From: Segetibacter sp. 3557_3
GTDB taxonomy: Bacteria; Bacteroidota; Bacteroidia; Chitinophagales; Chitinophagaceae
Reading direction: 5' to 3'
NCBI RefSeq assembly: GCF_004354985.1
Contig: NZ_SMSK01000002.1
Location: 124,001-188,000, forward strand
Length of the DNA stretch: 64,000 nt
Numbering within the stretch: position 1 is the stretch's first letter; each line of letters starts with the position of its first letter. Shown piece after piece: positions 1 to 64,000 of this stretch. The notes beneath the pieces are model-generated. The model did no database searches and was not told the origin of the DNA. It saw only the letters and a program-made list of their open reading frames with translations. The translations under genes and the position numbers were made by a program.

Positions 1-58
1 TCTTTGCGGCTTGACCTTAAAAAGAACGACTAACCCGAGCGTCGGTACAATTGATCGT

Positions 59-3000
59 ATGAAAAAACTATTCGTCCTGTTTTCTCTCTTTATGCTTGCG
101 GGTTTGTCGTTCGGACAAACCTTCAACAACGAGTGGATCGATTATACCAAAACCTACTATAAATTCAGACTGAGTACAACCGGGCTTTACAGGATTTCTG
201 CATCAGCGCTAACATCTGCAGGGTTGGGCGCTCAACCCGCTGAAAATTTTCAACTCTGGAGAAACGGAAGGCAGGTACCCCTTTTTACCAGCGCCGCAAG
301 CGGGCCATTGGGAAGCACGGGCTATATTGAATTTTGGGGCGAACGTAACGACGGCACCCTCGACAGGGCGCTATACCGTGTTCCTGCCGACCAGCTATCC
401 GACCAGCTCAGCCTTCAAACGGACTCTTCCACCTACTTTTTAACGGTTAGTGCCGGAAGTGCCAATCTCCGTTTTTCAAATACCGCCAACAATGTTGCCG
501 GCAATACGCTGGCACCTGAATCCTATTTTATTCATTCGCTCCGGAACAACTACAGCGACCAGATACATCGTGGCCGGGCCCTTGTTGCCGGTGGAGAATA
601 CATTTATTCGAGCAGTTATGATGTGGGTGAAATGTTTTCCAGTGTCGACATCAACCCTGCCAACCCGGTAACCACGAATTTCAATAACATCTTTGTCGCT
701 CCTTCCGGTCCTGCTGCAACCTTCAGGGCTGCAGTTGCAGGTAGTGCGCCAAACGGCTTTTCTTCGGTTGACCGTACATACAAAATTGAGTTGAATAATA
801 CAATTATCATCGACACCATTGTAAACCAGTTCGAGTCGCGCATAAATCACAACAATGCGGTACCCCTATCGTTGCTGGCATCAAATACGGCATCGTTCCG
901 GATTACCAACAAATTTTCAAACAGTACCGATCGCATCGTTTGCAGCTTTATCGAACTGAACTATCCGCGGCAATTCAACTTCGGGGGTAGTTCGTCGTTT
1001 AAGTTTAACCTGCCGGCTTCCGCTACAACAAAATACCTGGAAATAACGAATTTCAACGGCGGTTCAGGAACTCCTGTGCTGTACGATCTTACCAACAATC
1101 GCAGGTATGTGGCCGAGGTAAGCGGTACAGGTGTGGTTCGAATTGTATTGCAGCCTTCTTCCACTCCGGTTCAGCTTGCGCTTGTAAGTCAATCATTGAA
1201 CATCACCACCATCGATAACCTGCAAACCCGAACCTTTGCCAATTACAGTGCTCCCGGCAGCCAGGGCGATTACCTGATTATTTCGCATCCGAGCCTCTAT
1301 GCAAATTTTCACGGCGCAAACCAGGTTGAAGAATATCGCAACTACCGGTCGTCTGCTGCAGGTGGAAGTTACAATGCCCGGGTTTACGACATTGAACAGT
1401 TGGTGGACCAGTTTGCATTTGGCGTTAAAAAACATCCACTCAGCATTAAGAACTTTTTGCGTTATGCAAGGGTTACGTTTTCGCAAGCGCCAAAATATGC
1501 TTTGCTGATTGGTCATGGACTTACTTATGCCGACTACCGTTCTTATCAAAATAATCCTCAGGCCGAGAGGTTAAACCTTGTGCCTACGTTTGGTTACCCC
1601 GCATCGGATGTCGTGCTTGCGTCGAACACCCTGGAACCCGTTATGGCAACACCAATCGGAAGGATATCAGCCGTAACTCCCCAGGAAATCTTTATTTATC
1701 TCGAGAAAGTAAAACAATACGAACAGGCGCAGGCAAATACGGTACAAACGATCGACAACAAAGCCTGGATGAAAACGGTGGTACACGTTGCAGGCGCGAA
1801 CGACGTAAGCCTGGATGTACGCCTGACCAGCTACCTGCGCAACTACGAAACCATCATTCGTGATACCCTGTTTGGTGGCACCGTAATCAACTTCAACAAG
1901 TCGTCCACTGGCCCTGCTACTACCATTGTTAGTTCACTGATGGAGCAAACTTTTCAAAAAGGGATAAGCCTGCTCAACTACTTTGGTCACTCATCTTCAT
2001 CGTCACTCGATTACAACCTTGATGATCCTTCGGTTTACAACAACACGGGTAAATACCCGATGTTTGTGGTTAATGGTTGTAATGCCGGTAACCTGTATGC
2101 TTTCGACACGCTGCGGTTTACCTCGATTAACACCTTATCAGAAAAGTATGTGCTTGCACCACAAAAAGGGGCAATCGGTTTTATTGCCAGCACCCACTTC
2201 GGCCTCGAAAACTACCTCGATTTTTACAACCAGGGGCTTTACCGTTCCATAAGCACGACCGGTTATGGCAAGGGTATCGGTATAAACATCAACGAGGCGG
2301 TAATCGCAATGCTCGCCACCTACGGAAGTACTGATTTTGGAACCCGCCTGCATGCTGAAGAAACTACCCTTCATGGTGACCCGGCTGTGCGCATCAATAG
2401 TTTTGCAAGGCCCGACTATGCCATTGAGGAACCACAGATCAACATTGCTCCAAATATTATCTCTGTAGCAGATAACAACTTTACGCTTAAAACCTACTTC
2501 TACAACCTTGGCCGGGCAACAAGAGATTCGGTGACTGTAGAGATTAGGCGGCAATATCCTGATGGTAGCACGGCAACCCTATTGACAAAGAGGGCCTCGA
2601 TAAAATACATGGATTCGGTTGTAATGGTGGTGCCAATCAACGCGACCCGTGATAAGGGAGATAACAAGATCATCGTTACGGTTGATGGGGACAGCCGATT
2701 TGCGGAGCTCAGCGAATCAAACAACAGTGCAACGAAAAGTTTCACGATATACGAAGACGAACTGAGACCTGTATACCCTTATAATTTTGCAATCATTAAC
2801 AAGCCAACGGTAAAACTCGTAGCCTCTACAGCAAACCCCATCACAAAAAGCCAGACCTATGTATTGGAGATGGACACAACCGAGCTCTTTAACTCGGCTA
2901 TGAAAGTTTCAAAATCAGTTACTACCACTGGCGGATTGATTGAATTTGATCCGGGGGTTAGTTTTATGGATAGCATCGTCTATTATTGGCGGGTTGCACC

Positions 3001-5155
3001 AACACCCACTGCAGGAGTTTATCGTTGGAACAATGCGTCTTTTGTTTACCTCGCCGGAAGCAGCGCCGGGTTCAATCAGTCACACTTCTACCAGCACACG
3101 AAGTCCGGTGCCAACAGGATATATATCGATAGCTCATCGAGGAAGTGGAAGTTTGGCAATGCGATGAACAACCTGTTTATCACCAATTCTATCTTTCCTA
3201 CCAGCGGTAATGAGGACAGTCACTTTTCTGTTTCCGTGAATGGCATCACCTATATCGAAAGTGCCTGCGATGGCCCTGTGCTCCAGTTTAATGTTTTCGA
3301 CCCCGTCACCTTTAAACCCTGGAAAAATATCACGACGAATGGGGTAGGATTGAGTGGAACTACAGCAAGCGATTGTAAGCCATCCCGTAATTACAATTTC
3401 GACTTTCTTGTAGGCAACATTAATCAACGGCAGCGGGCCATGCGTTTCATGGACTCCATACCCGACGGCTTTATCGTAGTCGTGAGAAATGTAGTAAGTG
3501 CCAATCCTGCGATCAACACCTATGCAAACGACTGGAAAACGGATGCGAATACTTTGGGCGCAAACAACTCGCTTTACCATAAACTATTTAACCAAGGCTT
3601 CAACGTGCTCGACTCATTTAACAGCCCCCGCGCGTTTGCCTTCGTGTACAAAAAAAATGACCCGGTTGGTTTTACGCCTTCCGCTAAGATCAGCGATGGT
3701 CTTGGTGATCGGATCACCTTATCGGTAAACGTAAATACCATTGATACATTTGGTGTGATTACTTCCCCGGTATTTGGTCCCGCCGTGGCGTGGAAGCAGG
3801 TAAAATGGAGAGGTAACAGCGAAGAGACTACGGGCGTTGATCGCCCTTATGTATATGTTGTAGGTATCACTTCCACCGGCCGTGAGGACAGTTTGTATCG
3901 GTTAGATCAAACACAACAGGATTTCGACATCTCATCAATCAGCCCTGCTCAGTATCCGTATATCAGGCTCAAACTTGCAAACCTCGACTCTATTAACCTC
4001 ACCCCTTATCAACTCCGCTATTGGCGCATCCTTTACGACGCTGTTCCTGAAGGTGGACTCGCTCCGAACCTGGTTGCCGCAGGCAAAGACACGCTTGAAG
4101 TAGGAGAGGTGCTTCAATTCAACATGCCTTTTAAAAACGTTAGCGATGTAGCTTTCCGAGATAGTATTAAAATAAATATGGTTGTGACAGATGCTGCAAA
4201 CAAACAAACCGTTATTCCCGTTCAACTGCGAAAAAGGTTGTTGCCGGGCGACACGACAAATATTTCTGCGCTAATTGATACCCGCGCTTTCGCAGGCAAC
4301 AATACCTTGTTTATTGATGTAAACCCGGAGAATGCTCAACCTGAGCAGTATCACTTCAACAACGTGTTATACAAAAGCTTCTTTGTAAAAGGCGATGCGT
4401 ATAATCCACTGCTGGATGTAACTTTTGATGGTGTGCACATCCTGAACGGCGACATCGTTTCATCGAAACCAAAGATCCTGGTGAAGCTGAAAGATGAGTC
4501 AAAGTTCCTTGCGCTTGACGACACCGCGCTCGCCCAGGTGTTCATTCAGTATCCCGGAACAAATGGAACCCTCAGGCGTTTTGCTTTTGGTACAGATACG
4601 CTCAGGTTTATTCCGGCTGATCTTACTTCAGGTAAAAACGAAGCAATGATTGAGTTCACTCCCTACTTCTTTGAAGATAGCGGGAATGACTTTTACGAGC
4701 TGATCGTTCGCGCCAAAGACAAAAACGGGAATAGCGCAGGTAACATTGAGTACCGGGTAAGGTTCCAGGTTATCAATAAGCCGATGATTTCAAACATGTT
4801 TAACTATCCGAATCCATTCACAACTTCAACTGCCTTTGTATTTACCCTTACCGGCAGTGAAGTGCCGCAAAATATCAGGATACAAATACTTACCGTTACG
4901 GGTAAAATTGTAAAAGATATCACAAAGGCAGAACTGGGTAATTTGCACATCGGTCGTAACATTACCGAGTATAAGTGGGATGGTACCGACCAATATGGTC
5001 AAAAGCTGGCCAACGGCATCTATCTCTACCGGGTGATTACCAACCAACAAGGCAAGACATTGGAGAAGTACAATACGCTTGATCCAAACGGTGACCGGGT
5101 GAATACGGATACATTTTTTAACAACGGGTACGGTAAAATGTACCTGATGCGATAG
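59..5155 (+). CDS. C25 (gingipain-like) cysteine peptidase, PorU2-like surface protein
   Basis: A 1698-residue exported protein. The ATG at 59 is chosen because it opens a clear signal peptide (MKKLFVLFSLFMLAGLSFG, then Q); the frame extends upstream only through a TTG. The peptidase C25 region covers roughly residues 400-790. The likely catalytic dyad is His644 (in YFGHSS) and Cys674 (in VVNGCNAGN), matching the His/Cys arrangement of gingipains and of the type IX secretion sortase PorU. After it come CARDB-like adhesion domains (about 785-890 and about 1350-1460), and the last 120 residues form a FlgD-type Ig domain (YPNPF start; DGTDQYGQ, ANGIYLYR). Size and architecture fit proteins annotated as PorU2 in this phylum. 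No other T9SS component lies nearby, so a role as sortase or as secreted protease cannot be decided here. A TCTTTGCGG at the window edge may be part of its -7 box. Confidence 0.85.
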   Translation: MKKLFVLFSLFMLAGLSFGQTFNNEWIDYTKTYYKFRLSTTGLYRISASALTSAGLGAQPAENFQLWRNGRQVPLFTSAASGPLGSTGYIEFWGERNDGTLDRALYRVPADQLSDQLSLQTDSSTYFLTVSAGSANLRFSNTANNVAGNTLAPESYFIHSLRNNYSDQIHRGRALVAGGEYIYSSSYDVGEMFSSVDINPANPVTTNFNNIFVAPSGPAATFRAAVAGSAPNGFSSVDRTYKIELNNTIIIDTIVNQFESRINHNNAVPLSLLASNTASFRITNKFSNSTDRIVCSFIELNYPRQFNFGGSSSFKFNLPASATTKYLEITNFNGGSGTPVLYDLTNNRRYVAEVSGTGVVRIVLQPSSTPVQLALVSQSLNITTIDNLQTRTFANYSAPGSQGDYLIISHPSLYANFHGANQVEEYRNYRSSAAGGSYNARVYDIEQLVDQFAFGVKKHPLSIKNFLRYARVTFSQAPKYALLIGHGLTYADYRSYQNNPQAERLNLVPTFGYPASDVVLASNTLEPVMATPIGRISAVTPQEIFIYLEKVKQYEQAQANTVQTIDNKAWMKTVVHVAGANDVSLDVRLTSYLRNYETIIRDTLFGGTVINFNKSSTGPATTIVSSLMEQTFQKGISLLNYFGHSSSSSLDYNLDDPSVYNNTGKYPMFVVNGCNAGNLYAFDTLRFTSINTLSEKYVLAPQKGAIGFIASTHFGLENYLDFYNQGLYRSISTTGYGKGIGININEAVIAMLATYGSTDFGTRLHAEETTLHGDPAVRINSFARPDYAIEEPQINIAPNIISVADNNFTLKTYFYNLGRATRDSVTVEIRRQYPDGSTATLLTKRASIKYMDSVVMVVPINATRDKGDNKIIVTVDGDSRFAELSESNNSATKSFTIYEDELRPVYPYNFAIINKPTVKLVASTANPITKSQTYVLEMDTTELFNSAMKVSKSVTTTGGLIEFDPGVSFMDSIVYYWRVAPTPTAGVYRWNNASFVYLAGSSAGFNQSHFYQHTKSGANRIYIDSSSRKWKFGNAMNNLFITNSIFPTSGNEDSHFSVSVNGITYIESACDGPVLQFNVFDPVTFKPWKNITTNGVGLSGTTASDCKPSRNYNFDFLVGNINQRQRAMRFMDSIPDGFIVVVRNVVSANPAINTYANDWKTDANTLGANNSLYHKLFNQGFNVLDSFNSPRAFAFVYKKNDPVGFTPSAKISDGLGDRITLSVNVNTIDTFGVITSPVFGPAVAWKQVKWRGNSEETTGVDRPYVYVVGITSTGREDSLYRLDQTQQDFDISSISPAQYPYIRLKLANLDSINLTPYQLRYWRILYDAVPEGGLAPNLVAAGKDTLEVGEVLQFNMPFKNVSDVAFRDSIKINMVVTDAANKQTVIPVQLRKRLLPGDTTNISALIDTRAFAGNNTLFIDVNPENAQPEQYHFNNVLYKSFFVKGDAYNPLLDVTFDGVHILNGDIVSSKPKILVKLKDESKFLALDDTALAQVFIQYPGTNGTLRRFAFGTDTLRFIPADLTSGKNEAMIEFTPYFFEDSGNDFYELIVRAKDKNGNSAGNIEYRVRFQVINKPMISNMFNYPNPFTTSTAFVFTLTGSEVPQNIRIQILTVTGKIVKDITKAELGNLHIGRNITEYKWDGTDQYGQKLANGIYLYRVITNQQGKTLEKYNTLDPNGDRVNTDTFFNNGYGKMYLMR

Positions 5156-5169
5156 CATAAAAGAAGACT

Positions 5170-5547
5170 ATGACTGAAGCTGGTTTTGGTGCGAGAGTAA
5201 TGAATTGCCTGTTAGATACGTTGATCATATTTGCAGTTTCCTACGGTTTAAAGGAGTGGTATAATTTCTATGTTTTTTATTGGGGCTATACCGGCTATCC
5301 TTACTATTATTTTTTCTGGGGAACAATGATGGTTTATTATTTCCTTTTCGAACTCATCTTTTTGCGCTCGCCCGCAAAGTGGCTCAGCCTCACTAAAGTG
5401 GTTTCACTAAAAGGGAAAAGACCGTCTGTCATTCAAATATTTTTTCGAAGCTTGTTGCGGCTAACCATCATTGATGCTTTTTTTATCCCGTTTTTCGACC
5501 GCCCTTTGCACGATGTGCTTACAAAAACACGTGTGGTCACCCGTTAA
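5170..5547 (+). CDS. RDD family membrane protein
   Basis: A 125-residue polytopic protein starting 14 bases after the C25 protease stop, with AAGAAG just ahead of the ATG, so probably co-transcribed with it. The order is typical of RDD proteins: an early Arg in a first hydrophobic segment (ARVMNCLLDTLIIF), an aromatic-rich second segment (about 38-62), the SPAKWLSLTKVVSLKGKRPS loop, and a last segment ending FFDRPLHDVLTKTRVV, which supplies the conserved Asp and the D-x-x-T-x-T-x-V signature. RDD proteins are small membrane proteins, some linked to ion transport; the substrate is unknown here. Confidence 0.8.
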   Translation: MTEAGFGARVMNCLLDTLIIFAVSYGLKEWYNFYVFYWGYTGYPYYYFFWGTMMVYYFLFELIFLRSPAKWLSLTKVVSLKGKRPSVIQIFFRSLLRLTIIDAFFIPFFDRPLHDVLTKTRVVTR

Positions 5548-6005
5548 TCGCTGAGTTACTTCAACCTTTCCTCCGTTCGAAACTTGCGAATGGCCTGCCA
5601 TCAACGGCAGTTGGCCTGACTGCCAGTGATAGAACAGCTATGGAACAAAAAGGCCAGCTGTTAAACTTCCGGTTCTCCGAACAACAGGGCGTCATTACCC
5701 ATGTTCGTTTTAGTCAGGGGATGTCTTTCGTCGGGGTACTGCATTGTAAGTGTAATTATTGCCCGCTCGTTGCTTTAGCTTTGCACTCCCGCTGCAATGG
5801 CTTGCCCGTTGGGCTTGTACGGTATAAAGTTGGAAGCAACTCAAGCAAGCGGCCTAACTGAACGAATCAAACGATTTTCGTCAGGATTTGCTATTCCCCC
5901 TGCTTTCTCCTCACTTTATTGCCCTTTGCATTTGCACACTTGATCTCATCAGGATTCTGTACTACTTTGTTGAAGAAACCATTGCTTTAATCCTCAACTC
6001 CCGTT
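5548..6005 (+). other. Intergenic region without a supported gene
   Basis: 458 bases between the RDD gene and the nuclease-family gene. There is a short hairpin GGCAGT-TGGCCTG-ACTGCC near 5602-5624 without a T-run, so it is not a convincing terminator. The only forward reading frame (5640-5861, 73 codons) has no recognisable motif and odd composition, and I do not call it. Confidence 0.5.
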
Positions 6006-7148
6006 ATGGCGTTTTACCAAAACATCGATCCGAAAACCCCTGATGGAAAACGAATTATAGAACGGCTGTTAGTGTTGCGAAAGAAACTGGTAAAGGAAAT
6101 CCCTGAGAAGCACCTTGAAACCAACCTCATTCTTGCGACCTGGAACATCCGGGAGTTTGGCACTTCCAAGTACGGTGGTCGCACCAACGAAGCCTTGTAC
6201 TATATCGCAGAAATTATTTCCAAGTTTGATGTAATTGCAGTGCAGGAAGTTCGAAAAGACCTCGAAACGCTTAAAAAGCTCATGGGTTTACTGGGTGAGT
6301 CCTGGGAATACATGTTTACCGACATCACTGAAGGTAATCTTGGTAATGAGGAGCGGCTGACCTTTATCTTCGATACCAGGAAGGTAAAGTTTGGTGGACT
6401 CGCTGGAGAGATGGTGCTTCCACCGATGGAGTCAAAAGACCCGGGTACCGGGCAAACGACCATCGTTCCCAGTAAACAACTTGCACGGACACCATTTATG
6501 TGCGGCTTTAATGCGGGCTGGACAAACTTTATACTTACTACGGTTCACATACTGTATGGAGTTGACGCCGCCGAAGATCCTGAGCGCCTCAAAGAAATCT
6601 CGGCACTTGCAAATGCCATGGCAGCTCGTGCGGACGGTAAATATGAGTGGTCGAATAACATTGTGCTGCTAGGAGATTTCAACATCTACAGTCGTACTGA
6701 TAGTACCCTCAAAGCCATTACGGATGCAAAATTCGTCATTCCCAAAGAGCTACAGTCCTTACCTGGATCAAACGTCCTTAAAAATAAGTTTTACGACCAG
6801 ATTGCCTTTAAGGTGCGGCCAAACTCATTTGAGACCACAGGCAAGGCAGGTGTATTCGACTTTTTTGAATGCGTGTATAAAGACGAAGACGAATTGATCT
6901 ATGCGGAAGAGATGGGCAAAAGCTATCAAACAAATGACAAGGGTGAAGAAAGAAAGGACAAATCAAATTACTACCGGATTTTCTGGCGCACTTTTAAAAT
7001 GTCCGACCACTTACCAATGTGGGTTGAGATTGAAATTGATCATACCGATAAATTCCTAAGCTCACAACTTGTTCCACCACAACAGGACGCTGAAGACACA
7101 ACTGCGCCATCGCGGCGCGCACCAGCAGCCAAAAAAAAGGCTAAGTAA
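6006..7148 (+). CDS. Endonuclease/exonuclease/phosphatase family protein
   Basis: A 380-residue cytoplasmic protein of the EEP (DNase I-like, Mg-dependent phosphodiesterase) fold. Visible family motifs in order: TWNIREFG (metal/phosphate-contacting Asn47), IAVQEVR (metal-binding Glu81), LLGDFNIY (Asp-x-Asn near residue 223) and SDHLPMW (catalytic Asp-His near 334). The C-terminus is a Lys/Ala-rich tail ending AAKKKAK, which could contact nucleic acid or be disordered. There is no signal peptide. It stands alone between two gene-poor gaps. The substrate (DNA, RNA, phosphoinositide-like or sphingolipid-like) cannot be told from sequence. Confidence 0.85.
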   Translation: MAFYQNIDPKTPDGKRIIERLLVLRKKLVKEIPEKHLETNLILATWNIREFGTSKYGGRTNEALYYIAEIISKFDVIAVQEVRKDLETLKKLMGLLGESWEYMFTDITEGNLGNEERLTFIFDTRKVKFGGLAGEMVLPPMESKDPGTGQTTIVPSKQLARTPFMCGFNAGWTNFILTTVHILYGVDAAEDPERLKEISALANAMAARADGKYEWSNNIVLLGDFNIYSRTDSTLKAITDAKFVIPKELQSLPGSNVLKNKFYDQIAFKVRPNSFETTGKAGVFDFFECVYKDEDELIYAEEMGKSYQTNDKGEERKDKSNYYRIFWRTFKMSDHLPMWVEIEIDHTDKFLSSQLVPPQQDAEDTTAPSRRAPAAKKKAK

Positions 7149-7269
7149 ACGTGGGGCTCCCGGTGATCACATGTATGCAGTCCAGCTGATCAATCATAAG
7201 CCCTCGGAATATTTATGATCCAATATCGTTTACTTAAGGTGAGTGGCAGAAATTGGTGAATAAAGCGAT

Positions 7270-7330
7270 GCGGTACAAGGGAGTGACACAACAATGGCAA
7301 ATAGAATTGCCACAGCTGGTCACCAAAGAT
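7270..7330 (-). repeat. Dispersed intergenic repeat, copy F
   Basis: Read on the minus strand this segment begins TTTGGTGACC and contains CATTGTTGTGTCACTC then CTTGTAC (7273-7296 on plus). It is a variant of a core found at five other intergenic sites here (CATCGTTGCGTCGCAC) and shares the TTTGGTnACC opening with the copies near 45480 and 63830. It includes a small hairpin, TGGCAA-ATAGAA-TTGCCA. No coding capacity. Confidence 0.45.
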
Positions 7331-7408
7331 TTCTCTTAAGTAAATGACATTGAACTATGATCCTTAAAAAAGTTGACCCATTTATTTCGGTATTACTAAC
7401 TTACCGGC

Positions 7409-8347
7409 ATGATCGAAATCTCAGTAGTTTCGCCTGTCTACCGGTCAGCCACGCTCGTGAAACCCTTTGTGAGCAAGGTCGTAATGGCGCTTCAACAACT
7501 TAATATCGATTATGAGATTATATTGGTTGATGATGGTAGCCCTGATGACTCATGGAATGCAGTTCTTGGAGAATGTGAACAGAATTCCAGAGTCAGAGGC
7601 ATTTCATTGAGTCGGAACTTCGGTCAGCATTATGCGATATCTGCCGGTCTTGATGTTGCTTCCGGAAAATGGATCGTGGTTATGGATAGCGATTTGCAGG
7701 ACATGCCGGAAGAAATATTGCCCTTGTACCAAAGAGCGCTGGAAGGCTACGATATTGTTCTTTGCAGGCGAAAGCAGCGGACAGATGGATGGATCAAAAG
7801 GTTTTTCTCAGCATTGTTCTATCGTTTTCTCAGCTTTATCACGGGAAAAAAAATTGATGCCTCTATTGCAAATTTTGGCATTTACAGCCATAAAGTTATA
7901 AATGTGATTGTGCAGATGCGGGAGTCGATCCGTTACTTTCCGATGATGGTGCTTTGGGTCGGCTTTAAAAGCAGCTCCATTGAGGTACTGCATGGCGAAC
8001 GAGGACAGGGCAAATCCAACTACAACTTTCGACGGCTTCTTCGACTCGGGCTCGATGTTGTATTGAGCTATTCAGATAAGCCGCTTGAGATAGTGGCTGC
8101 AACGGGTTGTTTAATTTCGCTTGCAACTGCAATCGCAGGTGTGGTGCAGTTGTACCGCTACTTCAATCACGCAATTACCGTTCAGGGCTACACGAGCTTG
8201 CTCCTATCTATCTGGTTTCTTTGCGGGCTGATCATCGCCACCCTGGGGATCGTGGGCCTATACGTTGGTAAAACTTTCCAGGGAATAAAAAACCGACCGC
8301 TTTACATTGCCCGAAAAACAATCAACCTACCTGATGATAAAAGTTGA
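7409..8347 (+). CDS. Polyprenyl-phosphate glycosyltransferase, family GT2 (ArnC/GtrB-like)
   Basis: A 312-residue inner-membrane enzyme predicted to move a sugar from a nucleotide donor to undecaprenyl phosphate. The GT-A domain shows the nucleotide-binding DDGS (41-44), the metal-binding DSD (93-95, followed by LQDMPEE as in dolichol-phosphate mannosyltransferases) and KSNYNFRRL before the membrane. Two C-terminal transmembrane segments follow (about 226-248 and 262-288), the GtrB/ArnC layout. It overlaps the next gene by 14 bases. With the formyltransferase and WecE-like aminotransferase downstream, it probably handles an amino or formamido sugar; this is inferred from context only. Confidence 0.85.
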   Translation: MIEISVVSPVYRSATLVKPFVSKVVMALQQLNIDYEIILVDDGSPDDSWNAVLGECEQNSRVRGISLSRNFGQHYAISAGLDVASGKWIVVMDSDLQDMPEEILPLYQRALEGYDIVLCRRKQRTDGWIKRFFSALFYRFLSFITGKKIDASIANFGIYSHKVINVIVQMRESIRYFPMMVLWVGFKSSSIEVLHGERGQGKSNYNFRRLLRLGLDVVLSYSDKPLEIVAATGCLISLATAIAGVVQLYRYFNHAITVQGYTSLLLSIWFLCGLIIATLGIVGLYVGKTFQGIKNRPLYIARKTINLPDDKS

Positions 8348-9209
8348 TTTTGCCGTTTGCGGGTTCACGGCCTTTGCCGTTTTCCGTCACCATGTTGCGA
8401 CATTTGGTGCTGGTACCGTCGGGCTCGTAAGGGTGTGCGCCAACGATGAACTTGCCGATGATCCGGCCAGCGAGATTCTCGAGTGGTGCACAATCCAAGG
8501 CATTGCTACAGCCGGTAGCGAAAACGCCGGAGGAACGGAATATTTCTGCTTTTATATCGGGTGGCCTGTTAAGCCGCCTGCGGGCAGCCGTAACATCGTA
8601 CTCCATGAGGGCCTGTTGCCACGTTACCGCGGGTATGCTCCACTGGTAAATAGCCTGATTAGTGGTGAACGTGAAATAGGGGTAACAGCCCTGCTTGCAG
8701 CTGGTACCAACGACGACGGTCCTATACTGCAACAGGAGAAGATAACAATTGATTACCCGTTAACCCTCGACGAAGCAATCAGGAAAATAATCCCGCTTTG
8801 CATCACCATTGTTACCTCTATTTACACCAAGCTTTCCGATCGAAAGGCGCTCATAACATCAGAACAGGACCATTACCTGGCTACCTATTGCCTTCACTTA
8901 CATGAGTCGGATTACCGGATTAATTGGTACAAACCTTCAGAATTCATAAAGCGAACCATTGATGCATTGGGATACCCTTATGCTGGTGTAACAGCAAATG
9001 TAGATGAGCGGCAGGTTTCGATAAGAGCAGCTAGAATTATCGGTGACGTAGTAATTGAAAACCGGGTACCGGGCAAAGTTATTTTCTTGCAGGATGATTG
9101 CCCTGTAGTTGTGTGTTCAAGTGGCCTGCTTGCGATAACGGCTGCAACGTTTAGCCAATCCGGTGAGTCGCTGATCCCAGTTAAAAACCTTCGGCTTTTC
9201 TTTCATTAA
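8334..9209 (+). CDS. Formyltransferase, probably sugar N-formyltransferase
   Basis: A 291-residue protein of the methionyl-tRNA/sugar formyltransferase fold, expected to use N10-formyl-tetrahydrofolate. The ATG at 8334 is preferred over an upstream TTG at 8307. The signature HEGLLPRYRG (catalytic His91) is followed by GVTALL and NDDGPIL, which supplies the catalytic Asp (127). The Asn usually two residues before the catalytic His (N-x-H) is Val here (IVLH). The C-terminal third resembles the family's second domain. Translational overlap with the glycosyltransferase and a short gap to the WecE-like aminotransferase suggest the substrate is the aminotransferase product, for example a 4-amino-4,6-dideoxy sugar nucleotide, rather than Met-tRNA. 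Confidence 0.75.
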   Translation: MIKVDFAVCGFTAFAVFRHHVATFGAGTVGLVRVCANDELADDPASEILEWCTIQGIATAGSENAGGTEYFCFYIGWPVKPPAGSRNIVLHEGLLPRYRGYAPLVNSLISGEREIGVTALLAAGTNDDGPILQQEKITIDYPLTLDEAIRKIIPLCITIVTSIYTKLSDRKALITSEQDHYLATYCLHLHESDYRINWYKPSEFIKRTIDALGYPYAGVTANVDERQVSIRAARIIGDVVIENRVPGKVIFLQDDCPVVVCSSGLLAITAATFSQSGESLIPVKNLRLFFH

Positions 9210-9220
9210 CCGTCTTCAGC

Positions 9221-10357
9221 ATGTATCGAATTCCGTTCAATAAACCTTTCATTTCGGGAAATGAATTAAACTACATAAAAGATGCGGTGGATACAGGCAA
9301 AATTTCAGGTGATGGCAAATATACCCGTCTATGCCAGCAATTTTTTGAAGCGCGTTACGGCTACCGAAAAACCCTGCTGACCTCGAGTTGCACCGATGCC
9401 TTGGAGATGGCGGCGTTGTTGTGTAACATTCAGCCGGGAGATGAAGTAATTGCACCATCGTACACTTTTGTCTCTACCGTCAACCCCTTCATCCTGCGTG
9501 GAGCCATTATCCGGTTTGCTGACTCCCGGGGTGATCATCCTGGTATTGATGAGCTCGCTGTTGAAAAGCTCATCAACCCGAAAACAAAAGCTATTGTTGT
9601 TACGCATTATGCAGGTATTGCCTGCAACATGCAACAGTTGCAAAGCGTGGCTCAACAGCATCAACTTTGGCTGATTGAGGATGCTGCCCACGCCATAGAC
9701 GCTTATTTCGAAGACCGGCCTCTTGGCGGTATCGGGCATATGGCTGCGTTTTCATTTCACGAAACGAAAAATATCATATCAGGTGAAGGTGGGATGTTGG
9801 TCTTAAACGACCCTCAACTGGTAGAAAGGGCTGAAATCATCCGTGAGAAAGGAACCGATCGATCTAAATTCTTTCGCGGAGAAACAGATAAATACCGTTG
9901 GGTTGATGTCGGCTCCTCGTTTCTTCCTTCCGACATCACTGCCGCTTTTTTATTTGCACAGTTGGAGAATATCGATATGATACAAGAACGGCGTAAATAC
10001 CTTTGGAATCAGTATCGGGAAGGCTTTGCTTTACTTGCGCACGAGCGCAAAGTTCGCCTTCCATACTTACCTCCATATGCAAGCAACAATGCTCATATTT
10101 TTTACTTAATCAGCAATTCCCCGGCAGAACGGGACAACTTGATTCAGCGCCTGGCAGAAGTAGGCATTCTGGCAGTCTTCCATTATCTGCCATTGCATAA
10201 CAGTCCCTACTTCGTAAAAAGGAATAATGGTGCTGAGCTCCCAATGTCCGTTTACTTTTCAGACCACCTGCTAAGGCTGCCACTCTTTTATTCGCTGAGC
10301 GACGACGAACAACAGCTTATTATAAACCACGTTTACCAATTTTATGGCTGCAATTGA
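9221..10357 (+). CDS. wecE: dTDP-4-amino-4,6-dideoxygalactose transaminase (WecE/RffA-like)
   Basis: A 378-residue PLP-dependent sugar aminotransferase of the DegT/DnrJ/EryC1/StrS family. It matches WecE in detail: FNKPFISGNELNYI at the N-terminus, GKISGDGKYTRLCQQ, LTSSCTDALEMAALL, GDEVIAPSYTFVSTVN, and FHETKN with the PLP lysine at 183, then IIREKGTDRSKFFRG. WecE makes dTDP-4-amino-4,6-dideoxy-D-galactose from the 4-keto precursor with glutamate as donor. It overlaps the next gene by 14 bases. The enterobacterial pathway feeds enterobacterial common antigen; that system is not expected here, so the end product is probably another surface glycan. Confidence 0.85.
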   Translation: MYRIPFNKPFISGNELNYIKDAVDTGKISGDGKYTRLCQQFFEARYGYRKTLLTSSCTDALEMAALLCNIQPGDEVIAPSYTFVSTVNPFILRGAIIRFADSRGDHPGIDELAVEKLINPKTKAIVVTHYAGIACNMQQLQSVAQQHQLWLIEDAAHAIDAYFEDRPLGGIGHMAAFSFHETKNIISGEGGMLVLNDPQLVERAEIIREKGTDRSKFFRGETDKYRWVDVGSSFLPSDITAAFLFAQLENIDMIQERRKYLWNQYREGFALLAHERKVRLPYLPPYASNNAHIFYLISNSPAERDNLIQRLAEVGILAVFHYLPLHNSPYFVKRNNGAELPMSVYFSDHLLRLPLFYSLSDDEQQLIINHVYQFYGCN

Positions 10358-12326
10358 CTTCACGCAGTTGCTGACCGCGTTTGGGGTGTCTTACCTGTTG
10401 GTGTTATTCTTCATAGCTGTTGGCGAATGCCTGACTCGGTTCTTTTCGCACCGGGCTCAAAGGGGGGATTCGGTTTATGCACAGATGTTTTACCGCTTTT
10501 TCACCGGACTTGTTTTTGTTGTATCATGTTATTCAATCGTAGTTGCCTCCGGCAGATCGATAAACCTGGTACTGGTGCCTTTGCTGTTTTTGTTTCTACA
10601 TTTTCACGGAGGGCCGGCGCAATCAGGGAATCCTTCAACGAGCAAAGGTCCCCAGTATGGTTCAGCACTTCCCGAGCTTGGGCTGATTGTATTTGTGTCG
10701 GTACTGGTGCTGTTTATTGCACCAGAGTCGGAGTATAAGCAAGCGGACAGCTTCTTCTACCTGAAAATCGCTGAAAGTTTGAACCAGAGCGGACAGGAAA
10801 ACCTGAGCCACTACTTCAACCGGTATAGTTCGTTTTTTCATGGAACAGAGCCGTATCATTACTTCGACCTTTGGCTTACCGCAATTATTACCAGGATCAC
10901 AGGCTCCTTTCATCCCGCCGTTTTTGCGGCCAGATATATCGGCGCGGCGGTACTGTTATCAGGAACGATGCTTGCCCTTTATAGCCTTTGTGCCGTACTC
11001 TTTCACAGAGGGAATAGGTTATTACCGAAACTGTTTTGTTGGTCCTTATTATTCTTCATGCCGAACTTTCTTGGTCTTTCATCCTGGCTATACCAAGTGT
11101 TTATCAGCGACTTCGAAGGAAGTTTTTTGGAACGGCCGAACTTCCGGGTGATCTACCTGGTGTTTATCCCGGTGTTTATCGAAGTTTATCGCTACAAACA
11201 ACTGACCATTCCCGCATTCTGCCTTCTGCTGATGGTGTCCGTATTTTCGTTTACGTGCGCGGTGGTCATCATTCCAGCCCTTGTTGTTTACAGTGTCTAT
11301 CTGTTTATCAACAAAAACCGGCATGGTCGGCATATCTTCTGGGGAAGCATCCTGTTTTCAGTTTGTTATGCTGGGTTTTACCTGTTATTCCCGGTTCGGG
11401 GGCTGGCCTCTATATACGACCCCGGTAATAGTGGCTTGTTGCACCGAACGCTTCAGGGATGGAAGTTTATCATCTACGCGATTACGATGTCAGGATTATA
11501 CCTGATGGTCATCTACCTGCTTTTTATTGGCCCATTGTTTCTGATTAATAAAAATGTGCTTAGGGAGGTAATAAATAGACTCAAACCTGGTTCTTTTGCT
11601 TTGTTGCTCATTATTGCCAGCGGTATTGTTATTGCCAGGCTGTTGTACCAGAAGGATAATGCTTACCAGTTCCTGTTCATTTCAGACATCGTCGTTCTGC
11701 TACTGATTTGGATAAGCATCCTGTTATTTGCCTCCAATTACAACAATAAATTGCTACTGCCGGCCGCTATCGTTTTCTTTGGTACCTGGGCAGTCAGGGC
11801 CCTGGCGGAGCCACAAATGTTTTTTGTTGATACGTTCCGGCAGAACGGCAACCTCGTTTATGAAGGACGCAAGTACGCGGCACCTTATCTCGACGCGGTA
11901 CAAAGGTACTTTAGAACAAATCGTGATGTTGTCGGCGGTTACATTGCGGACAGTACTTTTTACCGATCCATTCACTACTCCCGAAGAAATCCAAATGTTT
12001 ATTTTCTGCCGCTTACTTACATTGTATCTGCGACGGTAAATAAGAACTTTGAGTTTTGCCTTTCCAGCCCTGAAGATATTCTTTCAGGCATCACTTATCC
12101 GCTTGAAGCAGAGTACTTGAATACAGCTGTAAACAGGTCGTACTACCTGAATTACAAAAACACACATAAAGGATTAAGTAAAGATCAGCTGCTGTATAAT
12201 TTCATCAGGGAACACGATCTTGCATACCTGATCGTTACAGGAAACGTCCAAGCAGGACCTGCCGTACTATCCCTTTTCAGGAACCAGGTCAGCGATCCGG
12301 TGACTGGTGAAAAGTTCTTGTATTAA
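10344..12326 (+). CDS. Polytopic membrane protein, possible GT-C-type glycosyltransferase
   Basis: A 660-residue protein with about a dozen hydrophobic segments, starting inside the end of the wecE-like gene. I do not recognise a named family. After the third membrane segment comes an acidic, aromatic loop (ADSFFYLKIAESL, then EPYHYFDLWLTAII), like the lumenal/periplasmic loops that carry catalytic acids in GT-C transferases. The C-terminal 150 residues are soluble (GGYIADSTFYRS onward). Position behind an ArnC-like enzyme and two sugar-modifying enzymes suggests transfer or assembly of the lipid-linked sugar in the periplasm, by analogy with ArnT. This is inference. Confidence 0.6.
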   Translation: MAAIDFTQLLTAFGVSYLLVLFFIAVGECLTRFFSHRAQRGDSVYAQMFYRFFTGLVFVVSCYSIVVASGRSINLVLVPLLFLFLHFHGGPAQSGNPSTSKGPQYGSALPELGLIVFVSVLVLFIAPESEYKQADSFFYLKIAESLNQSGQENLSHYFNRYSSFFHGTEPYHYFDLWLTAIITRITGSFHPAVFAARYIGAAVLLSGTMLALYSLCAVLFHRGNRLLPKLFCWSLLFFMPNFLGLSSWLYQVFISDFEGSFLERPNFRVIYLVFIPVFIEVYRYKQLTIPAFCLLLMVSVFSFTCAVVIIPALVVYSVYLFINKNRHGRHIFWGSILFSVCYAGFYLLFPVRGLASIYDPGNSGLLHRTLQGWKFIIYAITMSGLYLMVIYLLFIGPLFLINKNVLREVINRLKPGSFALLLIIASGIVIARLLYQKDNAYQFLFISDIVVLLLIWISILLFASNYNNKLLLPAAIVFFGTWAVRALAEPQMFFVDTFRQNGNLVYEGRKYAAPYLDAVQRYFRTNRDVVGGYIADSTFYRSIHYSRRNPNVYFLPLTYIVSATVNKNFEFCLSSPEDILSGITYPLEAEYLNTAVNRSYYLNYKNTHKGLSKDQLLYNFIREHDLAYLIVTGNVQAGPAVLSLFRNQVSDPVTGEKFLY

Positions 12327-12399
12327 AATTATGGGGTTTAATGTTGTTTAGGAGACCAGAGCCAGGCTGCTTTGGATTTGAGTATTGTAATACCAATTC

Positions 12400-13722
12400 A
12401 TGAAAGTTGTAGCGACCATCCTGTTTGTTTTTTTTATACTGATCAACATTGTATTGTTCTGGCCTGCTAACTTGTTTTTTCTTAACGACGATTTTGTTCA
12501 CATCCCGCTAACAGAGAAAGGCATCTTTTTTCAAACGAATTCTATTAGGCCGGTACATGAATTATTGGTTCGTTTCGACCTTTTGTGCTGGGGCAGGTGG
12601 GCGCCAGGCTATCACATCACGGCACTGGTTTTACACTTTGTGGTCACCTGCCAGGTTTACCAATTAGCAAAAACCTTATCAGCCAGGCAAGGCAATTCCA
12701 ATGCTGATACTGCACGTAAAACAGCCTTGCTTTCGGTTTTGATTTTTCTGTCGTATGCCGGTTATTCAGAGTCCCTTGCGTGGATCATTGGACGGGGGCC
12801 TATACTCTCAGCCATCTTTTTACTGTATTCATTACAGTTGTCTTTTCAGGCCGGGGAAAGCCGTGCATTAATAAACCAGCTTGTAGGATGCTTGTGTTTT
12901 GCCTGTGCTCTCTTTAGTTATGAGCAGGCTTTGCTGGTACCCCCGGTATTGTGGTTGCTTTGTAAGAAAGAGAAAACCGTCGATTCTAGTTCTCAGGTAA
13001 AATATGCTCAGGCCCTGTGTGTAGTTTCGGCTATATACCTGGTAGCCAGGCAGGTTCAAACTTCGGAGATCATGGGTAACTATGAGGCCGGAAATTTTCG
13101 GAACTTTAATTTAGGCATACTCGTCGCAAACGCAGGAAGATTTCTCAGCCGGCTTTTTATTAATCCTGCCAGCCGTACAGCTTATGTTATAGCCTTGTTT
13201 GTGCTATTGGTAATGTTAAGCACAATACTGATGGCGACAGCAAAAAGATTGAAACCGGTTCAGCGAAAAATGGTTTTCTGCGGGTGGATGATCGTGGCAT
13301 TGCTTGCCCCTATGTTGTCTCTTGGGATATCGACGAATTCTTTTGAGTCGGGGAGGTTTCTTTACTTACCCTCCATTTATCTATCCATTTCAATCAGTTC
13401 TGCTGCTGTTTACCTTTCGGGTTCGCCAGGACTGAGCCGGATGATAACAGGTGCGGTGGTGTTCGGCATTGTTGCTTATTGGCTGACAGGCAAGTGGGAG
13501 GCCGCTTCGGCATACCAGGCAGCATCCAGGTATGCCCTTACCAGCCACTTAGCAGTAGCTGATCATTTTAAGGGCCAGGCATCAGTTTATGTTGTTGATA
13601 CGCTATACCAGAATTACGGGGGGATACCCGTATTTAGATCAGGGTACAAGGAAGGAATTAGCTGGTTACACCCGCAGATTGATACTTCAAAGATAACAAT
13701 ACTTCACCTGGTGAATAAATAG
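12400..13722 (+). CDS. Polytopic membrane protein, GT-C-like
   Basis: A 440-residue inner-membrane protein with about ten hydrophobic segments. After the first one comes FLNDDFVHIP, then RPVHELLVRFDLLCWGRWAPGYH and ALVLHF. This spacing (Asp-Asp after TM1, Arg, then Trp/Gly and His before TM2) is common in bacterial GT-C glycosyltransferase-like proteins. It ends the envelope-sugar operon, 73 bases after the previous gene, and converges on riboflavin synthase with a 16-base gap. The acceptor and donor are unknown. Confidence 0.6.
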   Translation: MKVVATILFVFFILINIVLFWPANLFFLNDDFVHIPLTEKGIFFQTNSIRPVHELLVRFDLLCWGRWAPGYHITALVLHFVVTCQVYQLAKTLSARQGNSNADTARKTALLSVLIFLSYAGYSESLAWIIGRGPILSAIFLLYSLQLSFQAGESRALINQLVGCLCFACALFSYEQALLVPPVLWLLCKKEKTVDSSSQVKYAQALCVVSAIYLVARQVQTSEIMGNYEAGNFRNFNLGILVANAGRFLSRLFINPASRTAYVIALFVLLVMLSTILMATAKRLKPVQRKMVFCGWMIVALLAPMLSLGISTNSFESGRFLYLPSIYLSISISSAAVYLSGSPGLSRMITGAVVFGIVAYWLTGKWEAASAYQAASRYALTSHLAVADHFKGQASVYVVDTLYQNYGGIPVFRSGYKEGISWLHPQIDTSKITILHLVNK

Positions 13723-13738
13723 GGGAGTGTTGAAATGT

Positions 13739-14326
13739 CTAGCTGACGGTCATAAATCGTTGTACATATTTGCCGATCATATCGAACTCGATGTTTACCG
13801 GGCTGCCCTCTTCTAGTTCCCGCATGTTAGTATGTTGGTAGGTATATGGAATTATGGCAACAGAAAAGGCACTTTTTGTTACATCAAAAATCGTAAGGCT
13901 GATTCCATTCAGGCTAATGGACCCTTTTTCGATGATCATCCCACTAAAAGCGCCATTAAATTCAAAGCGGTACTGCCAACTGCCTTCAAGATCTGTTACG
14001 CTCAGGCACATGGCCGTCGTGTCAACATGTCCCTGTACAAGGTGCCCGTCTATTCGTCCGTTCATTTGCATGCACCGCTCAAGGTTTACCAATTGCCCGG
14101 TAGTTACACTGCCAAGATTTGTTTTATTAAGTGTTTCAGCGATGGCGGTCACCTGGTGGACATTCCCGTTTATCCCTTCAACGGTTAAACAAACCCCATT
14201 ATGAGAGACGCTCTGGTCCACCTTAAGTTCGGGAGTAATGGCTGAAGAAATGTGAAACGTTTTGTTTGTTCCTACTTGCGTTACATTCTCAACGGTTCCC
14301 AGTGTTTCAATTATGCCGGTAAACAT
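13739..14326 (-). CDS. ribE: Riboflavin synthase, alpha subunit
   Basis: A 195-residue enzyme that dismutates two 6,7-dimethyl-8-ribityllumazine molecules to riboflavin. It starts with the hallmark MFTGIIETLGTV and has the two tandem lumazine-binding repeats: the first with SHNGVCLTVEGI, the second starting after GHLVQGHVDTTAM and continuing to SLNGISLTIFDV. The length is usual for the family. It is monocistronic on the minus strand, divergent from rpsU. No FMN riboswitch is apparent upstream. Confidence 0.95.
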   Translation of the reverse strand: MFTGIIETLGTVENVTQVGTNKTFHISSAITPELKVDQSVSHNGVCLTVEGINGNVHQVTAIAETLNKTNLGSVTTGQLVNLERCMQMNGRIDGHLVQGHVDTTAMCLSVTDLEGSWQYRFEFNGAFSGMIIEKGSISLNGISLTIFDVTKSAFSVAIIPYTYQHTNMRELEEGSPVNIEFDMIGKYVQRFMTVS

Positions 14327-14367
14327 GCCGCAAATTAAGGAGGGTTGACAAATTTCTGAATTTTCCT

Positions 14368-14399
14368 TTTGGATAATATTAGAGCGCTCGTTATCTTTG
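14368..14399 (+). promoter_or_regulatory. rpsU promoter (-33/-7 type)
   Basis: TTTG at 14368-14371 and a perfect TATCTTTG at 14392-14399, separated by 20 bases. It matches the Bacteroidota primary sigma-factor consensus and lies 30 bases upstream of the rpsU start codon. Confidence 0.65.
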
Positions 14400-14429
14400 C
14401 CGACCTAAAATTATCTAAACGGGGTACGT

Positions 14430-14627
14430 ATGTTAATAATTGACTCAAAAGATTGCGAAAACATAGACAAAGCACTTAAGAAGTATAAAAAGAAGTTTGA
14501 GAAATCGAAAATCCTTTTACAACTTAGAGAACGCCAGGCTTTTATTAAGCCCTCTGTACAGCGTAGAACTGAGGTTTTGAAAGCTGTTTACAAGCAGAAG
14601 ATGGCGAACGGTGACTTTGAAGATTAA
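14430..14627 (+). CDS. rpsU: Small ribosomal subunit protein bS21
   Basis: A 65-residue basic protein with the S21 pattern (FEKSKILLQLRERQAFIKPS then QRRTEVLKAVYKQK). It belongs to the 30S subunit near the 3' end of 16S rRNA. The start ATG follows GGGGTACGT, with no strong Shine-Dalgarno sequence. It lies in the rpsU-xerC-hpf order, followed at once by a hairpin terminator. Confidence 0.95.
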   Translation: MLIIDSKDCENIDKALKKYKKKFEKSKILLQLRERQAFIKPSVQRRTEVLKAVYKQKMANGDFED

Positions 14628-14650
14628 TCTTTAAGCTTGCACATATATGT

Positions 14651-14696
14651 AACTGATAGCGTGAAGTTTTCTTAACTTTAGGCTATCAGTTTTTTT
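14651..14696 (+). terminator. rpsU terminator abutting xerC start
   Basis: AACTGATAGC (14651-14660) pairs with GCTATCAGTT (14682-14691), with an inner AAGTT/AACTT helix. The T-tract runs to 14696, and the next base is the A of the xerC ATG. Confidence 0.7.
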
Positions 14697-15605
14697 ATGC
14701 CCGTATCTGAATTTGCATCACTTCAACCTTTTCTCGACTACCTGCGTTTCGAAAAACGTTATTCAGCCCATACCATCACTTCGTATCAGACCGACCTTGA
14801 GCAATTTTTTACTTACCTCCGGGTTCAATACAACGGACCATCTATTAAGGAAATTACCCCTGTTCTAATCCGCAGCTGGCTGGCCCGGATGAAGGATGAT
14901 AAGCTTTCTTCAAAGTCGCTTAACAGGAAAATATCTACGCTCAAGTCTTTTTTCAGGTACCAGATCAAAGTTGGGTTAATTGATAGCACCCCCATGTCAG
15001 CTATAGTCTCACCTAAAGTTGGAAAGCGATTACCATCATATGTTTCAGAAAAAGAAATGGAAGCGTTGATGGCCGCACGTTCTCCTGAAGAAAATACGTG
15101 GGAAAACAAAACCAATCAGCTCATCGTTGATATCTTTTACAATACCGGCATGCGGTTGAGTGAGTTAATTAACTTATTAGCAGCGGATATTGACCAGTCA
15201 AACGGGCAGCTTAAGGTGTTGGGTAAAGGTAATAAAGAGCGTATTATTCCGGTTTCCGCCGAACTGATGAACAACATCAGGGAGTATCTGGCGCTGAGAC
15301 AGGCTACATTTCCCCAGGCTGAGGTGCCGCCAAACCTGCTGGTAAATCGGAAAGGAAAGAAGCTATATCCTAAGTACGTATACCTTATTGTCAAAAAGAA
15401 CCTGGTGCCGGTTACTACCTTGAAAAAGAAAAGCCCGCATGTACTCCGGCACACATTTGCTACCCATCTTACTAACAACGGCGCGGAGTTAAACGCCGTT
15501 AAAGAACTACTAGGTCACAGCAGTTTGGCAGCAACACAGATCTATACACATAATACTATCGAAAAGTTAAAGGAGATCCACAAAAGAGCCCATCCCAAAG
15601 CCTGA
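14697..15605 (+). CDS. xerC: Tyrosine recombinase, XerC type
   Basis: A 302-residue site-specific recombinase. The N-terminal SAM-like core-binding domain (about 8-92, starting FLDYLRFEKRYSAHTITSY) precedes the catalytic domain. All catalytic residues are present: Arg153 (TGMRLSEL), Lys177 (GKGNKER), His248-x-x-Arg251 (HVLRHTFATHL), His274 (LLGHSS) and nucleophile Tyr283 (IYTHN). Length and context (between rpsU and hpf, not next to an integrated element) fit the chromosome-dimer-resolving XerC/D pair rather than a phage integrase. The start at 14697 keeps the normal N-terminus but sits directly after the rpsU terminator T-tract. No att or dif site was recognised. Confidence 0.88.
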   Translation: MPVSEFASLQPFLDYLRFEKRYSAHTITSYQTDLEQFFTYLRVQYNGPSIKEITPVLIRSWLARMKDDKLSSKSLNRKISTLKSFFRYQIKVGLIDSTPMSAIVSPKVGKRLPSYVSEKEMEALMAARSPEENTWENKTNQLIVDIFYNTGMRLSELINLLAADIDQSNGQLKVLGKGNKERIIPVSAELMNNIREYLALRQATFPQAEVPPNLLVNRKGKKLYPKYVYLIVKKNLVPVTTLKKKSPHVLRHTFATHLTNNGAELNAVKELLGHSSLAATQIYTHNTIEKLKEIHKRAHPKA

Positions 15606-15829
15606 TCGTTTCCTATGAACCGGCACGGAACCGGCGGGAGACCGGTTTCAACTGATATTACAGCTTGAAAACCATCAGATTTCCGGAAGTTAGCACAGGC
15701 TAAAATAACAGGGTTAAAAGTCCTGATTTTCGTGTGTTTCGATTAACTTCATACCTGCCAATTCAAATACTGCGTATGGCTAATTTTACATATAGTTCTT
15801 TTTTTATTCACCGTAAAACCGCGATCACT

Positions 15830-16129
15830 ATGAACGTAAAAATTCAAACAGTGCACTTCGATGCAGATGAAAAATTGATTGAATACGTCAATAAGAAAAT
15901 TGATAAACTGAACATTTTTCATGAACGAATTACGAAAGTGGATGTGTTTCTGAAGTTAGACAACGTAGTTCATACGATTAAAGACAAGATTGCCGAAATA
16001 AGGGTTCACGTTCCGCGACACGATTTTTTTGTAAAAGCTTCCTCCAAGTCTTTTGAAGAATCGTTTGACAGTGCGATAGACTCGATGGTGAACCAGATGA
16101 AACGTAAAAAAGAAAAGCAAGCAGCATAA
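15830..16129 (+). CDS. hpf: Ribosome hibernation-promoting factor (short HPF/RaiA family)
   Basis: A 99-residue protein that binds the 30S decoding region and silences ribosomes in stationary phase. The ATG at 15830 (MNVKIQTVHFDADEKLIEYV) gives the standard N-terminus; an upstream in-frame ATG at 15776 would add a tail unlike the family. The beta-alpha-beta-beta-beta-alpha pattern and the basic end (NQMKRKKEKQAA) fit. The long-form dimerisation domain is absent. It is followed by a perfect hairpin terminator. Confidence 0.9.
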   Translation: MNVKIQTVHFDADEKLIEYVNKKIDKLNIFHERITKVDVFLKLDNVVHTIKDKIAEIRVHVPRHDFFVKASSKSFEESFDSAIDSMVNQMKRKKEKQAA

Positions 16130-16147
16130 AATATCACGATAGATTCT

Positions 16148-16172
16148 AAAGGCCTCAATTGAGGCCTTTTTT
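16148..16172 (+). terminator. hpf terminator
   Basis: AAAGGCCTC-AATT-GAGGCCTTT followed by further Ts: a perfect 9-bp stem with a 4-base loop. It is nearly symmetric. Confidence 0.85.
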
Positions 16173-16188
16173 ATTGCATCTTTGCGTC

Positions 16189-16458
16189 ATGACCATTAAC
16201 AAGTACAACCCTGTTTTTGCTTTGATTGTAGTAGGGATACTCGCCGGCTGCGAAAACAGGAAAACTGCTACTGCGTTGGTAATGGAAAGAAAAAAGCTCG
16301 GGAACAATAAGCTTTTGATTAAGTATGCTTACATGACTGGTGGAGAACGCATGGTTGATAGTGCAATTATCACCAATGAAGTGCTTGAAAGTGACTCCAT
16401 AAAGGTCATCCTCGATAAAGATAATCCGGGTAAAAGCACTCCGGAGCTACTGAAATAA
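16189..16458 (+). CDS. Small lipoprotein of unknown function
   Basis: 89 residues. The ATG at 16189 is chosen because the sequence CATCTTTG (-7-like) ends four bases before it, suggesting a nearly leaderless transcript. The N-terminus has a hydrophobic stretch ending in a lipobox (GILAGC), so the mature protein would start at that Cys and be membrane anchored. The remainder is a short charged domain (KKLGNNKLLIKYAY, then DSAIITNEVLESDSIKVIL). I do not recognise a family. Confidence 0.65.
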   Translation: MTINKYNPVFALIVVGILAGCENRKTATALVMERKKLGNNKLLIKYAYMTGGERMVDSAIITNEVLESDSIKVILDKDNPGKSTPELLK

Positions 16459-16519
16459 CCCACTGGTTTAGTGACTGATTTTCAGTTTTGATTTTATCTG
16501 GAAAAAAGATTTTCAAAAT

Positions 16520-16549
16520 TTTGGTATTACAAGTTTTCCCTTACCTTTG
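16520..16549 (+). promoter_or_regulatory. Promoter of the tRNA cluster
   Basis: TTTG at 16520-16523 and TACCTTTG at 16542-16549, separated by 18 bases, about 70 bases ahead of the first tRNA. The -7 box matches the consensus perfectly. Confidence 0.65.
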
Positions 16550-16619
16550 CCATCCCTAAAATTAGAGGGGTTACCAATAAAAAGGTGATTAAGTTCTTTA
16601 GATAAATGTTGTGATATTT

Positions 16620-16692
16620 GCCGAAGTAGCTCAGTTGGTAGAGCAGCTGATTTGTAATCAGCAGGTCGGGGGTTCGACTCCCTTCTTCGGCT
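16620..16692 (+). tRNA. tRNA-Thr (TGT)
   Basis: 73 bases. The acceptor GCCGAAG pairs with CTTCGGC, discriminator T. The anticodon loop TTTGTAA carries TGT, closed by CTGA/TCAG. The T-loop is GTTCGAC. No encoded CCA. First of four tRNAs upstream of tuf. Confidence 0.95.
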
Positions 16693-16737
16693 CAATTTTG
16701 TTGTGATTATCGTTATCAATCATCATAAGCAACAACC

Positions 16738-16820
16738 GGGCAGGTTCCAGAGCGGCCAAATGGGGCGGACTGTAAATCCGCTGTCTTTCGACTTCAGAGG
16801 TTCGAATCCTCTCCTGCCCA
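16738..16820 (+). tRNA. tRNA-Tyr (GTA)
   Basis: 83 bases with the long variable arm of class II tRNAs. The acceptor GGGCAGG pairs with CCTGCCC, discriminator A. The anticodon loop CTGTAAA carries GTA. Confidence 0.95.
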
Positions 16821-16889
16821 CAGTTCTTTTAAAATGTTAGCATATAGGTTCGTGTTTAGTCATAGAACTGGTATACTTTACAGTTATAA

Positions 16890-16962
16890 GCGGAAGTAGC
16901 TCAATTGGTAGAGCGATAGCCTTCCAAGCTATAGGTCGCGAGTTCGAGACTCGTCTTCCGCT
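16890..16962 (+). tRNA. tRNA-Gly (TCC)
   Basis: 73 bases. The acceptor GCGGAAG pairs with CTTCCGC, discriminator T. The anticodon loop CTTCCAA carries TCC, closed by ATAGC/GCTAT. Confidence 0.95.
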
Positions 16963-17039
16963 CTTTTAGTTATTAAGACTCCAGTAATGTTCTTTATCAG
17001 AATAGCGGCTGGTGACCACTGACTCGATAACTTTTAAAA

Positions 17040-17111
<72 letters not shown>

Positions 17112-17343
17112 CGTTCTTTTTAATGGTTATGGGTTGAACCGAATGCCGGGTTTTGAGCGAAAGTGATTTCGTTCAGACTAAAGGAGTGCCGGCGTGGTTT
17201 TGCCGTTCAGGCGTAAGCTTTTGGTTGGTAAACTAGATTAGAAAAGGTTCACGGGTTTACATGTGACCCGCCTGAGTACATTTAAGTTCCTGCGGCACAA
17301 GTGAATGCCAGCGATTTTAAACAACAATCTAAAAACAAATAAA

Positions 17344-18531
17344 ATGGCAAAAGAGAATTTTAAAAGGGATAAACCCCACGTTAACGTTGGCACCATTGGT
17401 CACGTTGACCACGGTAAAACCACATTAACTGCCGCTATTACCGATATTTTGTCAAAAAAAGGTTTAGCGGAGAAAAAGAACTATGATGAGATTGACGGTG
17501 CCCCTGAAGAAAAAGAAAGAGGTATCACAATTAATACTGCTCACGTAGAATATCAAACAGCTAATCGTCACTATGCTCACGTTGACTGTCCTGGTCACGC
17601 TGACTATGTAAAAAATATGATTACCGGTGCCGCCCAAATGGACGGAGCTATTCTTGTGGTAGCAGCCACTGACGGACCTATGCCTCAAACCAGAGAGCAC
17701 ATCCTTCTTGCACGTCAGGTTGGTGTACCTCGTATGGTGGTATTCATGAACAAAGTTGATCTTGTTGATGATCCTGAATTGATCGAATTGGTTGAAATGG
17801 AAATCCGTGAAATCCTTTCTAAGAATGGTTTCGACGGCGACAATACACCAATCATCAAAGGTTCCGCTACTGGTGCTCTTGCTGGTGACGAAAAATGGGT
17901 TAGCGCAATCGATGAATTGATGGATGCAGTCGATTCTTATATTCCATTACCTCCCCGCCCGGTTGACCAGGCGTTTTTGATGAGCGTGGAAGACGTTTTT
18001 TCGATCACAGGTCGCGGTACTGTTGCGACAGGTCGTATCGAAAGAGGTCGTATTAAAGTTGGTGAAGGTGTTGAGATTGTTGGTTTGATGGAAAAACCAT
18101 TGACTTCGACTGTTACCGGTGTTGAGATGTTTAAGAAACTACTTGACGAAGGTGAAGCTGGGGATAATGCAGGACTATTGCTTCGTGGTATTGAGAAAAC
18201 TCAAATCCGCAGGGGTATGGTTATCTGTAAACCAGGATCTATCACTCCGCACACTGAATTCAAAGGAGAGGTTTATGTATTGAGTAAAGAAGAAGGTGGT
18301 CGTCATACGCCTTTCTTCAACAAGTACCGCCCACAGTTCTACTTCCGTACAACGGACGTAACCGGAGAGTGTACTCTTCCTGAAGGAACCGAAATGGTTA
18401 TGCCAGGTGATAATACTTCACTTTCTGTTACTTTGATCCAACCTATCGCGATGGAAAAAGGATTGAAGTTTGCGATACGCGAAGGTGGTCGTACAGTAGG
18501 TGCCGGTCAGGTTACTGAAATAATCAAATAG
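17344..18531 (+). CDS. tuf: Elongation factor Tu
   Basis: A 395-residue GTPase that delivers aminoacyl-tRNA to the ribosome. The start at 17344 ([20 protein letters not shown]) is the family start; the frame upstream is untranslated leader. Visible: P-loop GHVDHGKT, switch [19 protein letters not shown], then the beta-barrel domains 2 and 3 ending [10 protein letters not shown]. The four upstream tRNAs and downstream tRNA-Trp/secE/nusG are the classic arrangement. The 232-base leader between tRNA-Thr and tuf has no other gene. Confidence 0.98.
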
Positions 18532-18543
18532 CTATATTAGAAG

Positions 18544-18622
18544 GGTATCAGGATATTGGTATCAGAACAAATCTGTAAATTTGCTTTGTTCTGATATTGA
18601 CAAAATATCCTGGTACTTTTTT
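18544..18622 (+). terminator. tuf terminator with long two-part hairpin
   Basis: GTATCAGGATATT (18545-18557) pairs with AATATCCTGGTAC (18604-18616), and an inner TATCAGAACAAA pairs with TTTGTTCTGATA. Six Ts follow (18617-18622). It ends four bases before tRNA-Trp, so it separates tuf from the tRNA-Trp/secE/nusG unit or serves as a processing site. Confidence 0.7.
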
Positions 18623-18626
18623 CTTT

Positions 18627-18697
18627 ACGGGAATAGTTCAACGGTAGAATAGAGGTCTCCAAAACCTTTGATCAGGGTTCGAATCCTTGTTCCCGTG
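18627..18697 (+). tRNA. tRNA-Trp (CCA)
   Basis: 71 bases. The acceptor ACGGGAA pairs with TTCCCGT, discriminator G as expected for Trp. The anticodon loop CTCCAAA carries CCA. It lies directly upstream of secE, a position conserved in many bacteria. Confidence 0.93.
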
Positions 18698-18769
18698 CCT
18701 GGTTTAACCGTCGGTTTTTTGAACTGCTGATCCGGTTGAAAACCCACGACTTAACGCAATTAACCTTAA

Positions 18770-18964
18770 ATGAACAAGATTTCGAATTATTTCAGGGAAA
18801 GCTATCATGAGCTTACTGAAAAAGTTACCTGGCCAACCTGGATGCAATTGCAGCAATCGACAGTTATTGTACTTGTTGCTACGCTTATCATCACAGCCTT
18901 GGTCTGGATAATGGACTTTGCTTCTCAATCTTTATTAAAACTGATTTATTCTTTATTCAAATAA
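18770..18964 (+). CDS. secE: Protein translocase subunit SecE
   Basis: A 64-residue, single-membrane-spanning SecE of the short type. It has the amphipathic N-terminal helix with the conserved ELTEKVTWPTW and one transmembrane segment (about 25-48). It works in the SecYEG channel. Its TAA overlaps the nusG ATG by one base (TAATG), pointing to translational coupling. Confidence 0.93.
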   Translation: MNKISNYFRESYHELTEKVTWPTWMQLQQSTVIVLVATLIITALVWIMDFASQSLLKLIYSLFK

Positions 18965-19578
18965 TGGAACCATTAAGTACATCGGACGAAACTGCCAAGC
19001 ATGACGCGGTAGCTCCTGAGCAGGAGACAAAGTGGTATGTTTTGCGCGTAGTTAGTGGCAAAGAGCGAAAAGTTAAAGAATACCTCGATAAAGAAGTTAA
19101 CAGAAGCGGATGGAGTGAGACAATCAAGCAGGTGTTTTTACCAATGGAAAAGGTGTACAAGGTACAGAATGGTAAAAAAGTAATGCGTGAAAAGAACTAC
19201 TTCCCCGGATATGTAATGATTGAGGTGAGCGGAGGCAAACTTGCGGATGATATTGTTCAACACGTAAGCAGTGTAAGCAACGTCATGCACTTTCTGACTG
19301 ATGGAAAGGGATCGAAAGGAAACATCATTTCATTGCGCAAAGCTGAGGTCAATAAAATGCTCGGTAAAGTGGATGAGATGAATGATCAGGGTATTGTGAT
19401 GAACGAACCATTTATCGTAGGAGAAACGATCAAAATTATTGAAGGTCCTTTTAACGACTTTAATGGGGTTATCGAAGAGGTTAACGACGAAAAGAAGAAG
19501 CTGAAAGTTACCGTTAAAATCTTTGGACGTTCTACCCCGGTCGAACTAAACTATATGCAGGTAGAAAAACTTAGTTAG
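18964..19578 (+). CDS. nusG: Transcription termination/antitermination factor NusG
   Basis: 204 residues. The NGN domain (from WYVLRVVSGKERKVKEYL to about 140, including NYFPGYVMIEV) is followed by a KOW domain (GETIKIIEGPFNDFNGVIEEV). The first 20 residues are acidic and variable. It couples RNA polymerase to ribosomes or Rho. A terminator follows at 19604-19629, so nusG is cut off from rplK by an inserted gene. Confidence 0.95.
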   Translation: MEPLSTSDETAKHDAVAPEQETKWYVLRVVSGKERKVKEYLDKEVNRSGWSETIKQVFLPMEKVYKVQNGKKVMREKNYFPGYVMIEVSGGKLADDIVQHVSSVSNVMHFLTDGKGSKGNIISLRKAEVNKMLGKVDEMNDQGIVMNEPFIVGETIKIIEGPFNDFNGVIEEVNDEKKKLKVTVKIFGRSTPVELNYMQVEKLS

Positions 19579-19603
19579 ACTAAAAAATATCTTTACTTTA
19601 GAG

Positions 19604-19629
19604 AGCCGCAGTTCAAACTGTGGCTTTTT
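19604..19629 (+). terminator. nusG terminator
   Basis: AGCCGCAGT (19604-19612) pairs with ACTGTGGCT (19617-19625) around a TCAA loop, with one G-T pair, followed by a T-run to 19629. It sits between nusG and the DUF4920 gene. Confidence 0.75.
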
Positions 19630-19650
19630 CGTTACTGTCAAACTTCCTTT

Positions 19651-20118
19651 ATGAAAAAGCTTTTTACGATCTTCTTACTTTTATCGGCAGTTGTAACCGT
19701 TTCGGCGCAACCTCCAAAAGGCCCAGCAAACCCTGGAATGAACTTTGGCGAAAAGGTGCAAGCAGCTGATGCAATCAACGTGAACGATCTCGAAAAGGTA
19801 ATTACCTCTGAAGAGGTGAAAACGGTTAAAATCAAGGGCAAAGTTACCGATGTGTGCACGATAGAAGGGTGTTGGTTGAAAATGGAAACTGCAAAAGGAA
19901 AGATGATGGTAAAAATGAAAGATCACGCCTTTCTTGTACCAACAGACCTGAATGGAAAGAATATAGTTGTTGACGGGACAGCCAGGATGAGTGTAACCTC
20001 AGTAAAGCAATTACAGCATTATGCGGAAGATGCAGGCAAAAGCAAAGCGGAGATCGCCAGGATCACCGAACCTAAAAAAGAGATCATTGTGGACGCAAAG
20101 GGCGTACTTGTGCTATAA
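19651..20118 (+). CDS. DUF4920 domain exported protein
   Basis: 155 residues with a signal peptide (MKKLFTIFLLLSAVVTVSA, then Q). The mature part is an OB-fold-like DUF4920 domain: GEKVQAADAINVNDL, IKGKVTDVCTIEGCWLKMETAKG, then MVKMKDHAFLVPTDLNGK and LQHYAEDAGKS. The Cys pair in VCTIEGCW is the family signature and may bind a metal or be redox active. The function of the family is not established. It is unusual in sitting inside the nusG-rplK region, behind its own upstream terminator. Confidence 0.8.
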   Translation: MKKLFTIFLLLSAVVTVSAQPPKGPANPGMNFGEKVQAADAINVNDLEKVITSEEVKTVKIKGKVTDVCTIEGCWLKMETAKGKMMVKMKDHAFLVPTDLNGKNIVVDGTARMSVTSVKQLQHYAEDAGKSKAEIARITEPKKEIIVDAKGVLVL

Positions 20119-20477
20119 TCTCAGCAGTACGTCCATTTATTATTAGTATACCTTTCCAAGGGGATTTCTACAGAAGGGTTTATTTTTCTGATATCCCTTA
20201 CTTATTAGCCGTTAAGTTGACTCGAATAGCAATAGTCCGTATCATCACTGACTCTAAATCGATGTTTGTGTAATTCGATTCAACTGCAATCAGTAATCGA
20301 ATTGCAAATGTGTGTTCAGACGAAATTCGTTGCTATATTATGCCTGAAATATCAGGTAAGTTCATCTTTGTATGAGAAAAACTCCTACCTTCGCGATCCC
20401 AAAAAAGTTCGAATAGAATCTATTGTATTTGGGAGTTCTGTTATGTTGACAGGACGCTACTACCAAAAAATTAAATT
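20119..20477 (+). promoter_or_regulatory. Intergenic leader of the rplK operon with probable -7 box
   Basis: 359 bases without a gene. A TACCTTCG at 20386-20393 resembles the -7 box (TAnnTTTG with one change). A TTTG at 20367-20370 lies closer than the usual 18-20 bases, so the upstream element is uncertain. If this box is used, the rplK mRNA has an 80-base leader, where autoregulation by ribosomal proteins could act; I cannot show a specific structure. Confidence 0.4.
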
Positions 20478-20921
20478 ATGGCAAAAGAAATTACAGGCTA
20501 TGTAAAGTTGCAGTGTAAAGGAGGCCAGGCAAATCCGGCACCTCCGATCGGACCTGCACTAGGTTCAAAAGGCCTAAACATCATGGAGTTCTGCAAACAA
20601 TTTAATGCAAGAACCCAGGACAAGATGGGCAAGGTTCTCCCTGTTCTGATCACCGTATATGGTGACAAATCTTTCGATTTTGTTATCAAGACCCCACCGG
20701 CCGCAGTTCAATTATTAGAAGCAGCTAAGCTTCAAAGTGGTTCTAAAGAGCCTAACCGTAACAAAGTAGGTAAGGTAAGCTGGGACCAGGTTGAAGCAAT
20801 CGCCAAAGACAAAATGAGCGATCTTAACTGCTTTACTCCTGAAAGCGCCATGAAAATGGTTGCTGGTACTGCTCGCAGCATGGGCTTAACCGTTGATGGT
20901 CAGGCTCCATGGGATAAATAA
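20478..20921 (+). CDS. rplK: Large ribosomal subunit protein uL11
   Basis: 147 residues. The N-terminal domain has [23 protein letters not shown], and the rRNA-binding C-terminal domain ends with [10 protein letters not shown]. It forms the GTPase-associated centre with uL10 and bL12. First gene of rplKAJL-rpoBC. Confidence 0.97.
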
Positions 20922-20946
20922 TTGATCAATTCCTAAAAGAATCAAA

Positions 20947-21636
20947 ATGGCAATCACAAAAAAAAGAAAAGCTGTAGCAGCTAAGGTCGATAAAAACAAG
21001 GTCTATTCACTAAATGACGCTTCATCATTGGTGAAAGAAGTAAATTGTACAAAGTTTGACAGTTCAGTAGACCTGCACATAAAACTTGGAGTTGACCCTA
21101 AGAAAGCAGATCAACAGGTTCGTGGAACTGTTACCCTTCCTCATGGAACTGGTAAGACGAAAAGAGTATTGGTATTATGTACTCCGGATAAAGAGGCAGA
21201 TGCAAAAGCAGCCGGAGCTGATTATGTTGGATTAGATGAATTTATTCAGAAGATAGAAGGTGGTTGGACTGACGTAGATGTGATCGTGGCAACGCCTTCC
21301 GTTATGCCAAAGATTGGTAGACTTGGAAAGGTTCTCGGTCCTCGTAACCTGATGCCAAATCCTAAAACTGGTACAGTTACAAACGACGTAGCTGCAGCAG
21401 TAAACGAGGTTAAAGGTGGTAAAATCGCATTTAAGGTTGATAAGGCTGGTATTGTTCACGCATCTATCGGACGTATCTCCTTTACTCCGGATAAACTTGC
21501 AGCGAACAGTTCTGAGTTTATCAGCGCAATCATCAAGCTGAAGCCTTCTGCATCAAAAGGAACTTACCTAAAAGGGGTGAGCATGGCAACGACTATGAGT
21601 CCGGCAATTCCTGTTGATACCAAACCATTAATCTAA
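20947..21636 (+). CDS. rplA: Large ribosomal subunit protein uL1
   Basis: 229 residues. It shows the L1 stalk protein pattern: [26 protein letters not shown], then [21 protein letters not shown]. It starts 25 bases after rplK. In many bacteria L1 represses translation of this pair. Confidence 0.97.
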
Positions 21637-21703
21637 AGCGTTGGGCGGGATCGGGGTACTGAATTCCTAATGGTACTCTATCGCTGAACACAAACATAGC
21701 GTC

Positions 21704-22237
21704 ATGACTAAAGATCAAAAAAATGAAGCCATTGAAGTTCTCAAAGAGAAATTCAATCAATATAACAACTTTTACATCACCAACACTGAGGCACTAAGCG
21801 TTGCCCAGGTGAATAAATTGCGCCGGATCTGTTTCGACAAGAACGTAGAGATGAAGGTTGCAAAGAATACCCTTATCCGCAAAGCGCTTGAAGGAATTGA
21901 TTCTGCACGGTATTCAGGTGTTTTTGATAGCCTTAACGGCGTAACTGCTTTATTATTCAGTGAAAATGCAAAGGAGCCTGCGATGATCATCAGCAGCTTC
22001 CGTGCAGAAAATAAAGGTGAAAAGCCTGTTCTTAAAGCTGCGTTTATCGACACCGATGTATTTGTTGGTGACGATCAACTTGAAGCACTTAAAACCCTTA
22101 AGAGCAAGCAAGACCTTATTGGTGAAATCATTGGCTTACTGCAATCTCCTGCGAAAAACGTTATTAGTGGTCTTAATGCAGGTGGTAAACTTGCCAGCCT
22201 TATTAAAGCACTGGAAGATCGCGGACAAGCAGAATAA
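21704..22237 (+). CDS. rplJ: Large ribosomal subunit protein uL10
   Basis: 177 residues. The N-terminal rRNA-binding domain (VAKNTLIRKALEG; SENAKEPAMIISSF) is followed by a C-terminal helix that binds bL12 dimers. The 67-base gap from rplA could hold an L10 autoregulatory leader, but no clear structure was established by eye. Confidence 0.96.
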   Translation: MTKDQKNEAIEVLKEKFNQYNNFYITNTEALSVAQVNKLRRICFDKNVEMKVAKNTLIRKALEGIDSARYSGVFDSLNGVTALLFSENAKEPAMIISSFRAENKGEKPVLKAAFIDTDVFVGDDQLEALKTLKSKQDLIGEIIGLLQSPAKNVISGLNAGGKLASLIKALEDRGQAE

Positions 22238-22341
22238 CGAAATATTTTCAACTTATTAGCTCAAGCCTGGGAGCTGATACCCAAATTTTTTTAATATATC
22301 CGCCGGAGCACAGGCAATGAAGGCGGAAAAAATTTGAAACA

Positions 22342-22719
22342 ATGGCAGATTTAAATGCATTCGCAGAACAACTCGTGAACTTAACCGTGAAAGAGGTTAA
22401 TGAACTCGCAAAAATTTTGAAAGACACATACGGCATCGAACCTGCTGCTGCTGCAGTTGCTGTAGCTGCTGGCCCTGCTGCCGGAGCTGCTCCTGCTGCT
22501 GAAGAAAAGACAGCATTTGATGTTGTACTTAAAAGTGGTGGCGCTAACAAACTTCAGGTTGTAAAGATTGTTAAAGATCTTACCGGACTTGGTTTGAAAG
22601 AAGCTAAAGACCTGGTTGATGGTGCACCAAAGCCAATCAAAGAAGGTATACCTAAAGCAGAAGCTGATGACATCGTAGCTAAATTGAAAGAAGCTGGTGC
22701 TGATGTTGAAGTAAAGTAA
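22342..22719 (+). CDS. rplL: Large ribosomal subunit protein bL12
   Basis: 125 residues. The N-terminal dimerisation helix, the Ala/Pro/Gly-rich hinge ([19 protein letters not shown]) and the C-terminal factor-binding domain ([23 protein letters not shown]) are all present. The 104-base gap from rplJ can fold as TCCGCC/GGCGGA (22299-22304 with 22322-22327), a possible processing or attenuation hairpin. A strong terminator follows. Confidence 0.97.
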
Positions 22720-22738
22720 TCTTTGATAAAGATTGATT

Positions 22739-22769
22739 AAAGGCCGGTTTATACCGGCCTTTCGTTTTT
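22739..22769 (+). terminator. rplL terminator
   Basis: AAAGGCCGGT-TTAT-ACCGGCCTTT, a perfect 10-bp stem, then CGTTTTT. It separates rplKAJL from rpoBC, which has its own promoter. Confidence 0.85.
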
Positions 22770-22821
22770 CTGGTTTTAACGTTTGTTTATCCCATTTAAT
22801 TAAAATGGGATAAAATTGTTT

Positions 22822-22851
22822 TTTGTGTGTACTACTACTATCTTACCTTTG
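22822..22851 (+). promoter_or_regulatory. rpoB promoter (-33/-7 type)
   Basis: TTTG at 22822-22825 and a perfect TACCTTTG at 22844-22851, separated by 18 bases. It leaves an approximately 130-base leader before rpoB. Confidence 0.7.
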
Positions 22852-22989
22852 CGTTCCTTTAATTTCAGGCTAGTTAGCGAAATCATTTAGAGACTTGATA
22901 ATCAATTTACTAACATATTGACTATCAAGGTACTGAAGAATGTCTTGTTGTTCTTCAGATTTTTTGATTAAAACCGGTTAAAATAAAAT

Positions 22990-25900
22990 ATGTCCTCAAC
23001 TAAAGTTCAGAACAGGGTCAGTTTCGGAAAAATTAAAAATTTATCTGAAACTCCTGACCTACTCGACATTCAGTTACAATCATTTCAAGACTTCTTTCAG
23101 CTCGAAACTACGCCAGATAAGCGTAACGTAGAAGGGTTGTTCCGCGTGTTCAAGGAAAATTTTCCTATTAACGACACCCGCAACATCTTTATGCTGGAGT
23201 TTCTTGATTATTTTATCGACCCCCCAAGATATTCTATAGACGAATGTATGGAACGGGGCTTGACCTATGCTGTTCCACTCAAAGCGAAACTGAGGCTCAG
23301 CTGTAATGATGAGGAACACGTAGATTTTCAAACTATTGTTCAGGATGTGTTCCTGGGTAATATTCCTTATATGACACCAAGAGGCACCTTTGTTATCAAT
23401 GGTGCAGAACGCGTTGTAGTAAGCCAGCTGCATCGTTCACCTGGTGTATTTTTTGGTCAGTCTGTTCACCCGAATGGAACCAAAATCTATTCTGCTCGTG
23501 TTATTCCTTTTAAAGGTGCATGGATGGAGTTTGCAACAGACATTAATAACGTCATGTATGCATACATTGACAGGAAGAAGAAGTTTCCTGTAACAACCTT
23601 ACTTCGTTCAATAGGTTTCGAAACCGATAAAGACATTCTTGAGCTTTTTGGAATGGCGGATGAAGTAAAGGCGGAAGCTAAACAACTCGAAAACTTTTTA
23701 GGGAAGAAACTTGCTGCACGTGTACTTCGCACCTGGGTTGAGGACTTTGTTGACGAAGATACCGGAGAGGTTGTTTCTATTGAGCGGAACGAAGTTGTGA
23801 TGGAGCGTGATACGATTCTTGATGAGAGCGCAATTGCAACCATCAGCGAGATGGATGTAAAAAGTGTTTTTATTCAAAAAGAGGAAATGAGTGGAGACTA
23901 TTCCATCATTTACAACACCCTAAATAAAGATACCAGTAACAGTGAACTGGAAGCTGTTCAACATATTTACCGCCAGTTGAGGGGAGCAGATGCACCCGAT
24001 AATGAAACCGCCCGCGGTATTATTGATAAATTGTTCTTTAGCGACAAGCGTTACGATCTTGGTGAGGTTGGCCGGTATAAGATTAACCGGAAACTGGGTC
24101 TTGGCTTCCCGATTGAGAAAAAAGTGCTGACCAAGGAAGACATTATCGAGATCATCAAATACCTGGTTCGCCTTACCAACAGCAAAGCAGAGATAGACGA
24201 CATTGATCACCTGAGTAATCGTCGTGTTCGTACCGTCGGGGAGCAGCTGTATGCTCAATTTGGTGTAGGTCTCGCACGTATGGCCCGTACCATTCGCGAA
24301 AGAATGAACGTCCGGGATAACGAGGTATTTACCCCGGTTGACCTGATTAATGCAAGAACCCTTTCCTCTGTTATTAACTCGTTCTTTGGTACTTCACAGC
24401 TTTCGCAGTTTCTTGACCAGACAAACCCCTTAAGTGAAATCACGCATAAAAGGCGTATTTCAGCACTTGGCCCCGGAGGCTTGAGTCGTGAAAGAGCAGG
24501 TTTTGAAGTTCGTGACGTTCACTACAGTCACTACGGCCGTCTTTGTACGATTGAAACACCGGAAGGACCAAACATTGGTTTGATCTCTACCCTTTGTGTT
24601 CACGCAAAGATTAATGAGATGGGCTTTATCGAGACGCCTTACCATAAAGTGAACAATGGTAAAGTGGATATGAAAACCCTGACCTTCCTGAGCGCTGAGG
24701 AGGAGGATTTGAAGAAAATCGCACAGGCAAGTTCCCCTTTGAATGATAAAAGCGAGTTTGCTGAAGATAGGGTTGTAAGCCGTCAGACCGGTGACTTTCC
24801 AATTCTTGATAAAGGTGAAGTGGAGTATATGGACGTCGCGCCAAACCAGATTGTTGGTTTGAGTGCTTCCCTTATCCCGTTCCTTGAGCATGATGATGCC
24901 AACCGTGCATTGATGGGCTCGAACATGCAACGCCAGGCTGTGCCACTTATTCGTCCGGAAGTGCCTATCGTTGGTACAGGATTGGAGGGTAAGGCTGCCC
25001 GCGATGCACGTATTCAAATACATGCTGAAGGTGATGGTGTTGTTGAGTTTGTGGATGCTAAGGAGATACACGTACGATACAAACGTAACGAGCAACAAAA
25101 ACTCGTTTCTTTTGAAGAGGACCTGATTATTTATAAGCTTACCAAGTTCATCAAAACAAACCAGGCTACCTGTATCAACCTTCGTCCGTCTGTAAAGAAG
25201 GGGCAAATCGTAAAAGAAGGCGACTTTCTTACCGAAGGTTATGCGACACGGGATGGTGAGTTGGCGCTGGGTAGAAACCTGAAAGTGGCTTTCATGCCTT
25301 GGAAGGGTTACAATTTCGAGGATGCCATCGTGATCAATGAAAAGGTTGTTCGTGAGGATTGGTTTACATCTGTGCACATTGAAGAGTTTGAACTTGAGGT
25401 AAGGGATACTAAACTTGGTGAAGAGGAATTAACGCCTGATATTCCAAACGTTTCGGAAGAAGCAACCAAGGATCTTGACGAACATGGTATTATCCGTATC
25501 GGCGCACAGATCAAGGAAGGTGATATTATTATTGGTAAGATAACCCCGAAAGGAGAAAGCGATCCAACACCGGAAGAGAAACTATTGCGTGCAATCTTTG
25601 GTGATAAGGCCGGTGATGCTAAAGATGCTTCGCTGAAAGCGCCAAGTGGAACCGAAGGTGTTGTAATCGACAAAAAGCTTTTCCAGAGAGCCAAGAAAGA
25701 TAAAAACACAAAGGTTCGTGAGAAGGCCATCCTGGAGAAAATTGAGAAGGTTCACGAGAAAAACGAAGCCGACATCCTGGAGGTGCTACTTGAAAAATTG
25801 CAAACCCTTGTTAAGGACAGACCGTCACAAGGCGTAAGCAACAATTTCGGTGAAGTACTAATCGGAAAAGGTGCCAAGTTCAATCAAAAGAACTTGTCGC

Positions 25901-26793
25901 AAATCGACTTCCAGAATGTTAATCCATTGGGTTGGACCGGTGACGCGAAGGTTGATGACCAGATTAATACCTTGTTGCACAATTACAACATCAAGTACAA
26001 CGAAGAACTTGGTCGGTACAAGCGGGAAAAGTTCAACATCTCCATTGGTGATGAATTGCCTGCGGGAGTTCTGAAACTTGCTAAGGTTTACATGGCTGTA
26101 AAGCGTAAACTGAAAGTAGGTGATAAGATGGCCGGACGTCACGGAAATAAAGGTATTGTTGCGAAGATCGTTCGTGCTGAAGACATGCCTTTCCTTGAAG
26201 ATGGAACCCCGGTTGACATTGTACTAAACCCACTAGGTGTACCAAGCCGTATGAACCTTGGTCAGATTTACGAAACAGTACTTGGTTGGGCAGGTGAGAA
26301 ATTAGGTGTTCGCTTCGCGACCCCGATCTTTGACGGTGCAACTACTGAGGAAATTGCAGATAAAATCAACGAAGCTGGTTTGCCGAGCTTTGGTCATACT
26401 TACCTGTATGATGGTGAAACGGGTGACCGTTTTGACCAGAAGGCTACCGTGGGTATCATCTACATCATCAAACTTCACCACATGGTTGATGACAAGATGC
26501 ACGCACGTTCGATCGGGCCATACAGCTTGATTACCCAGCAACCTTTGGGTGGTAAAGCGCAGTTTGGTGGTCAGCGTTTTGGTGAGATGGAGGTTTGGGC
26601 ACTTGAGGCGTATGGTGCATCAAATATTTTGCAGGAATTGCTTACGCTTAAGTCGGATGACATCATTGGTCGTGCGAAAACTTATGAAGCAATCGTGAAG
26701 GGTGAAAACATACCACGTGCCGGTATCCCGGAGTCGTTTAATGTATTGGTTCACGAATTAAGAGGTTTGGGTCTCGATCTGAAATTTGATTAG
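22990..26793 (+). CDS. rpoB: DNA-directed RNA polymerase beta subunit
   Basis: 1267 residues. The N-terminus has [24 protein letters not shown]. The rifampicin region (about 455-520) reads [47 protein letters not shown] with no obvious resistance substitution at the classic Asp/His/Ser sites. The C-terminus has the conserved [24 protein letters not shown]. Partner of rpoC, 231 bases downstream. Confidence 0.98.
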
Positions 26794-26810
26794 TCCAGCT
26801 TATATATAGA

Positions 26811-26848
26811 AAACAGGTGAAGCCACTTCGGTGGTTTTACCTGTTTTA
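26811..26848 (+). terminator. rpoB-rpoC intergenic hairpin with TTCG loop
   Basis: A 16-bp stem from AAACAGGTGAAG-CCAC, through a TTCG tetraloop (26827-26830), to GTGG-TTTTACCTGTTT, followed by only a short TTTATT. The CTTCGG-type loop is very stable. The weak T-run suggests a partial terminator or an RNA-processing site. Confidence 0.5.
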
Positions 26849-26957
26849 TTAGTTCTCTGCTCTGATATCAAACATCTTCCTGGAATTAATTGTTGACAAC
26901 TGGTTTGGAAGGTTTTTTCTTACAGGTGCCCGCTGACCTGGAAACAAACGCTGAAGT

Positions 26958-26973
26958 GTGCGACGCAACGATG
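26958..26973 (-). repeat. Dispersed intergenic repeat core, copy A
   Basis: The minus strand reads CATCGTTGCGTCGCAC preceded by CCAA, inside the rpoB-rpoC gap. The 15-base core is identical to copies at 33326 and 62771. Confidence 0.6.
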
Positions 26974-27024
26974 TTGGTCAAAGTACTGAAGGCGGTAACA
27001 AAAAATTAAATTCGTAAATACGAT

Positions 27025-30000
27025 ATGGCTATTAAAAAAGATAATCGTCCGAGGCCTACATTTTCAAAAATAACCATCGGATTGGCTTCACCTGATAGCA
27101 TTTTGGAGAAAAGCTACGGGGAAGTTTTAAAGCCGGAGACCATCAACTATCGCACGTACAAGCCAGAAAGAGATGGCCTGTTTTGCGAGCGGATTTTTGG
27201 TCCGGTTAAGGATTACGAATGTGCGTGTGGAAAATATAAGCGTATCCGTTACAAGGGGATTGTATGTGATCGTTGTGGGGTTGAGGTAACGGAAAAGAAG
27301 GTGCGTCGCGAAAGAATGGGGCACATAAAACTGGTTGTTCCTGTTGTACACATCTGGTATTTCAAATCTCTTCCAAATAAGATTGGATACCTACTGGGCA
27401 TGAGCTCTAAAAAACTCGAAACAATCGTTTACTACGAGCGTTTTGTGGTTATTCAGTCCGGGATCCGTGCAGATAAGGGGCAGAACTTTGGAGACCTCCT
27501 GACTGAAGAAGAATACCTGGATATATTGGATGCTTTGCCAAAAGACAACCAATACCTTCCTGATGAGGACCCGAATAAGTTTGTTGCAAAGATGGGTGCT
27601 GAAGCGGTTCATGATCTGTTACAAAGAATTGACCTTGACCAGCTTTCATTTGATCTTAGAAATGCAGCTGCAAATGAAACTTCACAACAACGTAAGGCGG
27701 ATGCGCTTAAGCGTTTAAGTGTTGTGGAGGCTTTCCGGGATGCTAATACCCGCATCACCAACCGTCCGGAATGGATGGTTATGCAATATATTCCGGTAAT
27801 CCCACCAGAATTGCGCCCGCTTGTTCCATTGGACGGTGGCCGTTTTGCGTCATCCGACCTTAATGACCTTTACCGCAGGGTGATCATTCGTAACAACCGT
27901 TTAAAGCGTTTGTTGGAGATTAAAGCCCCCGAGGTGATCCTGAGGAACGAAAAACGTATGCTCCAGGAAGCAATTGACAGCTTATTTGATAACTCACGTA
28001 AATCCAATGCTGTTAAAGCTGAAGGTGGACGTGCTTTGAAATCGCTGAGTGATGTGCTGAAAGGAAAGCAGGGACGTTTCCGCCAGAACTTGTTGGGTAA
28101 GCGTGTTGACTACTCAGGACGTTCGGTAATTGTGGTTGGACCAGAAATGAAAATCCACGAATGTGGACTGCCAAAAGATATGGCGGCTGAGCTGTTTAAA
28201 CCATTTATCATCAGGAAACTGATCGAAAGGGGTATTGTAAAAACAGTTAAGTCAGCAAAGAAACTTGTAGACAAGAAAGAAGCGGTAATCTGGGATATAC
28301 TTGAGAATATTCTCAAAGGTCACCCGGTGATGCTTAACCGGGCTCCAACACTACACCGTTTGTCAATCCAGGCCTTTCAGCCAAGATTGATCGAAGGTAA
28401 AGCGATACAACTTCACCCACTGGTAACAACATCATTCAACGCCGACTTCGACGGTGACCAGATGGCGGTACACGTACCACTAAGCCATGCTGCGATCCTC
28501 GAGGCCCAGTTGCTGATGCTTTCTTCGCACAACATCCTGAACCCTCAAAATGGTACCCCAATTACCCTGCCTTCGCAGGACATGGTTCTTGGACTGTATT
28601 ATATAACAAAGGGAAGAAAGAGTACTGACGAGGTGAAGGTTAAAGGTGAAGGCAAAGCTTTCTATTCCATGGAAGAGGTAATCATTGCTTACAACGAGAA
28701 GCAAGTTGACCTCCATGCACACATCAAAGTAAGAACTACAGTTAGAAGCGATAAGGGTGAATTGAGCCTGAAGCTGATTGATACCACTGTTGGTAGAATT
28801 CTCTTCAACCAGTTCGTACCAAAAGAAGTAGGTTTTGTTAATGCACTACTTACCAAAAAGAGCCTTCGCGAGATCATTGGTGATATCATCAAAATCACCG
28901 ACGTTCCTAAAACCGCGAAGTTCCTGGATGATATCAAAACCCTGGGCTTCCGCATGGCGTTCAAGGGCGGGTTGTCGTTCAATATCAATGACCTGATTAT
29001 CCCGGCTGTGAAAGAGCAATTGCTCGACCAGGCCAAAACCGAGGTTGACGAGGTTTGGGATAACTACAACATGGGTTTGATTACCAATAACGAGCGGTAC
29101 AATGGTATCATCGATATCTGGTCAAGGGTGGATACACGTATTACGGAAACGCTTATTCGCGAGATGGCGGCAGATAAACAGGGCTTCAACTCTGTGTACA
29201 TGATGCTCGATAGCGGTGCGCGTGGTAGTAAGCAACAGGTTAAACAGCTTGCAGGTATCAGGGGTTTGATGGCTAAGCCTCGTAAGAGCGGTAGCTCGGG
29301 TAACGAGATCATCGAAAACCCGATCCTTTCTAATTTTAAAGGCGGACTGAACGTATTGGATTACTTCATCTCTACCCACGGTGCCCGTAAGGGTCTTGCG
29401 GATACAGCCTTGAAAACGGCGGATGCCGGTTACCTGACGCGGCGTTTGGTTGACGTTGCTCAGGATGTGGTAATTACAGAAGAGGATTGCGGAACACTGA
29501 GGGGTATTGCAACCAGTGCTTTAAAAGATAATGAGGACGTAGTTGAACCATTGTTTGATCGTATTCTGGGTAGAACATCCCTGCACACTGTGCTTAACCC
29601 CGTTACAGACGAGGTAATTGTAACTGCAGGTACCATCATAGACGATGAAATTGCAAAAAGTATAGACGAAGCTGGTATCGAGACTGTCGAGATCCGTTCC
29701 GTGCTGACTTGCGAAAGCAAGCGTGGTGTGTGTGTAAGGTGCTACGGTAAAAACCTGGCTACGGGCTACACTGCTCAGCGTGGTGATGCCGTTGGTATCA
29801 TCGCTGCACAGTCAATCGGTGAACCTGGTACACAGTTGACCCTGCGTACGTTCCACGTGGGTGGTGTTGCGGGATCTGCGTCGGTTGAAAATACCCTGAA
29901 CGCTAAGTTCGACGGTACCGTTCAGTTTGATGGTTTGAGAACCGTTGACATGGTGAATAATGAGGGTGATAAAGTGAAAGTGGTTATTGGTCGTACGGGT

Positions 30001-31320
30001 GAGGTGCGGATTATGGACGTGAAAAACGACCGTTTGCTGATCACCAACAACGTACCATACGGCGCAACGTTGCAAGTGAAAGATGGTCAGAAAGTAGCCA
30101 AAGGTGAAGCCATCTGTTCATGGGATCCATTTAATAACGTCGTAGTATCGGAAATCCCAGGTACTATTAAGTTCGAGAACATCATTGATGGTGTTACGTT
30201 CCGTGAACAAGCTGATGAACAAACCGGTCACCGCGAGAAAGTGGTAATCGAAACAAAAGATAAAACAAAAATTCCTGCCCTTATTGTTGAAGGCACGAAG
30301 GAAACCAAGCTTTATAACCTGCCCGTTGGCTCGCACATCGTGCTTGATGAAGGTGATGAGGTTAAACAAGGACAGGTGCTGGTGAAAATTCCAAGGGTTC
30401 TCGGTAAACTCCGGGATATTACCGGGGGTCTTCCAAGGGTTACCGAGTTGTTTGAAGCACGTAATCCAAGCAACCCTGCTGTGGTTTCCGAGATTGATGG
30501 TGTGGTTAGCTTTGGTAACATCAAACGTGGTAACCGCGAGATCATCGTGGAAGCGCGTGACGGTGTCATCAAAAAATACCTTGTTCCGCTTACCCGCCAA
30601 ATCCTTGCACAGGATGGTGACTTCGTAAAAGCAGGAACACCGTTGTCAGATGGTTCGACCGCTCCGGCCGATATACTCGCTATTCGTGGACCGTTTGCGG
30701 TTCAGGAGTACGTAGTAAATGAGATCCAGGAAGTTTACCGTTTACAAGGTGTGCGTATCAACGACAAACACATTGAAGTGATCGTTCGCCAGATGATGAA
30801 AAAGGTTGAGATCCAGGATCCGGGAGATACGAGGTTCCTTGAAGGTGACACTGTTGACCGTATTGAGTTCAACGAGGAGAACGACTTTATTTTTGACAAG
30901 AAGGTAATTGTTGATGGGGGCGAAAGCACCAAGTTGAAGGCGGGACAGATTGTTAGCCTGAGAGAGGTAAGGGAAGAAAACTCAATCCTGCGTAGAAGCG
31001 ACCGTAAATTGGTTGAATTCCGCGACGCTCAATCGGCGACATCTTCACCACTGCTTCTTGGTATCACGAAGGCTTCACTAGGTGTGCAAAGCTGGATTTC
31101 AGCGGCATCGTTCCAGGAGACTACGAAAGTACTCAGCTCCGCAGCCATCATGGGTAAAACTGATGATATGCTCGGTTTGAAAGAAAACGTAATTACCGGT
31201 CATGCAATACCTGCAGGTACCGGCTTAAGAGAGTTCGAGAACATGATTGTCGGTAGTAAAGAAGAATATGAATTGTTGGCGACTGCACGTGAAGCAATGA
31301 ATTTCGACGAAGAAGAATAA
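27025..31320 (+). CDS. rpoC: DNA-directed RNA polymerase beta' subunit
   Basis: 1431 residues. It has the N-terminal zinc ribbon ([23 protein letters not shown]), the catalytic [12 protein letters not shown] with three Asp that hold Mg, the trigger-loop region, and the second zinc site [16 protein letters not shown]. It is followed directly by a strong terminator. Confidence 0.98.
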
Positions 31321-31340
31321 GGCAGTCTAATGAATGTATG

Positions 31341-31374
31341 AAAGCAGGAGGCGTAAAAACCTCCTGCTTTTTTT
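31341..31374 (+). terminator. rpoC terminator
   Basis: AAAGCAGGAGG (31341-31351) pairs with CCTCCTGCTTT (31360-31370) around an 8-base loop, followed by a T-run to 31374. Confidence 0.88.
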
Positions 31375-31496
31375 ATGCCTTTAGCTACGATGGCCTGCTA
31401 CAGATGAGTTAGGTCAACGATAAATTAGTCCTTGTCAATACAGGACTGCACACGTAAACATAAACGTTTGTGCCTGCCGGTCCGGGTTGAAATCCA

Positions 31497-32996
31497 CTAC
31501 CTTACCAGGATTGAATCCAGGCGATAAAATTGCTGAAGGATCCTTCTCCCCGCCCTGCTTTGTAATTCATCTCCTAAAAATAAAAAACCTGGCTTTTGCT
31601 GAAACAGGTTTTGAAGAGTACCAGGGGCATGCTGATAGCGCCCGGCGACATAATGCCTCGCGGCATTGTCGTAAGTGCTGACAAGTACAACCTGGCCTCC
31701 AGGCTTGAAAGCAGCAGCAGTAAGCTCCTTTTTCCGTGCTTCCATTACAGCGTTGTAAACGGGAGCAGTTGCAAGATTAACATATGCCTCTTTAAGGTAA
31801 AGGTTGCACAATAAGCCAACAGCAAAGGCCGATATAATGAAAGATCGATTTTTAGAATTGGCCGGTGTAATATCAAGCGGCTTCGCATTCAGTCCTTCTG
31901 TAAAGCTTAATAAAAGTAGGAGCAGGAGCGTGGAGCAGATGACAGGATTAATATACCTTCCCGGTATGTTCCCCCCGTTTAATCCGGAAACCGCGACAGC
32001 TAACGAAGCAATAACAAAGCTGATAATTATAGCAGGTAATAACCATCGTTTGGATTGAAAAACCATTAACAAGGCCGGTTTCTGTACAATTGGCCTCCTT
32101 TGATTTGCATACAAAAAAACAAAAGTAAAAACAAGCCAGCTTAAAGGGTTTTTACCGATTGACCAGGTGATCGCTGCAAGCTGGTACAAAACGACTGCGA
32201 AACCGCTCATTATTCCTTTTGAAGCTACCATAGCAAACCGCGACGCATTGCCCGGTGAAAGCAAGACGATAAGGGTGCTGATCGCGTAAGCGCAGATGCT
32301 TGCAAGCAGGAGGGGTTGCGATTTTTTGTGTGCGCCCGCAAGCCATGCGAGTATAAAAATCGCGGCCTGAACAACAATGAACAATTCGTTAAAGCCAACG
32401 ATCAGAAAAATCAGGAGGGGTATTAGAAAGTGCCTTGACCTGGAAACGGTCGGATCTGTTGGTCCAAAAAACCGCAACCAGAGTCCAATTTGCAATTGCA
32501 CAAGTATCATCGGCAGGTGATAAGTAATTGAACTGCTAAACCAAAACAAATAGGTAGATAATTCAATAGTCGAACAGTATTGTAGCGCAACAACCAATGC
32601 AACAATAAGCAGCCGGTACTTACGCAAGCTGTCATTGTCAGGTACAAAACGTCTTACACAAGCCAGTACAAACCAAATGCTCACAAAATCCAGCAGAATA
32701 AGTAAAAGCGTGTGCAGGTAATAGTGATCGTACAAAAAGTGCTTCAGAACGAATAACGAGCCGGTAAATGTAGCCACAAACCGGCCACCCCAATTTTCGT
32801 AGATGAATTGTTGGTACTGCAAAAAGCCTTTGGTATCCAGGTGAGTGGCGCAAACAAAGTCATCCGATGTTGGATGGTTGAAAAACGGCAGGATAAGGAG
32901 GGGGGCAAAAAAAACGAAAACAGCAACCACCGCGAAAATAAGTACAGGGTGAAACAGCCCCTGCTTACTTCGGGTCAAATCGGAGATATGCTTCAT
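31497..32996 (-). CDS. Polytopic membrane protein, DUF6056/GtrII-like
   Basis: 499 residues from the ATG at 32996 (MKHISDLTRSKQG); an upstream in-frame start at 33065 would add a non-hydrophobic tail. About 11-12 hydrophobic segments. Motifs resemble the DUF6056 or glucosyltransferase-II-like group: PTSDDFVCA after TM1, ENWGGRF, LFWFSSSITYHLP, GFNELFIV and LSPGNASRFAM. Such proteins are thought to move sugars from lipid carriers in the periplasm, but the family assignment is from memory and moderate. It converges on rpoC across a 176-base gap. Confidence 0.6.
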   Translation of the reverse strand: MKHISDLTRSKQGLFHPVLIFAVVAVFVFFAPLLILPFFNHPTSDDFVCATHLDTKGFLQYQQFIYENWGGRFVATFTGSLFVLKHFLYDHYYLHTLLLILLDFVSIWFVLACVRRFVPDNDSLRKYRLLIVALVVALQYCSTIELSTYLFWFSSSITYHLPMILVQLQIGLWLRFFGPTDPTVSRSRHFLIPLLIFLIVGFNELFIVVQAAIFILAWLAGAHKKSQPLLLASICAYAISTLIVLLSPGNASRFAMVASKGIMSGFAVVLYQLAAITWSIGKNPLSWLVFTFVFLYANQRRPIVQKPALLMVFQSKRWLLPAIIISFVIASLAVAVSGLNGGNIPGRYINPVICSTLLLLLLLSFTEGLNAKPLDITPANSKNRSFIISAFAVGLLCNLYLKEAYVNLATAPVYNAVMEARKKELTAAAFKPGGQVVLVSTYDNAARHYVAGRYQHAPGTLQNLFQQKPGFLFLGDELQSRAGRRILQQFYRLDSILVR

Positions 32997-33448
32997 TTTT
33001 ATAGGGTTCAGTTTTGCACCGCTTAGCTGCAGCAGGCTACAATAGGGCTGGTGTTCGGCTTGCACCGAACACAGTGTAATTTATTGGCTTTTACGCTTCA
33101 TGCAATTATGATTGAAAATGTGGGATAGCTAGTATGCAGGAAGAAGAAGACACACCCGGTTTCTAAAATCATCGGGCCAGCCCACATGAAGGTAGATCTC
33201 GATAACTTATTTTTGGAGATGCATTTTGTTCCGCGGAAATAACAGTGATCCTACACATCGAAATGCTTTGCTGCCAATGCCTTACTTAAAGGCTTTTTGG
33301 CTTCTGGCAGAAGTGCATATGGCATCATCGTTGCGTCGCAATACGTTCATCGGCAAACCATTGTTTTAGCCAGGCACTCTAACGAAAAAGACTTTGCGGG
33401 GAGACGAATCGCTTACATCTTGAAACCGGCAAAACAGCTTCCATCTAC
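32997..33448 (+). other. Intergenic region between two minus-strand genes
   Basis: About 450 bases without a supported gene. It contains copy B of the dispersed repeat and otherwise no clear terminator, promoter or RNA gene. Confidence 0.5.
33311..33350 (+). repeat. Dispersed intergenic repeat, copy B
   Basis: The core CATCGTTGCGTCGCA lies at 33326-33340, followed by ATACGTTCATCG. This extension also aligns to copy D near 45440 (GTTCATCG after the core). Confidence 0.6.
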
Positions 33449-35191
33449 TTAGTACCTTACTGACAGGAAACCTTCGGTAAGATCTGCAACAGGGGTTGTT
33501 GAACCAGCAGGTTGCGCACGTAAGGTGAAATTTGCCCTGATCCGTTTGACAGCGGGATTATTTTCCAAAACCTGCAGCGTCCCTGTACTTGCCTGGTATC
33601 TGGCTGCACCATCTACAAACTCAGCTGTATACAACCCGGGAGCCGCGGTAAAGCTATAACTGCCTGGGGTGATATTGGCAGGAAGTATTATGGTAACGTT
33701 TCTCGACCTGGTGGAATTCGAAGCTTTTATAACCAGGTTGTCAATCGGCAATGTGGGCGCAGGTTCAAAGTTGACACTATTAAAGATGTCAAGCCCAAAT
33801 TGTATCTGGCCGGTAGCACTATAATGAACCCAGTCCTGTAACGGGTAATTGTCGCAATTGATCATGGTTGCATTGTTTGCGGGGTTGGCACAATACGCCT
33901 GTTGTGCGGTACGAACAATGTCCTTAAACGGATAGCCTGTGGGTGCGAAAATCCTCCCAATCACTTTCTTGTAGGGACCACTCGCCAGGTTGTATTTTGT
34001 TACAAATTGCTGCCATTTGCCTTCGAACGCGTTGAAAAAAGTTGTTAAGTTGGCCAGATACGCATTAGCATCCGCAACCAGCAAACCATCGTCTTCCCCC
34101 TGCATGAAGATAAAACCTTTCAATTCCGGCTTTTTACCAGCGGCTACGGCCTGGTCTATTGCAAGCGTAAGCCACTGATCGAACTGTTGCCAGGTACCAC
34201 CTGCGGTGTGTTGGGGCGCACCGGCAACAGGTGGTTTCCAGTCGGTAGCAATGGTTGTTCCACCCTTGCCCAACTTAAACAGCAGTCGCTCCCTATTATC
34301 TCTATTGTTCATGTTCAGGAATAAGGAGGCCTCAGGCCCAAATTGTGCGCGGTCAACATAGTTTTCACACATTGTATTATTACCAACGTGTAAAGGCTGC
34401 CAGGTTGTTGAAAACGCCGCCACCCCAGGGTTCCAGATGCTGGTATTCGGAATGGCCCTCCGGTAGATGGCAGTTTCCTGTGGTGTCATGTCTTTTGCTG
34501 AGCACCACCCTGTGTTCGATTGCCCGACAATGATGTAAAATGGAATGTTTGCCGACGGGATTGGAGCTACCATTGCCGCAGAAACCGTATCAGGGTCCAG
34601 AGCCGATCCATTGACGTTTACCTTCAACGTATCGGCTGGTGCAGCAGGCGCCGTAGCAGTAAACGGAATGCTGGTAAAAACACCCATAGAAATGGCTCGT
34701 TCTGACTTGTCGGTCGTGCGAAAAACCCTGAACTCAAAGGTTCCTGAAATTGTTTTCCGTACCGTATCTATTGATGTTACCCGGACATTGCCGGGTTGGA
34801 AGTTTGCCGAAGGAGCCTGGTTAGATTGGAATAACAATGGAGGTGAAACGATACTATCTTCGAAGCTGGCTACATTTAACCCGGCACCAGTTGGTGAAAT
34901 GGTATAATTGTGAACTCCGGAATCAACAAGCGAGATGGTAAGAAACTTCCTGTTATTGCTTGTTCCTTTAATGGTGAGCATTCGTGGAGCAACTGGGCTT
35001 GCCTGGGTAAAAGCCGCAGCATAATGGTTATCAGCTACCCACCTACTGCCATTTACATTAGCCTCAAAAGGAGCGGGTCGGGCGGGGGGTGCCTGTAATA
35101 TGTCTTCAGAAAGTTCTTTTTGACAGGCAACAAAGGTAAATGCTAAAAGAATTGGTAATAGCCGAAAGCGTTTCAGGAAATGATAATTCAT
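33449..35191 (-). CDS. Lipoprotein with DUF6252-like domains and an inserted SASA-type esterase domain
   Basis: 580 residues. The N-terminus is a lipoprotein signal with Cys23 (FTFVAC), so it is membrane anchored and extracytoplasmic. Residues 42-178 look like a DUF6252 domain (FEANVNGSRWVADNH, ISGTFEFRVFR). A second such domain begins at 188 (LKVNVNGSALDPDTVSAAMV), is broken at about 208, and seems to resume at about 484 (DNLVIKASNSTRSRNVTIIL) to the C-terminus (EGFLSVRY). Between the halves is an SGNH/sialate-O-acetylesterase-like hydrolase: GQSN with nucleophile Ser225, FMQGEDDG (363-369), and DWVH with Asp453/His456. It probably removes acetyl groups from glycans; the substrate is unknown. 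No co-directional neighbour is close. Confidence 0.7.
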   Translation of the reverse strand: MNYHFLKRFRLLPILLAFTFVACQKELSEDILQAPPARPAPFEANVNGSRWVADNHYAAAFTQASPVAPRMLTIKGTSNNRKFLTISLVDSGVHNYTISPTGAGLNVASFEDSIVSPPLLFQSNQAPSANFQPGNVRVTSIDTVRKTISGTFEFRVFRTTDKSERAISMGVFTSIPFTATAPAAPADTLKVNVNGSALDPDTVSAAMVAPIPSANIPFYIIVGQSNTGWCSAKDMTPQETAIYRRAIPNTSIWNPGVAAFSTTWQPLHVGNNTMCENYVDRAQFGPEASLFLNMNNRDNRERLLFKLGKGGTTIATDWKPPVAGAPQHTAGGTWQQFDQWLTLAIDQAVAAGKKPELKGFIFMQGEDDGLLVADANAYLANLTTFFNAFEGKWQQFVTKYNLASGPYKKVIGRIFAPTGYPFKDIVRTAQQAYCANPANNATMINCDNYPLQDWVHYSATGQIQFGLDIFNSVNFEPAPTLPIDNLVIKASNSTRSRNVTIILPANITPGSYSFTAAPGLYTAEFVDGAARYQASTGTLQVLENNPAVKRIRANFTLRAQPAGSTTPVADLTEGFLSVRY

Positions 35192-35317
35192 TGGATTGTG
35201 AATAGAGGATTAGAATATTGTTCAGTCAAAAAAAAGACTAAAGCCGAAGTTCAGTTGGAGTATAAAGCCTGTCTAGTGGATCAGGGTACGGAGTAGTACA
35301 AATCTAATAAAAGCCAG

Positions 35318-36229
35318 ATGCAACTGTTGTTAAATAATCAAATAAATAAAAAACAATGGGACGATTGCATCCAAAAAGCTGCGGATGGTTTGATTTATTC
35401 CACCAGCCTGTACCTGGATCATCTTTCGCCGGGATGGGTTGGCCTAACGGCTCATGATTACTCATGGATTATGCCATTGACCAGGCGCCGCAAATTTGGC
35501 ATTGAGTACCTGTACCAGCCATCCTTTTTACAACAATCGGGGGTATTTGTTTGTGACCCCGGCATAGCCATTCCCTGGGAGAAAATAGACCAATTCCTTA
35601 AGGCACATTATCATTTCTGGGAAATCAACCTGCGGCCGGGGGCCTATGGTAAGTTCAAGGGTGCACAGTACCGAAAGGCAAACAATTTTGTACTCCATTT
35701 GGATCGTGAATACCAGGATATCCAAACCGGGTACTCCGGCGCTTTTAGGAAAAATCTGAAGCGGGCGGGCAATGCGGAACTTATTTATACCGAAAAACTG
35801 GATTACCAATCATGTATCAGGCTGTATCATCAGTACTATGGCAGTCGTATGCCACACGTTAGCGGTACCGATTACAGGAACTTTGGGCGGTTGTGCGAGT
35901 ACCTTTATCAATCCGGCGGCCTTTATTGCCGTGGTGTCGCAAACGGGTCGGGCGAGTTAATGGCAGCCATATTGTTACTTGCCGATAACCGCCGCTTGTA
36001 CAACCTCATGAATATCACGTTGCAAAAAGGTAAGCTTAACCAAAGCAACCACTTTCTATTTGACCAGCTTATAAGGGAGTTCCAGGGAAGTGGGAAGATA
36101 TTAGACCTGGAAGGTTCCGATCTTGCAGGGGTTCAGCAATTTTACGAAGGCATGGGTTCAACGAATGAGCCTTATTGTAAGATCAAATACAATGGACTTC
36201 CATGGCCAATACGATGGCTAAAAAAGTGA
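35318..36229 (+). CDS. FemAB/GNAT-like acyltransferase
   Basis: 303 residues with two GNAT-like halves and no signal peptide. The GAFRKNLKRAGNAEL segment followed by the YHQYYGSRMPHVSG region and the C-terminal NHFLFDQLIREFQGSGKILDLEGSDLAGVQQFYEGMGS are typical of FemAB/BioF2-like acetyltransferases found near polysaccharide genes. The donor (acyl-CoA or aminoacyl-tRNA) is not clear. Its last 12 bases overlap the convergent ispD gene. Confidence 0.65.
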   Translation: MQLLLNNQINKKQWDDCIQKAADGLIYSTSLYLDHLSPGWVGLTAHDYSWIMPLTRRRKFGIEYLYQPSFLQQSGVFVCDPGIAIPWEKIDQFLKAHYHFWEINLRPGAYGKFKGAQYRKANNFVLHLDREYQDIQTGYSGAFRKNLKRAGNAELIYTEKLDYQSCIRLYHQYYGSRMPHVSGTDYRNFGRLCEYLYQSGGLYCRGVANGSGELMAAILLLADNRRLYNLMNITLQKGKLNQSNHFLFDQLIREFQGSGKILDLEGSDLAGVQQFYEGMGSTNEPYCKIKYNGLPWPIRWLKK

Positions 36230-36895
36230 GTTGTCTTGCAGGATTTTACCGGCAACAACCAGGTCAATTGGTCTCGTGATCTTAAGGTTCTGGTGTTCTC
36301 CTTCTATCAGGTGCACTTTTTCACCCGAGTATTCAACTACCGTCGCCTCATCAGTAAATTGAGGTTGATAAGGCATCTGAAAGGCGTTGAGCAGGAGGGA
36401 TGACTGGAAGGTTTGTGGGGTCTGAATGATCCTTACATGATTGCGATCTTCAACACGGTGCTCCCCATTTACTTCAATCCTTATTGAATCTGTTGCTGCT
36501 ACTGCCGGAATAGCGCTGCCTAAGGAAAGCGCCTGCCCGTAACACCTTGTAATCAGGTCCTTACTGACGAGGCACCGAACTGCATCGTGTACAAATACGA
36601 TTGAAGGAGATGATACGAGCTCCAGCCCATTTTTTACGGATTCAAAACGGGTTTCTCCCCCGGGCTGAAGCTTAACCCGGCTACCACCTGCCACTCCGGA
36701 AATTATATGCTGACCAACTGTAAGATGTTGCCGGGGAAGAACCAGGATGATCTCCAGGTCAGAAAAGGCTTCAAGAAAGGTAGTAACGGTGTAATACATA
36801 ACCGGTTTCCCATTCAGTTCAAGAAACTGTTTCGGCAATGTCGTTCCCATTCTTGTTCCTGCACCACCGCCAACGATGACAGCATATTTTCTCAT
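36218..36895 (-). CDS. ispD: 2-C-methyl-D-erythritol 4-phosphate cytidylyltransferase
   Basis: A 225-residue nucleotidyltransferase of the MEP isoprenoid pathway. It has VGGGAGTRMGTTLPKQFL (CTP-binding loop), VHDAVRCLVS, ATDSIRI, QTPQTFQ, TDEATVVE and NLKITRPIDL, which follow the IspD pattern. The usual HDAARP is HDAVRC here. TarI (ribitol-phosphate) relatives share this fold, but length and motifs favour IspD. It overlaps the FemAB-like gene at its 3' end. Confidence 0.88.
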   Translation of the reverse strand: MRKYAVIVGGGAGTRMGTTLPKQFLELNGKPVMYYTVTTFLEAFSDLEIILVLPRQHLTVGQHIISGVAGGSRVKLQPGGETRFESVKNGLELVSSPSIVFVHDAVRCLVSKDLITRCYGQALSLGSAIPAVAATDSIRIEVNGEHRVEDRNHVRIIQTPQTFQSSLLLNAFQMPYQPQFTDEATVVEYSGEKVHLIEGEHQNLKITRPIDLVVAGKILQDNSLF

Positions 36896-37014
36896 GGGGC
36901 AAATATGATTTAATATTGCTGATATATAGCGCCTTAGTCCGGAAAATAGAAAGACCTTTGCATTGCCCGAGTGGGCTGGAATGCTAAAAGTAGTTAGGGT
37001 AAATACGATTAGGA

Positions 37015-37108
37015 CACCCGTATAAATGCGGGATTAGAAATGAATTATAAACGTGCTGGTATGATGTTGATACCAACTTAATTGTGTAAGTATCCCTATA
37101 TTTAGGGG
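37015..37108 (+). promoter_or_regulatory. Two inverted repeats upstream of the cupin operon
   Basis: CCCGTATAAATGCGGG at 37017-37032 and CCCTATATTTAGGG at 37094-37107 are interrupted palindromes with related sequence, 60 bases apart in the ispD/cupin divergent gap. A third relative is at 44535-44549. They look like binding sites of a dimeric regulator; the regulator is not identifiable from this window. Confidence 0.4.
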
Positions 37109-37139
37109 TTTCTATTACCTACTAAACTTTTGACAAGCA

Positions 37140-37574
37140 ATGGTTGAGAAAATACTTGATAACGAAGCGATTGTAGCAATAATCATCCGTTCACAATACA
37201 ATAATGAAGGGATTGAATTCTTTACGCCGCACAACTTTTCTCAACAGTTAGGTTATATGAGCAGGCCAAAGGGTTATAACGTACAACCCCATACACACCG
37301 GATTATTGAGCGTACGGTTACATTAACCCAGGAAGTGCTTTTTGTTAAAAGTGGCAAAGTCAGGATTTCGTTATTTGACAATGATGGCGTTTTTTTGGAT
37401 GATAAGATTGTTGGCAGCGGTGATGTTATATTACTCGCATCAGGAGGGCATGGTCTTGAGGTTCTGGAAGATGCAGAAATCGTTGAAATCAAGCAAGGCC
37501 CTTATAGCGGTGCTGACGACAAAATAAAAATTGGATCAGTAAAAAAACACAATGAAAGTAAAGCCATCATCTAA
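37140..37574 (+). CDS. Cupin-like protein of a polysaccharide cluster
   Basis: A 144-residue single-domain beta-barrel protein. QPHTHR provides candidate metal-binding His, and the second cupin motif region reads GSGDVILLASGGHGLEVLEDAEIVEIKQGPYSG. It overlaps the methyltransferase gene by 23 bases, so the two are translationally linked. Similar proteins occur in O-antigen loci, some as sugar isomerases or epimerases, but no catalytic role can be assigned. Confidence 0.6.
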   Translation: MVEKILDNEAIVAIIIRSQYNNEGIEFFTPHNFSQQLGYMSRPKGYNVQPHTHRIIERTVTLTQEVLFVKSGKVRISLFDNDGVFLDDKIVGSGDVILLASGGHGLEVLEDAEIVEIKQGPYSGADDKIKIGSVKKHNESKAII

Positions 37575-38322
37575 CGCTTTTCAACTCTATAATACCTACT
37601 ACGATCTTCTATACCAGGATAAGGACTATTTAAAAGAAGGTCAATACGTTTACTCCCTTATTCGCGAATTTAGCCCTGGTGCCCGTTCGATTGTTGAACT
37701 TGGAAGTGGTACCGGAAATTACTCAGCGGTATTCTCAGACCTTGGATTTAAGGTCACCGGCATCGAAAAGAGCCAGCCGATGATCGATGTGGCAAATGCA
37801 AAAGGTATTCGTGATTTCCATTCACTACAAGGTGACATTGCTGAATTCAATGTTGAAGAAAACTTTGATATAGCAACTTCCCTTTTCCACGTGATTAGTT
37901 ACCTGACCGAGAATCAGCAGGTGTTGTCTTGCTTTAGGCAGGTTTCGAAGCATTTGAACGCCGGCGGTTTGTTCATATTCGACGTTTGGTACACTCCGGC
38001 CGTATACAGCCAGGTACCCGAAACAAGGTATAAAGCTGTTGAAAACGAAGAAGTACATATTACCAGGATTGCCAGGCCGAAAATTAATTTCGATGCAAAT
38101 ACTGTAGACCTTGAGTACCGGCTGATCCTTCAACACAAAAGCAACAATGCGTATGAAGCTATGGAAGAGTTTCACTGCATGCGTCATTTTAGCACCCCTG
38201 AGATAAAAATGTTTGCCGAACTTGCCGGTCTGACACTTTTGCGCTCGGAAGAATTTTTAACAGCTAAACAGCCAGGTTCAAACACCTGGGGAGTTTGCTA
38301 TATTTTGCAAAAGAATGCATAG
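37552..38322 (+). CDS. Class I SAM-dependent methyltransferase
   Basis: 256 residues. Motif I is VELGSGTGNYS (near 44-54), the acidic end of strand 2 is VTGIEKSQPMI, and motif III/IV is FDIATSLFHVISYL. Small-molecule or sugar-methyltransferase type with a C-terminal beta-rich half. It overlaps both the cupin gene upstream (23 bases) and the aminotransferase downstream (8 bases), so its substrate is probably the sugar made here. Confidence 0.8.
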   Translation: MKVKPSSNAFQLYNTYYDLLYQDKDYLKEGQYVYSLIREFSPGARSIVELGSGTGNYSAVFSDLGFKVTGIEKSQPMIDVANAKGIRDFHSLQGDIAEFNVEENFDIATSLFHVISYLTENQQVLSCFRQVSKHLNAGGLFIFDVWYTPAVYSQVPETRYKAVENEEVHITRIARPKINFDANTVDLEYRLILQHKSNNAYEAMEEFHCMRHFSTPEIKMFAELAGLTLLRSEEFLTAKQPGSNTWGVCYILQKNA

Positions 38323-39436
38323 GAAGGTTCCAGTAAACAGCTTTCTCTTAGGTGGAAATGAAAGAAAGTACCTGACTGAGTGTGTCGACACCGGCTGGAT
38401 TTCCGGTGAAGGCCCATTTATAGAGAAATTTGAAACAAGCTTTAGCAAGTTTATCGGGAGGCGGTTTGCTACTACAGTGGCTAACGGCTCTGCTGCACTT
38501 GACATAGCCATACAGGCAGTCGGTATTTCCCCCGGAGATGAGGTAATTATGCCCACTTTTACGATTATTTCTCCCGCCTTATCGGTAGTGCGGGTTGGGG
38601 GTGTGCCCGTGTTGGTGGATAGCGACAGCCGCTCGTACAACATGAATGTCGACGAAATTGAGCGTAAAATTACGAACAAGACGAAGGCAATCATAATGGT
38701 CCACATTTACGGATTACCGGTTGAGGTTGATAAGATACTTGCGCTTGCTGAAAAATACCAGTTGAAAGTGATTGAAGATGCTGCAGAAATGCATGCACAA
38801 ACCTATAAAGGCAAAATGTGCGGAACATTTGGTCATGTAAGTATTTTTAGTTTTTATGCGAATAAACTGATTACATCCGGTGAGGGTGGGATGGTGCTGA
38901 CCGACGATCCTGAGATAGATAAAACCTGCAGGCGGTTAAAAAACTTAGCTTTCCATCCTGACAAGCCGCGGTTTGTTCACGAAGAAATTGGCTACAACTA
39001 CAGGATGACCAACATGCAGGCGGCCTTAGGTCTGGCCCAGTTAGAGCAGGTGGAAACCTTCCTTCAACGAAAGCGGGGAATGGGAAAGTACTATAACACG
39101 GCCCTGCAATTTTTAGTTCCGCATGGCTATCAGCTACCTTTACCTGCTAATGCTGATGCGGAGAACATTTACTGGGTTTACCCGCTGGTAGCGCCAACTG
39201 AAGAAGAAAAAAATAGAGCAGTAGATTACCTTGCAAAACGTGGGATTGGCACCCGGCCATTTTTTTGGTGCATGCATGAGCAACCTCTTTTCATAAATAT
39301 GAATCTATTTGCTGGCGAGTCGTACCCGGAGTCTGAAAAACTCGCAAGAAGGGGTTTCTATATTCCCAGTGGTGTTGCGCTGGCGGAAGAGGACCTGGAG
39401 ACGGTCGTTAAAACATTGAGAGATATCTATGAGTAA
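38315..39436 (+). CDS. DegT/DnrJ/EryC1 sugar aminotransferase, GDP-perosamine synthase-like
   Basis: A 373-residue PLP enzyme. It shows PVNSFLLGGNERKYLTECVDTGWISGEGPF, VANGSAALDIAIQA, GDEVIMPTFTIISPALSV, VIEDAAEMHAQTYKGK and SFYANKLITSGEGGM with the PLP lysine at 184. These resemble Per/RfbE, which makes GDP-perosamine from GDP-4-keto-6-deoxymannose. A dTDP- or UDP-sugar substrate remains possible. It overlaps the following glycosyltransferase by 8 bases. Confidence 0.8.
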   Translation: MHRKVPVNSFLLGGNERKYLTECVDTGWISGEGPFIEKFETSFSKFIGRRFATTVANGSAALDIAIQAVGISPGDEVIMPTFTIISPALSVVRVGGVPVLVDSDSRSYNMNVDEIERKITNKTKAIIMVHIYGLPVEVDKILALAEKYQLKVIEDAAEMHAQTYKGKMCGTFGHVSIFSFYANKLITSGEGGMVLTDDPEIDKTCRRLKNLAFHPDKPRFVHEEIGYNYRMTNMQAALGLAQLEQVETFLQRKRGMGKYYNTALQFLVPHGYQLPLPANADAENIYWVYPLVAPTEEEKNRAVDYLAKRGIGTRPFFWCMHEQPLFINMNLFAGESYPESEKLARRGFYIPSGVALAEEDLETVVKTLRDIYE

Positions 39437-40724
39437 AATAAGGGTTGGTGTTGTGATAGATGCTGAAAGTGTACCTACAGAAGGAGGTGGGCATGCATAT
39501 TACAACCGGCTCCTGAAGGGTATCAACGATTTTAGTTTCAATGAAAATGTCGACATCGTAAACGTAGTTTTTTACGCTGGCAAGGTTCCTGAATTACAGC
39601 TTACAAAACGCTCGATTTACATCAAAACTGGTTACGGCAGTAAAGCAAAGCGTCCATTCCGGATCCGGGGATTTAAGTATGCCAACCTGTACCTGAACAA
39701 AGCCACTTCTTTCCTCAATTTCATTCTTCACACCTTTATTACCAACCGAAATAAAAAGGTTGAAAGAGCTTTACGGGAAAATGGGATAGACCTGCTTTAC
39801 TATCTTAAGCCGAGGTATGCAGTTCTCAACTTCCCGTTTATCGCAACGCATTGGGATATTGCGCACAGATCAGTATACGCTTTTCCTGAAATGATTATGA
39901 ATGGTGAGTATGAAGCACGTGAGGAATATTACTTGTACACGCTCAATAAAGCAATGTTTATATTATGTGAGTCTGATACGGGTGCAAAGGAGTTGTTGAA
40001 TTTTTATGCCCTTTATAAATCAAAGGTTAAAGTTGTTCCGGCATTTGGTGGCAATATCATCAACCTGGAGGTGCCTTCTGACACGCAAAAGACAGTGCTC
40101 GACAAATTCGGACTCGTAAACCAGTCGTACTTTCTTTATCCTGCACAATTTTGGGCGCACAAGAATCATTACAATCTGATTGTTGCATTCGCCAAATTGT
40201 TGGCCGAACGTAAACAAACCCATTTACAGATGGTGCTTTGCGGCAGCGATAAGGGTAATGCTGCCTACATACAGGAGTTGGTTAACAGCCTCGGCTTAAA
40301 TGGCCAGGTAAAGTTGCTTGGTTTTGTTCCCGACAGTGATCTTAGTGTTCTGTACCAGAATGCACTTGCGTTAACGATGGCTACTTTCCTGGGACCGACG
40401 AATATGCCTTTGATTGAAGCGGCACATCTTAGTTGTCCTGTGTTATGTTCTGATTTGGAGGGACACCGGGAAATCCTTGGTGATCACGCGCTTTATTTTG
40501 ATCCTGCTGACAGCAACTCCATCAAGCATGCTTTGATACAGGTTTTAGATAACGGTTTCCGTTCGAAACACTCCTTGTCTGCACAGGAATATATCAGGTC
40601 TTCCAAGTTTAACCTGTCGAACAGCCTAAGTGAACTTAACGCTATACTGGTCAGCGCAATCTCAATAAGGAGAACCTGGGGACTTAATTTTCTGTTCAAA
40701 CGGGAAGAGGCTCCAAGTGACTAG
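39429..40724 (+). CDS. Glycosyltransferase family 4
   Basis: A 431-residue GT-B enzyme. The C-terminal donor domain shows YPAQFWAHKNHYNLIVAFAKL, LCGSDKG, VKLLGFVPDSDLSVLYQNA and the acidic TNMPLIEAAHLSCPVLCSDLEGHREILGDHALYFDP (E-x7-E-like region). The N-terminal half has a Gly-rich acceptor loop. Last gene of the cupin-methyltransferase-aminotransferase operon, so it probably transfers the methylated amino sugar. Confidence 0.85.
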   Translation: MSKIRVGVVIDAESVPTEGGGHAYYNRLLKGINDFSFNENVDIVNVVFYAGKVPELQLTKRSIYIKTGYGSKAKRPFRIRGFKYANLYLNKATSFLNFILHTFITNRNKKVERALRENGIDLLYYLKPRYAVLNFPFIATHWDIAHRSVYAFPEMIMNGEYEAREEYYLYTLNKAMFILCESDTGAKELLNFYALYKSKVKVVPAFGGNIINLEVPSDTQKTVLDKFGLVNQSYFLYPAQFWAHKNHYNLIVAFAKLLAERKQTHLQMVLCGSDKGNAAYIQELVNSLGLNGQVKLLGFVPDSDLSVLYQNALALTMATFLGPTNMPLIEAAHLSCPVLCSDLEGHREILGDHALYFDPADSNSIKHALIQVLDNGFRSKHSLSAQEYIRSSKFNLSNSLSELNAILVSAISIRRTWGLNFLFKREEAPSD

Positions 40725-40752
40725 GTCATTATTCTTGACTGGAGGAACCATC

Positions 40753-41700
40753 TTATTTATAGATTGCGACCTCATTTGTACCGTCGCTGCTTTTTACACC
40801 CCGGTACATGCCGGCGCTGTTGAATACAAGTGCAGCGTTGCCCTGGTTATCAACCCCAATCAATCCGCCTTCACCTTTCATTTCAACAAGTTTCTTTAGT
40901 ACAACTTCGTTACATGCGTCAAGGATAGACATATTCTTGTGCTCCATAAGTGCGCTTACCCGGTGTGCAGCAACTGCCCTGATAAAGACCTCGCCATGGC
41001 CGGTGCAGCTAATTGCACAAGTCTCATTATTCGCATAGGTACCCGAGCCAATCATCGGACTGTCGCCGATACGGCCGTATTTTTTATTGGTCATCCCGCC
41101 TGTGCTCGTTGCGGCAGCGATGTTGCCGTTTACATCACAGGCAACGGCGCCAACCGTACCAAACTTCTTGTCGCGAAGGAGTTCCTCTATTCCCTGGTGG
41201 GTGTGATCGAGAGAGTAGTTATCAGAGTCGCGGATTGCTTTCCATTGGTCGTACCTGAACTGTGAAAAGAAGTATTCATCAGGCTCCAGTTTAACGCCTT
41301 GCTTAATTGCAAAATCGTTTGCGCCTTTTCCGCTGAGAAAAACATGGTTACTGTTGCGCATTACCTCCATGGCAAGCTCTATTGGGTTGCGCACACTGCG
41401 TACTCCGGCCACTGCTCCGGCCTCAAGGTTTTCGCCATCCATTATCGCAGCATCCATTTCCTGCACACCTTTTTTTGTAAAGACCGATCCCCGGCCGGCA
41501 TTAAAAATGATGTTGTCTTCCAAAACAACTGTTGCGGCCTTAACTGCGTTTACTGCAGATCCGCCTTCCTCCAGTACCGCAAAACCTGCGTTTAAAGCAT
41601 CTGTCAAGCCATTGAGGTAAGCCTTCTCTAATTCAGGTGTAATGTCTTCTTTAACGATTGTTCCGGCTCCTCCATGAATAACAAGTGTAAGCTTTTGCAT
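40753..41700 (-). CDS. iaaA: Isoaspartyl peptidase/L-asparaginase (Ntn hydrolase, plant type)
   Basis: A 315-residue precursor that should self-cleave between Gly181 and Thr182 (KKFGTVGAVACD), giving Thr182 as the nucleophile. Other family motifs: IHGGAGT at the N-terminus, NAGRGSVFT, STGGMTNKKYGRIGDSPMIGSGTYAN and SCTGHGE. It degrades isoaspartyl dipeptides and L-asparagine. No signal peptide, so cytoplasmic. It is 142 bases after the kinase gene and converges on the GT4 gene. Confidence 0.92.
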   Translation of the reverse strand: MQKLTLVIHGGAGTIVKEDITPELEKAYLNGLTDALNAGFAVLEEGGSAVNAVKAATVVLEDNIIFNAGRGSVFTKKGVQEMDAAIMDGENLEAGAVAGVRSVRNPIELAMEVMRNSNHVFLSGKGANDFAIKQGVKLEPDEYFFSQFRYDQWKAIRDSDNYSLDHTHQGIEELLRDKKFGTVGAVACDVNGNIAAATSTGGMTNKKYGRIGDSPMIGSGTYANNETCAISCTGHGEVFIRAVAAHRVSALMEHKNMSILDACNEVVLKKLVEMKGEGGLIGVDNQGNAALVFNSAGMYRGVKSSDGTNEVAIYK

Positions 41701-41842
41701 GATCTGTTGGTAGTTTGTATATGCGCGAAATTATGGGTTTGTCGCTGCGTCGCTGCTAATAAACTGAATCGGCGCAATAGGGGGCAGACGCTGATACAAA
41801 GATAGGATCGTGTTTTTCTGTGGTAAACTGCCAGCATCCTAA

Positions 41843-42832
41843 TCAGGTCAGTAACTCTGTGCATTCGTCGAATAAGCGCTGTTTGTTAATGGCCACTGTG
41901 CCAACCTCTTCACATACGAGGCCACCTGCAAGGTTTGCAACAGCAGCTGATAATCGAATGTCGGAAGTGGCAGCAAAAACCAGTGAAGCTACCGCGATGA
42001 CGGTATCACCAGCTCCACTTACATCGGCAACCTTGCGCACATGTGTGGGAATGATGGTCGCAGAACCGTTTTCCTGGTAGAAAACACCACGTTCTGAAAG
42101 CGTGATAAGGGAAATTTTATGTTCCAGCACCTCCTTGAGGCGGCGGTGAATGTCGGGAAGTGCGTCATCGGATAAACCTTCGGGTAGCAGGTTTAAGGCA
42201 GCCTTTACTTCGGCAAGGTTGGGTTTAAAAATTGTTGCACCCTTGTAGCTGAAGAAGTTCTTTTGTTTTGGATCAACTGTAACGGGGATTTCAAGTTTGG
42301 CGCATAGGTCTAGTATTTCCCGGATTGTTTTTGGTGTAAGCACGCCTTTGTTGTAGTCTTCAAAAATGACCACAGCTGGTTTTTGTTCGTGCACAAAAGC
42401 CCGGAATTTTTCGATGAGTTCACTTTCTTCTGCGGGATTGAGGTTAGTGGTAACTTCCGAGTCAAGTCGCATCATCTGCTGGTTACGGCAAATGATCCTC
42501 GTTTTGTTGGTAGTTATACGGCTTTCACTCGCAACAAGGTAATTTGTGTCAATCTGGTTTTCTTTAAACAGGGTTGTAAGCTGTCGTCCTTCTTCGTCTT
42601 TCCCTATCACTGAAAACAGGCTGGCAGATGCACCAAGAGCAACGATGTTTAAGGCAACATTCCCCGCACCCCCAATCCTTACCTCCCGGTTCTTTAGGTC
42701 GACGATAGGCACCGGACCTTCGGGAGAAATGCGGTCAACCGTTCCAAACCAATAAGTGTCCAGCATAACATCCCCAATAACTGCCACTTTTAAGTTCAGG
42801 AACCTGTTGAAGATTTCGTGAAAGTCGTGCAT
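41843..42832 (-). CDS. rfaE1: D-glycero-beta-D-manno-heptose-7-phosphate kinase (RfaE domain I)
   Basis: A 329-residue PfkB/ribokinase-family kinase. The ATG at 42832 is preferred; the longer frame to 42895 would run into the permease gene. It shows VIGDVMLDTYWFGTVDRISPEGPVPI, RIGGAGNVALNI and the C-terminal ADVSGAGDTVIAVASL with the catalytic Asp. Only the kinase domain is present, without the adenylyltransferase domain of bifunctional HldE. The product feeds ADP-heptose for LPS. It starts 4 bases after the permease stop. Confidence 0.85.
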   Translation of the reverse strand: MHDFHEIFNRFLNLKVAVIGDVMLDTYWFGTVDRISPEGPVPIVDLKNREVRIGGAGNVALNIVALGASASLFSVIGKDEEGRQLTTLFKENQIDTNYLVASESRITTNKTRIICRNQQMMRLDSEVTTNLNPAEESELIEKFRAFVHEQKPAVVIFEDYNKGVLTPKTIREILDLCAKLEIPVTVDPKQKNFFSYKGATIFKPNLAEVKAALNLLPEGLSDDALPDIHRRLKEVLEHKISLITLSERGVFYQENGSATIIPTHVRKVADVSGAGDTVIAVASLVFAATSDIRLSAAVANLAGGLVCEEVGTVAINKQRLFDECTELLT

Positions 42833-42836
42833 AACA

Positions 42837-44261
42837 TTAAGAAGGTTTTTTGCTTTGCAAAGAAAGGTAGTACAATGGAATTCCGGCAAGTACAATCACT
42901 AATCCCGGCCAGGTGTAAACCGGCTTATAGATGATGAGTGCGAGGCAGAATACTGCGGCAAGCAGAATGTATACGGCGGGAAGTATGGGATACCCAATGG
43001 CTTTATAGGGACGCTCAGAGTCAGGAGCCTTTTTGCGCAAGATGAAGATGCCGGCGATGGTTAGCATATAAAAAAGCATCACAACAAAAGAAACATAATC
43101 AAGCAGGTCGCCATACTTACCACTAAGGCAGAGTATACTTGCAACCAGGCACTGCAACCACAATGCATAGGCGGGTACCCCGTTTGAATTTAGTTCGCCA
43201 ACCTTTTTAAAAAACAGCCCATCTTTTGCCATGCTATAATAAACCCTTGCCCCAGCCAGAATAAGCCCGTTGTTACAACCAAACGTGCTGATCATAATCA
43301 TCAGCGCAATAACGATCGTGCCGGGACGGCCAAAAATTACCTGTGAAGCAGAAACAGCAACCCGGTTTTCAGGTGCAAAAGCAATTTCCTGGGTTGGCAA
43401 CACCGACAGGTACATCAGGTTTGTAGAAATATAAATTACCGAAACGATAACTGTACCCAGCAGAAGACTTAATCCTATGTTCAGTCGTGGATTTCGAACT
43501 TCTCCTGCTATAAACGTAACGTTGTTCCAGGCATCGCTGCTAAAAACGGAGCCCACCATCGCCGACGCAATTGCACCAATGCCTGCGGCGCCGGCAAGGA
43601 ACAGCCAAACGTTGTCGGTAGAGGTATTGGTTCTTGAGGCATGTTGCATTAAACGCCAGGGATCGCTCCAGTTTGCATGCCAGACAGTGGGATTAAATAC
43701 AAGCAGGCCCGCTATAATCAGCGCAAACAAAGACAGCAGTTTTGTAGTAGTAAAAATATTTTGTATCCACTTTCCGCCCTCTATCCCTTTCGTGTTGGAA
43801 TAACTTAACACAATAATCAGGATGATGGAGGTAACCTGCGCTGCTGAAATGTTTAGCGAACCTATGTTGAGGAGGATGTTTTTTTCACTTAAAGCAGGGA
43901 TGAGGTAGGCCGCGAATTTTGAAAAGGCAACGCCAACTGCTGCAATGGTTCCGGTTTGAATAACCGCAAAAAAGCTCCAGCCATATAGAAAGCCCATGAG
44001 TGGATTGTATGCGGCCTTCAGGTACACATATTGACCGCCTGCCTTTGGAAACATTCCACTTAGTTCGCCATAGCTGAGTGCAGCAATCACCGTCATAAAG
44101 CCGGTAAGTACCCAGGCAAAAATGAGCCAACCGGCGCCACCAACGTCTTTAAGCATGTCGGCACTTACAACAAAAATTCCTGAACCAATCATGCTTCCTG
44201 CAACGATCATTGTTGCATCCCAAAGGCCAAGCGAAGGTTTAAATTGAGCAGTTGATTGCAT
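42837..44261 (-). CDS. APC-superfamily amino acid permease
   Basis: A 474-residue transporter with about 12 membrane segments. The N-terminal GSMIGSGIFVVSADML helix is the substrate/ion-binding break of the APC family, followed by GELSGMFPKAGGQYVYLKAAYNPLMGFLYGW. Probably an amino acid exchanger or proton symporter (LAT-like); the substrate cannot be told. First gene of a three-gene minus-strand unit with rfaE1 and iaaA. Confidence 0.85.
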   Translation of the reverse strand: MQSTAQFKPSLGLWDATMIVAGSMIGSGIFVVSADMLKDVGGAGWLIFAWVLTGFMTVIAALSYGELSGMFPKAGGQYVYLKAAYNPLMGFLYGWSFFAVIQTGTIAAVGVAFSKFAAYLIPALSEKNILLNIGSLNISAAQVTSIILIIVLSYSNTKGIEGGKWIQNIFTTTKLLSLFALIIAGLLVFNPTVWHANWSDPWRLMQHASRTNTSTDNVWLFLAGAAGIGAIASAMVGSVFSSDAWNNVTFIAGEVRNPRLNIGLSLLLGTVIVSVIYISTNLMYLSVLPTQEIAFAPENRVAVSASQVIFGRPGTIVIALMIMISTFGCNNGLILAGARVYYSMAKDGLFFKKVGELNSNGVPAYALWLQCLVASILCLSGKYGDLLDYVSFVVMLFYMLTIAGIFILRKKAPDSERPYKAIGYPILPAVYILLAAVFCLALIIYKPVYTWPGLVIVLAGIPLYYLSLQSKKPS

Positions 44262-44562
44262 GTAGGAGTTGAGCGATCACACCCGGATTTGAGCGCTTCG
44301 CATGAAGATAAGGATTTGATGGCAGACGCCATCAGCGTTGCTGACACGTTGAAGAAAGCTTATACGCAGCCCATAAACTGGCTATCATCTGCACCAACCA
44401 TTAAAGCATAAGCGGGTTGAGTCCCGGGGTGCTATCGAATGATTGTTAGTGCGAGCCATGCATGTGGGTAAAACTGCGCGTTCACAAGAATTATTCATCC
44501 TGCAGATTATAACACCCGGTAAGTGGCAATAATACCCGTATATCGAGGGACTAAAAAATGGT
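44262..44562 (-). other. Intergenic region upstream of the permease
   Basis: 301 bases without a gene. At 44535-44549 lies CCCGTATATCGAGGG, a relative of the two inverted repeats upstream of the cupin operon. No clear promoter box was found. Confidence 0.4.
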
Positions 44563-45153
44563 CTAGTCTTTTTTCTTGTAGAGGTCGTTCAAACCGCGAA
44601 GCACGTCGGCAGTTATGTTGAATGAAGAGTCTTTATAGTAGAATGTGCCGGGCTGGTAAGCAAGTATATAGGAGTAGTTTTTATTTGTATTGTAATCTGC
44701 TAAAAAGCTTTCTATCCGTTTGTTTACTTCCTGCATTTTCTTGAAAGTGGCATCCTGCATTTCGAGACCCATTGCCTGCTCACGGTCCTGGATCCTTTTT
44801 TGTTTTTGCATGAGTTCCTGCTGGGTGCTGCCTGCTTTCTCCTGCGACATGCCGGGTGCTTCCTGGTTAAACTTATTAACCTCCTGCATATAACTGTTTT
44901 TCAATTTTGAAAGTTCGGAGTACAGGGTTTGCTCTTTTGTTTTCAGCTGGTTCCGAATGTCTTTGAGGTATTCGTAATTGTTTTCAATGGAGTCCATCTC
45001 GAAGTAGGCAATCTTGAAGGCACCGCTTGTTTCTGCTTTAGGCGTACTTGCAACATTGGTCGTTTTTTTTGGTGTACCTGAAAAGTGCAGGTAGAAAAGC
45101 ACAGCCACCAGGATGAGCAAAACGACATTAGAAACCACCAGAAAATTTTTCAT
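44563..45153 (-). CDS. OmpH/Skp-like periplasmic chaperone-type protein
   Basis: 196 residues. The N-terminus is a single hydrophobic segment (VVLLILVAVLFYLHF) that may be an uncleaved anchor. Then comes IAYFEMDSIENNYEYLKDI, the typical OmpH opening, and a long Lys/Glu/Gln-rich coiled coil (about 65-150). The end (SYILAYQPGTFYYKDSSFNITADVLRGLNDLY) is also typical. Probably holds outer-membrane proteins in the periplasm. Confidence 0.8.
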   Translation of the reverse strand: MKNFLVVSNVVLLILVAVLFYLHFSGTPKKTTNVASTPKAETSGAFKIAYFEMDSIENNYEYLKDIRNQLKTKEQTLYSELSKLKNSYMQEVNKFNQEAPGMSQEKAGSTQQELMQKQKRIQDREQAMGLEMQDATFKKMQEVNKRIESFLADYNTNKNYSYILAYQPGTFYYKDSSFNITADVLRGLNDLYKKKD

Positions 45154-45439
45154 GCAAAGATTTTATGTGGGCAAAGTAAATGGAAAGGCTAAAACAAAAC
45201 TTGTTAAAAAGGTTAACATTCTACTAACGTGTTGCTAAATCGGTATAGCTACAGTTAAGGCATTGGCAGAGGACCGGGTAATATTTAGAACAAGCGTATG
45301 ATAGCATATTGCATTTGATGGGAAACACGCGGCCAGCTAAGCTGCTTTCTTATAAGTAGCCAGGCTACAAAAGGGGCCCTTGTAGTGCAAGTGCTGTAGG
45401 ATTGCACCATGCCTGATGCCATGGAAAACCAGTCGATGA

Positions 45440-45495
45440 ACCGAGCGTGGCAACGATGATCCATTAATAACCAAATGCCGGTCACCAAAAAAAAC
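45440..45495 (-). repeat. Dispersed intergenic repeat, copy D (degenerate)
   Basis: The minus strand reads TTTTGGTGACCGGCA, then CATCGTTGCCACGC (core at 45445-45458 on plus), then GGTTCATCG. The core departs from the consensus by two bases; the opening matches copies E and F and the tail matches copy B. Confidence 0.45.
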
Positions 45496-45522
45496 AAACA
45501 GGAAGTGGTGCACTTCCTGTTT
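45487..45522 (-). terminator. S9 peptidase terminator
   Basis: On the minus strand AAACAGGAAGTG pairs with CACTTCCTGTTT around a 3-base loop, followed by G and eight Ts (45487-45494). Confidence 0.8.
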
Positions 45523-45536
45523 GACCTGGACGCGAC

Positions 45537-47957
45537 TTATGGGTTTGTGGACTGCTTACCTGTAGGTTTAAGGTACTTCGTTAACCATTCGTTCATCTCC
45601 CAAAGCATATGCAAAAGGTTTTCTTTTCCGGTGTACCCATGAGACTCGTAAGGTAGAACAACATACCGAACGGTGCCGCCGTGCCCTTTGATAGCATTGT
45701 ACAAACGCTCACTTTGAATGGGGAAAGTTCCGGGATTATTGTCCGCTTCTCCGTGGATGAGGAGGATCGCATCTTTAATGTTATTTGCATAAGCAAACGG
45801 GCTCATCCTGGTGTAAACCTCGGGAGCCTGCCAGAAAGTACGTTCTTCGTTCTGAAAGCCAAAAGGGGTAAGGGTTCTGTTGTAAGCACCACTGCGGGCA
45901 ATGCCAGCTTTAAACAGCCGGGTATGTGCCAGCAGGTTGGCCGTCATAAATGCACCATAACTGTGGCCACCTATACCAACCCGGTTGCGGTCGCCAACAC
46001 CCATCGCCACAACTTTATCGATTGCGGCCGCAGCGTTCCACTCAAGTTGTTCAACAAAGTTGTCGTTCGGGTACTTTGTGCCCTCGCCAACGATCGGGAA
46101 CTCCGTTTCGTCCATAACCGCATAACCCTGGGTTACCAGAAATACACAGGAGCCCGAGCCCAAACGGGTAAACGTATTCTGGCTTCCCCTTACCTGCCCG
46201 GCATCTGCAGCACTCTTAAACTCCCGCGGATAAGCCCACATGAATACGGGTAGTGGTCCATCTCTCTTTGCATCGTACCCTTCGGGTGTGTACAATGTCG
46301 CGGTAAGGTCAACACCATCTTTTCGCTTGTAGAAAATCTTTTCTTTTTTAACCTTCCTGAGGGCAGGCTGCGGGTCCTTGAAATTAGTTATAGCCTTGCT
46401 GGTGTTGTTAGAAAGGTCGCGGATGTAATAATTTGGTGGTTCAGTTTGGCTTTGCCTGCTGGTTACGAAAATCTTTTTCTCGCCATCTACCACATTTACC
46501 ACGCTTTCGTAGTAAGGATCAGCGCTTCTCCAGATAATATTAGTTTTTAGCGTTGCAAGGTCGAAAGTTGCCAGAAAGGGGTATTCGCCTTTTTCCGAAG
46601 CGCCGGGGCCACTCATGAGCAATTGTGTTCCGTTGTTGAGTAACTGCACAACGTCGCGGCCGTAAACATTTTTAACCGTGTTAGGCGTACCCGGGTTGTT
46701 GTAGGCGTCGTTTGTACTGCGTTCGATCAACTTTTGCAGTTCTCCTGTTTGCGGGTTAAACCTGCTGATCCGAACTTTTTGTTCACGCTGTAACCCTTCT
46801 GTAACAAGCGCGAAAGTGCTGTTGCCCCACTGGATATTCCGGAAGCGGTAGTTGGTTTTTACAAGCTCCTTTGGTGTTCCCGAAAATGGAGCCGACAGGG
46901 CATAAACCGCATCGTGAAATTCCATGGTGTTTTTGTACAGGCCGCTGTCCAGGGGCATCGTCCAGCAAATGGTTGCCGACTCATCGTCCCGCCACTCGTA
47001 TCGTGACGGTGTATTCTGAACATTGTCGAAACCTCTTGGTGCGGTTTCGCGTCCCGGGCTTTTGTATAGGGCCTTAATTTCCTTACCGCTTTTGTCGAGA
47101 ATTAGTGTGGTAGATGGAAAACCGCTTGAAGGCACCAGGTAAGAAAAAGGCTTTTCGATCCGGTTTACAAGCAGGTACTTTTTATCGGGCGATAAGGTTA
47201 TGCTGTTGTAAATGGCCGGTTTGCCGATTTGGGTTTCGGTGCCCCCTACGTTGCGGATAAGTTGACCGGTTCCATAGAACTCGAACAATTGTTCATCATA
47301 AGGACTTTTGATAAGATCCTGGTAAGTGGCACTTGCAGCTGTTTTGCCAAGGTTTTGTTGTACAACTGGTCCTTTTGGCGCTAGCGGGCGGGCAGGCATT
47401 GCGCTTGAAGGTTTGGTGGTGGCGGTATACCAGATCGTGTTGTCATCTTCCCAATGAAAGTTGTCCAACACGTTGTTCAGAAAAGTTTTATTGAGCTTTT
47501 TAGCTTGCTGGCTGGCGACGTCGATGACATAAAGGTCTATGCCATTCGCGGTGGTATTGGAGAAGGCAATTTTTGTTCGGGAAGGACTCCACTGGGGAAT
47601 ACCCGCTTCAAGATTTGCGGGCAAACCTTTTACCTGCGCTTCAGCCCCGGTTGCGAGGTTTTTAATTCTGAAATTTACGGAATACACGCTACGAGAGGCA
47701 CCATAGGTATTGGGATTAATTCGCATACCGGCAATCCGAAGTTCAGGTTGCGCGAGATCCTCAACAGTCGGGTAACTGCTGCGCTCGCTTAGCAGCATGA
47801 ATTTACCATGATCATCAATACTCACGACCGGTGTTGGAGGCGCCAGTAGAATATCCGCCATCGCCTTGGGTGGGGTTTGATAGGTTACAGCATCCTGCGC
47901 ATGGAGGTGGACAGTAATAAACAGGAATAGAATAGGAACAAGTTGTCTCATATACAT
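45537..47957 (-). CDS. S9 family peptidase (prolyl oligopeptidase/glutamyl endopeptidase type), exported
   Basis: About 806 residues with a signal peptide (MYMRQLVPILFLFITVHLHA, then Q). The ATG at 47957 is chosen; a second ATG two codons on is equally possible, and a TTG precedes it. An N-terminal beta-propeller region (about 40-530) is followed by an alpha/beta-hydrolase domain: GIGGHSYGAFMTA with nucleophile Ser666, LLIHGEADNNPGTFPIQSERLYNAI with the acid, and LPYESHGY with the His. Layout and the PPKAMADILLAPPTPVVSI opening fit S9D-type enzymes of Bacteroidota. It probably cleaves peptides in the periplasm. Confidence 0.88.
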   Translation of the reverse strand: MYMRQLVPILFLFITVHLHAQDAVTYQTPPKAMADILLAPPTPVVSIDDHGKFMLLSERSSYPTVEDLAQPELRIAGMRINPNTYGASRSVYSVNFRIKNLATGAEAQVKGLPANLEAGIPQWSPSRTKIAFSNTTANGIDLYVIDVASQQAKKLNKTFLNNVLDNFHWEDDNTIWYTATTKPSSAMPARPLAPKGPVVQQNLGKTAASATYQDLIKSPYDEQLFEFYGTGQLIRNVGGTETQIGKPAIYNSITLSPDKKYLLVNRIEKPFSYLVPSSGFPSTTLILDKSGKEIKALYKSPGRETAPRGFDNVQNTPSRYEWRDDESATICWTMPLDSGLYKNTMEFHDAVYALSAPFSGTPKELVKTNYRFRNIQWGNSTFALVTEGLQREQKVRISRFNPQTGELQKLIERSTNDAYNNPGTPNTVKNVYGRDVVQLLNNGTQLLMSGPGASEKGEYPFLATFDLATLKTNIIWRSADPYYESVVNVVDGEKKIFVTSRQSQTEPPNYYIRDLSNNTSKAITNFKDPQPALRKVKKEKIFYKRKDGVDLTATLYTPEGYDAKRDGPLPVFMWAYPREFKSAADAGQVRGSQNTFTRLGSGSCVFLVTQGYAVMDETEFPIVGEGTKYPNDNFVEQLEWNAAAAIDKVVAMGVGDRNRVGIGGHSYGAFMTANLLAHTRLFKAGIARSGAYNRTLTPFGFQNEERTFWQAPEVYTRMSPFAYANNIKDAILLIHGEADNNPGTFPIQSERLYNAIKGHGGTVRYVVLPYESHGYTGKENLLHMLWEMNEWLTKYLKPTGKQSTNP

Positions 47958-48131
47958 CAAATTTGCAATAAAGGAAAGGTTTGAAGCCAGGCGGAAGTTA
48001 TGCCATGTTTGTGATTTTAGACCGGGGAAAGATGGCGGCTTTCGCCAGATTTCACAACCAACCCATGCTGCCGGTTGATTAATTCGAAAATGGCTGGTCT
48101 TGTAAGTAACCGGTACAGGTAAACTGATTTA

Positions 48132-48162
48132 TTTGGTAAATACAGGTTGACCATTATCTTTG
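48132..48162 (+). promoter_or_regulatory. his operon promoter (-33/-7 type)
   Basis: TTTG at 48132-48135, 19 bases, then a perfect TATCTTTG at 48155-48162. The leader peptide ATG begins only four bases after the box, so the transcript probably starts at or within a few bases of this ATG. Confidence 0.75.
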
Positions 48163-48166
48163 CCGC

Positions 48167-48217
48167 ATGAAAACAACCATGCATTTTCATCGCCATCATG
48201 TTATACCCCTCGGGTAG
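48167..48217 (+). CDS. hisL: his operon leader peptide
   Basis: A 16-codon ORF, MKTTMHFHRHHVIPLG, with four His codons within six positions (48182-48199). His is otherwise among the rarer residues, so this density just upstream of hisG is telling. The stop TAG (48215-48217) lies within the strand that can form the antiterminator (48213-48220). There is no room for a Shine-Dalgarno sequence if transcription begins just after the -7 box. Ribosome stalling at the His codons under histidine shortage is the expected control signal. Not tested by experiment here. Confidence 0.8.
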   Translation: MKTTMHFHRHHVIPLG

Positions 48218-48280
48218 GCCGGTGTTGTATGCATATATAAATACATTGAAGGCTTACCGTTGAGGTAGGCCTTTATTATT
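48213..48280 (+). terminator. his attenuator: antiterminator and terminator
   Basis: Terminator: AAGGCTTACC (48249-48258), loop GTTGA, GGTAGGCCTT (48264-48273), a 10-bp stem followed by TTTATTATT. Antiterminator: GGTAGGCC at 48213-48220, an exact copy of the terminator's 3' arm (48264-48271), can instead pair with GGCTTACC (48251-48258). A ribosome at the leader stop codon would cover 48213-48220 and favour termination; one stalled at the His codons ends about 13 bases upstream and leaves it free. Confidence 0.75.
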
Positions 48281-48350
48281 TATGGCTGTTTTCAGGTGCC
48301 AGGCAGGTGCATTATTAATTACTTCGGTAAATCAACTTTTTCGAAATATC

Positions 48351-49208
48351 ATGGGCTTAACAATTGCAATTCAGAAGTCGGGCAGGTTACACGATGATAG
48401 TATTAAACTGCTAAAAGAATGTGGAATAGACATTGCCAATGGTGTGAATAAATTGAAGGCTGAGGCAAGCAATTTTCCCATTGAAGTTTATTTTCTACGC
48501 GACGACGACATTCCACAGTATGTTGAAGACGCTGTGGCCGACATTGGGATCGTAGGAGAAAATGTGGTTTATGAAAAAAACAAGAAAGTTGAGGTTGTAG
48601 AAAAACTGGGATTTGGCAAGTGCCGGTTAAGCATAGCGGTTAGTCGTAACGAGAAATATGATGAACATTCCAATTACCTCGAGGGTAAAAGAATAGCCAC
48701 CACCTATCCGCACATTGTACAAAAGTACCTTGATGAAAAAAACATCAATGCCGAAATTCACGAGATCAGCGGAAGCGTTGAAATTGCTCCGGGCATCGGC
48801 CTGGCGCATGCCATCTGCGACCTCGTGAGCAGTGGTTCTACCTTGTTTATGAATGGGCTCAAGGAAGTTGAAACCATCCTGCAATCGCAGGCGGTACTGA
48901 TCAAACATAAGGGGCTTGGTGCCGAGAAACAACAGATCCTCGACAAGTTGCTGTTTCGTTTCCAGGCCGTTAAAAAAGCAAAAAATAATAAGTACATATT
49001 ATTAAACGCACCGAACGAAAACCTTGCTGAGATCGTTAGCCTGTTACCCGGAATGAAAAGTCCTACGGTGCTTCCTTTAGCCGAAACCGGCTGGAGCAGC
49101 GTTCATAGTGTGCTCAGTGAAAACGAATTCTGGGATAACATTGAACGCTTAAAAGCTGCGGGTGCCCAGGGTATACTGGTGGTGCCGATAGAAAAAATGA
49201 TCATCTAA
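48351..49208 (+). CDS. hisG: ATP phosphoribosyltransferase, long form
   Basis: 285 residues; it catalyses the first step of histidine synthesis (ATP + PRPP). The ATG at 48351 gives MGLTIAIQKSGRLHDDSIKLL, the usual start. An upstream frame from 48282 overlaps the attenuator's downstream edge and is rejected. The catalytic part has EVYFLRDDDIPQYVEDAVADIGIVGENV and EIAPGIGLAHAICDLVSSGSTL. The C-terminal 75 residues (LLNAPNENLAEIVSLLPGMKSPTVLPL onward) are the regulatory ACT-like domain of the long form, which allows feedback by histidine and replaces HisZ. Confidence 0.95.
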   Translation: MGLTIAIQKSGRLHDDSIKLLKECGIDIANGVNKLKAEASNFPIEVYFLRDDDIPQYVEDAVADIGIVGENVVYEKNKKVEVVEKLGFGKCRLSIAVSRNEKYDEHSNYLEGKRIATTYPHIVQKYLDEKNINAEIHEISGSVEIAPGIGLAHAICDLVSSGSTLFMNGLKEVETILQSQAVLIKHKGLGAEKQQILDKLLFRFQAVKKAKNNKYILLNAPNENLAEIVSLLPGMKSPTVLPLAETGWSSVHSVLSENEFWDNIERLKAAGAQGILVVPIEKMII

Positions 49209-49260
49209 TACAATCCTGCAGTATTGCCAAAGGGTTGTTTCATACCTGCTGAAAACTATA

Positions 49261-50553
49261 ATGAATTTACCAACCTATTTGTATCCCGGTCGTAGTGAAT
49301 GGCAGGGGCTTTTACAGCGGCCCGTGTTCGATAACAGTTCACTCGAATTGTTGGTGGGCGGCATACTTGCTGACGTAAAAAAAGATGGTGACAAGGCCAT
49401 CAGGCGCTTTGCCCAAAAATTCGACGGGGTTGAATTAACTGAGCTCGAGGTGTCACCTGCCGAAATCAGCGAAGCCATTGCAACAGTTCCCCTGGATGTT
49501 AAACAGGCCATACGTCAGGCAGGTGAAAACATTAGTAAGTTCCATACAGCGCAGCTGGTACAGGAGCAACCGGTGGAGACGATGCCAGGTGTATTATGCT
49601 GGAGAAAAAGCGTAGCGATCGATAAAGTTGGATTATATATTCCGGGTGGTACTGCGCCGCTGTTTTCAACCATTCTTATGCTGGGCCTGCCGGCAACAAT
49701 TGCAGGGTGTAAAGAGATTGTGCTTTGTTCCCCACCCAATAAGGAAGGCAAGCTCCACCCGGCAATCCTGTTTGCGGCGCATCATGTCGGCATCACCAGA
49801 ATCTTTAAAGTGGGCGGCGCCCAGGCCATTGCTGCGATGGCTTATGGCACTCAAACCATCCCTGCGGTTTATAAGATTTTTGGTCCGGGTAACCAATATG
49901 TAACAAGTGCGAAACAACTGGTTCAAAAAAGTGGTGTGGCCATTGATATGCCCGCGGGTCCCAGTGAAGTTGCGGTACTCGCGGACGACACTGCCAACGC
50001 AGGATTTGTTGCCGCCGACTTACTGAGCCAGGCCGAACATGGCGCCGACAGCCAGGTGTTGCTGGTAACCACTTCGGAGCAGTTGGGACGTAACACAGAA
50101 GCAGCATTAGCACAGCAGCTTCAATCGATTGGCCGTAACGAGCTTGCGGTAAAAGCACTTGCAAACAGTAAGGTGATCGTGGTAAAAACAATGGGTGATG
50201 GAATAGACCTCATTAACGAATATGCACCTGAACACCTGATCATAAGCTGTGCAAATGAAGAAGCGGTTTGTTCGGCAATCGTAAATGCCGGTTCGGTTTT
50301 CCTCGGCAATTATTCACCCGAAAGCGTGGGCGATTATGCAAGCGGTACCAACCATACCCTACCTACCAACGGATACGCCAAGGCATACAGCGGGGTTAGT
50401 GTCGACAGCTTTGTTAAAAAGATCACTTACCAGAAGCTAAGCAGAACCGGACTTGCCGCAATCGGCCATACCGTGCAGGTGATGGCCAATGCTGAGGGTC
50501 TTGATGCACATGCGCGCGCCGTGAGCATCCGCCTGGAGCAGATGGCGGATTAG
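49261..50553 (+). CDS. hisD: Histidinol dehydrogenase
   Basis: A 430-residue Zn enzyme that makes the last two oxidations to histidine. It has VGLYIPGGTAPLFSTILMLGLPATIAGC, the KVGGAQAIAAMAYGT loop, FGPGNQYVTSAKQLV, DMPAGPSEVAVLADD, LLSQAEHGADSQ (Zn ligands Gln/His), and EHLIISC and NHTLPTNGYAKAYSGVS. 52 bases after hisG. Confidence 0.97.
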   Translation: MNLPTYLYPGRSEWQGLLQRPVFDNSSLELLVGGILADVKKDGDKAIRRFAQKFDGVELTELEVSPAEISEAIATVPLDVKQAIRQAGENISKFHTAQLVQEQPVETMPGVLCWRKSVAIDKVGLYIPGGTAPLFSTILMLGLPATIAGCKEIVLCSPPNKEGKLHPAILFAAHHVGITRIFKVGGAQAIAAMAYGTQTIPAVYKIFGPGNQYVTSAKQLVQKSGVAIDMPAGPSEVAVLADDTANAGFVAADLLSQAEHGADSQVLLVTTSEQLGRNTEAALAQQLQSIGRNELAVKALANSKVIVVKTMGDGIDLINEYAPEHLIISCANEEAVCSAIVNAGSVFLGNYSPESVGDYASGTNHTLPTNGYAKAYSGVSVDSFVKKITYQKLSRTGLAAIGHTVQVMANAEGLDAHARAVSIRLEQMAD

Positions 50554-50595
50554 AACAATATTTATATCTACTGATCTACTACAATACGAAAAGAT

Positions 50596-51672
50596 ATGTT
50601 TGAGCTGGAAAAACTCATTCGTGAGAACATTAAAAAGCTGGTGCCATATTCTTCTGCCCGCGATGAGTTTACCGGGCAAGCCAATGTTTACCTCGATGCC
50701 AATGAAAATTCGCTAGGCTCGCCGCTGGTGAAATGGTATAACCGGTACCCCGATCCGCATCAAACCCAGCTAAAAGACGCTATCTCACGTGTGAAAGGTG
50801 CACCTGCCGAACGCATCTTCCTAGGCAATGGAAGCGACGAATGTATCGACCTGTTGTACCGAAGTTTTTGTAATCCAGGAAAGGACAATGTTATCATCTG
50901 TCCGCCCACCTACGGTATGTATGAGGTTAGTGCGAACATCAATGATGTTGAAATTCGGAGGGCCCCGCTGCTCGACAACTTCCAGCTTGATCTTGTGCAC
51001 ATCGAAACCCTGGTGGATGCAAACACGAAACTGCTCTGGATTTGTTCGCCAAATAATCCAACCGGCAATTCTATCGAACGGGAAGATATTGAGATGGTGC
51101 TCAACAATTTCAATGGTATTGTAGTCATCGATGAAGCGTACATCAATTTCTCCCGGCAAAAGTCTTTTGTGCAGGAGTTGGCTGACTACCCGAACCTGGT
51201 GGTTATGCAAACCTTTAGTAAAGCATGGGGGCTCGCCGGGCTGCGGCTTGGAATGGCATTCGCTTCACCAGAAATCATCAATGTGCTCAATAAAGTTAAA
51301 CCGCCCTACAACATCAACCAGGCCACACAGGATCTTGCAATGAAGGCATTGGAAGAAGTAGGACAGGTTAACGATATGATCAAAGAACTGGTGCAAATGC
51401 GCGATGCACTTGCCGAAGTGTTTCAAAAGCTGCCGGGTGTTCAGGCGGTATACCCTTCCGACGCAAACTTTCTGCTGGTAAAAGTTGATGAGCCCAAAGA
51501 AATGTACACCTACCTGCTCGGCAAGGGAATAGTTGTGCGCGATCGAAGCAATGTGATCCTGTGCGAAGGTTGCTTGCGGATTACCATTGGCACCGAACAG
51601 GAAAATACCGTTCTTGTCGATGCCTTTATTGATGCAATTACAGAAAAACAGGTTTCCTTAAACCAGAACTAA
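50596..51672 (+). CDS. hisC: Histidinol-phosphate aminotransferase
   Basis: A 358-residue PLP class II aminotransferase. It has [52 protein letters not shown] and [18 protein letters not shown] with PLP-binding Lys209. It converts imidazole acetol phosphate to histidinol phosphate. Five bases separate it from hisB. Confidence 0.95.
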
Positions 51673-51677
51673 TTCTA

Positions 51678-52820
51678 ATGGCCAAAAGAATACTTTTCAT
51701 TGACCGCGATGGTACACTTATCAACGAGGCGCCGCCAACCTACCAGATCGATGGTTTTGACAAGCTTACCTTCTACCCCGGGATGTTTCGCTACATGGGC
51801 AATATTGCATCTGAGCTCGATTACCTCCTTGTAATGGTCAGCAACCAGGACGGACTTGGCACCCCATCCTTCCCCGATGAAACCTTTTGGCCGGTGCATG
51901 ACTTCATCATGAAAAGTCTCGAAAACGAAGGGATTCATTTTCACGAGTTCCTGTTCGACCGCAGCTACCCCGAAGAAAATAAGCCAACGCGCAAGCCAGC
52001 CACGGGCATGATGACTGCTTACATGGATAACCCCGATTTTGATATCGCCAATTCGTATGTGATTGGCGACAGGATAACAGATGTACAACTGGCTAAAAAC
52101 CTCGGCTGTAAGGCGATCTGGATCAACAACGACCCAAACCTTGGAGGTGGTGAAGTAAAGGATAGACAAGAGGAACTGCGCGAAGTAATAGCACTTGAAA
52201 CCCGCGACTGGAAAGATATTTATGCTTTTCTAAAACTCGGTCTCCGTAAAGTTGAACACCAGCGGAACACCAACGAAACAAAGATTACGGTCAATGTAAA
52301 TATGGATGGCAGCGGCAATGCTGCAATTGATACCGGGCTTGGATTTTTCGATCACATGCTCGACCAGATTGCCCGTCACGGTAAGATTGACCTGGCCATA
52401 AAGGCCAATGGCGATCTGCACATCGATGAGCACCATACCATTGAAGACGTTGGTATTGCCCTTGGTGAAGCTTTTGCGCTTGCGCTTGCCGACAAACGCG
52501 GTATGGAACGGTATGGATTTGCATTGCCGATGGATGAAGCAGAAGCGAAAGTGCTCATCGATTTTGGTGGCCGCAACTGGCTGATATGGGATGCTGAGTT
52601 TAAGCGCGAGAAGATAGGGGAGATGCCGACAGAAATGTTTTTTCACTTCTTCAAGTCGTTCAGCGACGCGGCAAAATGCAACCTCAACATCTTTTGCCGG
52701 GGCGAAAATGAACACCACAAAATCGAGGCAATATTTAAAGCTTTTGCAAAAGCTATCCGGATGGCGGTAAAGCGCGACCCATTTTCCAATCACCTGCCTT
52801 CAACAAAAGGGGTGCTTTAA
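51678..52820 (+). CDS. hisB: Bifunctional histidinol phosphatase/imidazoleglycerol-phosphate dehydratase
   Basis: A 380-residue fusion. The N-terminal HAD phosphatase (1-165) begins [11 protein letters not shown], with Asp9 and Asp11. The C-terminal IGP dehydratase (about 190-380) shows [45 protein letters not shown] and [16 protein letters not shown], which carry its metal-binding His/Glu sets. The phosphatase's loop around residues 96-108 ([14 protein letters not shown]) lacks the Cys/His ligands of the structural zinc in E. coli HisB. Last gene of the hisGDCB unit. Confidence 0.95.
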
Positions 52821-52942
52821 CAGCGGGTTTGCGCCTGCAAGCATTTTATGGACCCGGCGGTATTGCTTCTATGGGGCAGCAGGGCGGGGCAAACTGCTAC
52901 GCATCTGTGCTTGTAATTGACTTACAGTTCACACATAAAACA

Positions 52943-54205
52943 TCAGGGAGTGGCGCCTGGCACCTTGTATAAAACGCCATCCTTCATCACGAGCTGTATA
53001 TTTCGAACTGCTTTAATGTCCCTTACCGGATTCCCACTAACCACGAGCAGGTCCGCGGCCAGGCCTTTCCGGATCCGCCCTATCTGCCCGGCATAGCCGA
53101 ATACGTCGGCGTTTACGGAAGTTGCGGAACGTAATACTGCAATGGGCTCCATACCATATTCAACCATCATTTCCATTTCGCGTGCATTATCACCGTGGGT
53201 AAAAACACCTACGTCGCCGCCCATGCAAATGGTTACACCGGCTGCAAGTGCCAGTTTGAAGCTCTTCCGTTTGTTTGCAATTTTTTCCGGCTCGGGATCA
53301 ATGCCCTTTCGCCAACCCCGGTATTGGGATGTTGCATCGCCTGCCGCGAGGGTAGGGCATAGTGCCACCTTGCGTTCTTTCATTAGCCTGAATATACCTG
53401 CGTTGCCGTCGTCACCATGTTCAATGGTAGATACACCAGCCATGATGGCTCTTCGCATCCCTTCGGGTGTTGTTGCGTGAACCACAATTTGCCGGTTTCC
53501 ACTGGCAGCAATGGCCACTGCTGAAGCGAGCGCTTCAACACTAAAAGTAGGCAGGCTCTCCCCATTTTTACCCCAACGGTAATCACCATATATCTTTACC
53601 AGGTCAGCACCTTTGCCTATTTGGGTTCTTACTTCATTTGCAAGGTCCTCCATTCCGGATACTTCAGCTGCACCCTGTGGGACCTCAATGTCGGCTGACT
53701 CCGATCGCGGTCCATAGGTTCCCGTTGCAACAATGGCTTTTGTTGCGACAATCATCCGGGGGCCGGGGATAACGCCTTTTTCGATTGCCCGCTTTAGGCC
53801 AACGTCGTCGAAGGCCGCTCCTTCAGTGCCAAGGTCGCGTACTGTAGTAAAGCCTGCCATTAAGGTAGCCTTTGCATGCACAACCGCACGTGCGGTTCTT
53901 TCAGCGCGGCTTTCCCTTAGTACCTGGTCGTTCCAGCTCGTTTCGTTGTACGGGTGTAAGAAAAGGTGTGAATGTCCTTCTATGAGCCCGGGCATTATGG
54001 TGCCGGACAGGTTGATAATCTTTGTGCCGGCCGGTACCCCTTTCACTTCGCCAACAGCCTCTATGAGCCTGTTTTTTATAAGTACCGACCAACCTTTATG
54101 TATCGTTTCACCATCGAAAAGCTGGTCGGCCTTTACCAACACATAACTGTCCTGGGCCAAACACAACGCGGGAAGCGAAAACAAAAGAAAGATGATAATG
54201 CGCAT
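52943..54205 (-). CDS. Exported amidohydrolase-family metal-dependent hydrolase
   Basis: 420 residues with a signal peptide (MRIIIFLLFSLPALCLA, then Q). Metal-binding and active-site motifs in order: PGLIEGHSHLFLHP (His-x-His), VKIYGDYRW (possible carboxylated Lys), VVHATTPEGMRRAI and STIEHGDDGN (His), and MGGDVGVFTHGDNARE (Asp). The ending RIRKGLAADLLVVSGNPVRDI is typical of imidazolonepropionase-related or prolidase-like amidohydrolases. The substrate is unknown; the ring opened could be a cyclic dipeptide or imidazolone. It sits in opposite orientation between the two his/trp units. Confidence 0.8.
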   Translation of the reverse strand: MRIIIFLLFSLPALCLAQDSYVLVKADQLFDGETIHKGWSVLIKNRLIEAVGEVKGVPAGTKIINLSGTIMPGLIEGHSHLFLHPYNETSWNDQVLRESRAERTARAVVHAKATLMAGFTTVRDLGTEGAAFDDVGLKRAIEKGVIPGPRMIVATKAIVATGTYGPRSESADIEVPQGAAEVSGMEDLANEVRTQIGKGADLVKIYGDYRWGKNGESLPTFSVEALASAVAIAASGNRQIVVHATTPEGMRRAIMAGVSTIEHGDDGNAGIFRLMKERKVALCPTLAAGDATSQYRGWRKGIDPEPEKIANKRKSFKLALAAGVTICMGGDVGVFTHGDNAREMEMMVEYGMEPIAVLRSATSVNADVFGYAGQIGRIRKGLAADLLVVSGNPVRDIKAVRNIQLVMKDGVLYKVPGATP

Positions 54206-54435
54206 AACGTCTTTTTGTAGTTGCAGGATGTCGGGCAGGCAACGGGGTAAAGATAAAAGCTTATGGCCTGTCCCGCTAGTTTAAACGTAGCTGATAAAAG
54301 TGGCCGGCTCATACAATCAGCAACAAAAAATATCACTTGTATTACCATTTTCGGGGGCCGCAAAGCTTTCGGTTTAACGGCGGCAGATGGTCGTAAAATG
54401 TTGAAGAATAAGATTTTTAAAAAAGCATAAATTTA
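54206..54435 (+). other. Divergent gap between the amidohydrolase and the trp leader
   Basis: Upstream part of a 429-base gap; it should hold the minus-strand promoter of the amidohydrolase. Nothing specific was recognised here. Confidence 0.4.
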
Positions 54436-54466
54436 TTTGCATGTAATCTATTTTCCTGCATCTTTG
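54436..54466 (+). promoter_or_regulatory. trp operon promoter (-33/-7 type)
   Basis: TTTG at 54436-54439, 19 bases, then CATCTTTG at 54459-54466, one base off the TAnnTTTG consensus. The leader ORF begins four bases later, the same geometry as at the his leader. Confidence 0.68.
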
Positions 54467-54470
54467 TAAC

Positions 54471-54524
54471 GTGAAAACAATAAAAAATAACAATTGGTGG
54501 CATAGCATCTCCTTCCCGGGGTAG
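54471..54524 (+). CDS. trpL: trp operon leader peptide
   Basis: A 17-codon ORF with a GTG start, MKTIKNNNWWHSISFPG, with tandem Trp codons at 54495-54500. Two adjacent Trp codons in such a short ORF ahead of trpE are the hallmark of trp attenuation. It shares TGAAAACAA at its 5' end with the his leader. The TAG stop (54522-54524) overlaps the edge of the antiterminator strand (54516-54522). No room for a Shine-Dalgarno sequence if transcription starts next to the GTG. Confidence 0.8.
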   Translation: MKTIKNNNWWHSISFPG

Positions 54525-54586
54525 CTATGTTTTTGCTTTTGTTGCAACATAATTAAGCCCTGGCATCAATAAAGCCGGGGCTTTTT
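54516..54586 (+). terminator. trp attenuator: antiterminator and terminator
   Basis: Terminator: AAGCCCTGGC (54555-54564) pairs with GCCGGGGCTT (54574-54583), one G-T pair, 9-base loop, T-run to 54586. Antiterminator: CCGGGGT at 54516-54522 can pair with GCCCTGG (54557-54563), seven pairs. CCGGGG also occurs in the terminator's 3' arm (54575-54580). The distance from the last Trp codon to the antiterminator arm is 15 bases, close to the 13 in his. Confidence 0.72.
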
Positions 54587-54634
54587 CGTTATACACCGGT
54601 TGTCGCCTTTTCACCGTACCCTTATTCCGATTAT

Positions 54635-56062
54635 ATGAAACCCATTGTTTTTGAGACGGTTTGTAAAAAAATGCTGGCAGATGTATTTACGCCAGTTGGT
54701 ATTTTCCTGAGACTTCGCGATCGCTTCCAGGGAAGTATTCTTATGGAGAGCTCTGATTTTCATGCAGGGGAAAACAGTTTTTCTTTCATCGGTATCAAGC
54801 CGATTGGTGGTATAGAAATCAGTAACGACCAGGCCTTCGAATTTAAGTATCCCGGCGAGCAGGTGGTTCGAAAAAGACTGAACAACAAGGGGGAAGTGGT
54901 TAAAGAACTTAATGCTTTCCTGCAAAGGTTTACACCAGCAAATAAAGCACCCATCCAGGCAGCACAGGGTTTGTTTGGCTACACTACTTACGACGCCATC
55001 CGCTTTTTTGAAGACGTTAAAATGGATGCAAAAAGGGGCGAAGCCGGCCAGGTGATACCGCTCATGCGATACCGCCTGTACCAATATGTAATTGCAATCG
55101 ACCATTATAAAGACGAACTGTATGTTTGCGAAAACCGCATCAATGGCCTTGAAAGCGAGCTCGACCTTATTTTATCACTAATTAAAAGTAAGGATGTACC
55201 GGTTTTCCCGTTCCGTTGCAAAGGACAGGAAAGCTCAAATATGTCCGATGAAACCTATCGCCAGATGGTTGAAACCGGTAAAAAGCATTGTCATCGTGGC
55301 GACGTTTTCCAGGTTGTGCTTAGCCGTCGTTTTCAACAATCGTTTACTGGTGATGAATTCAATGTTTACCGTGCACTGCGTACGGTAAACCCAAGTCCAT
55401 ACCTCTTCTATTTCGACTATAACGACTACAGGCTGATGGGATCTTCGCCCGAAAGTCAACTGATCATACACAACAACAAAGCTATTGTACATCCCATTGC
55501 AGGTACATTCAAGCGTACCGGCGACGATGCACAGGATGAAGTTCTTGCCGACAAGTTATTAAAGGATCCAAAGGAGAATGCCGAACACGTGATGCTGGTT
55601 GATCTTGCCCGTAACGACCTTAGCCGTCATGCTGATGAGGTTGAAGTAACAAGCTATCGTAAGGTGCATTTTTATTCTCACGTCATTCACCTGGTGAGCG
55701 AAGTTTCGGGTCGTCCTAAACAAGACACCAATCCCTTCGAATTGCTTGCCTCAACCTTTCCTGCAGGTACCTTAAGCGGTGCGCCTAAAGTAAGGGCGAT
55801 GGAAATCATCCATGAAAACGAACCCACCTCACGAAGTTTCTACGGCGGCGCAATAGGAATGATTGGCTTCGACGGGCAGTTGAACCATGCAATTATGATC
55901 CGGAGTTTTTTGAGCAAAGACAATACGCTGTACTACCAGGCGGGGGCAGGTATAACAGTAGCATCAAATGCCGAAAGTGAATTGCAGGAAGTTCATAACA
56001 AACTAAACGCATTGAAAACAGCGGTAAAACTCGCAAACGATCTTGATGAAGAGCAGGCTTAG
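54635..56062 (+). CDS. trpE: Anthranilate synthase component I
   Basis: 475 residues; converts chorismate to anthranilate with the TrpG amidotransferase. The N-terminal feedback site is ILMESSDF (LLES-like), consistent with inhibition by tryptophan. The catalytic part shows GDVFQVVLSRRF, NPSPYLFYF, GSSPESQLI, HPIAGTFKR, MLVDLARNDL, FPAGTLSGAPKVRAMEII and GGAIGMIGFDGQL, and ends in AGAGITVASNAESELQEV. It starts 48 bases after the attenuator T-run. Confidence 0.97.
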   Translation: MKPIVFETVCKKMLADVFTPVGIFLRLRDRFQGSILMESSDFHAGENSFSFIGIKPIGGIEISNDQAFEFKYPGEQVVRKRLNNKGEVVKELNAFLQRFTPANKAPIQAAQGLFGYTTYDAIRFFEDVKMDAKRGEAGQVIPLMRYRLYQYVIAIDHYKDELYVCENRINGLESELDLILSLIKSKDVPVFPFRCKGQESSNMSDETYRQMVETGKKHCHRGDVFQVVLSRRFQQSFTGDEFNVYRALRTVNPSPYLFYFDYNDYRLMGSSPESQLIIHNNKAIVHPIAGTFKRTGDDAQDEVLADKLLKDPKENAEHVMLVDLARNDLSRHADEVEVTSYRKVHFYSHVIHLVSEVSGRPKQDTNPFELLASTFPAGTLSGAPKVRAMEIIHENEPTSRSFYGGAIGMIGFDGQLNHAIMIRSFLSKDNTLYYQAGAGITVASNAESELQEVHNKLNALKTAVKLANDLDEEQA

Positions 56063-56137
56063 CAAGGGAACGTTCCCGTCGCTTGCACAGACCCCTAATT
56101 AGTTATTCAACTCCAAATATCTCTTAAGGTTCCGGTT

Positions 56138-56707
56138 ATGAAAATCCTTGTTTTTGATAATTACGACAGCTTTACTTACAACCTGGTTCACCTGGTTGAA
56201 AAGATTACCCACATTAAGGTAGATGTGTTCCGGAATGACCAGATCGCACTTGAAGACATCGAAGCCTATGATAAGATCATTCTTTCACCGGGCCCGGGTA
56301 TACCGGTAGAGGCGGGTTTATTGCTCGATGTGATTCGCGAGTACAAATCGCGCAAGTCTATTCTTGGTGTTTGCCTTGGTCACCAGGCAATCGGGGAGGC
56401 CTTTGGCGGAACACTTGAAAACCTCGATTCGGTTTACCACGGTGTTGCAACTCCTTGCCGGCTGGTCAACCAGGATGCACCCCTTTTTAAAGGTTTGCCG
56501 GGGGAAATTGAAGTGGGGCGTTACCATAGCTGGGTAGTTACAGATGAAAACTTTCCCAACGAGCTTGAGATTACGGCGCGCGACGAAAACGACTATATCA
56601 TGGCTTTACAACATAAAACGTTCGATATCCAGGGTGTGCAGTTTCATCCGGAAAGTGTGCTTACCCCATTGGGTGAAAACATCCTTCGTAATTGGGTAAC
56701 AGCCTGA
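56138..56707 (+). CDS. trpG: Anthranilate synthase component II (glutamine amidotransferase)
   Basis: A 189-residue class I amidotransferase. The oxyanion loop is SPGPGIPVEAG, the nucleophile Cys79 is in ILGVCLGHQ, and the His170/Glu172 pair is in VQFHPESVL. The 75-base gap from trpE contains the palindrome GGGAACGTTCCC at 56066-56077. It supplies ammonia to TrpE; a role with PabB is also possible. Confidence 0.95.
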   Translation: MKILVFDNYDSFTYNLVHLVEKITHIKVDVFRNDQIALEDIEAYDKIILSPGPGIPVEAGLLLDVIREYKSRKSILGVCLGHQAIGEAFGGTLENLDSVYHGVATPCRLVNQDAPLFKGLPGEIEVGRYHSWVVTDENFPNELEITARDENDYIMALQHKTFDIQGVQFHPESVLTPLGENILRNWVTA

Positions 56708-56745
56708 TTGTTTCGCTAACCCTTTCGCCTATATCCATCCCCCTC

Positions 56746-57738
56746 ATGAAAAAGATACTACAACACCTTTTTGAACACAAGACGCTTTCACGCCAACAGG
56801 CATCGGAAGTGCTGATCAACATCTCGCAGGGAAATTATAATGAGCATGAGATTGCTTCGTTTACTACGGTATACCTTATGCGTAGTATCACAATCCACGA
56901 ATTGCAGGGTTTCTGGGATGCGCTGATGAAATTATGTGTAAAAACAGATCTTTCACCGTTTAAGGTCATGGATATCGTGGGCACCGGAGGCGACGGAAAG
57001 AACACTTTTAATATCTCTACGCTGTCTTGTTTTATCGTAGCCGGGGCTGGACAAAAAGTAGCCAAACACGGCAATTATGGTGTAACTTCTACCAGCGGAG
57101 CTTCGAACGTCATGGAGCAGCTGGGTTATAAATTCAAGAACGAAACCGGAGCACTAAGACACGAAGTAGAAGAAGCAGGTATCTGTTTTTTGCATGCACC
57201 ACTTTTCCACCCGGCCCTGAAAGCGGTAGCACCCATACGTAAAAACCTGGCCGTGCGCACCTTTTTCAACATGCTCGGTCCTATGGTAAACCCTGCTGAA
57301 CCTGAATACCAGCTGGTTGGCGTTTATAACCTGGAAATGGCACGCATTTACAACTACCTGCTCCAGCAAACCGGCAAACCCTTTACCATTATTCACAGCC
57401 TGGATGGTTATGACGAAATTTCCCTGACGGACGACACAAAGGTGATTACCCAACTCGGAGAAAGGGTTTATACACCGGAAGAGATCGGTAAGCGAATGGT
57501 AAGCCCGCAGGATATCTATGGTGGCAATACGGTAGAAGAGGCGTCGAAACTTTTCAAAAAGATCCTGAAAGGCGAAGGAAGCTGGGCGCAGAACGCTGTT
57601 GTCATTGCAAATGCAGCAATGGCGCTTCAATGCTCAGGTAATTACGATAGCCACGAGCAGGCCTACAAAGCTGCCGTCGACAGCCTCGAAACCGGAAAGG
57701 CTTACAATTGTCTTGAAAAACTAGTTAGTTTGCAATAG
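56746..57738 (+). CDS. trpD: Anthranilate phosphoribosyltransferase
   Basis: 330 residues from the ATG at 56746 (MKKILQHLFEHKTLSRQQA); an in-frame start at 56692 would overlap trpG and lacks family similarity. PRPP-binding VGTGGDGKNTFNIST and KHGNYGVTSTSGASNVMEQLG are present, then ARTFFNMLGP as RTFFNMLGPMVNPA. In the usual KHGNR the Arg is Tyr here. Confidence 0.95.
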   Translation: MKKILQHLFEHKTLSRQQASEVLINISQGNYNEHEIASFTTVYLMRSITIHELQGFWDALMKLCVKTDLSPFKVMDIVGTGGDGKNTFNISTLSCFIVAGAGQKVAKHGNYGVTSTSGASNVMEQLGYKFKNETGALRHEVEEAGICFLHAPLFHPALKAVAPIRKNLAVRTFFNMLGPMVNPAEPEYQLVGVYNLEMARIYNYLLQQTGKPFTIIHSLDGYDEISLTDDTKVITQLGERVYTPEEIGKRMVSPQDIYGGNTVEEASKLFKKILKGEGSWAQNAVVIANAAMALQCSGNYDSHEQAYKAAVDSLETGKAYNCLEKLVSLQ

Positions 57739-57760
57739 TTGATCTTACCAAAATATCTAC

Positions 57761-58573
57761 ATGAATATCCTCGATAACATCATAGCCACAAAGAAAACGG
57801 AGGTTGAACAGAAGAAAGCCCTGGTGCCCGAAAGTGAGTTGAAAACATTCCCGTTTTATACGAGTACATGTAACTCGCTGGTTTCGCAACTGTTAATTGA
57901 AGGAGGAACCGGCATTATCGCGGAATTTAAAAGGAAGTCGCCCTCCAAAGGTGTTATTAACGACCAGGTAAACATCGGAACGGTGGTCGAGGCCTATGAA
58001 AGCTATGGCGCCGCCGGTATTTCCATTTTAACCGATGAACAGTACTTTGGCGGTTCAATCGACGACCTGATGTATGCCCGCGAGATGGTTGGCACGCCCA
58101 TCCTAAGAAAAGACTTTATCATAGATGAATACCAGATTATAGAGGCAAAAGCGATCGGTGCAAGCGTGATCCTGTTAATTGCAGCGTGCCTCTCGCCGCA
58201 GCGGGTGCAGGAACTTGCGCTATTTGCCAAAAGGTTAAGCCTTGAGGTTTTACTTGAGATACACAATGAGGAAGAGCTCGAACATATTTGTACAGAGGTC
58301 GATATTGTTGGCGTAAACAACCGCGACCTGAAAACGTTTACGGTTGATGTAAACCGGTCCATCAACCTTAGCAGTCAAATACCTGGTGATAAAATTAAAA
58401 TATCAGAAAGTGGGATCAGCGATGTTGAGACCATCAGCCGTTTAAAAAACCATGGGTTTTCGGGTTTCCTGATAGGTGAAACATTTATGAAGCAGCCCGA
58501 CCCGGCGATTGCCTTTGCTGATTTTGTAACCGCCCTGAAATCTTCCATGCCGGAGGAGTTCTTCAGGGGATAA
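57761..58573 (+). CDS. trpC: Indole-3-glycerol phosphate synthase
   Basis: A 270-residue TIM barrel. Motifs: IIAEFKRKSPSKG with the catalytic Lys, ISILTDEQYFGGSIDDL, LRKDFIIDEYQI, EIHNEEEL, VGVNNRDLKTF and ISESGIS. It is not fused with TrpF. Gap to trpD 22 bases, to trpF 9 bases. Confidence 0.96.
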   Translation: MNILDNIIATKKTEVEQKKALVPESELKTFPFYTSTCNSLVSQLLIEGGTGIIAEFKRKSPSKGVINDQVNIGTVVEAYESYGAAGISILTDEQYFGGSIDDLMYAREMVGTPILRKDFIIDEYQIIEAKAIGASVILLIAACLSPQRVQELALFAKRLSLEVLLEIHNEEELEHICTEVDIVGVNNRDLKTFTVDVNRSINLSSQIPGDKIKISESGISDVETISRLKNHGFSGFLIGETFMKQPDPAIAFADFVTALKSSMPEEFFRG

Positions 58574-58582
58574 ATCAAGCGG

Positions 58583-59266
58583 ATGGAAACGATAATACCT
58601 GCAGGGCAGACCCCTCCCGTAGAAAGGAGAAGTTTGCGAATGAAGGTTTGTGGAATGACAAGCCTCGACCAGTTGCATGAACTAGGTGATATGGGCGTAC
58701 AGTTTGCCGGTATGATCTTTTACCATAAATCACCCCGCTTTGTCATGCGTCACCTGAAAGGCTATGAAGTAAAAAAGGCAAAGCTAAAGGTGTTTAAGAT
58801 CGGGGTTTTTGTAAATGCTTCGTACGATGAGATCATGAACCATGTTGACAACTTCGGGCTTGACATGGTGCAGCTACACGGCGATGAAACGCCAAGATTT
58901 TGTGAAACGGTTTCCAACTATGTTGCGGTGATCAAGGCCTTTAGGTTAACCGACGATGACCATATAGCATGGAAGATCCGGAACTATATGGACGTGGCGG
59001 ATATGTTTATGTTTGATACCGAAGGCTCAGGTTACGGCGGAACCGGAAAAAAGTTTAACTGGAATGTCTTAAGGGGAGAACGGATTGACAAACCATTTTT
59101 TTTAAGCGGCGGAATACAGCCCGACGACGGGATCAATTTAAAAGAGTTTGCCAGGGAGTCGGTTGCAAAGGACCTGTTTGCCGTAGATATCAACAGCAGG
59201 TTTGAAGTGGCACCCGGGGTAAAAGATATGCAACTGGTAAAGTCGTTTGCCTCAACGATAATTTAA
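58583..59266 (+). CDS. trpF: Phosphoribosylanthranilate isomerase
   Basis: A 227-residue TIM barrel with the signature MKVCGMTSLDQL (catalytic Cys), GVQFAGMIFYHKSPRFV, VQLHGDE and FFLSGGIQPDDG. A start at 58583 adds 19 residues before MKVCGMT; an internal ATG at 58640 would give the shorter usual N-terminus, and both are possible. It isomerises PRA to CdRP. Confidence 0.92.
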   Translation: METIIPAGQTPPVERRSLRMKVCGMTSLDQLHELGDMGVQFAGMIFYHKSPRFVMRHLKGYEVKKAKLKVFKIGVFVNASYDEIMNHVDNFGLDMVQLHGDETPRFCETVSNYVAVIKAFRLTDDDHIAWKIRNYMDVADMFMFDTEGSGYGGTGKKFNWNVLRGERIDKPFFLSGGIQPDDGINLKEFARESVAKDLFAVDINSRFEVAPGVKDMQLVKSFASTII

Positions 59267-59310
59267 ACCAAAGGGGTTACCTGCGGTTTAGCATCCAAAT
59301 ATTTTGAACG

Positions 59311-60531
59311 ATGACGACAAAGGAAATTAAAATACTTCCGATCGGGAAAGAGGGTAGCGGCCCTGATGAATATGGTTATTACGGAAGTTTTGGGGGAGCT
59401 TATATACCTGAAATGCTTTTCCCGAATGTAGAGGAACTCAAAACCCGCTACCTGGAAATCATGGCAGAACCGGCCTTCCAGAACGAGTTTAGAACCCTGT
59501 TGCGGGATTATGTGGGCCGTCCAACTCCATTGTTTTTTGCGGAACGTTTAAGTAAGCAATTCAATACCCGGATATATCTGAAGCGCGAAGACTTGTGTCA
59601 CACGGGCGCCCACAAAATCAACAACACCGTTGGACAGATACTATTGGCATTACGCCTTGGTAAAAAACGCATCATCGCTGAAACCGGTGCAGGTCAACAT
59701 GGAGTGGCAACAGCCACGGTATGTGCACTAAAAGGTATTGAGTGTGTTGTGTACATGGGCGAAAAAGATATTGAGCGCCAGGCACCCAACGTTGCGCGTA
59801 TGAAAATGCTGGGTGCAACCGTAGTTCCGGCACTTAGTGGCAGCAGAACCTTGAAGGATGCCACCAATGAAGCCATTCGCGCCTGGATCAATAACCCAAC
59901 AGATACTCATTACATCATCGGCAGCGTTGTGGGCCCACACCCATACCCCGACATGGTGGCACGGTTTCAAAGCGTGATTAGTGAAGAGGTTCGCTGGCAG
60001 CTGCTCGAACAAACGGGCTCGGAATTACCGTCGCATATGATCGCCTGCGTTGGTGGAGGTAGCAACGCCGCAGGTGCTTTCTACCATTTTATCCATGAGC
60101 AGGCAGTTAAGCTTGTAGCAGTTGAGGCTGCCGGTCATGGCATAAACACAGGGATGAGTGCAGCAACTACACAGCTTGGCCGATCGGGCATCCTGCACGG
60201 CAGCAAAAGCTTGGTGATGCAAACCGAAGATGGCCAGGTTACCGAACCACACAGCATTTCAGCAGGACTCGATTACCCTGGTATCGGGCCATTGCATGCG
60301 CACTTATACGAAAGTGGCAGGGGAACATTTTTGAGCGTTACCGACGACGACGCTTTACGATCGGCGTTTGAAGTCTCCCGCCTTGAAGGCATCATACCTG
60401 CGCTTGAAACTGCACACGCCTTTTCAGCACTAAAACAATTGTCGTTAAGAACCGACAATACCGTAGTGGTTTGTTTGAGCGGGCGGGGAGATAAAGATTT
60501 AGCCACTTACATGAAAGCAATGGGAGTATAA
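59311..60531 (+). CDS. trpB: Tryptophan synthase beta chain
   Basis: 406 residues. PLP-binding Lys102 is in TGAHKINN. Others: [67 protein letters not shown] and [12 protein letters not shown]. It joins indole from TrpA to serine. Its stop overlaps the trpA start by one base. Confidence 0.97.
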
Positions 60532-61325
60532 TGAAAAGATTATCGCAATTATTTGCAACTAAAAAACAACGAATATTAAATGTGTATTGTACTGCCGGGT
60601 ATCCTGAGCTCGACAGTACGCTTCCGGTGATGAAGGCTCTTGAGGACCAGGGTGCAGACATCATTGAGCTAGGTATGCCGTATAGCGATCCCCTTGCTGA
60701 CGGACCTGTCATCCAGGAAAGCAGCCTGAGGGCTATTGAAAACGGGATGACCATCGCCACACTGTTTAACCAGCTTTCGACCATGCGAACGGGTGATGCT
60801 GCAGGTACGGGAAAGATCACCATCCCGGTTATCCTAATGGGATACATGAACCCGGTTCTACAATATGGCTTCGAACGGTTTTGCGAAAAGGCAGCTGAAG
60901 TTGGTATCGACGGCTTGATCTTACCAGACCTGCCAATGCACGAATATGAAACGATCTATGGTCCAACCATCAGGAAATTTGGTCTCGACCTGGTTTTCCT
61001 GGTAACTCCCGAAACAGGCGAACAACGTATACGTCGGATCGACGCACTGAGCAGCGGTTTTCTTTATGCTGTATCATCATCGTCTACCACTGGCTCAAAC
61101 AAAAATATTGGTGACCAGGAAGCTTATTTTCAAAAGCTGCAAAGCATGCAATTACAAAACCCGGTACTCGTGGGATTTGGCATAAAAGATAAAAGCACTT
61201 TTGATGCCGCCTGCAAATACACCAATGGTGCCATTATCGGAAGCGCCTATATTAAAGCCTTAGAGCACAGCACAGACGTTGCCGGCACAACAAAGTCCTT
61301 TCTTTCGAACATCATTGCGCAATAA
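60531..61325 (+). CDS. trpA: Tryptophan synthase alpha chain
   Basis: A 264-residue TIM barrel that cleaves indole-3-glycerol phosphate. Catalytic Glu46 and Asp57 are in IIELGMPYSDPLADGPVIQ. Then MNPVLQYGFERFC, DGLILPDLP and FLYAVSSSSTTG. The ATG overlaps the trpB stop, so the two subunits are translationally coupled. The next gene, hisH, begins nine bases after its stop with no terminator. Confidence 0.96.
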   Translation: MKRLSQLFATKKQRILNVYCTAGYPELDSTLPVMKALEDQGADIIELGMPYSDPLADGPVIQESSLRAIENGMTIATLFNQLSTMRTGDAAGTGKITIPVILMGYMNPVLQYGFERFCEKAAEVGIDGLILPDLPMHEYETIYGPTIRKFGLDLVFLVTPETGEQRIRRIDALSSGFLYAVSSSSTTGSNKNIGDQEAYFQKLQSMQLQNPVLVGFGIKDKSTFDAACKYTNGAIIGSAYIKALEHSTDVAGTTKSFLSNIIAQ

Positions 61326-61334
61326 TCCCCGATA

Positions 61335-61934
61335 ATGAAACTGGCAATCGTAAAATATAATGCGGGCAACATTCAATCGGTGTTGTTTGCACTTGAACGA
61401 CTTAACATCCGCGCCATTGTTACCGATGATACAAATGAAATCTCGACTGCCGACAAGGTAATATTTCCGGGGGTTGGAGAAGCAAGCACGGCCATGCAGT
61501 ACCTGCGCGAAAGAAAGCTCGACCAGGTGATCACCGCATTAAAACAGCCCGTACTCGGCGTATGCCTTGGCATGCAGTTGATGTGCGCACATAGCGAGGA
61601 AAACGATACTAACTGCCTGAACATTTTTGATGAGCCCGTCAGGCGCTTTCATTTGAATAAAACCCATTCTGCCGGCGTGAAAATTCCGCAAATTGGCTGG
61701 AACAAAATATACAATGTGCAGAGTCCCCTATTTGAAGGTGTGGACCAGGGTTATTGTTATTTTGTACACAGTTACTACGCCAGTTTAGGGGAACATACAA
61801 TTGCCACTACCGATTATATTCAACCTTATAGTTCGGCCCTGCATAAAGACAACTTTTATGGAGTGCAATTTCACCCGGAAAAAAGTGCAGAAACAGGTGC
61901 ACGTATACTTGAAAATTTTATAAACCTCGTTTAG
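61335..61934 (+). CDS. hisH: Imidazole glycerol phosphate synthase, glutaminase subunit
   Basis: 199 residues. The nucleophile Cys77 is in VLGVCLGMQLM; His and Glu are in GVQFHPEKS. It opens KLAIVKYNAGNIQSV, as in HisH. It supplies ammonia to HisF. Located inside the trp operon's transcript, nine bases after trpA and three before hisA. Confidence 0.96.
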   Translation: MKLAIVKYNAGNIQSVLFALERLNIRAIVTDDTNEISTADKVIFPGVGEASTAMQYLRERKLDQVITALKQPVLGVCLGMQLMCAHSEENDTNCLNIFDEPVRRFHLNKTHSAGVKIPQIGWNKIYNVQSPLFEGVDQGYCYFVHSYYASLGEHTIATTDYIQPYSSALHKDNFYGVQFHPEKSAETGARILENFINLV

Positions 61935-61937
61935 TTC

Positions 61938-62654
61938 ATGGTGATTATTCCGGCTATTGACATTATCGACGGTAAGTGCGTTCGGTTAACCCAGGGTGAT
62001 TATAACCAGAAGAAGGTTTATAACGAACACCCGTTGGAAGTAGCAAAGCAGTTTGAAGACGCAGGGCTTAAAAGATTGCACCTCGTTGACCTGGATGGCG
62101 CAAAAGAGGGAAAGGTGAAGAACTGGAAGGTGCTGGAAAAAATTGCCGGACGAACCGGGCTAGAGATTGATTTTGGCGGAGGAATTAAGACGGAAGACGA
62201 TGTGATGATTGTTTTTGAATCGGGAGCACGGTTTGCCACAGTAGGAAGCATTGCTGTAAAAGATGAACCGCTTTTTACCAGCTGGCTCGCCAGCCACGGA
62301 GCTGAACGCTTCCTGCTGGGCGCCGACGTAAAAGAAGAAAAGATTGCCATACATGGTTGGCTTGAAACATCGAACATCTGGGTATACGACTTTATAAAAA
62401 AGTACCTCGACAAAGGTGTTCAGCAAATCTTTTGTACCGACGTAAGTAAGGATGGTAAACTTGAAGGGGCATCAACCGAGCTATATAAAAACATCATCAG
62501 TGAATGTAAGGGTATTCACCTGATTGCCAGCGGGGGTGTTAGCTCGATGGACGATCTTTATGCCTTAAAGGAGATTGGCTGCAAAGGCGCCATTGTTGGC
62601 AAGGCGATATATGAAAACAGGGTGAGTTTGCAGGATCTGAAACAATTTGCGTAA
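61938..62654 (+). CDS. hisA: ProFAR isomerase
   Basis: A 238-residue TIM barrel. Catalytic Asp is in IPAIDIIDGKCVRLTQGDY; IDFGGGIKTEDD and TDVSKDGKLEGAS supply the second Asp and phosphate-binding loops; IASGGVSSMDDL is the final loop. Three bases after hisH. Confidence 0.96.
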   Translation: MVIIPAIDIIDGKCVRLTQGDYNQKKVYNEHPLEVAKQFEDAGLKRLHLVDLDGAKEGKVKNWKVLEKIAGRTGLEIDFGGGIKTEDDVMIVFESGARFATVGSIAVKDEPLFTSWLASHGAERFLLGADVKEEKIAIHGWLETSNIWVYDFIKKYLDKGVQQIFCTDVSKDGKLEGASTELYKNIISECKGIHLIASGGVSSMDDLYALKEIGCKGAIVGKAIYENRVSLQDLKQFA

Positions 62655-62740
62655 ATGGATTAGGGAATTGAGTATTTGGGTATTAAGGTATTGGAAAACC
62701 AACAATCGATTACAATTGCATGTTTTTGTAAAGCAATTTT

Positions 62741-62790
62741 TATGGACCCATCTTCTGGATTACTATGGAACATCGTTGCGTCGCACTCTT
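62741..62790 (+). repeat. Dispersed intergenic repeat, copy C
   Basis: Core CATCGTTGCGTCGCA at 62771-62785 inside the 238-base hisA-hisF gap, preceded by TTTTATGGACCC (62738-62749), which recurs at 52844-52855 after hisB. Just upstream AATTGC/GCAATT (62714-62719 with 62733-62738) plus Ts could be a weak terminator. Confidence 0.6.
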
Positions 62791-62892
62791 TTACTTCAAA
62801 GCATTATTCGCCTCTTCTCGCGACTTAGCTGATTGTTACTAACAAAACATTTTACCTGCTAATTTCAACTGGTTTAAAGCTTAAAACTAAAC

Positions 62893-63714
62893 ATGATGGA
62901 TCCTGTAGGCGACATAACAATTCGGGAGGAGCTTGAAGCTTCGCAACTGCACAGCGGACTTTGCAAGCGCATTGTTCCCTGCCTGGATATTAAAGATGGC
63001 CGAACAGTAAAGGGGATCAATTTCGAAAACATTCGCGATGCCGGCGACCCCGTTGAGCTTGGCGCTTTGTACGCACAACAGGGTGCCGATGAACTTGTAT
63101 TTCTTGATATCACCGCTACCGTTGAAAAACGCAAAACCCTTAGCGAGCTGGTTAACCGGATTGCCCACAAGATCAATATCCCCTTTACTGTTGGCGGAGG
63201 GATCAGCAGCGTGGAAGATGTAAGTGTGCTGCTGCAAAATGGTGCCGATAAAATTTCAGTAAACACAGCAGCATTCAGGAACCCGCAACTGCTAAACGAT
63301 CTTGCCCGATCCTTCGGTTCGCAATGCGTGGTATTGGCTATCGACACCAAAAAAGAGGAAGATGGCCACTGGTACGTATACCTGAACGGCGGACGGGTGA
63401 AGACCGAAACGCTTTGTACCGATTGGGCCAGGGAAGCCGTTGAGCGCGGAGCGGGGGAGATTCTGCTGACTTCCATGAACAACGACGGTACCAAGAAAGG
63501 CTTTGCGCTTGATATTACCCGTGAACTATCAACAACACTACCCGTACCGGTGATTGCTTCGGGCGGCGGTGGTACCATGGATCACTTTATGGATGTATTC
63601 ACGGAAGGCAGTGCCGATGCAGCACTCGCCGCCAGCATTTTTCATTTCAAAGAGATAACGATACCCGATTTAAAAGGATATTTGCACCAACGCGGTATCA
63701 ATGTACGCCTGTAG
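62893..63714 (+). CDS. hisF: Imidazole glycerol phosphate synthase, cyclase subunit
   Basis: 273 residues. After an N-terminal extension of about 22 residues ([20 protein letters not shown]), the usual sequence begins [22 protein letters not shown] with the catalytic Asp32. Others: [48 protein letters not shown] and [13 protein letters not shown]. No internal in-frame ATG would remove the extension. Separated from hisA by 238 bases, so it may have its own promoter. Confidence 0.94.
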
Positions 63715-63754
63715 GGTTTGGCTTGTACTCCGCAAAGCCGCCACCTGTATTAAC

Positions 63755-63840
63755 TGTACAAGTGAGTGACACCCGTCCGAATGCGGAGCGGGCGGGCAAC
63801 AAAAGACCACCAGTGATCCACTGCCGGTAACCAAAAAAAC
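63755..63840 (-). repeat. Dispersed intergenic repeat, copy E (diverged)
   Basis: Read on minus: GTTTTTTTGGTTACCGGCA, then TTTTGTTGCCCGC and later TGTCACTCACTTGTAC. Opening matches copies D and F; the last part matches F (GTCACTC, CTTGTAC). It fills the hisF-hisI gap and stops just ahead of the hisI start. Confidence 0.45.
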
Positions 63841-63844
63841 AATT

Positions 63845-64000
63845 GTGAATATAGATTTTTCGAAATATAGCGACGGACTTGCTCCAGCAATTGTGCAGGA
63901 TTTTAAAACGCACAAGGTGCTTATGCTTGGTTTTATGAACGAAGAAGCGCTCGTTAAAACGGAAGAAATTGCAAGGGTTACCTTTTACAGCCGGTCAAAA
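63845..64000 (+). CDS. hisI: Phosphoribosyl-AMP cyclohydrolase (HisI or HisIE), partial
   Basis: The first 52 codons, cut by the window end. A GTG start at 63845 gives NIDFSKYSDGLAPAIVQDF, then THKVLMLGFMNEEALVKTEE and VTFYSRSK, which is the HisI N-terminus. Whether a HisE domain follows cannot be seen. 130 bases after hisF; the gap contains copy E of the dispersed repeat. Confidence 0.88.
   Translation, partial: MNIDFSKYSDGLAPAIVQDFKTHKVLMLGFMNEEALVKTEEIARVTFYSRSK

Follow-up and report, generated by a model that had tools for sequence, protein, structure and literature searches.

A compact, probably leaderless histidine attenuator predicted upstream of hisGDCB in Segetibacter sp. 3557_3 and its relatives

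Introduction

The closest described counterpart of the element studied here is the leader of the enterobacterial his operon, whose Rfam family, His_leader (RF00514), we take to be of the E. coli hisL type. The trpL attenuator of Sinorhizobium meliloti is leaderless. The 2004 work of Vitreschak et al. reportedly includes cases from Bacteroidetes/Chlorobi, so that an older prediction is likely. Other reports are cited here by PMC number and for those portions of their text that were accessible. Cases at hisG have been named in gamma-proteobacteria (PMC4833913), and some sORFs of B. thetaiotaomicron are reminiscent of leader peptides (PMC7366714). A cis-regulatory RNA of Bacteroidetes, the Bacteroid-trp motif RF01692, is related to trp by its name (PMC2864571). 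The nearest report comes from F. psychrophilum, in which strong clues of leader-peptide attenuation were found in 2021 upstream of amino-acid biosynthesis operons, together with structured 5' elements, among them those of pheA and hisG, which also occur in other Flavobacteriaceae genera and have no Rfam matches (PMC9723704).

Here we describe the region upstream of hisG in Segetibacter sp. 3557_3, probably a soil bacterium. By the window we mean the whole stretch of 64,000 nucleotides that was analysed; all its features named below lie on the forward (+) strand. Like E. coli hisL, the leader in this window has a run of His codons in a 16-codon ORF, competing hairpins and a terminator before hisG.

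Results

The leader begins with two promoter elements, TTTG at 48132-48135 near -33 (predicted -35 to -32) and the -7 element TATCTTTG at 48155-48162 (predicted -12 to -5). Four nucleotides separate the latter from the ATG at 48167, which opens the 16-codon leader ORF MKTTMHFHRHHVIPLG (48167-48217) with His codons at 48182, 48188, 48194 and 48197 and the stop codon TAG at 48215-48217. This stop codon lies within segment 2, the antiterminator arm GGTAGGCC (48213-48220). The shared strand GGCTTACC (segment 3, 48251-48258) can pair either with this arm or with the identical segment 4, GGTAGGCC at 48264-48271, which is the 3' arm of an intrinsic terminator (48245-48283) with the stem ATTGAAGGCTTACC/GGTAGGCCTTTATT (48245-48277). 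The T-tract of this terminator is interrupted (TTTATTATTTAT), which counts against reading the element as an attenuator. The fold of positions 48140-48330 is better than that of 198 of 200 shuffled sequences (z -2.73). Profile matches identify the operon 3' of the leader as hisGDCB: hisG, for ATP phosphoribosyltransferase (48351-49208; TIGR00070, 199.2 bits against a cut-off of 75.75), followed by hisD (49261-50553; TIGR00069), hisC (50596-51672; TIGR01141) and the bifunctional hisB (51678-52820; NF003937), the last three also above their cut-offs. An earlier, sequence-only reading of this DNA had noted the -7 box, the 16-codon ORF with its four His codons and an antiterminator arm that exactly copies the 3' arm of the terminator, and its letters and coordinates were all confirmed. 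It had also described two mutually exclusive pairings that use one strand; this was correct and at the same time incomplete, since a third hairpin (~48179-48234) competes as well. It had likewise passed over the stop codon within the arm and the closeness of the start codon to the predicted +1.

How far is this arrangement conserved? The hisG upstream regions were collected by way of HisG, and gave 80 named loci, the best of 334, and a further 30, which were the best from 143 hisG-bearing genomes in a set of 195 of the family; because the loci were taken as the best of longer lists, the set leans to close relatives. From the 111 loci we left out L052, the upstream region of which was too short, and L001, which duplicates the window. 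Identical leaders among the remaining 109 were then merged, which gave 93 distinct leaders of the Chitinophagaceae type, the window included; the family loci L112, L113, L114 and L124 stand outside this set. All 93 leaders have an ORF with at least three His codons and a terminator. A strict test for a His ORF (HHH or at least four His in an ORF of 7-40 residues) was passed by 90 of the 93; among dinucleotide shuffles 35 of 930 passed, and among reverse complements 6 of 93. When a TAnnTTTG box just upstream was demanded as well, 73 leaders passed and none of the 930 shuffles or 93 reverse complements did. These counts are not independent events, since the loci are related. The leaders of the same-genus genomes G098 and G172 equal those of L011 (Segetibacter aerophilus) and L069 (Segetibacter koreensis). 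At least five T in eight positions follow the competing hairpin in 93/93 leaders, a figure to be read with the fact that T-richness partly guided the choice of hairpin. A short ORF with a run of cognate codons 5' of a biosynthetic operon, one mark of the functional class of ribosome-mediated amino-acid attenuators, is present.

Outside the family, the class survey covered 171 genomes with hisG, and 88 loci were examined, 28 of them the new closest ones from the search and 60 picked across families. The strict His-ORF test was passed by 70 of 84 loci from 41 other families, the passing loci falling in 31 families, compared with 27 of 840 shuffles; as 14 of the 84 failed, the his leader is not universal there. 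We found no leader in L131 (where only a short stretch was available), L139, L178, L187, L189 and L193. The four loci of family f41 have His-rich ORFs and no convincing terminator, and some loci of f3, f16, f50 and f68 are doubtful.

The two switching helices were examined in the alignment of the 93 distinct leaders (A1). In the terminator helix 3:4, 98.9% of cells are paired and seven of ten pairs show changes on both sides; none of 500 shuffles reached this helix in any of five measures. For the antiterminator helix 2:3 the share of paired cells is 98.2%, and both-side changes occur in three of eight pairs, amounting to 13 cells; none of 500 shuffles came as high in paired cells, changed cells or covariation score, while 9 of 500 did so for pairs and 17 of 500 for pair types. 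When helix 2:3 was slid by one column, 19 changed cells were counted instead of 13, yet pairing fell to only 51.8%. The arm of 2:3 is almost invariant within the family and compensation is sparse. In L067 and L102 the shared strand has become GGTTCGCC and both pairings still form, and several other families carry strands such as CCCGTCTGA with matching arms, so that the whole set of helices has changed. In a swap test across families, 63 of 89 loci (the 88 class loci and the window) passed the terminator filters and the first locus of each family was kept, which left 34. Their arms paired better with their own strand than with those of other families (-13.72 against -10.74 kcal/mol), and none of 5000 permutations was as good. 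This also held for the 17 representatives without the commonest strand (-12.98 against -9.60 kcal/mol; 0/5000; own strand best in 4 of 17), where GCTT[A/G][C/T]C was excluded and near variants remained included. The own strand was the single best partner for 2:3 in only 6 of the 34 families, partly because many families share GGCTTACC. A second mark of the functional class is accordingly found, namely an exclusive antiterminator and terminator kept through compensating change, which for 2:3 is sparse within the family. The sequence-only reading was to be given up if related genomes had no conserved His-rich ORF or no compensating changes in the stems; the comparison was made, and the ORF and both stems proved to be conserved.

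The third hairpin, 1:2, would protect the arm. In the window, the stretch from the ATG to 48244 folds at -17.6 kcal/mol into a long hairpin at about 48179-48234. Its outer and middle helices are built from codons around and within the His run, and in the inner helix the codons preceding the stop pair with the antiterminator arm and sequester it; these codons often read CTTACC, which is nearly the sequence of segment 3. At least five of the eight arm bases are held by upstream pairing in the minimum-energy folds of 91 of the 93 leaders. Compared with the mean of 60 shuffles of its own, each of the 93 prefixes has the better fold, the margin exceeding 2 sd for 36, and in the swap test on the same 34 families 1:2 pairing reached -14.77 against -11.84 kcal/mol (0/5000 permutations; own best in 2 of 34). 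Within the family we saw no covariation in the inner 1:2 helix (score 0.179 against 0.197 for shuffled alignments, 489 of 500 shuffles scoring as high or higher). Of hairpin 1:2, RNAalifold on the full alignment recovered no more than three pairs, along with the terminator; unequal lengths of the outer arms are the probable cause, and we therefore used per-sequence folds and swap tests. Judged by these, hairpin 1:2 is predicted to favour termination when the leader is not translated, and would complete the classical three-hairpin plan. Pairing at the level of RNA, rather than a function of the peptide, would also explain why the leader peptides commonly end in LPxG/R.

The His codons stand at a nearly fixed distance from the antiterminator arm. 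Counted from the first base of the last His codon in the cluster, the arm follows after 16 nt in 60 of the 93 leaders and after 13-19 nt in 86. The usual ribosome footprint reaches about 12-13 nt beyond the first base of the A-site codon, so that a ribosome stalled at this His codon would leave the arm free. In 81 leaders the stop codon begins 2 nt inside the arm (GG-stop-GCC), in ten it lies 2-5 nt before the arm start and in two 10 nt after it. The count of 81 was taken from alignment columns and supersedes one of 75/93 from a duplex search. The antiterminators which that search had returned for L012, L019, L030, L033, L054 and L099 were other, longer helices, and they were replaced by the alignment columns. 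UUA occurs in the shared strand of 91 of the 93 leaders; this triplet matches UAA, and wobble pairing lets it join UAG and UGA too. As the triplet in the arm we counted UAG 58 times, UAA 32 times and UGA three times. The strand GGCTTACC may be almost frozen because its UUA must pair with whichever stop codon, UAA, UAG or UGA, lies inside the arm. Stop-in-arm is not a feature of the whole class, being found in 29 of 74 leaders by duplex extent, which is a generous measure, and in leaders with SQAK/SQAR-like endings the arm precedes the stop codon.

The promoter predicts an unusually short 5' end. The TAnnTTTG element has been placed at -12 to -5 (PMC9723704), in agreement with a register from T-12 to G-5 (PMC6847099), and with the -7 box of the window in this register the predicted +1 is 48167, the start codon itself. 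The predicted 5' leader is 0-6 nt long in 76 of the 93 family leaders, 10-18 nt in 11 and undefined in six, which have no exact box. An exact -7 box in the equivalent stretch of seven positions occurs at 45 of 20,394 background positions (0.2%), and TTTG near -33, within a 10-nt stretch, accompanies 75 of the 87 exact boxes against a background of 7%. GTG is the start codon of two of the 93 his leaders, L035 and L078; in these, and in the trp leader of the window (54471), the box stands exactly at -12, which puts the GTG at the predicted +1. The tendency is weaker outside the family: among 74 leaders with a terminator from there, 32 had a predicted 5' leader under 10 nt, 20 had a longer one and 22 had no exact box. 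A search of the whole genome for a consensus promoter with a start codon at 3-6 nt gave 23 sites, compared with 57 for a reversed-pattern control, so the pattern by itself shows no enrichment; on visual inspection, leaders with cognate codons followed no more than two of the 23 sites, those of his and trp. Judging from these promoter motifs, the his leader ORF is probably leaderless or nearly so. This start would be uncommon in the phylum, in which ~3.7% of the 5' UTRs of B. thetaiotaomicron are shorter than 10 nt (PMC7366714), 5.5% are leaderless in F. psychrophilum (PMC9723704) and 87% of 5' leaders exceed 10 nt in F. johnsoniae (PMC6847099). Should the leader ORFs really prove leaderless, they would provide, in a phylum with few such mRNAs, a natural experiment on leaderless initiation.

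Leaders with cognate codons are also present at other amino-acid operons of the same genome. Six kilobases downstream of the his leader, and within the window (54436-54595), is a trp leader. Its promoter consists of TTTG (54436-54439) and CATCTTTG (54459-54466), one base off TAnnTTTG, and its ORF VKTIKNNNWWHSISFPG (54471-54524) has a GTG at the predicted +1 and the stop codon TAG at 54522-54524, the first base of which is touched by the antiterminator arm CCGGGGT (54516-54522). The terminator that follows, AAGCCCTGGC/GCCGGGGCTT with a T-tract (54555-54589), has a 5' arm that can alternatively pair with this CCGGGGT at the end of the ORF, and next comes a trpE-like gene for anthranilate synthase component I (54635-56062; TIGR00564, 423.7 bits, below the cut-off of 517.7). 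A leader ORF with at least two Trp codons was found in 30/30 loci, that is, the window and 29 relatives which were the best matches of 98 genomes, and a slightly relaxed -7 box gives predicted 5' leaders of 0-5 nt in 23 of the 30. Elsewhere in the genome, ilvE-ilvD-ilvB is preceded (L257:857-1046, C11) by the Ile/Val-rich ORF MLKSRLHNGLTLVTRIIVVVIIIIPAFTGGALSI with a near-leaderless promoter, a predicted 5' leader of 6 nt and the terminator AAAGCCCACC/GGTGGGCTTT, and a prephenate dehydratase gene (L258:6804-6979, C11) by the Phe/Tyr-rich ORF MNNTIAFFGFYYYFFSKKPGSFC, with a near-leaderless promoter, a predicted 5' leader of 3 nt and a terminator. No Thr leader was seen by simple criteria before thrA.

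With a covariance model built on the his leader (R1), matches at E <=0.01 were obtained in 119 of 298 genomes from the order. Eleven matches were picked for inspection, mostly weak ones or ones from genomes without a listed hisG, and eight proved to be Lys-rich leaders, of which six precede an aminotransferase gene and the remaining two lysA (L276) and asd (L279). The others included a His leader before hisG (L277) and a Cys-rich leader (L280). The match L270, considered as a leader, looks like an unrelated terminator and was rejected. Five genomes of the family (G031, G069, G094, G169 and G192) have no listed hisG match and yet match R1; six of their matches were inspected, five being of the Lys type and the sixth L270. 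In all, leaders with Lys codons stand before the aminotransferase gene in L271-L275, L278, L281, L282, L284 and L302, with lysC next in L272, L273 and L278; L271 and L274 share the same leader. In these Lys leaders, with L276 and L279 included, the strand is mostly of the GGCTTACC type, and the stop codon lies within a GGTRR arm in some (e.g. L272, L273, L276) and not in others (e.g. L278, L279). We take them to be candidate lysine attenuators from these features of their sequence. Among 33 further aminotransferase loci that were not chosen for a leader, a Lys leader was recognized by eye in six, two of them in the same genomes again, and a Lys-type leader before this gene is absent from Segetibacter sp. 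3557_3 and most of the relatives examined; the Lys leader is thus patchy in the family. Of 12 extra aminotransferase regions, nine had no alignable gene start and were left out. The Cys-rich leader L280 (G125:C1:661700-664700) has the ORF CCCMRMSRCCC and a terminator before a gene for an EamA/YedA-type transporter, and it is possibly a cysteine attenuator.

Discussion

The anatomy of the sequence, its conservation and the pairing kept through sequence change make it very probable, in our judgement, that the his leader is a ribosome-mediated transcription attenuator of the his operon, for which we propose the following course, from the start of transcription through translation and stalling to termination, and with it a response to histidine. 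RNA polymerase would start at or next to the AUG, so that a ribosome could load at once on the (nearly) leaderless ORF. When His-tRNA is scarce, the ribosome would stall at the His codons, some 16 nt short of the antiterminator arm, and break hairpin 1:2, while the arm GGTAGGCC stays free to pair with GGCTTACC; formation of 2:3 would block the terminator and hisGDCB would be transcribed. With plentiful His-tRNA the ribosome would reach the stop codon and, as this lies inside the arm, would cover the arm while terminating, leaving GGCTTACC to pair with the downstream GGTAGGCC (3:4) and transcription to stop. If there is no translation, hairpin 1:2 would hold the arm and the terminator would win. 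The logic of enterobacterial his attenuation, which the sequence-only reading had proposed, is supported by the near-fixed distance of the His codons from the arm, by the preservation of both helices and by the downstream hisGDCB. A further parallel in its favour is that trp, ilv and phe in this genome have leaders with their own cognate codons.

Could the hairpin instead be a constitutive terminator, the short ORF incidental and the his operon driven by partial read-through? The strongest covariation does sit in the terminator, but the His codons, their spacing of 13-19 nt from the arm (86/93) and the alternative helix 2:3 are conserved too, and we hold this to be highly improbable. We see slightly less chance that the leader controls the translation of hisG, and not its transcription, by sequestering the start. 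Leader-peptide systems acting on translation exist, the erm genes being an example, and provide a precedent; here, however, some 70 nt lie between the terminator and the start of hisG (48351), and a T-rich stretch comes after the competing hairpin in all 93 leaders, a regularity for which T-richness was partly a selection criterion.

Least probable of all, we think, is that the RNA senses uncharged tRNA or histidine directly, as a T-box or riboswitch. T-boxes do regulate his genes in Firmicutes and Actinobacteria, as the accessible text of one report has it (PMC9413887), but Rfam at the gathering threshold recognized five tRNA genes only in the window and nothing in 18 relatives, no T-box was among the three matches to the leader up to E 10, and direct sensing has no need of conserved in-frame His codons. 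A little more room, and still very little, should be left for the terminated leader RNA or the peptide acting in trans as well, for which peTrpL of Sinorhizobium offers a precedent (PMC7298713, in its accessible part). The conserved peptide end LPxG/R speaks against it, because it coincides with the constraints of RNA pairing and the conservation of the peptide needs no further cause. Attenuation by a translating ribosome remains the reading that we prefer.

A broader question is whether a single compact attenuator plan serves the Chitinophagaceae as a general amino-acid sensor, with a (nearly) leaderless ORF, cognate codons about 16 nt before the arm and a stop codon inside or next to it. The his and trp ORFs would start at +1, phe 3 nt and ilv 6 nt downstream, Lys versions would occur in some genera and the leader peptides would form a systematically leaderless class. 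We are evenly divided on this: the 16-nt and stop-in-arm geometry was measured in his leaders, and for phe and ilv the evidence consists of the ORF, the promoter and the terminator. If the general plan is true, the leaderless start perhaps ties ribosome loading to the moment at which transcription begins. Lys-codon leaders would, in addition, bring in an amino acid for which a literature search showed, among the papers listed, no title on a Lys leader peptide. The literature searches as a whole, in the titles and abstracts listed and with most subscription journals lying outside them, gave no account that we recognized of the present anatomy, of leaderless leader peptides in Bacteroidota or of Lys leader peptides.

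How does the leader compare with the systems already described? The sequence-only reading held that it was not a described RNA family in this lineage. This stands in so far as Rfam has no match, but the clues of leader peptides and the structured hisG 5' element in F. psychrophilum (PMC9723704, accessible text) go against it, and since they were reported earlier, the leader in the window is not a new kind of element. The F. psychrophilum element shares phylum and gene with our leader and likewise has no Rfam match; the section on these elements, in the text that was accessible, gives no anatomy, codon geometry or pairing (PMC9723704). The leader described here supplies a testable anatomy for a mode of amino-acid control in Bacteroidota that has been hinted at in print. 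For the trp leader of the window the nearest family is Bacteroid-trp, RF01692, with which it shares the phylum and the link to trp (by name in the case of RF01692); this model did not match it at the gathering threshold or up to E 10. S. meliloti trpL has its leader ORF at the 5' end of the RNA, as is predicted for the his leader, and it differs in being alphaproteobacterial and in serving a different amino acid.

With RF00514 no match was obtained at the gathering threshold in the window and 18 relatives, nor up to E 10 for positions 48100-48400, and the three Rfam matches to the his leader up to E 10 were irrelevant and far below their cut-offs. In E. coli K-12 a similar duplex method puts the start of the arm 34 nt beyond the stop codon and 43 nt beyond the last His codon; in the window the arm opens 2 nt ahead of the stop, at a distance of 16 nt from the last His codon. 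The promoter class differs from that of hisL as well. As far as its sequence allows us to predict, the his leader works like the enterobacterial his attenuator in another layout that falls outside the Rfam model of the latter. The comparison gives good support to the view that the leader works by classical ribosome-mediated attenuation, a principle in itself ordinary, in a variant that is compact, probably leaderless and paralleled at several amino-acid operons.
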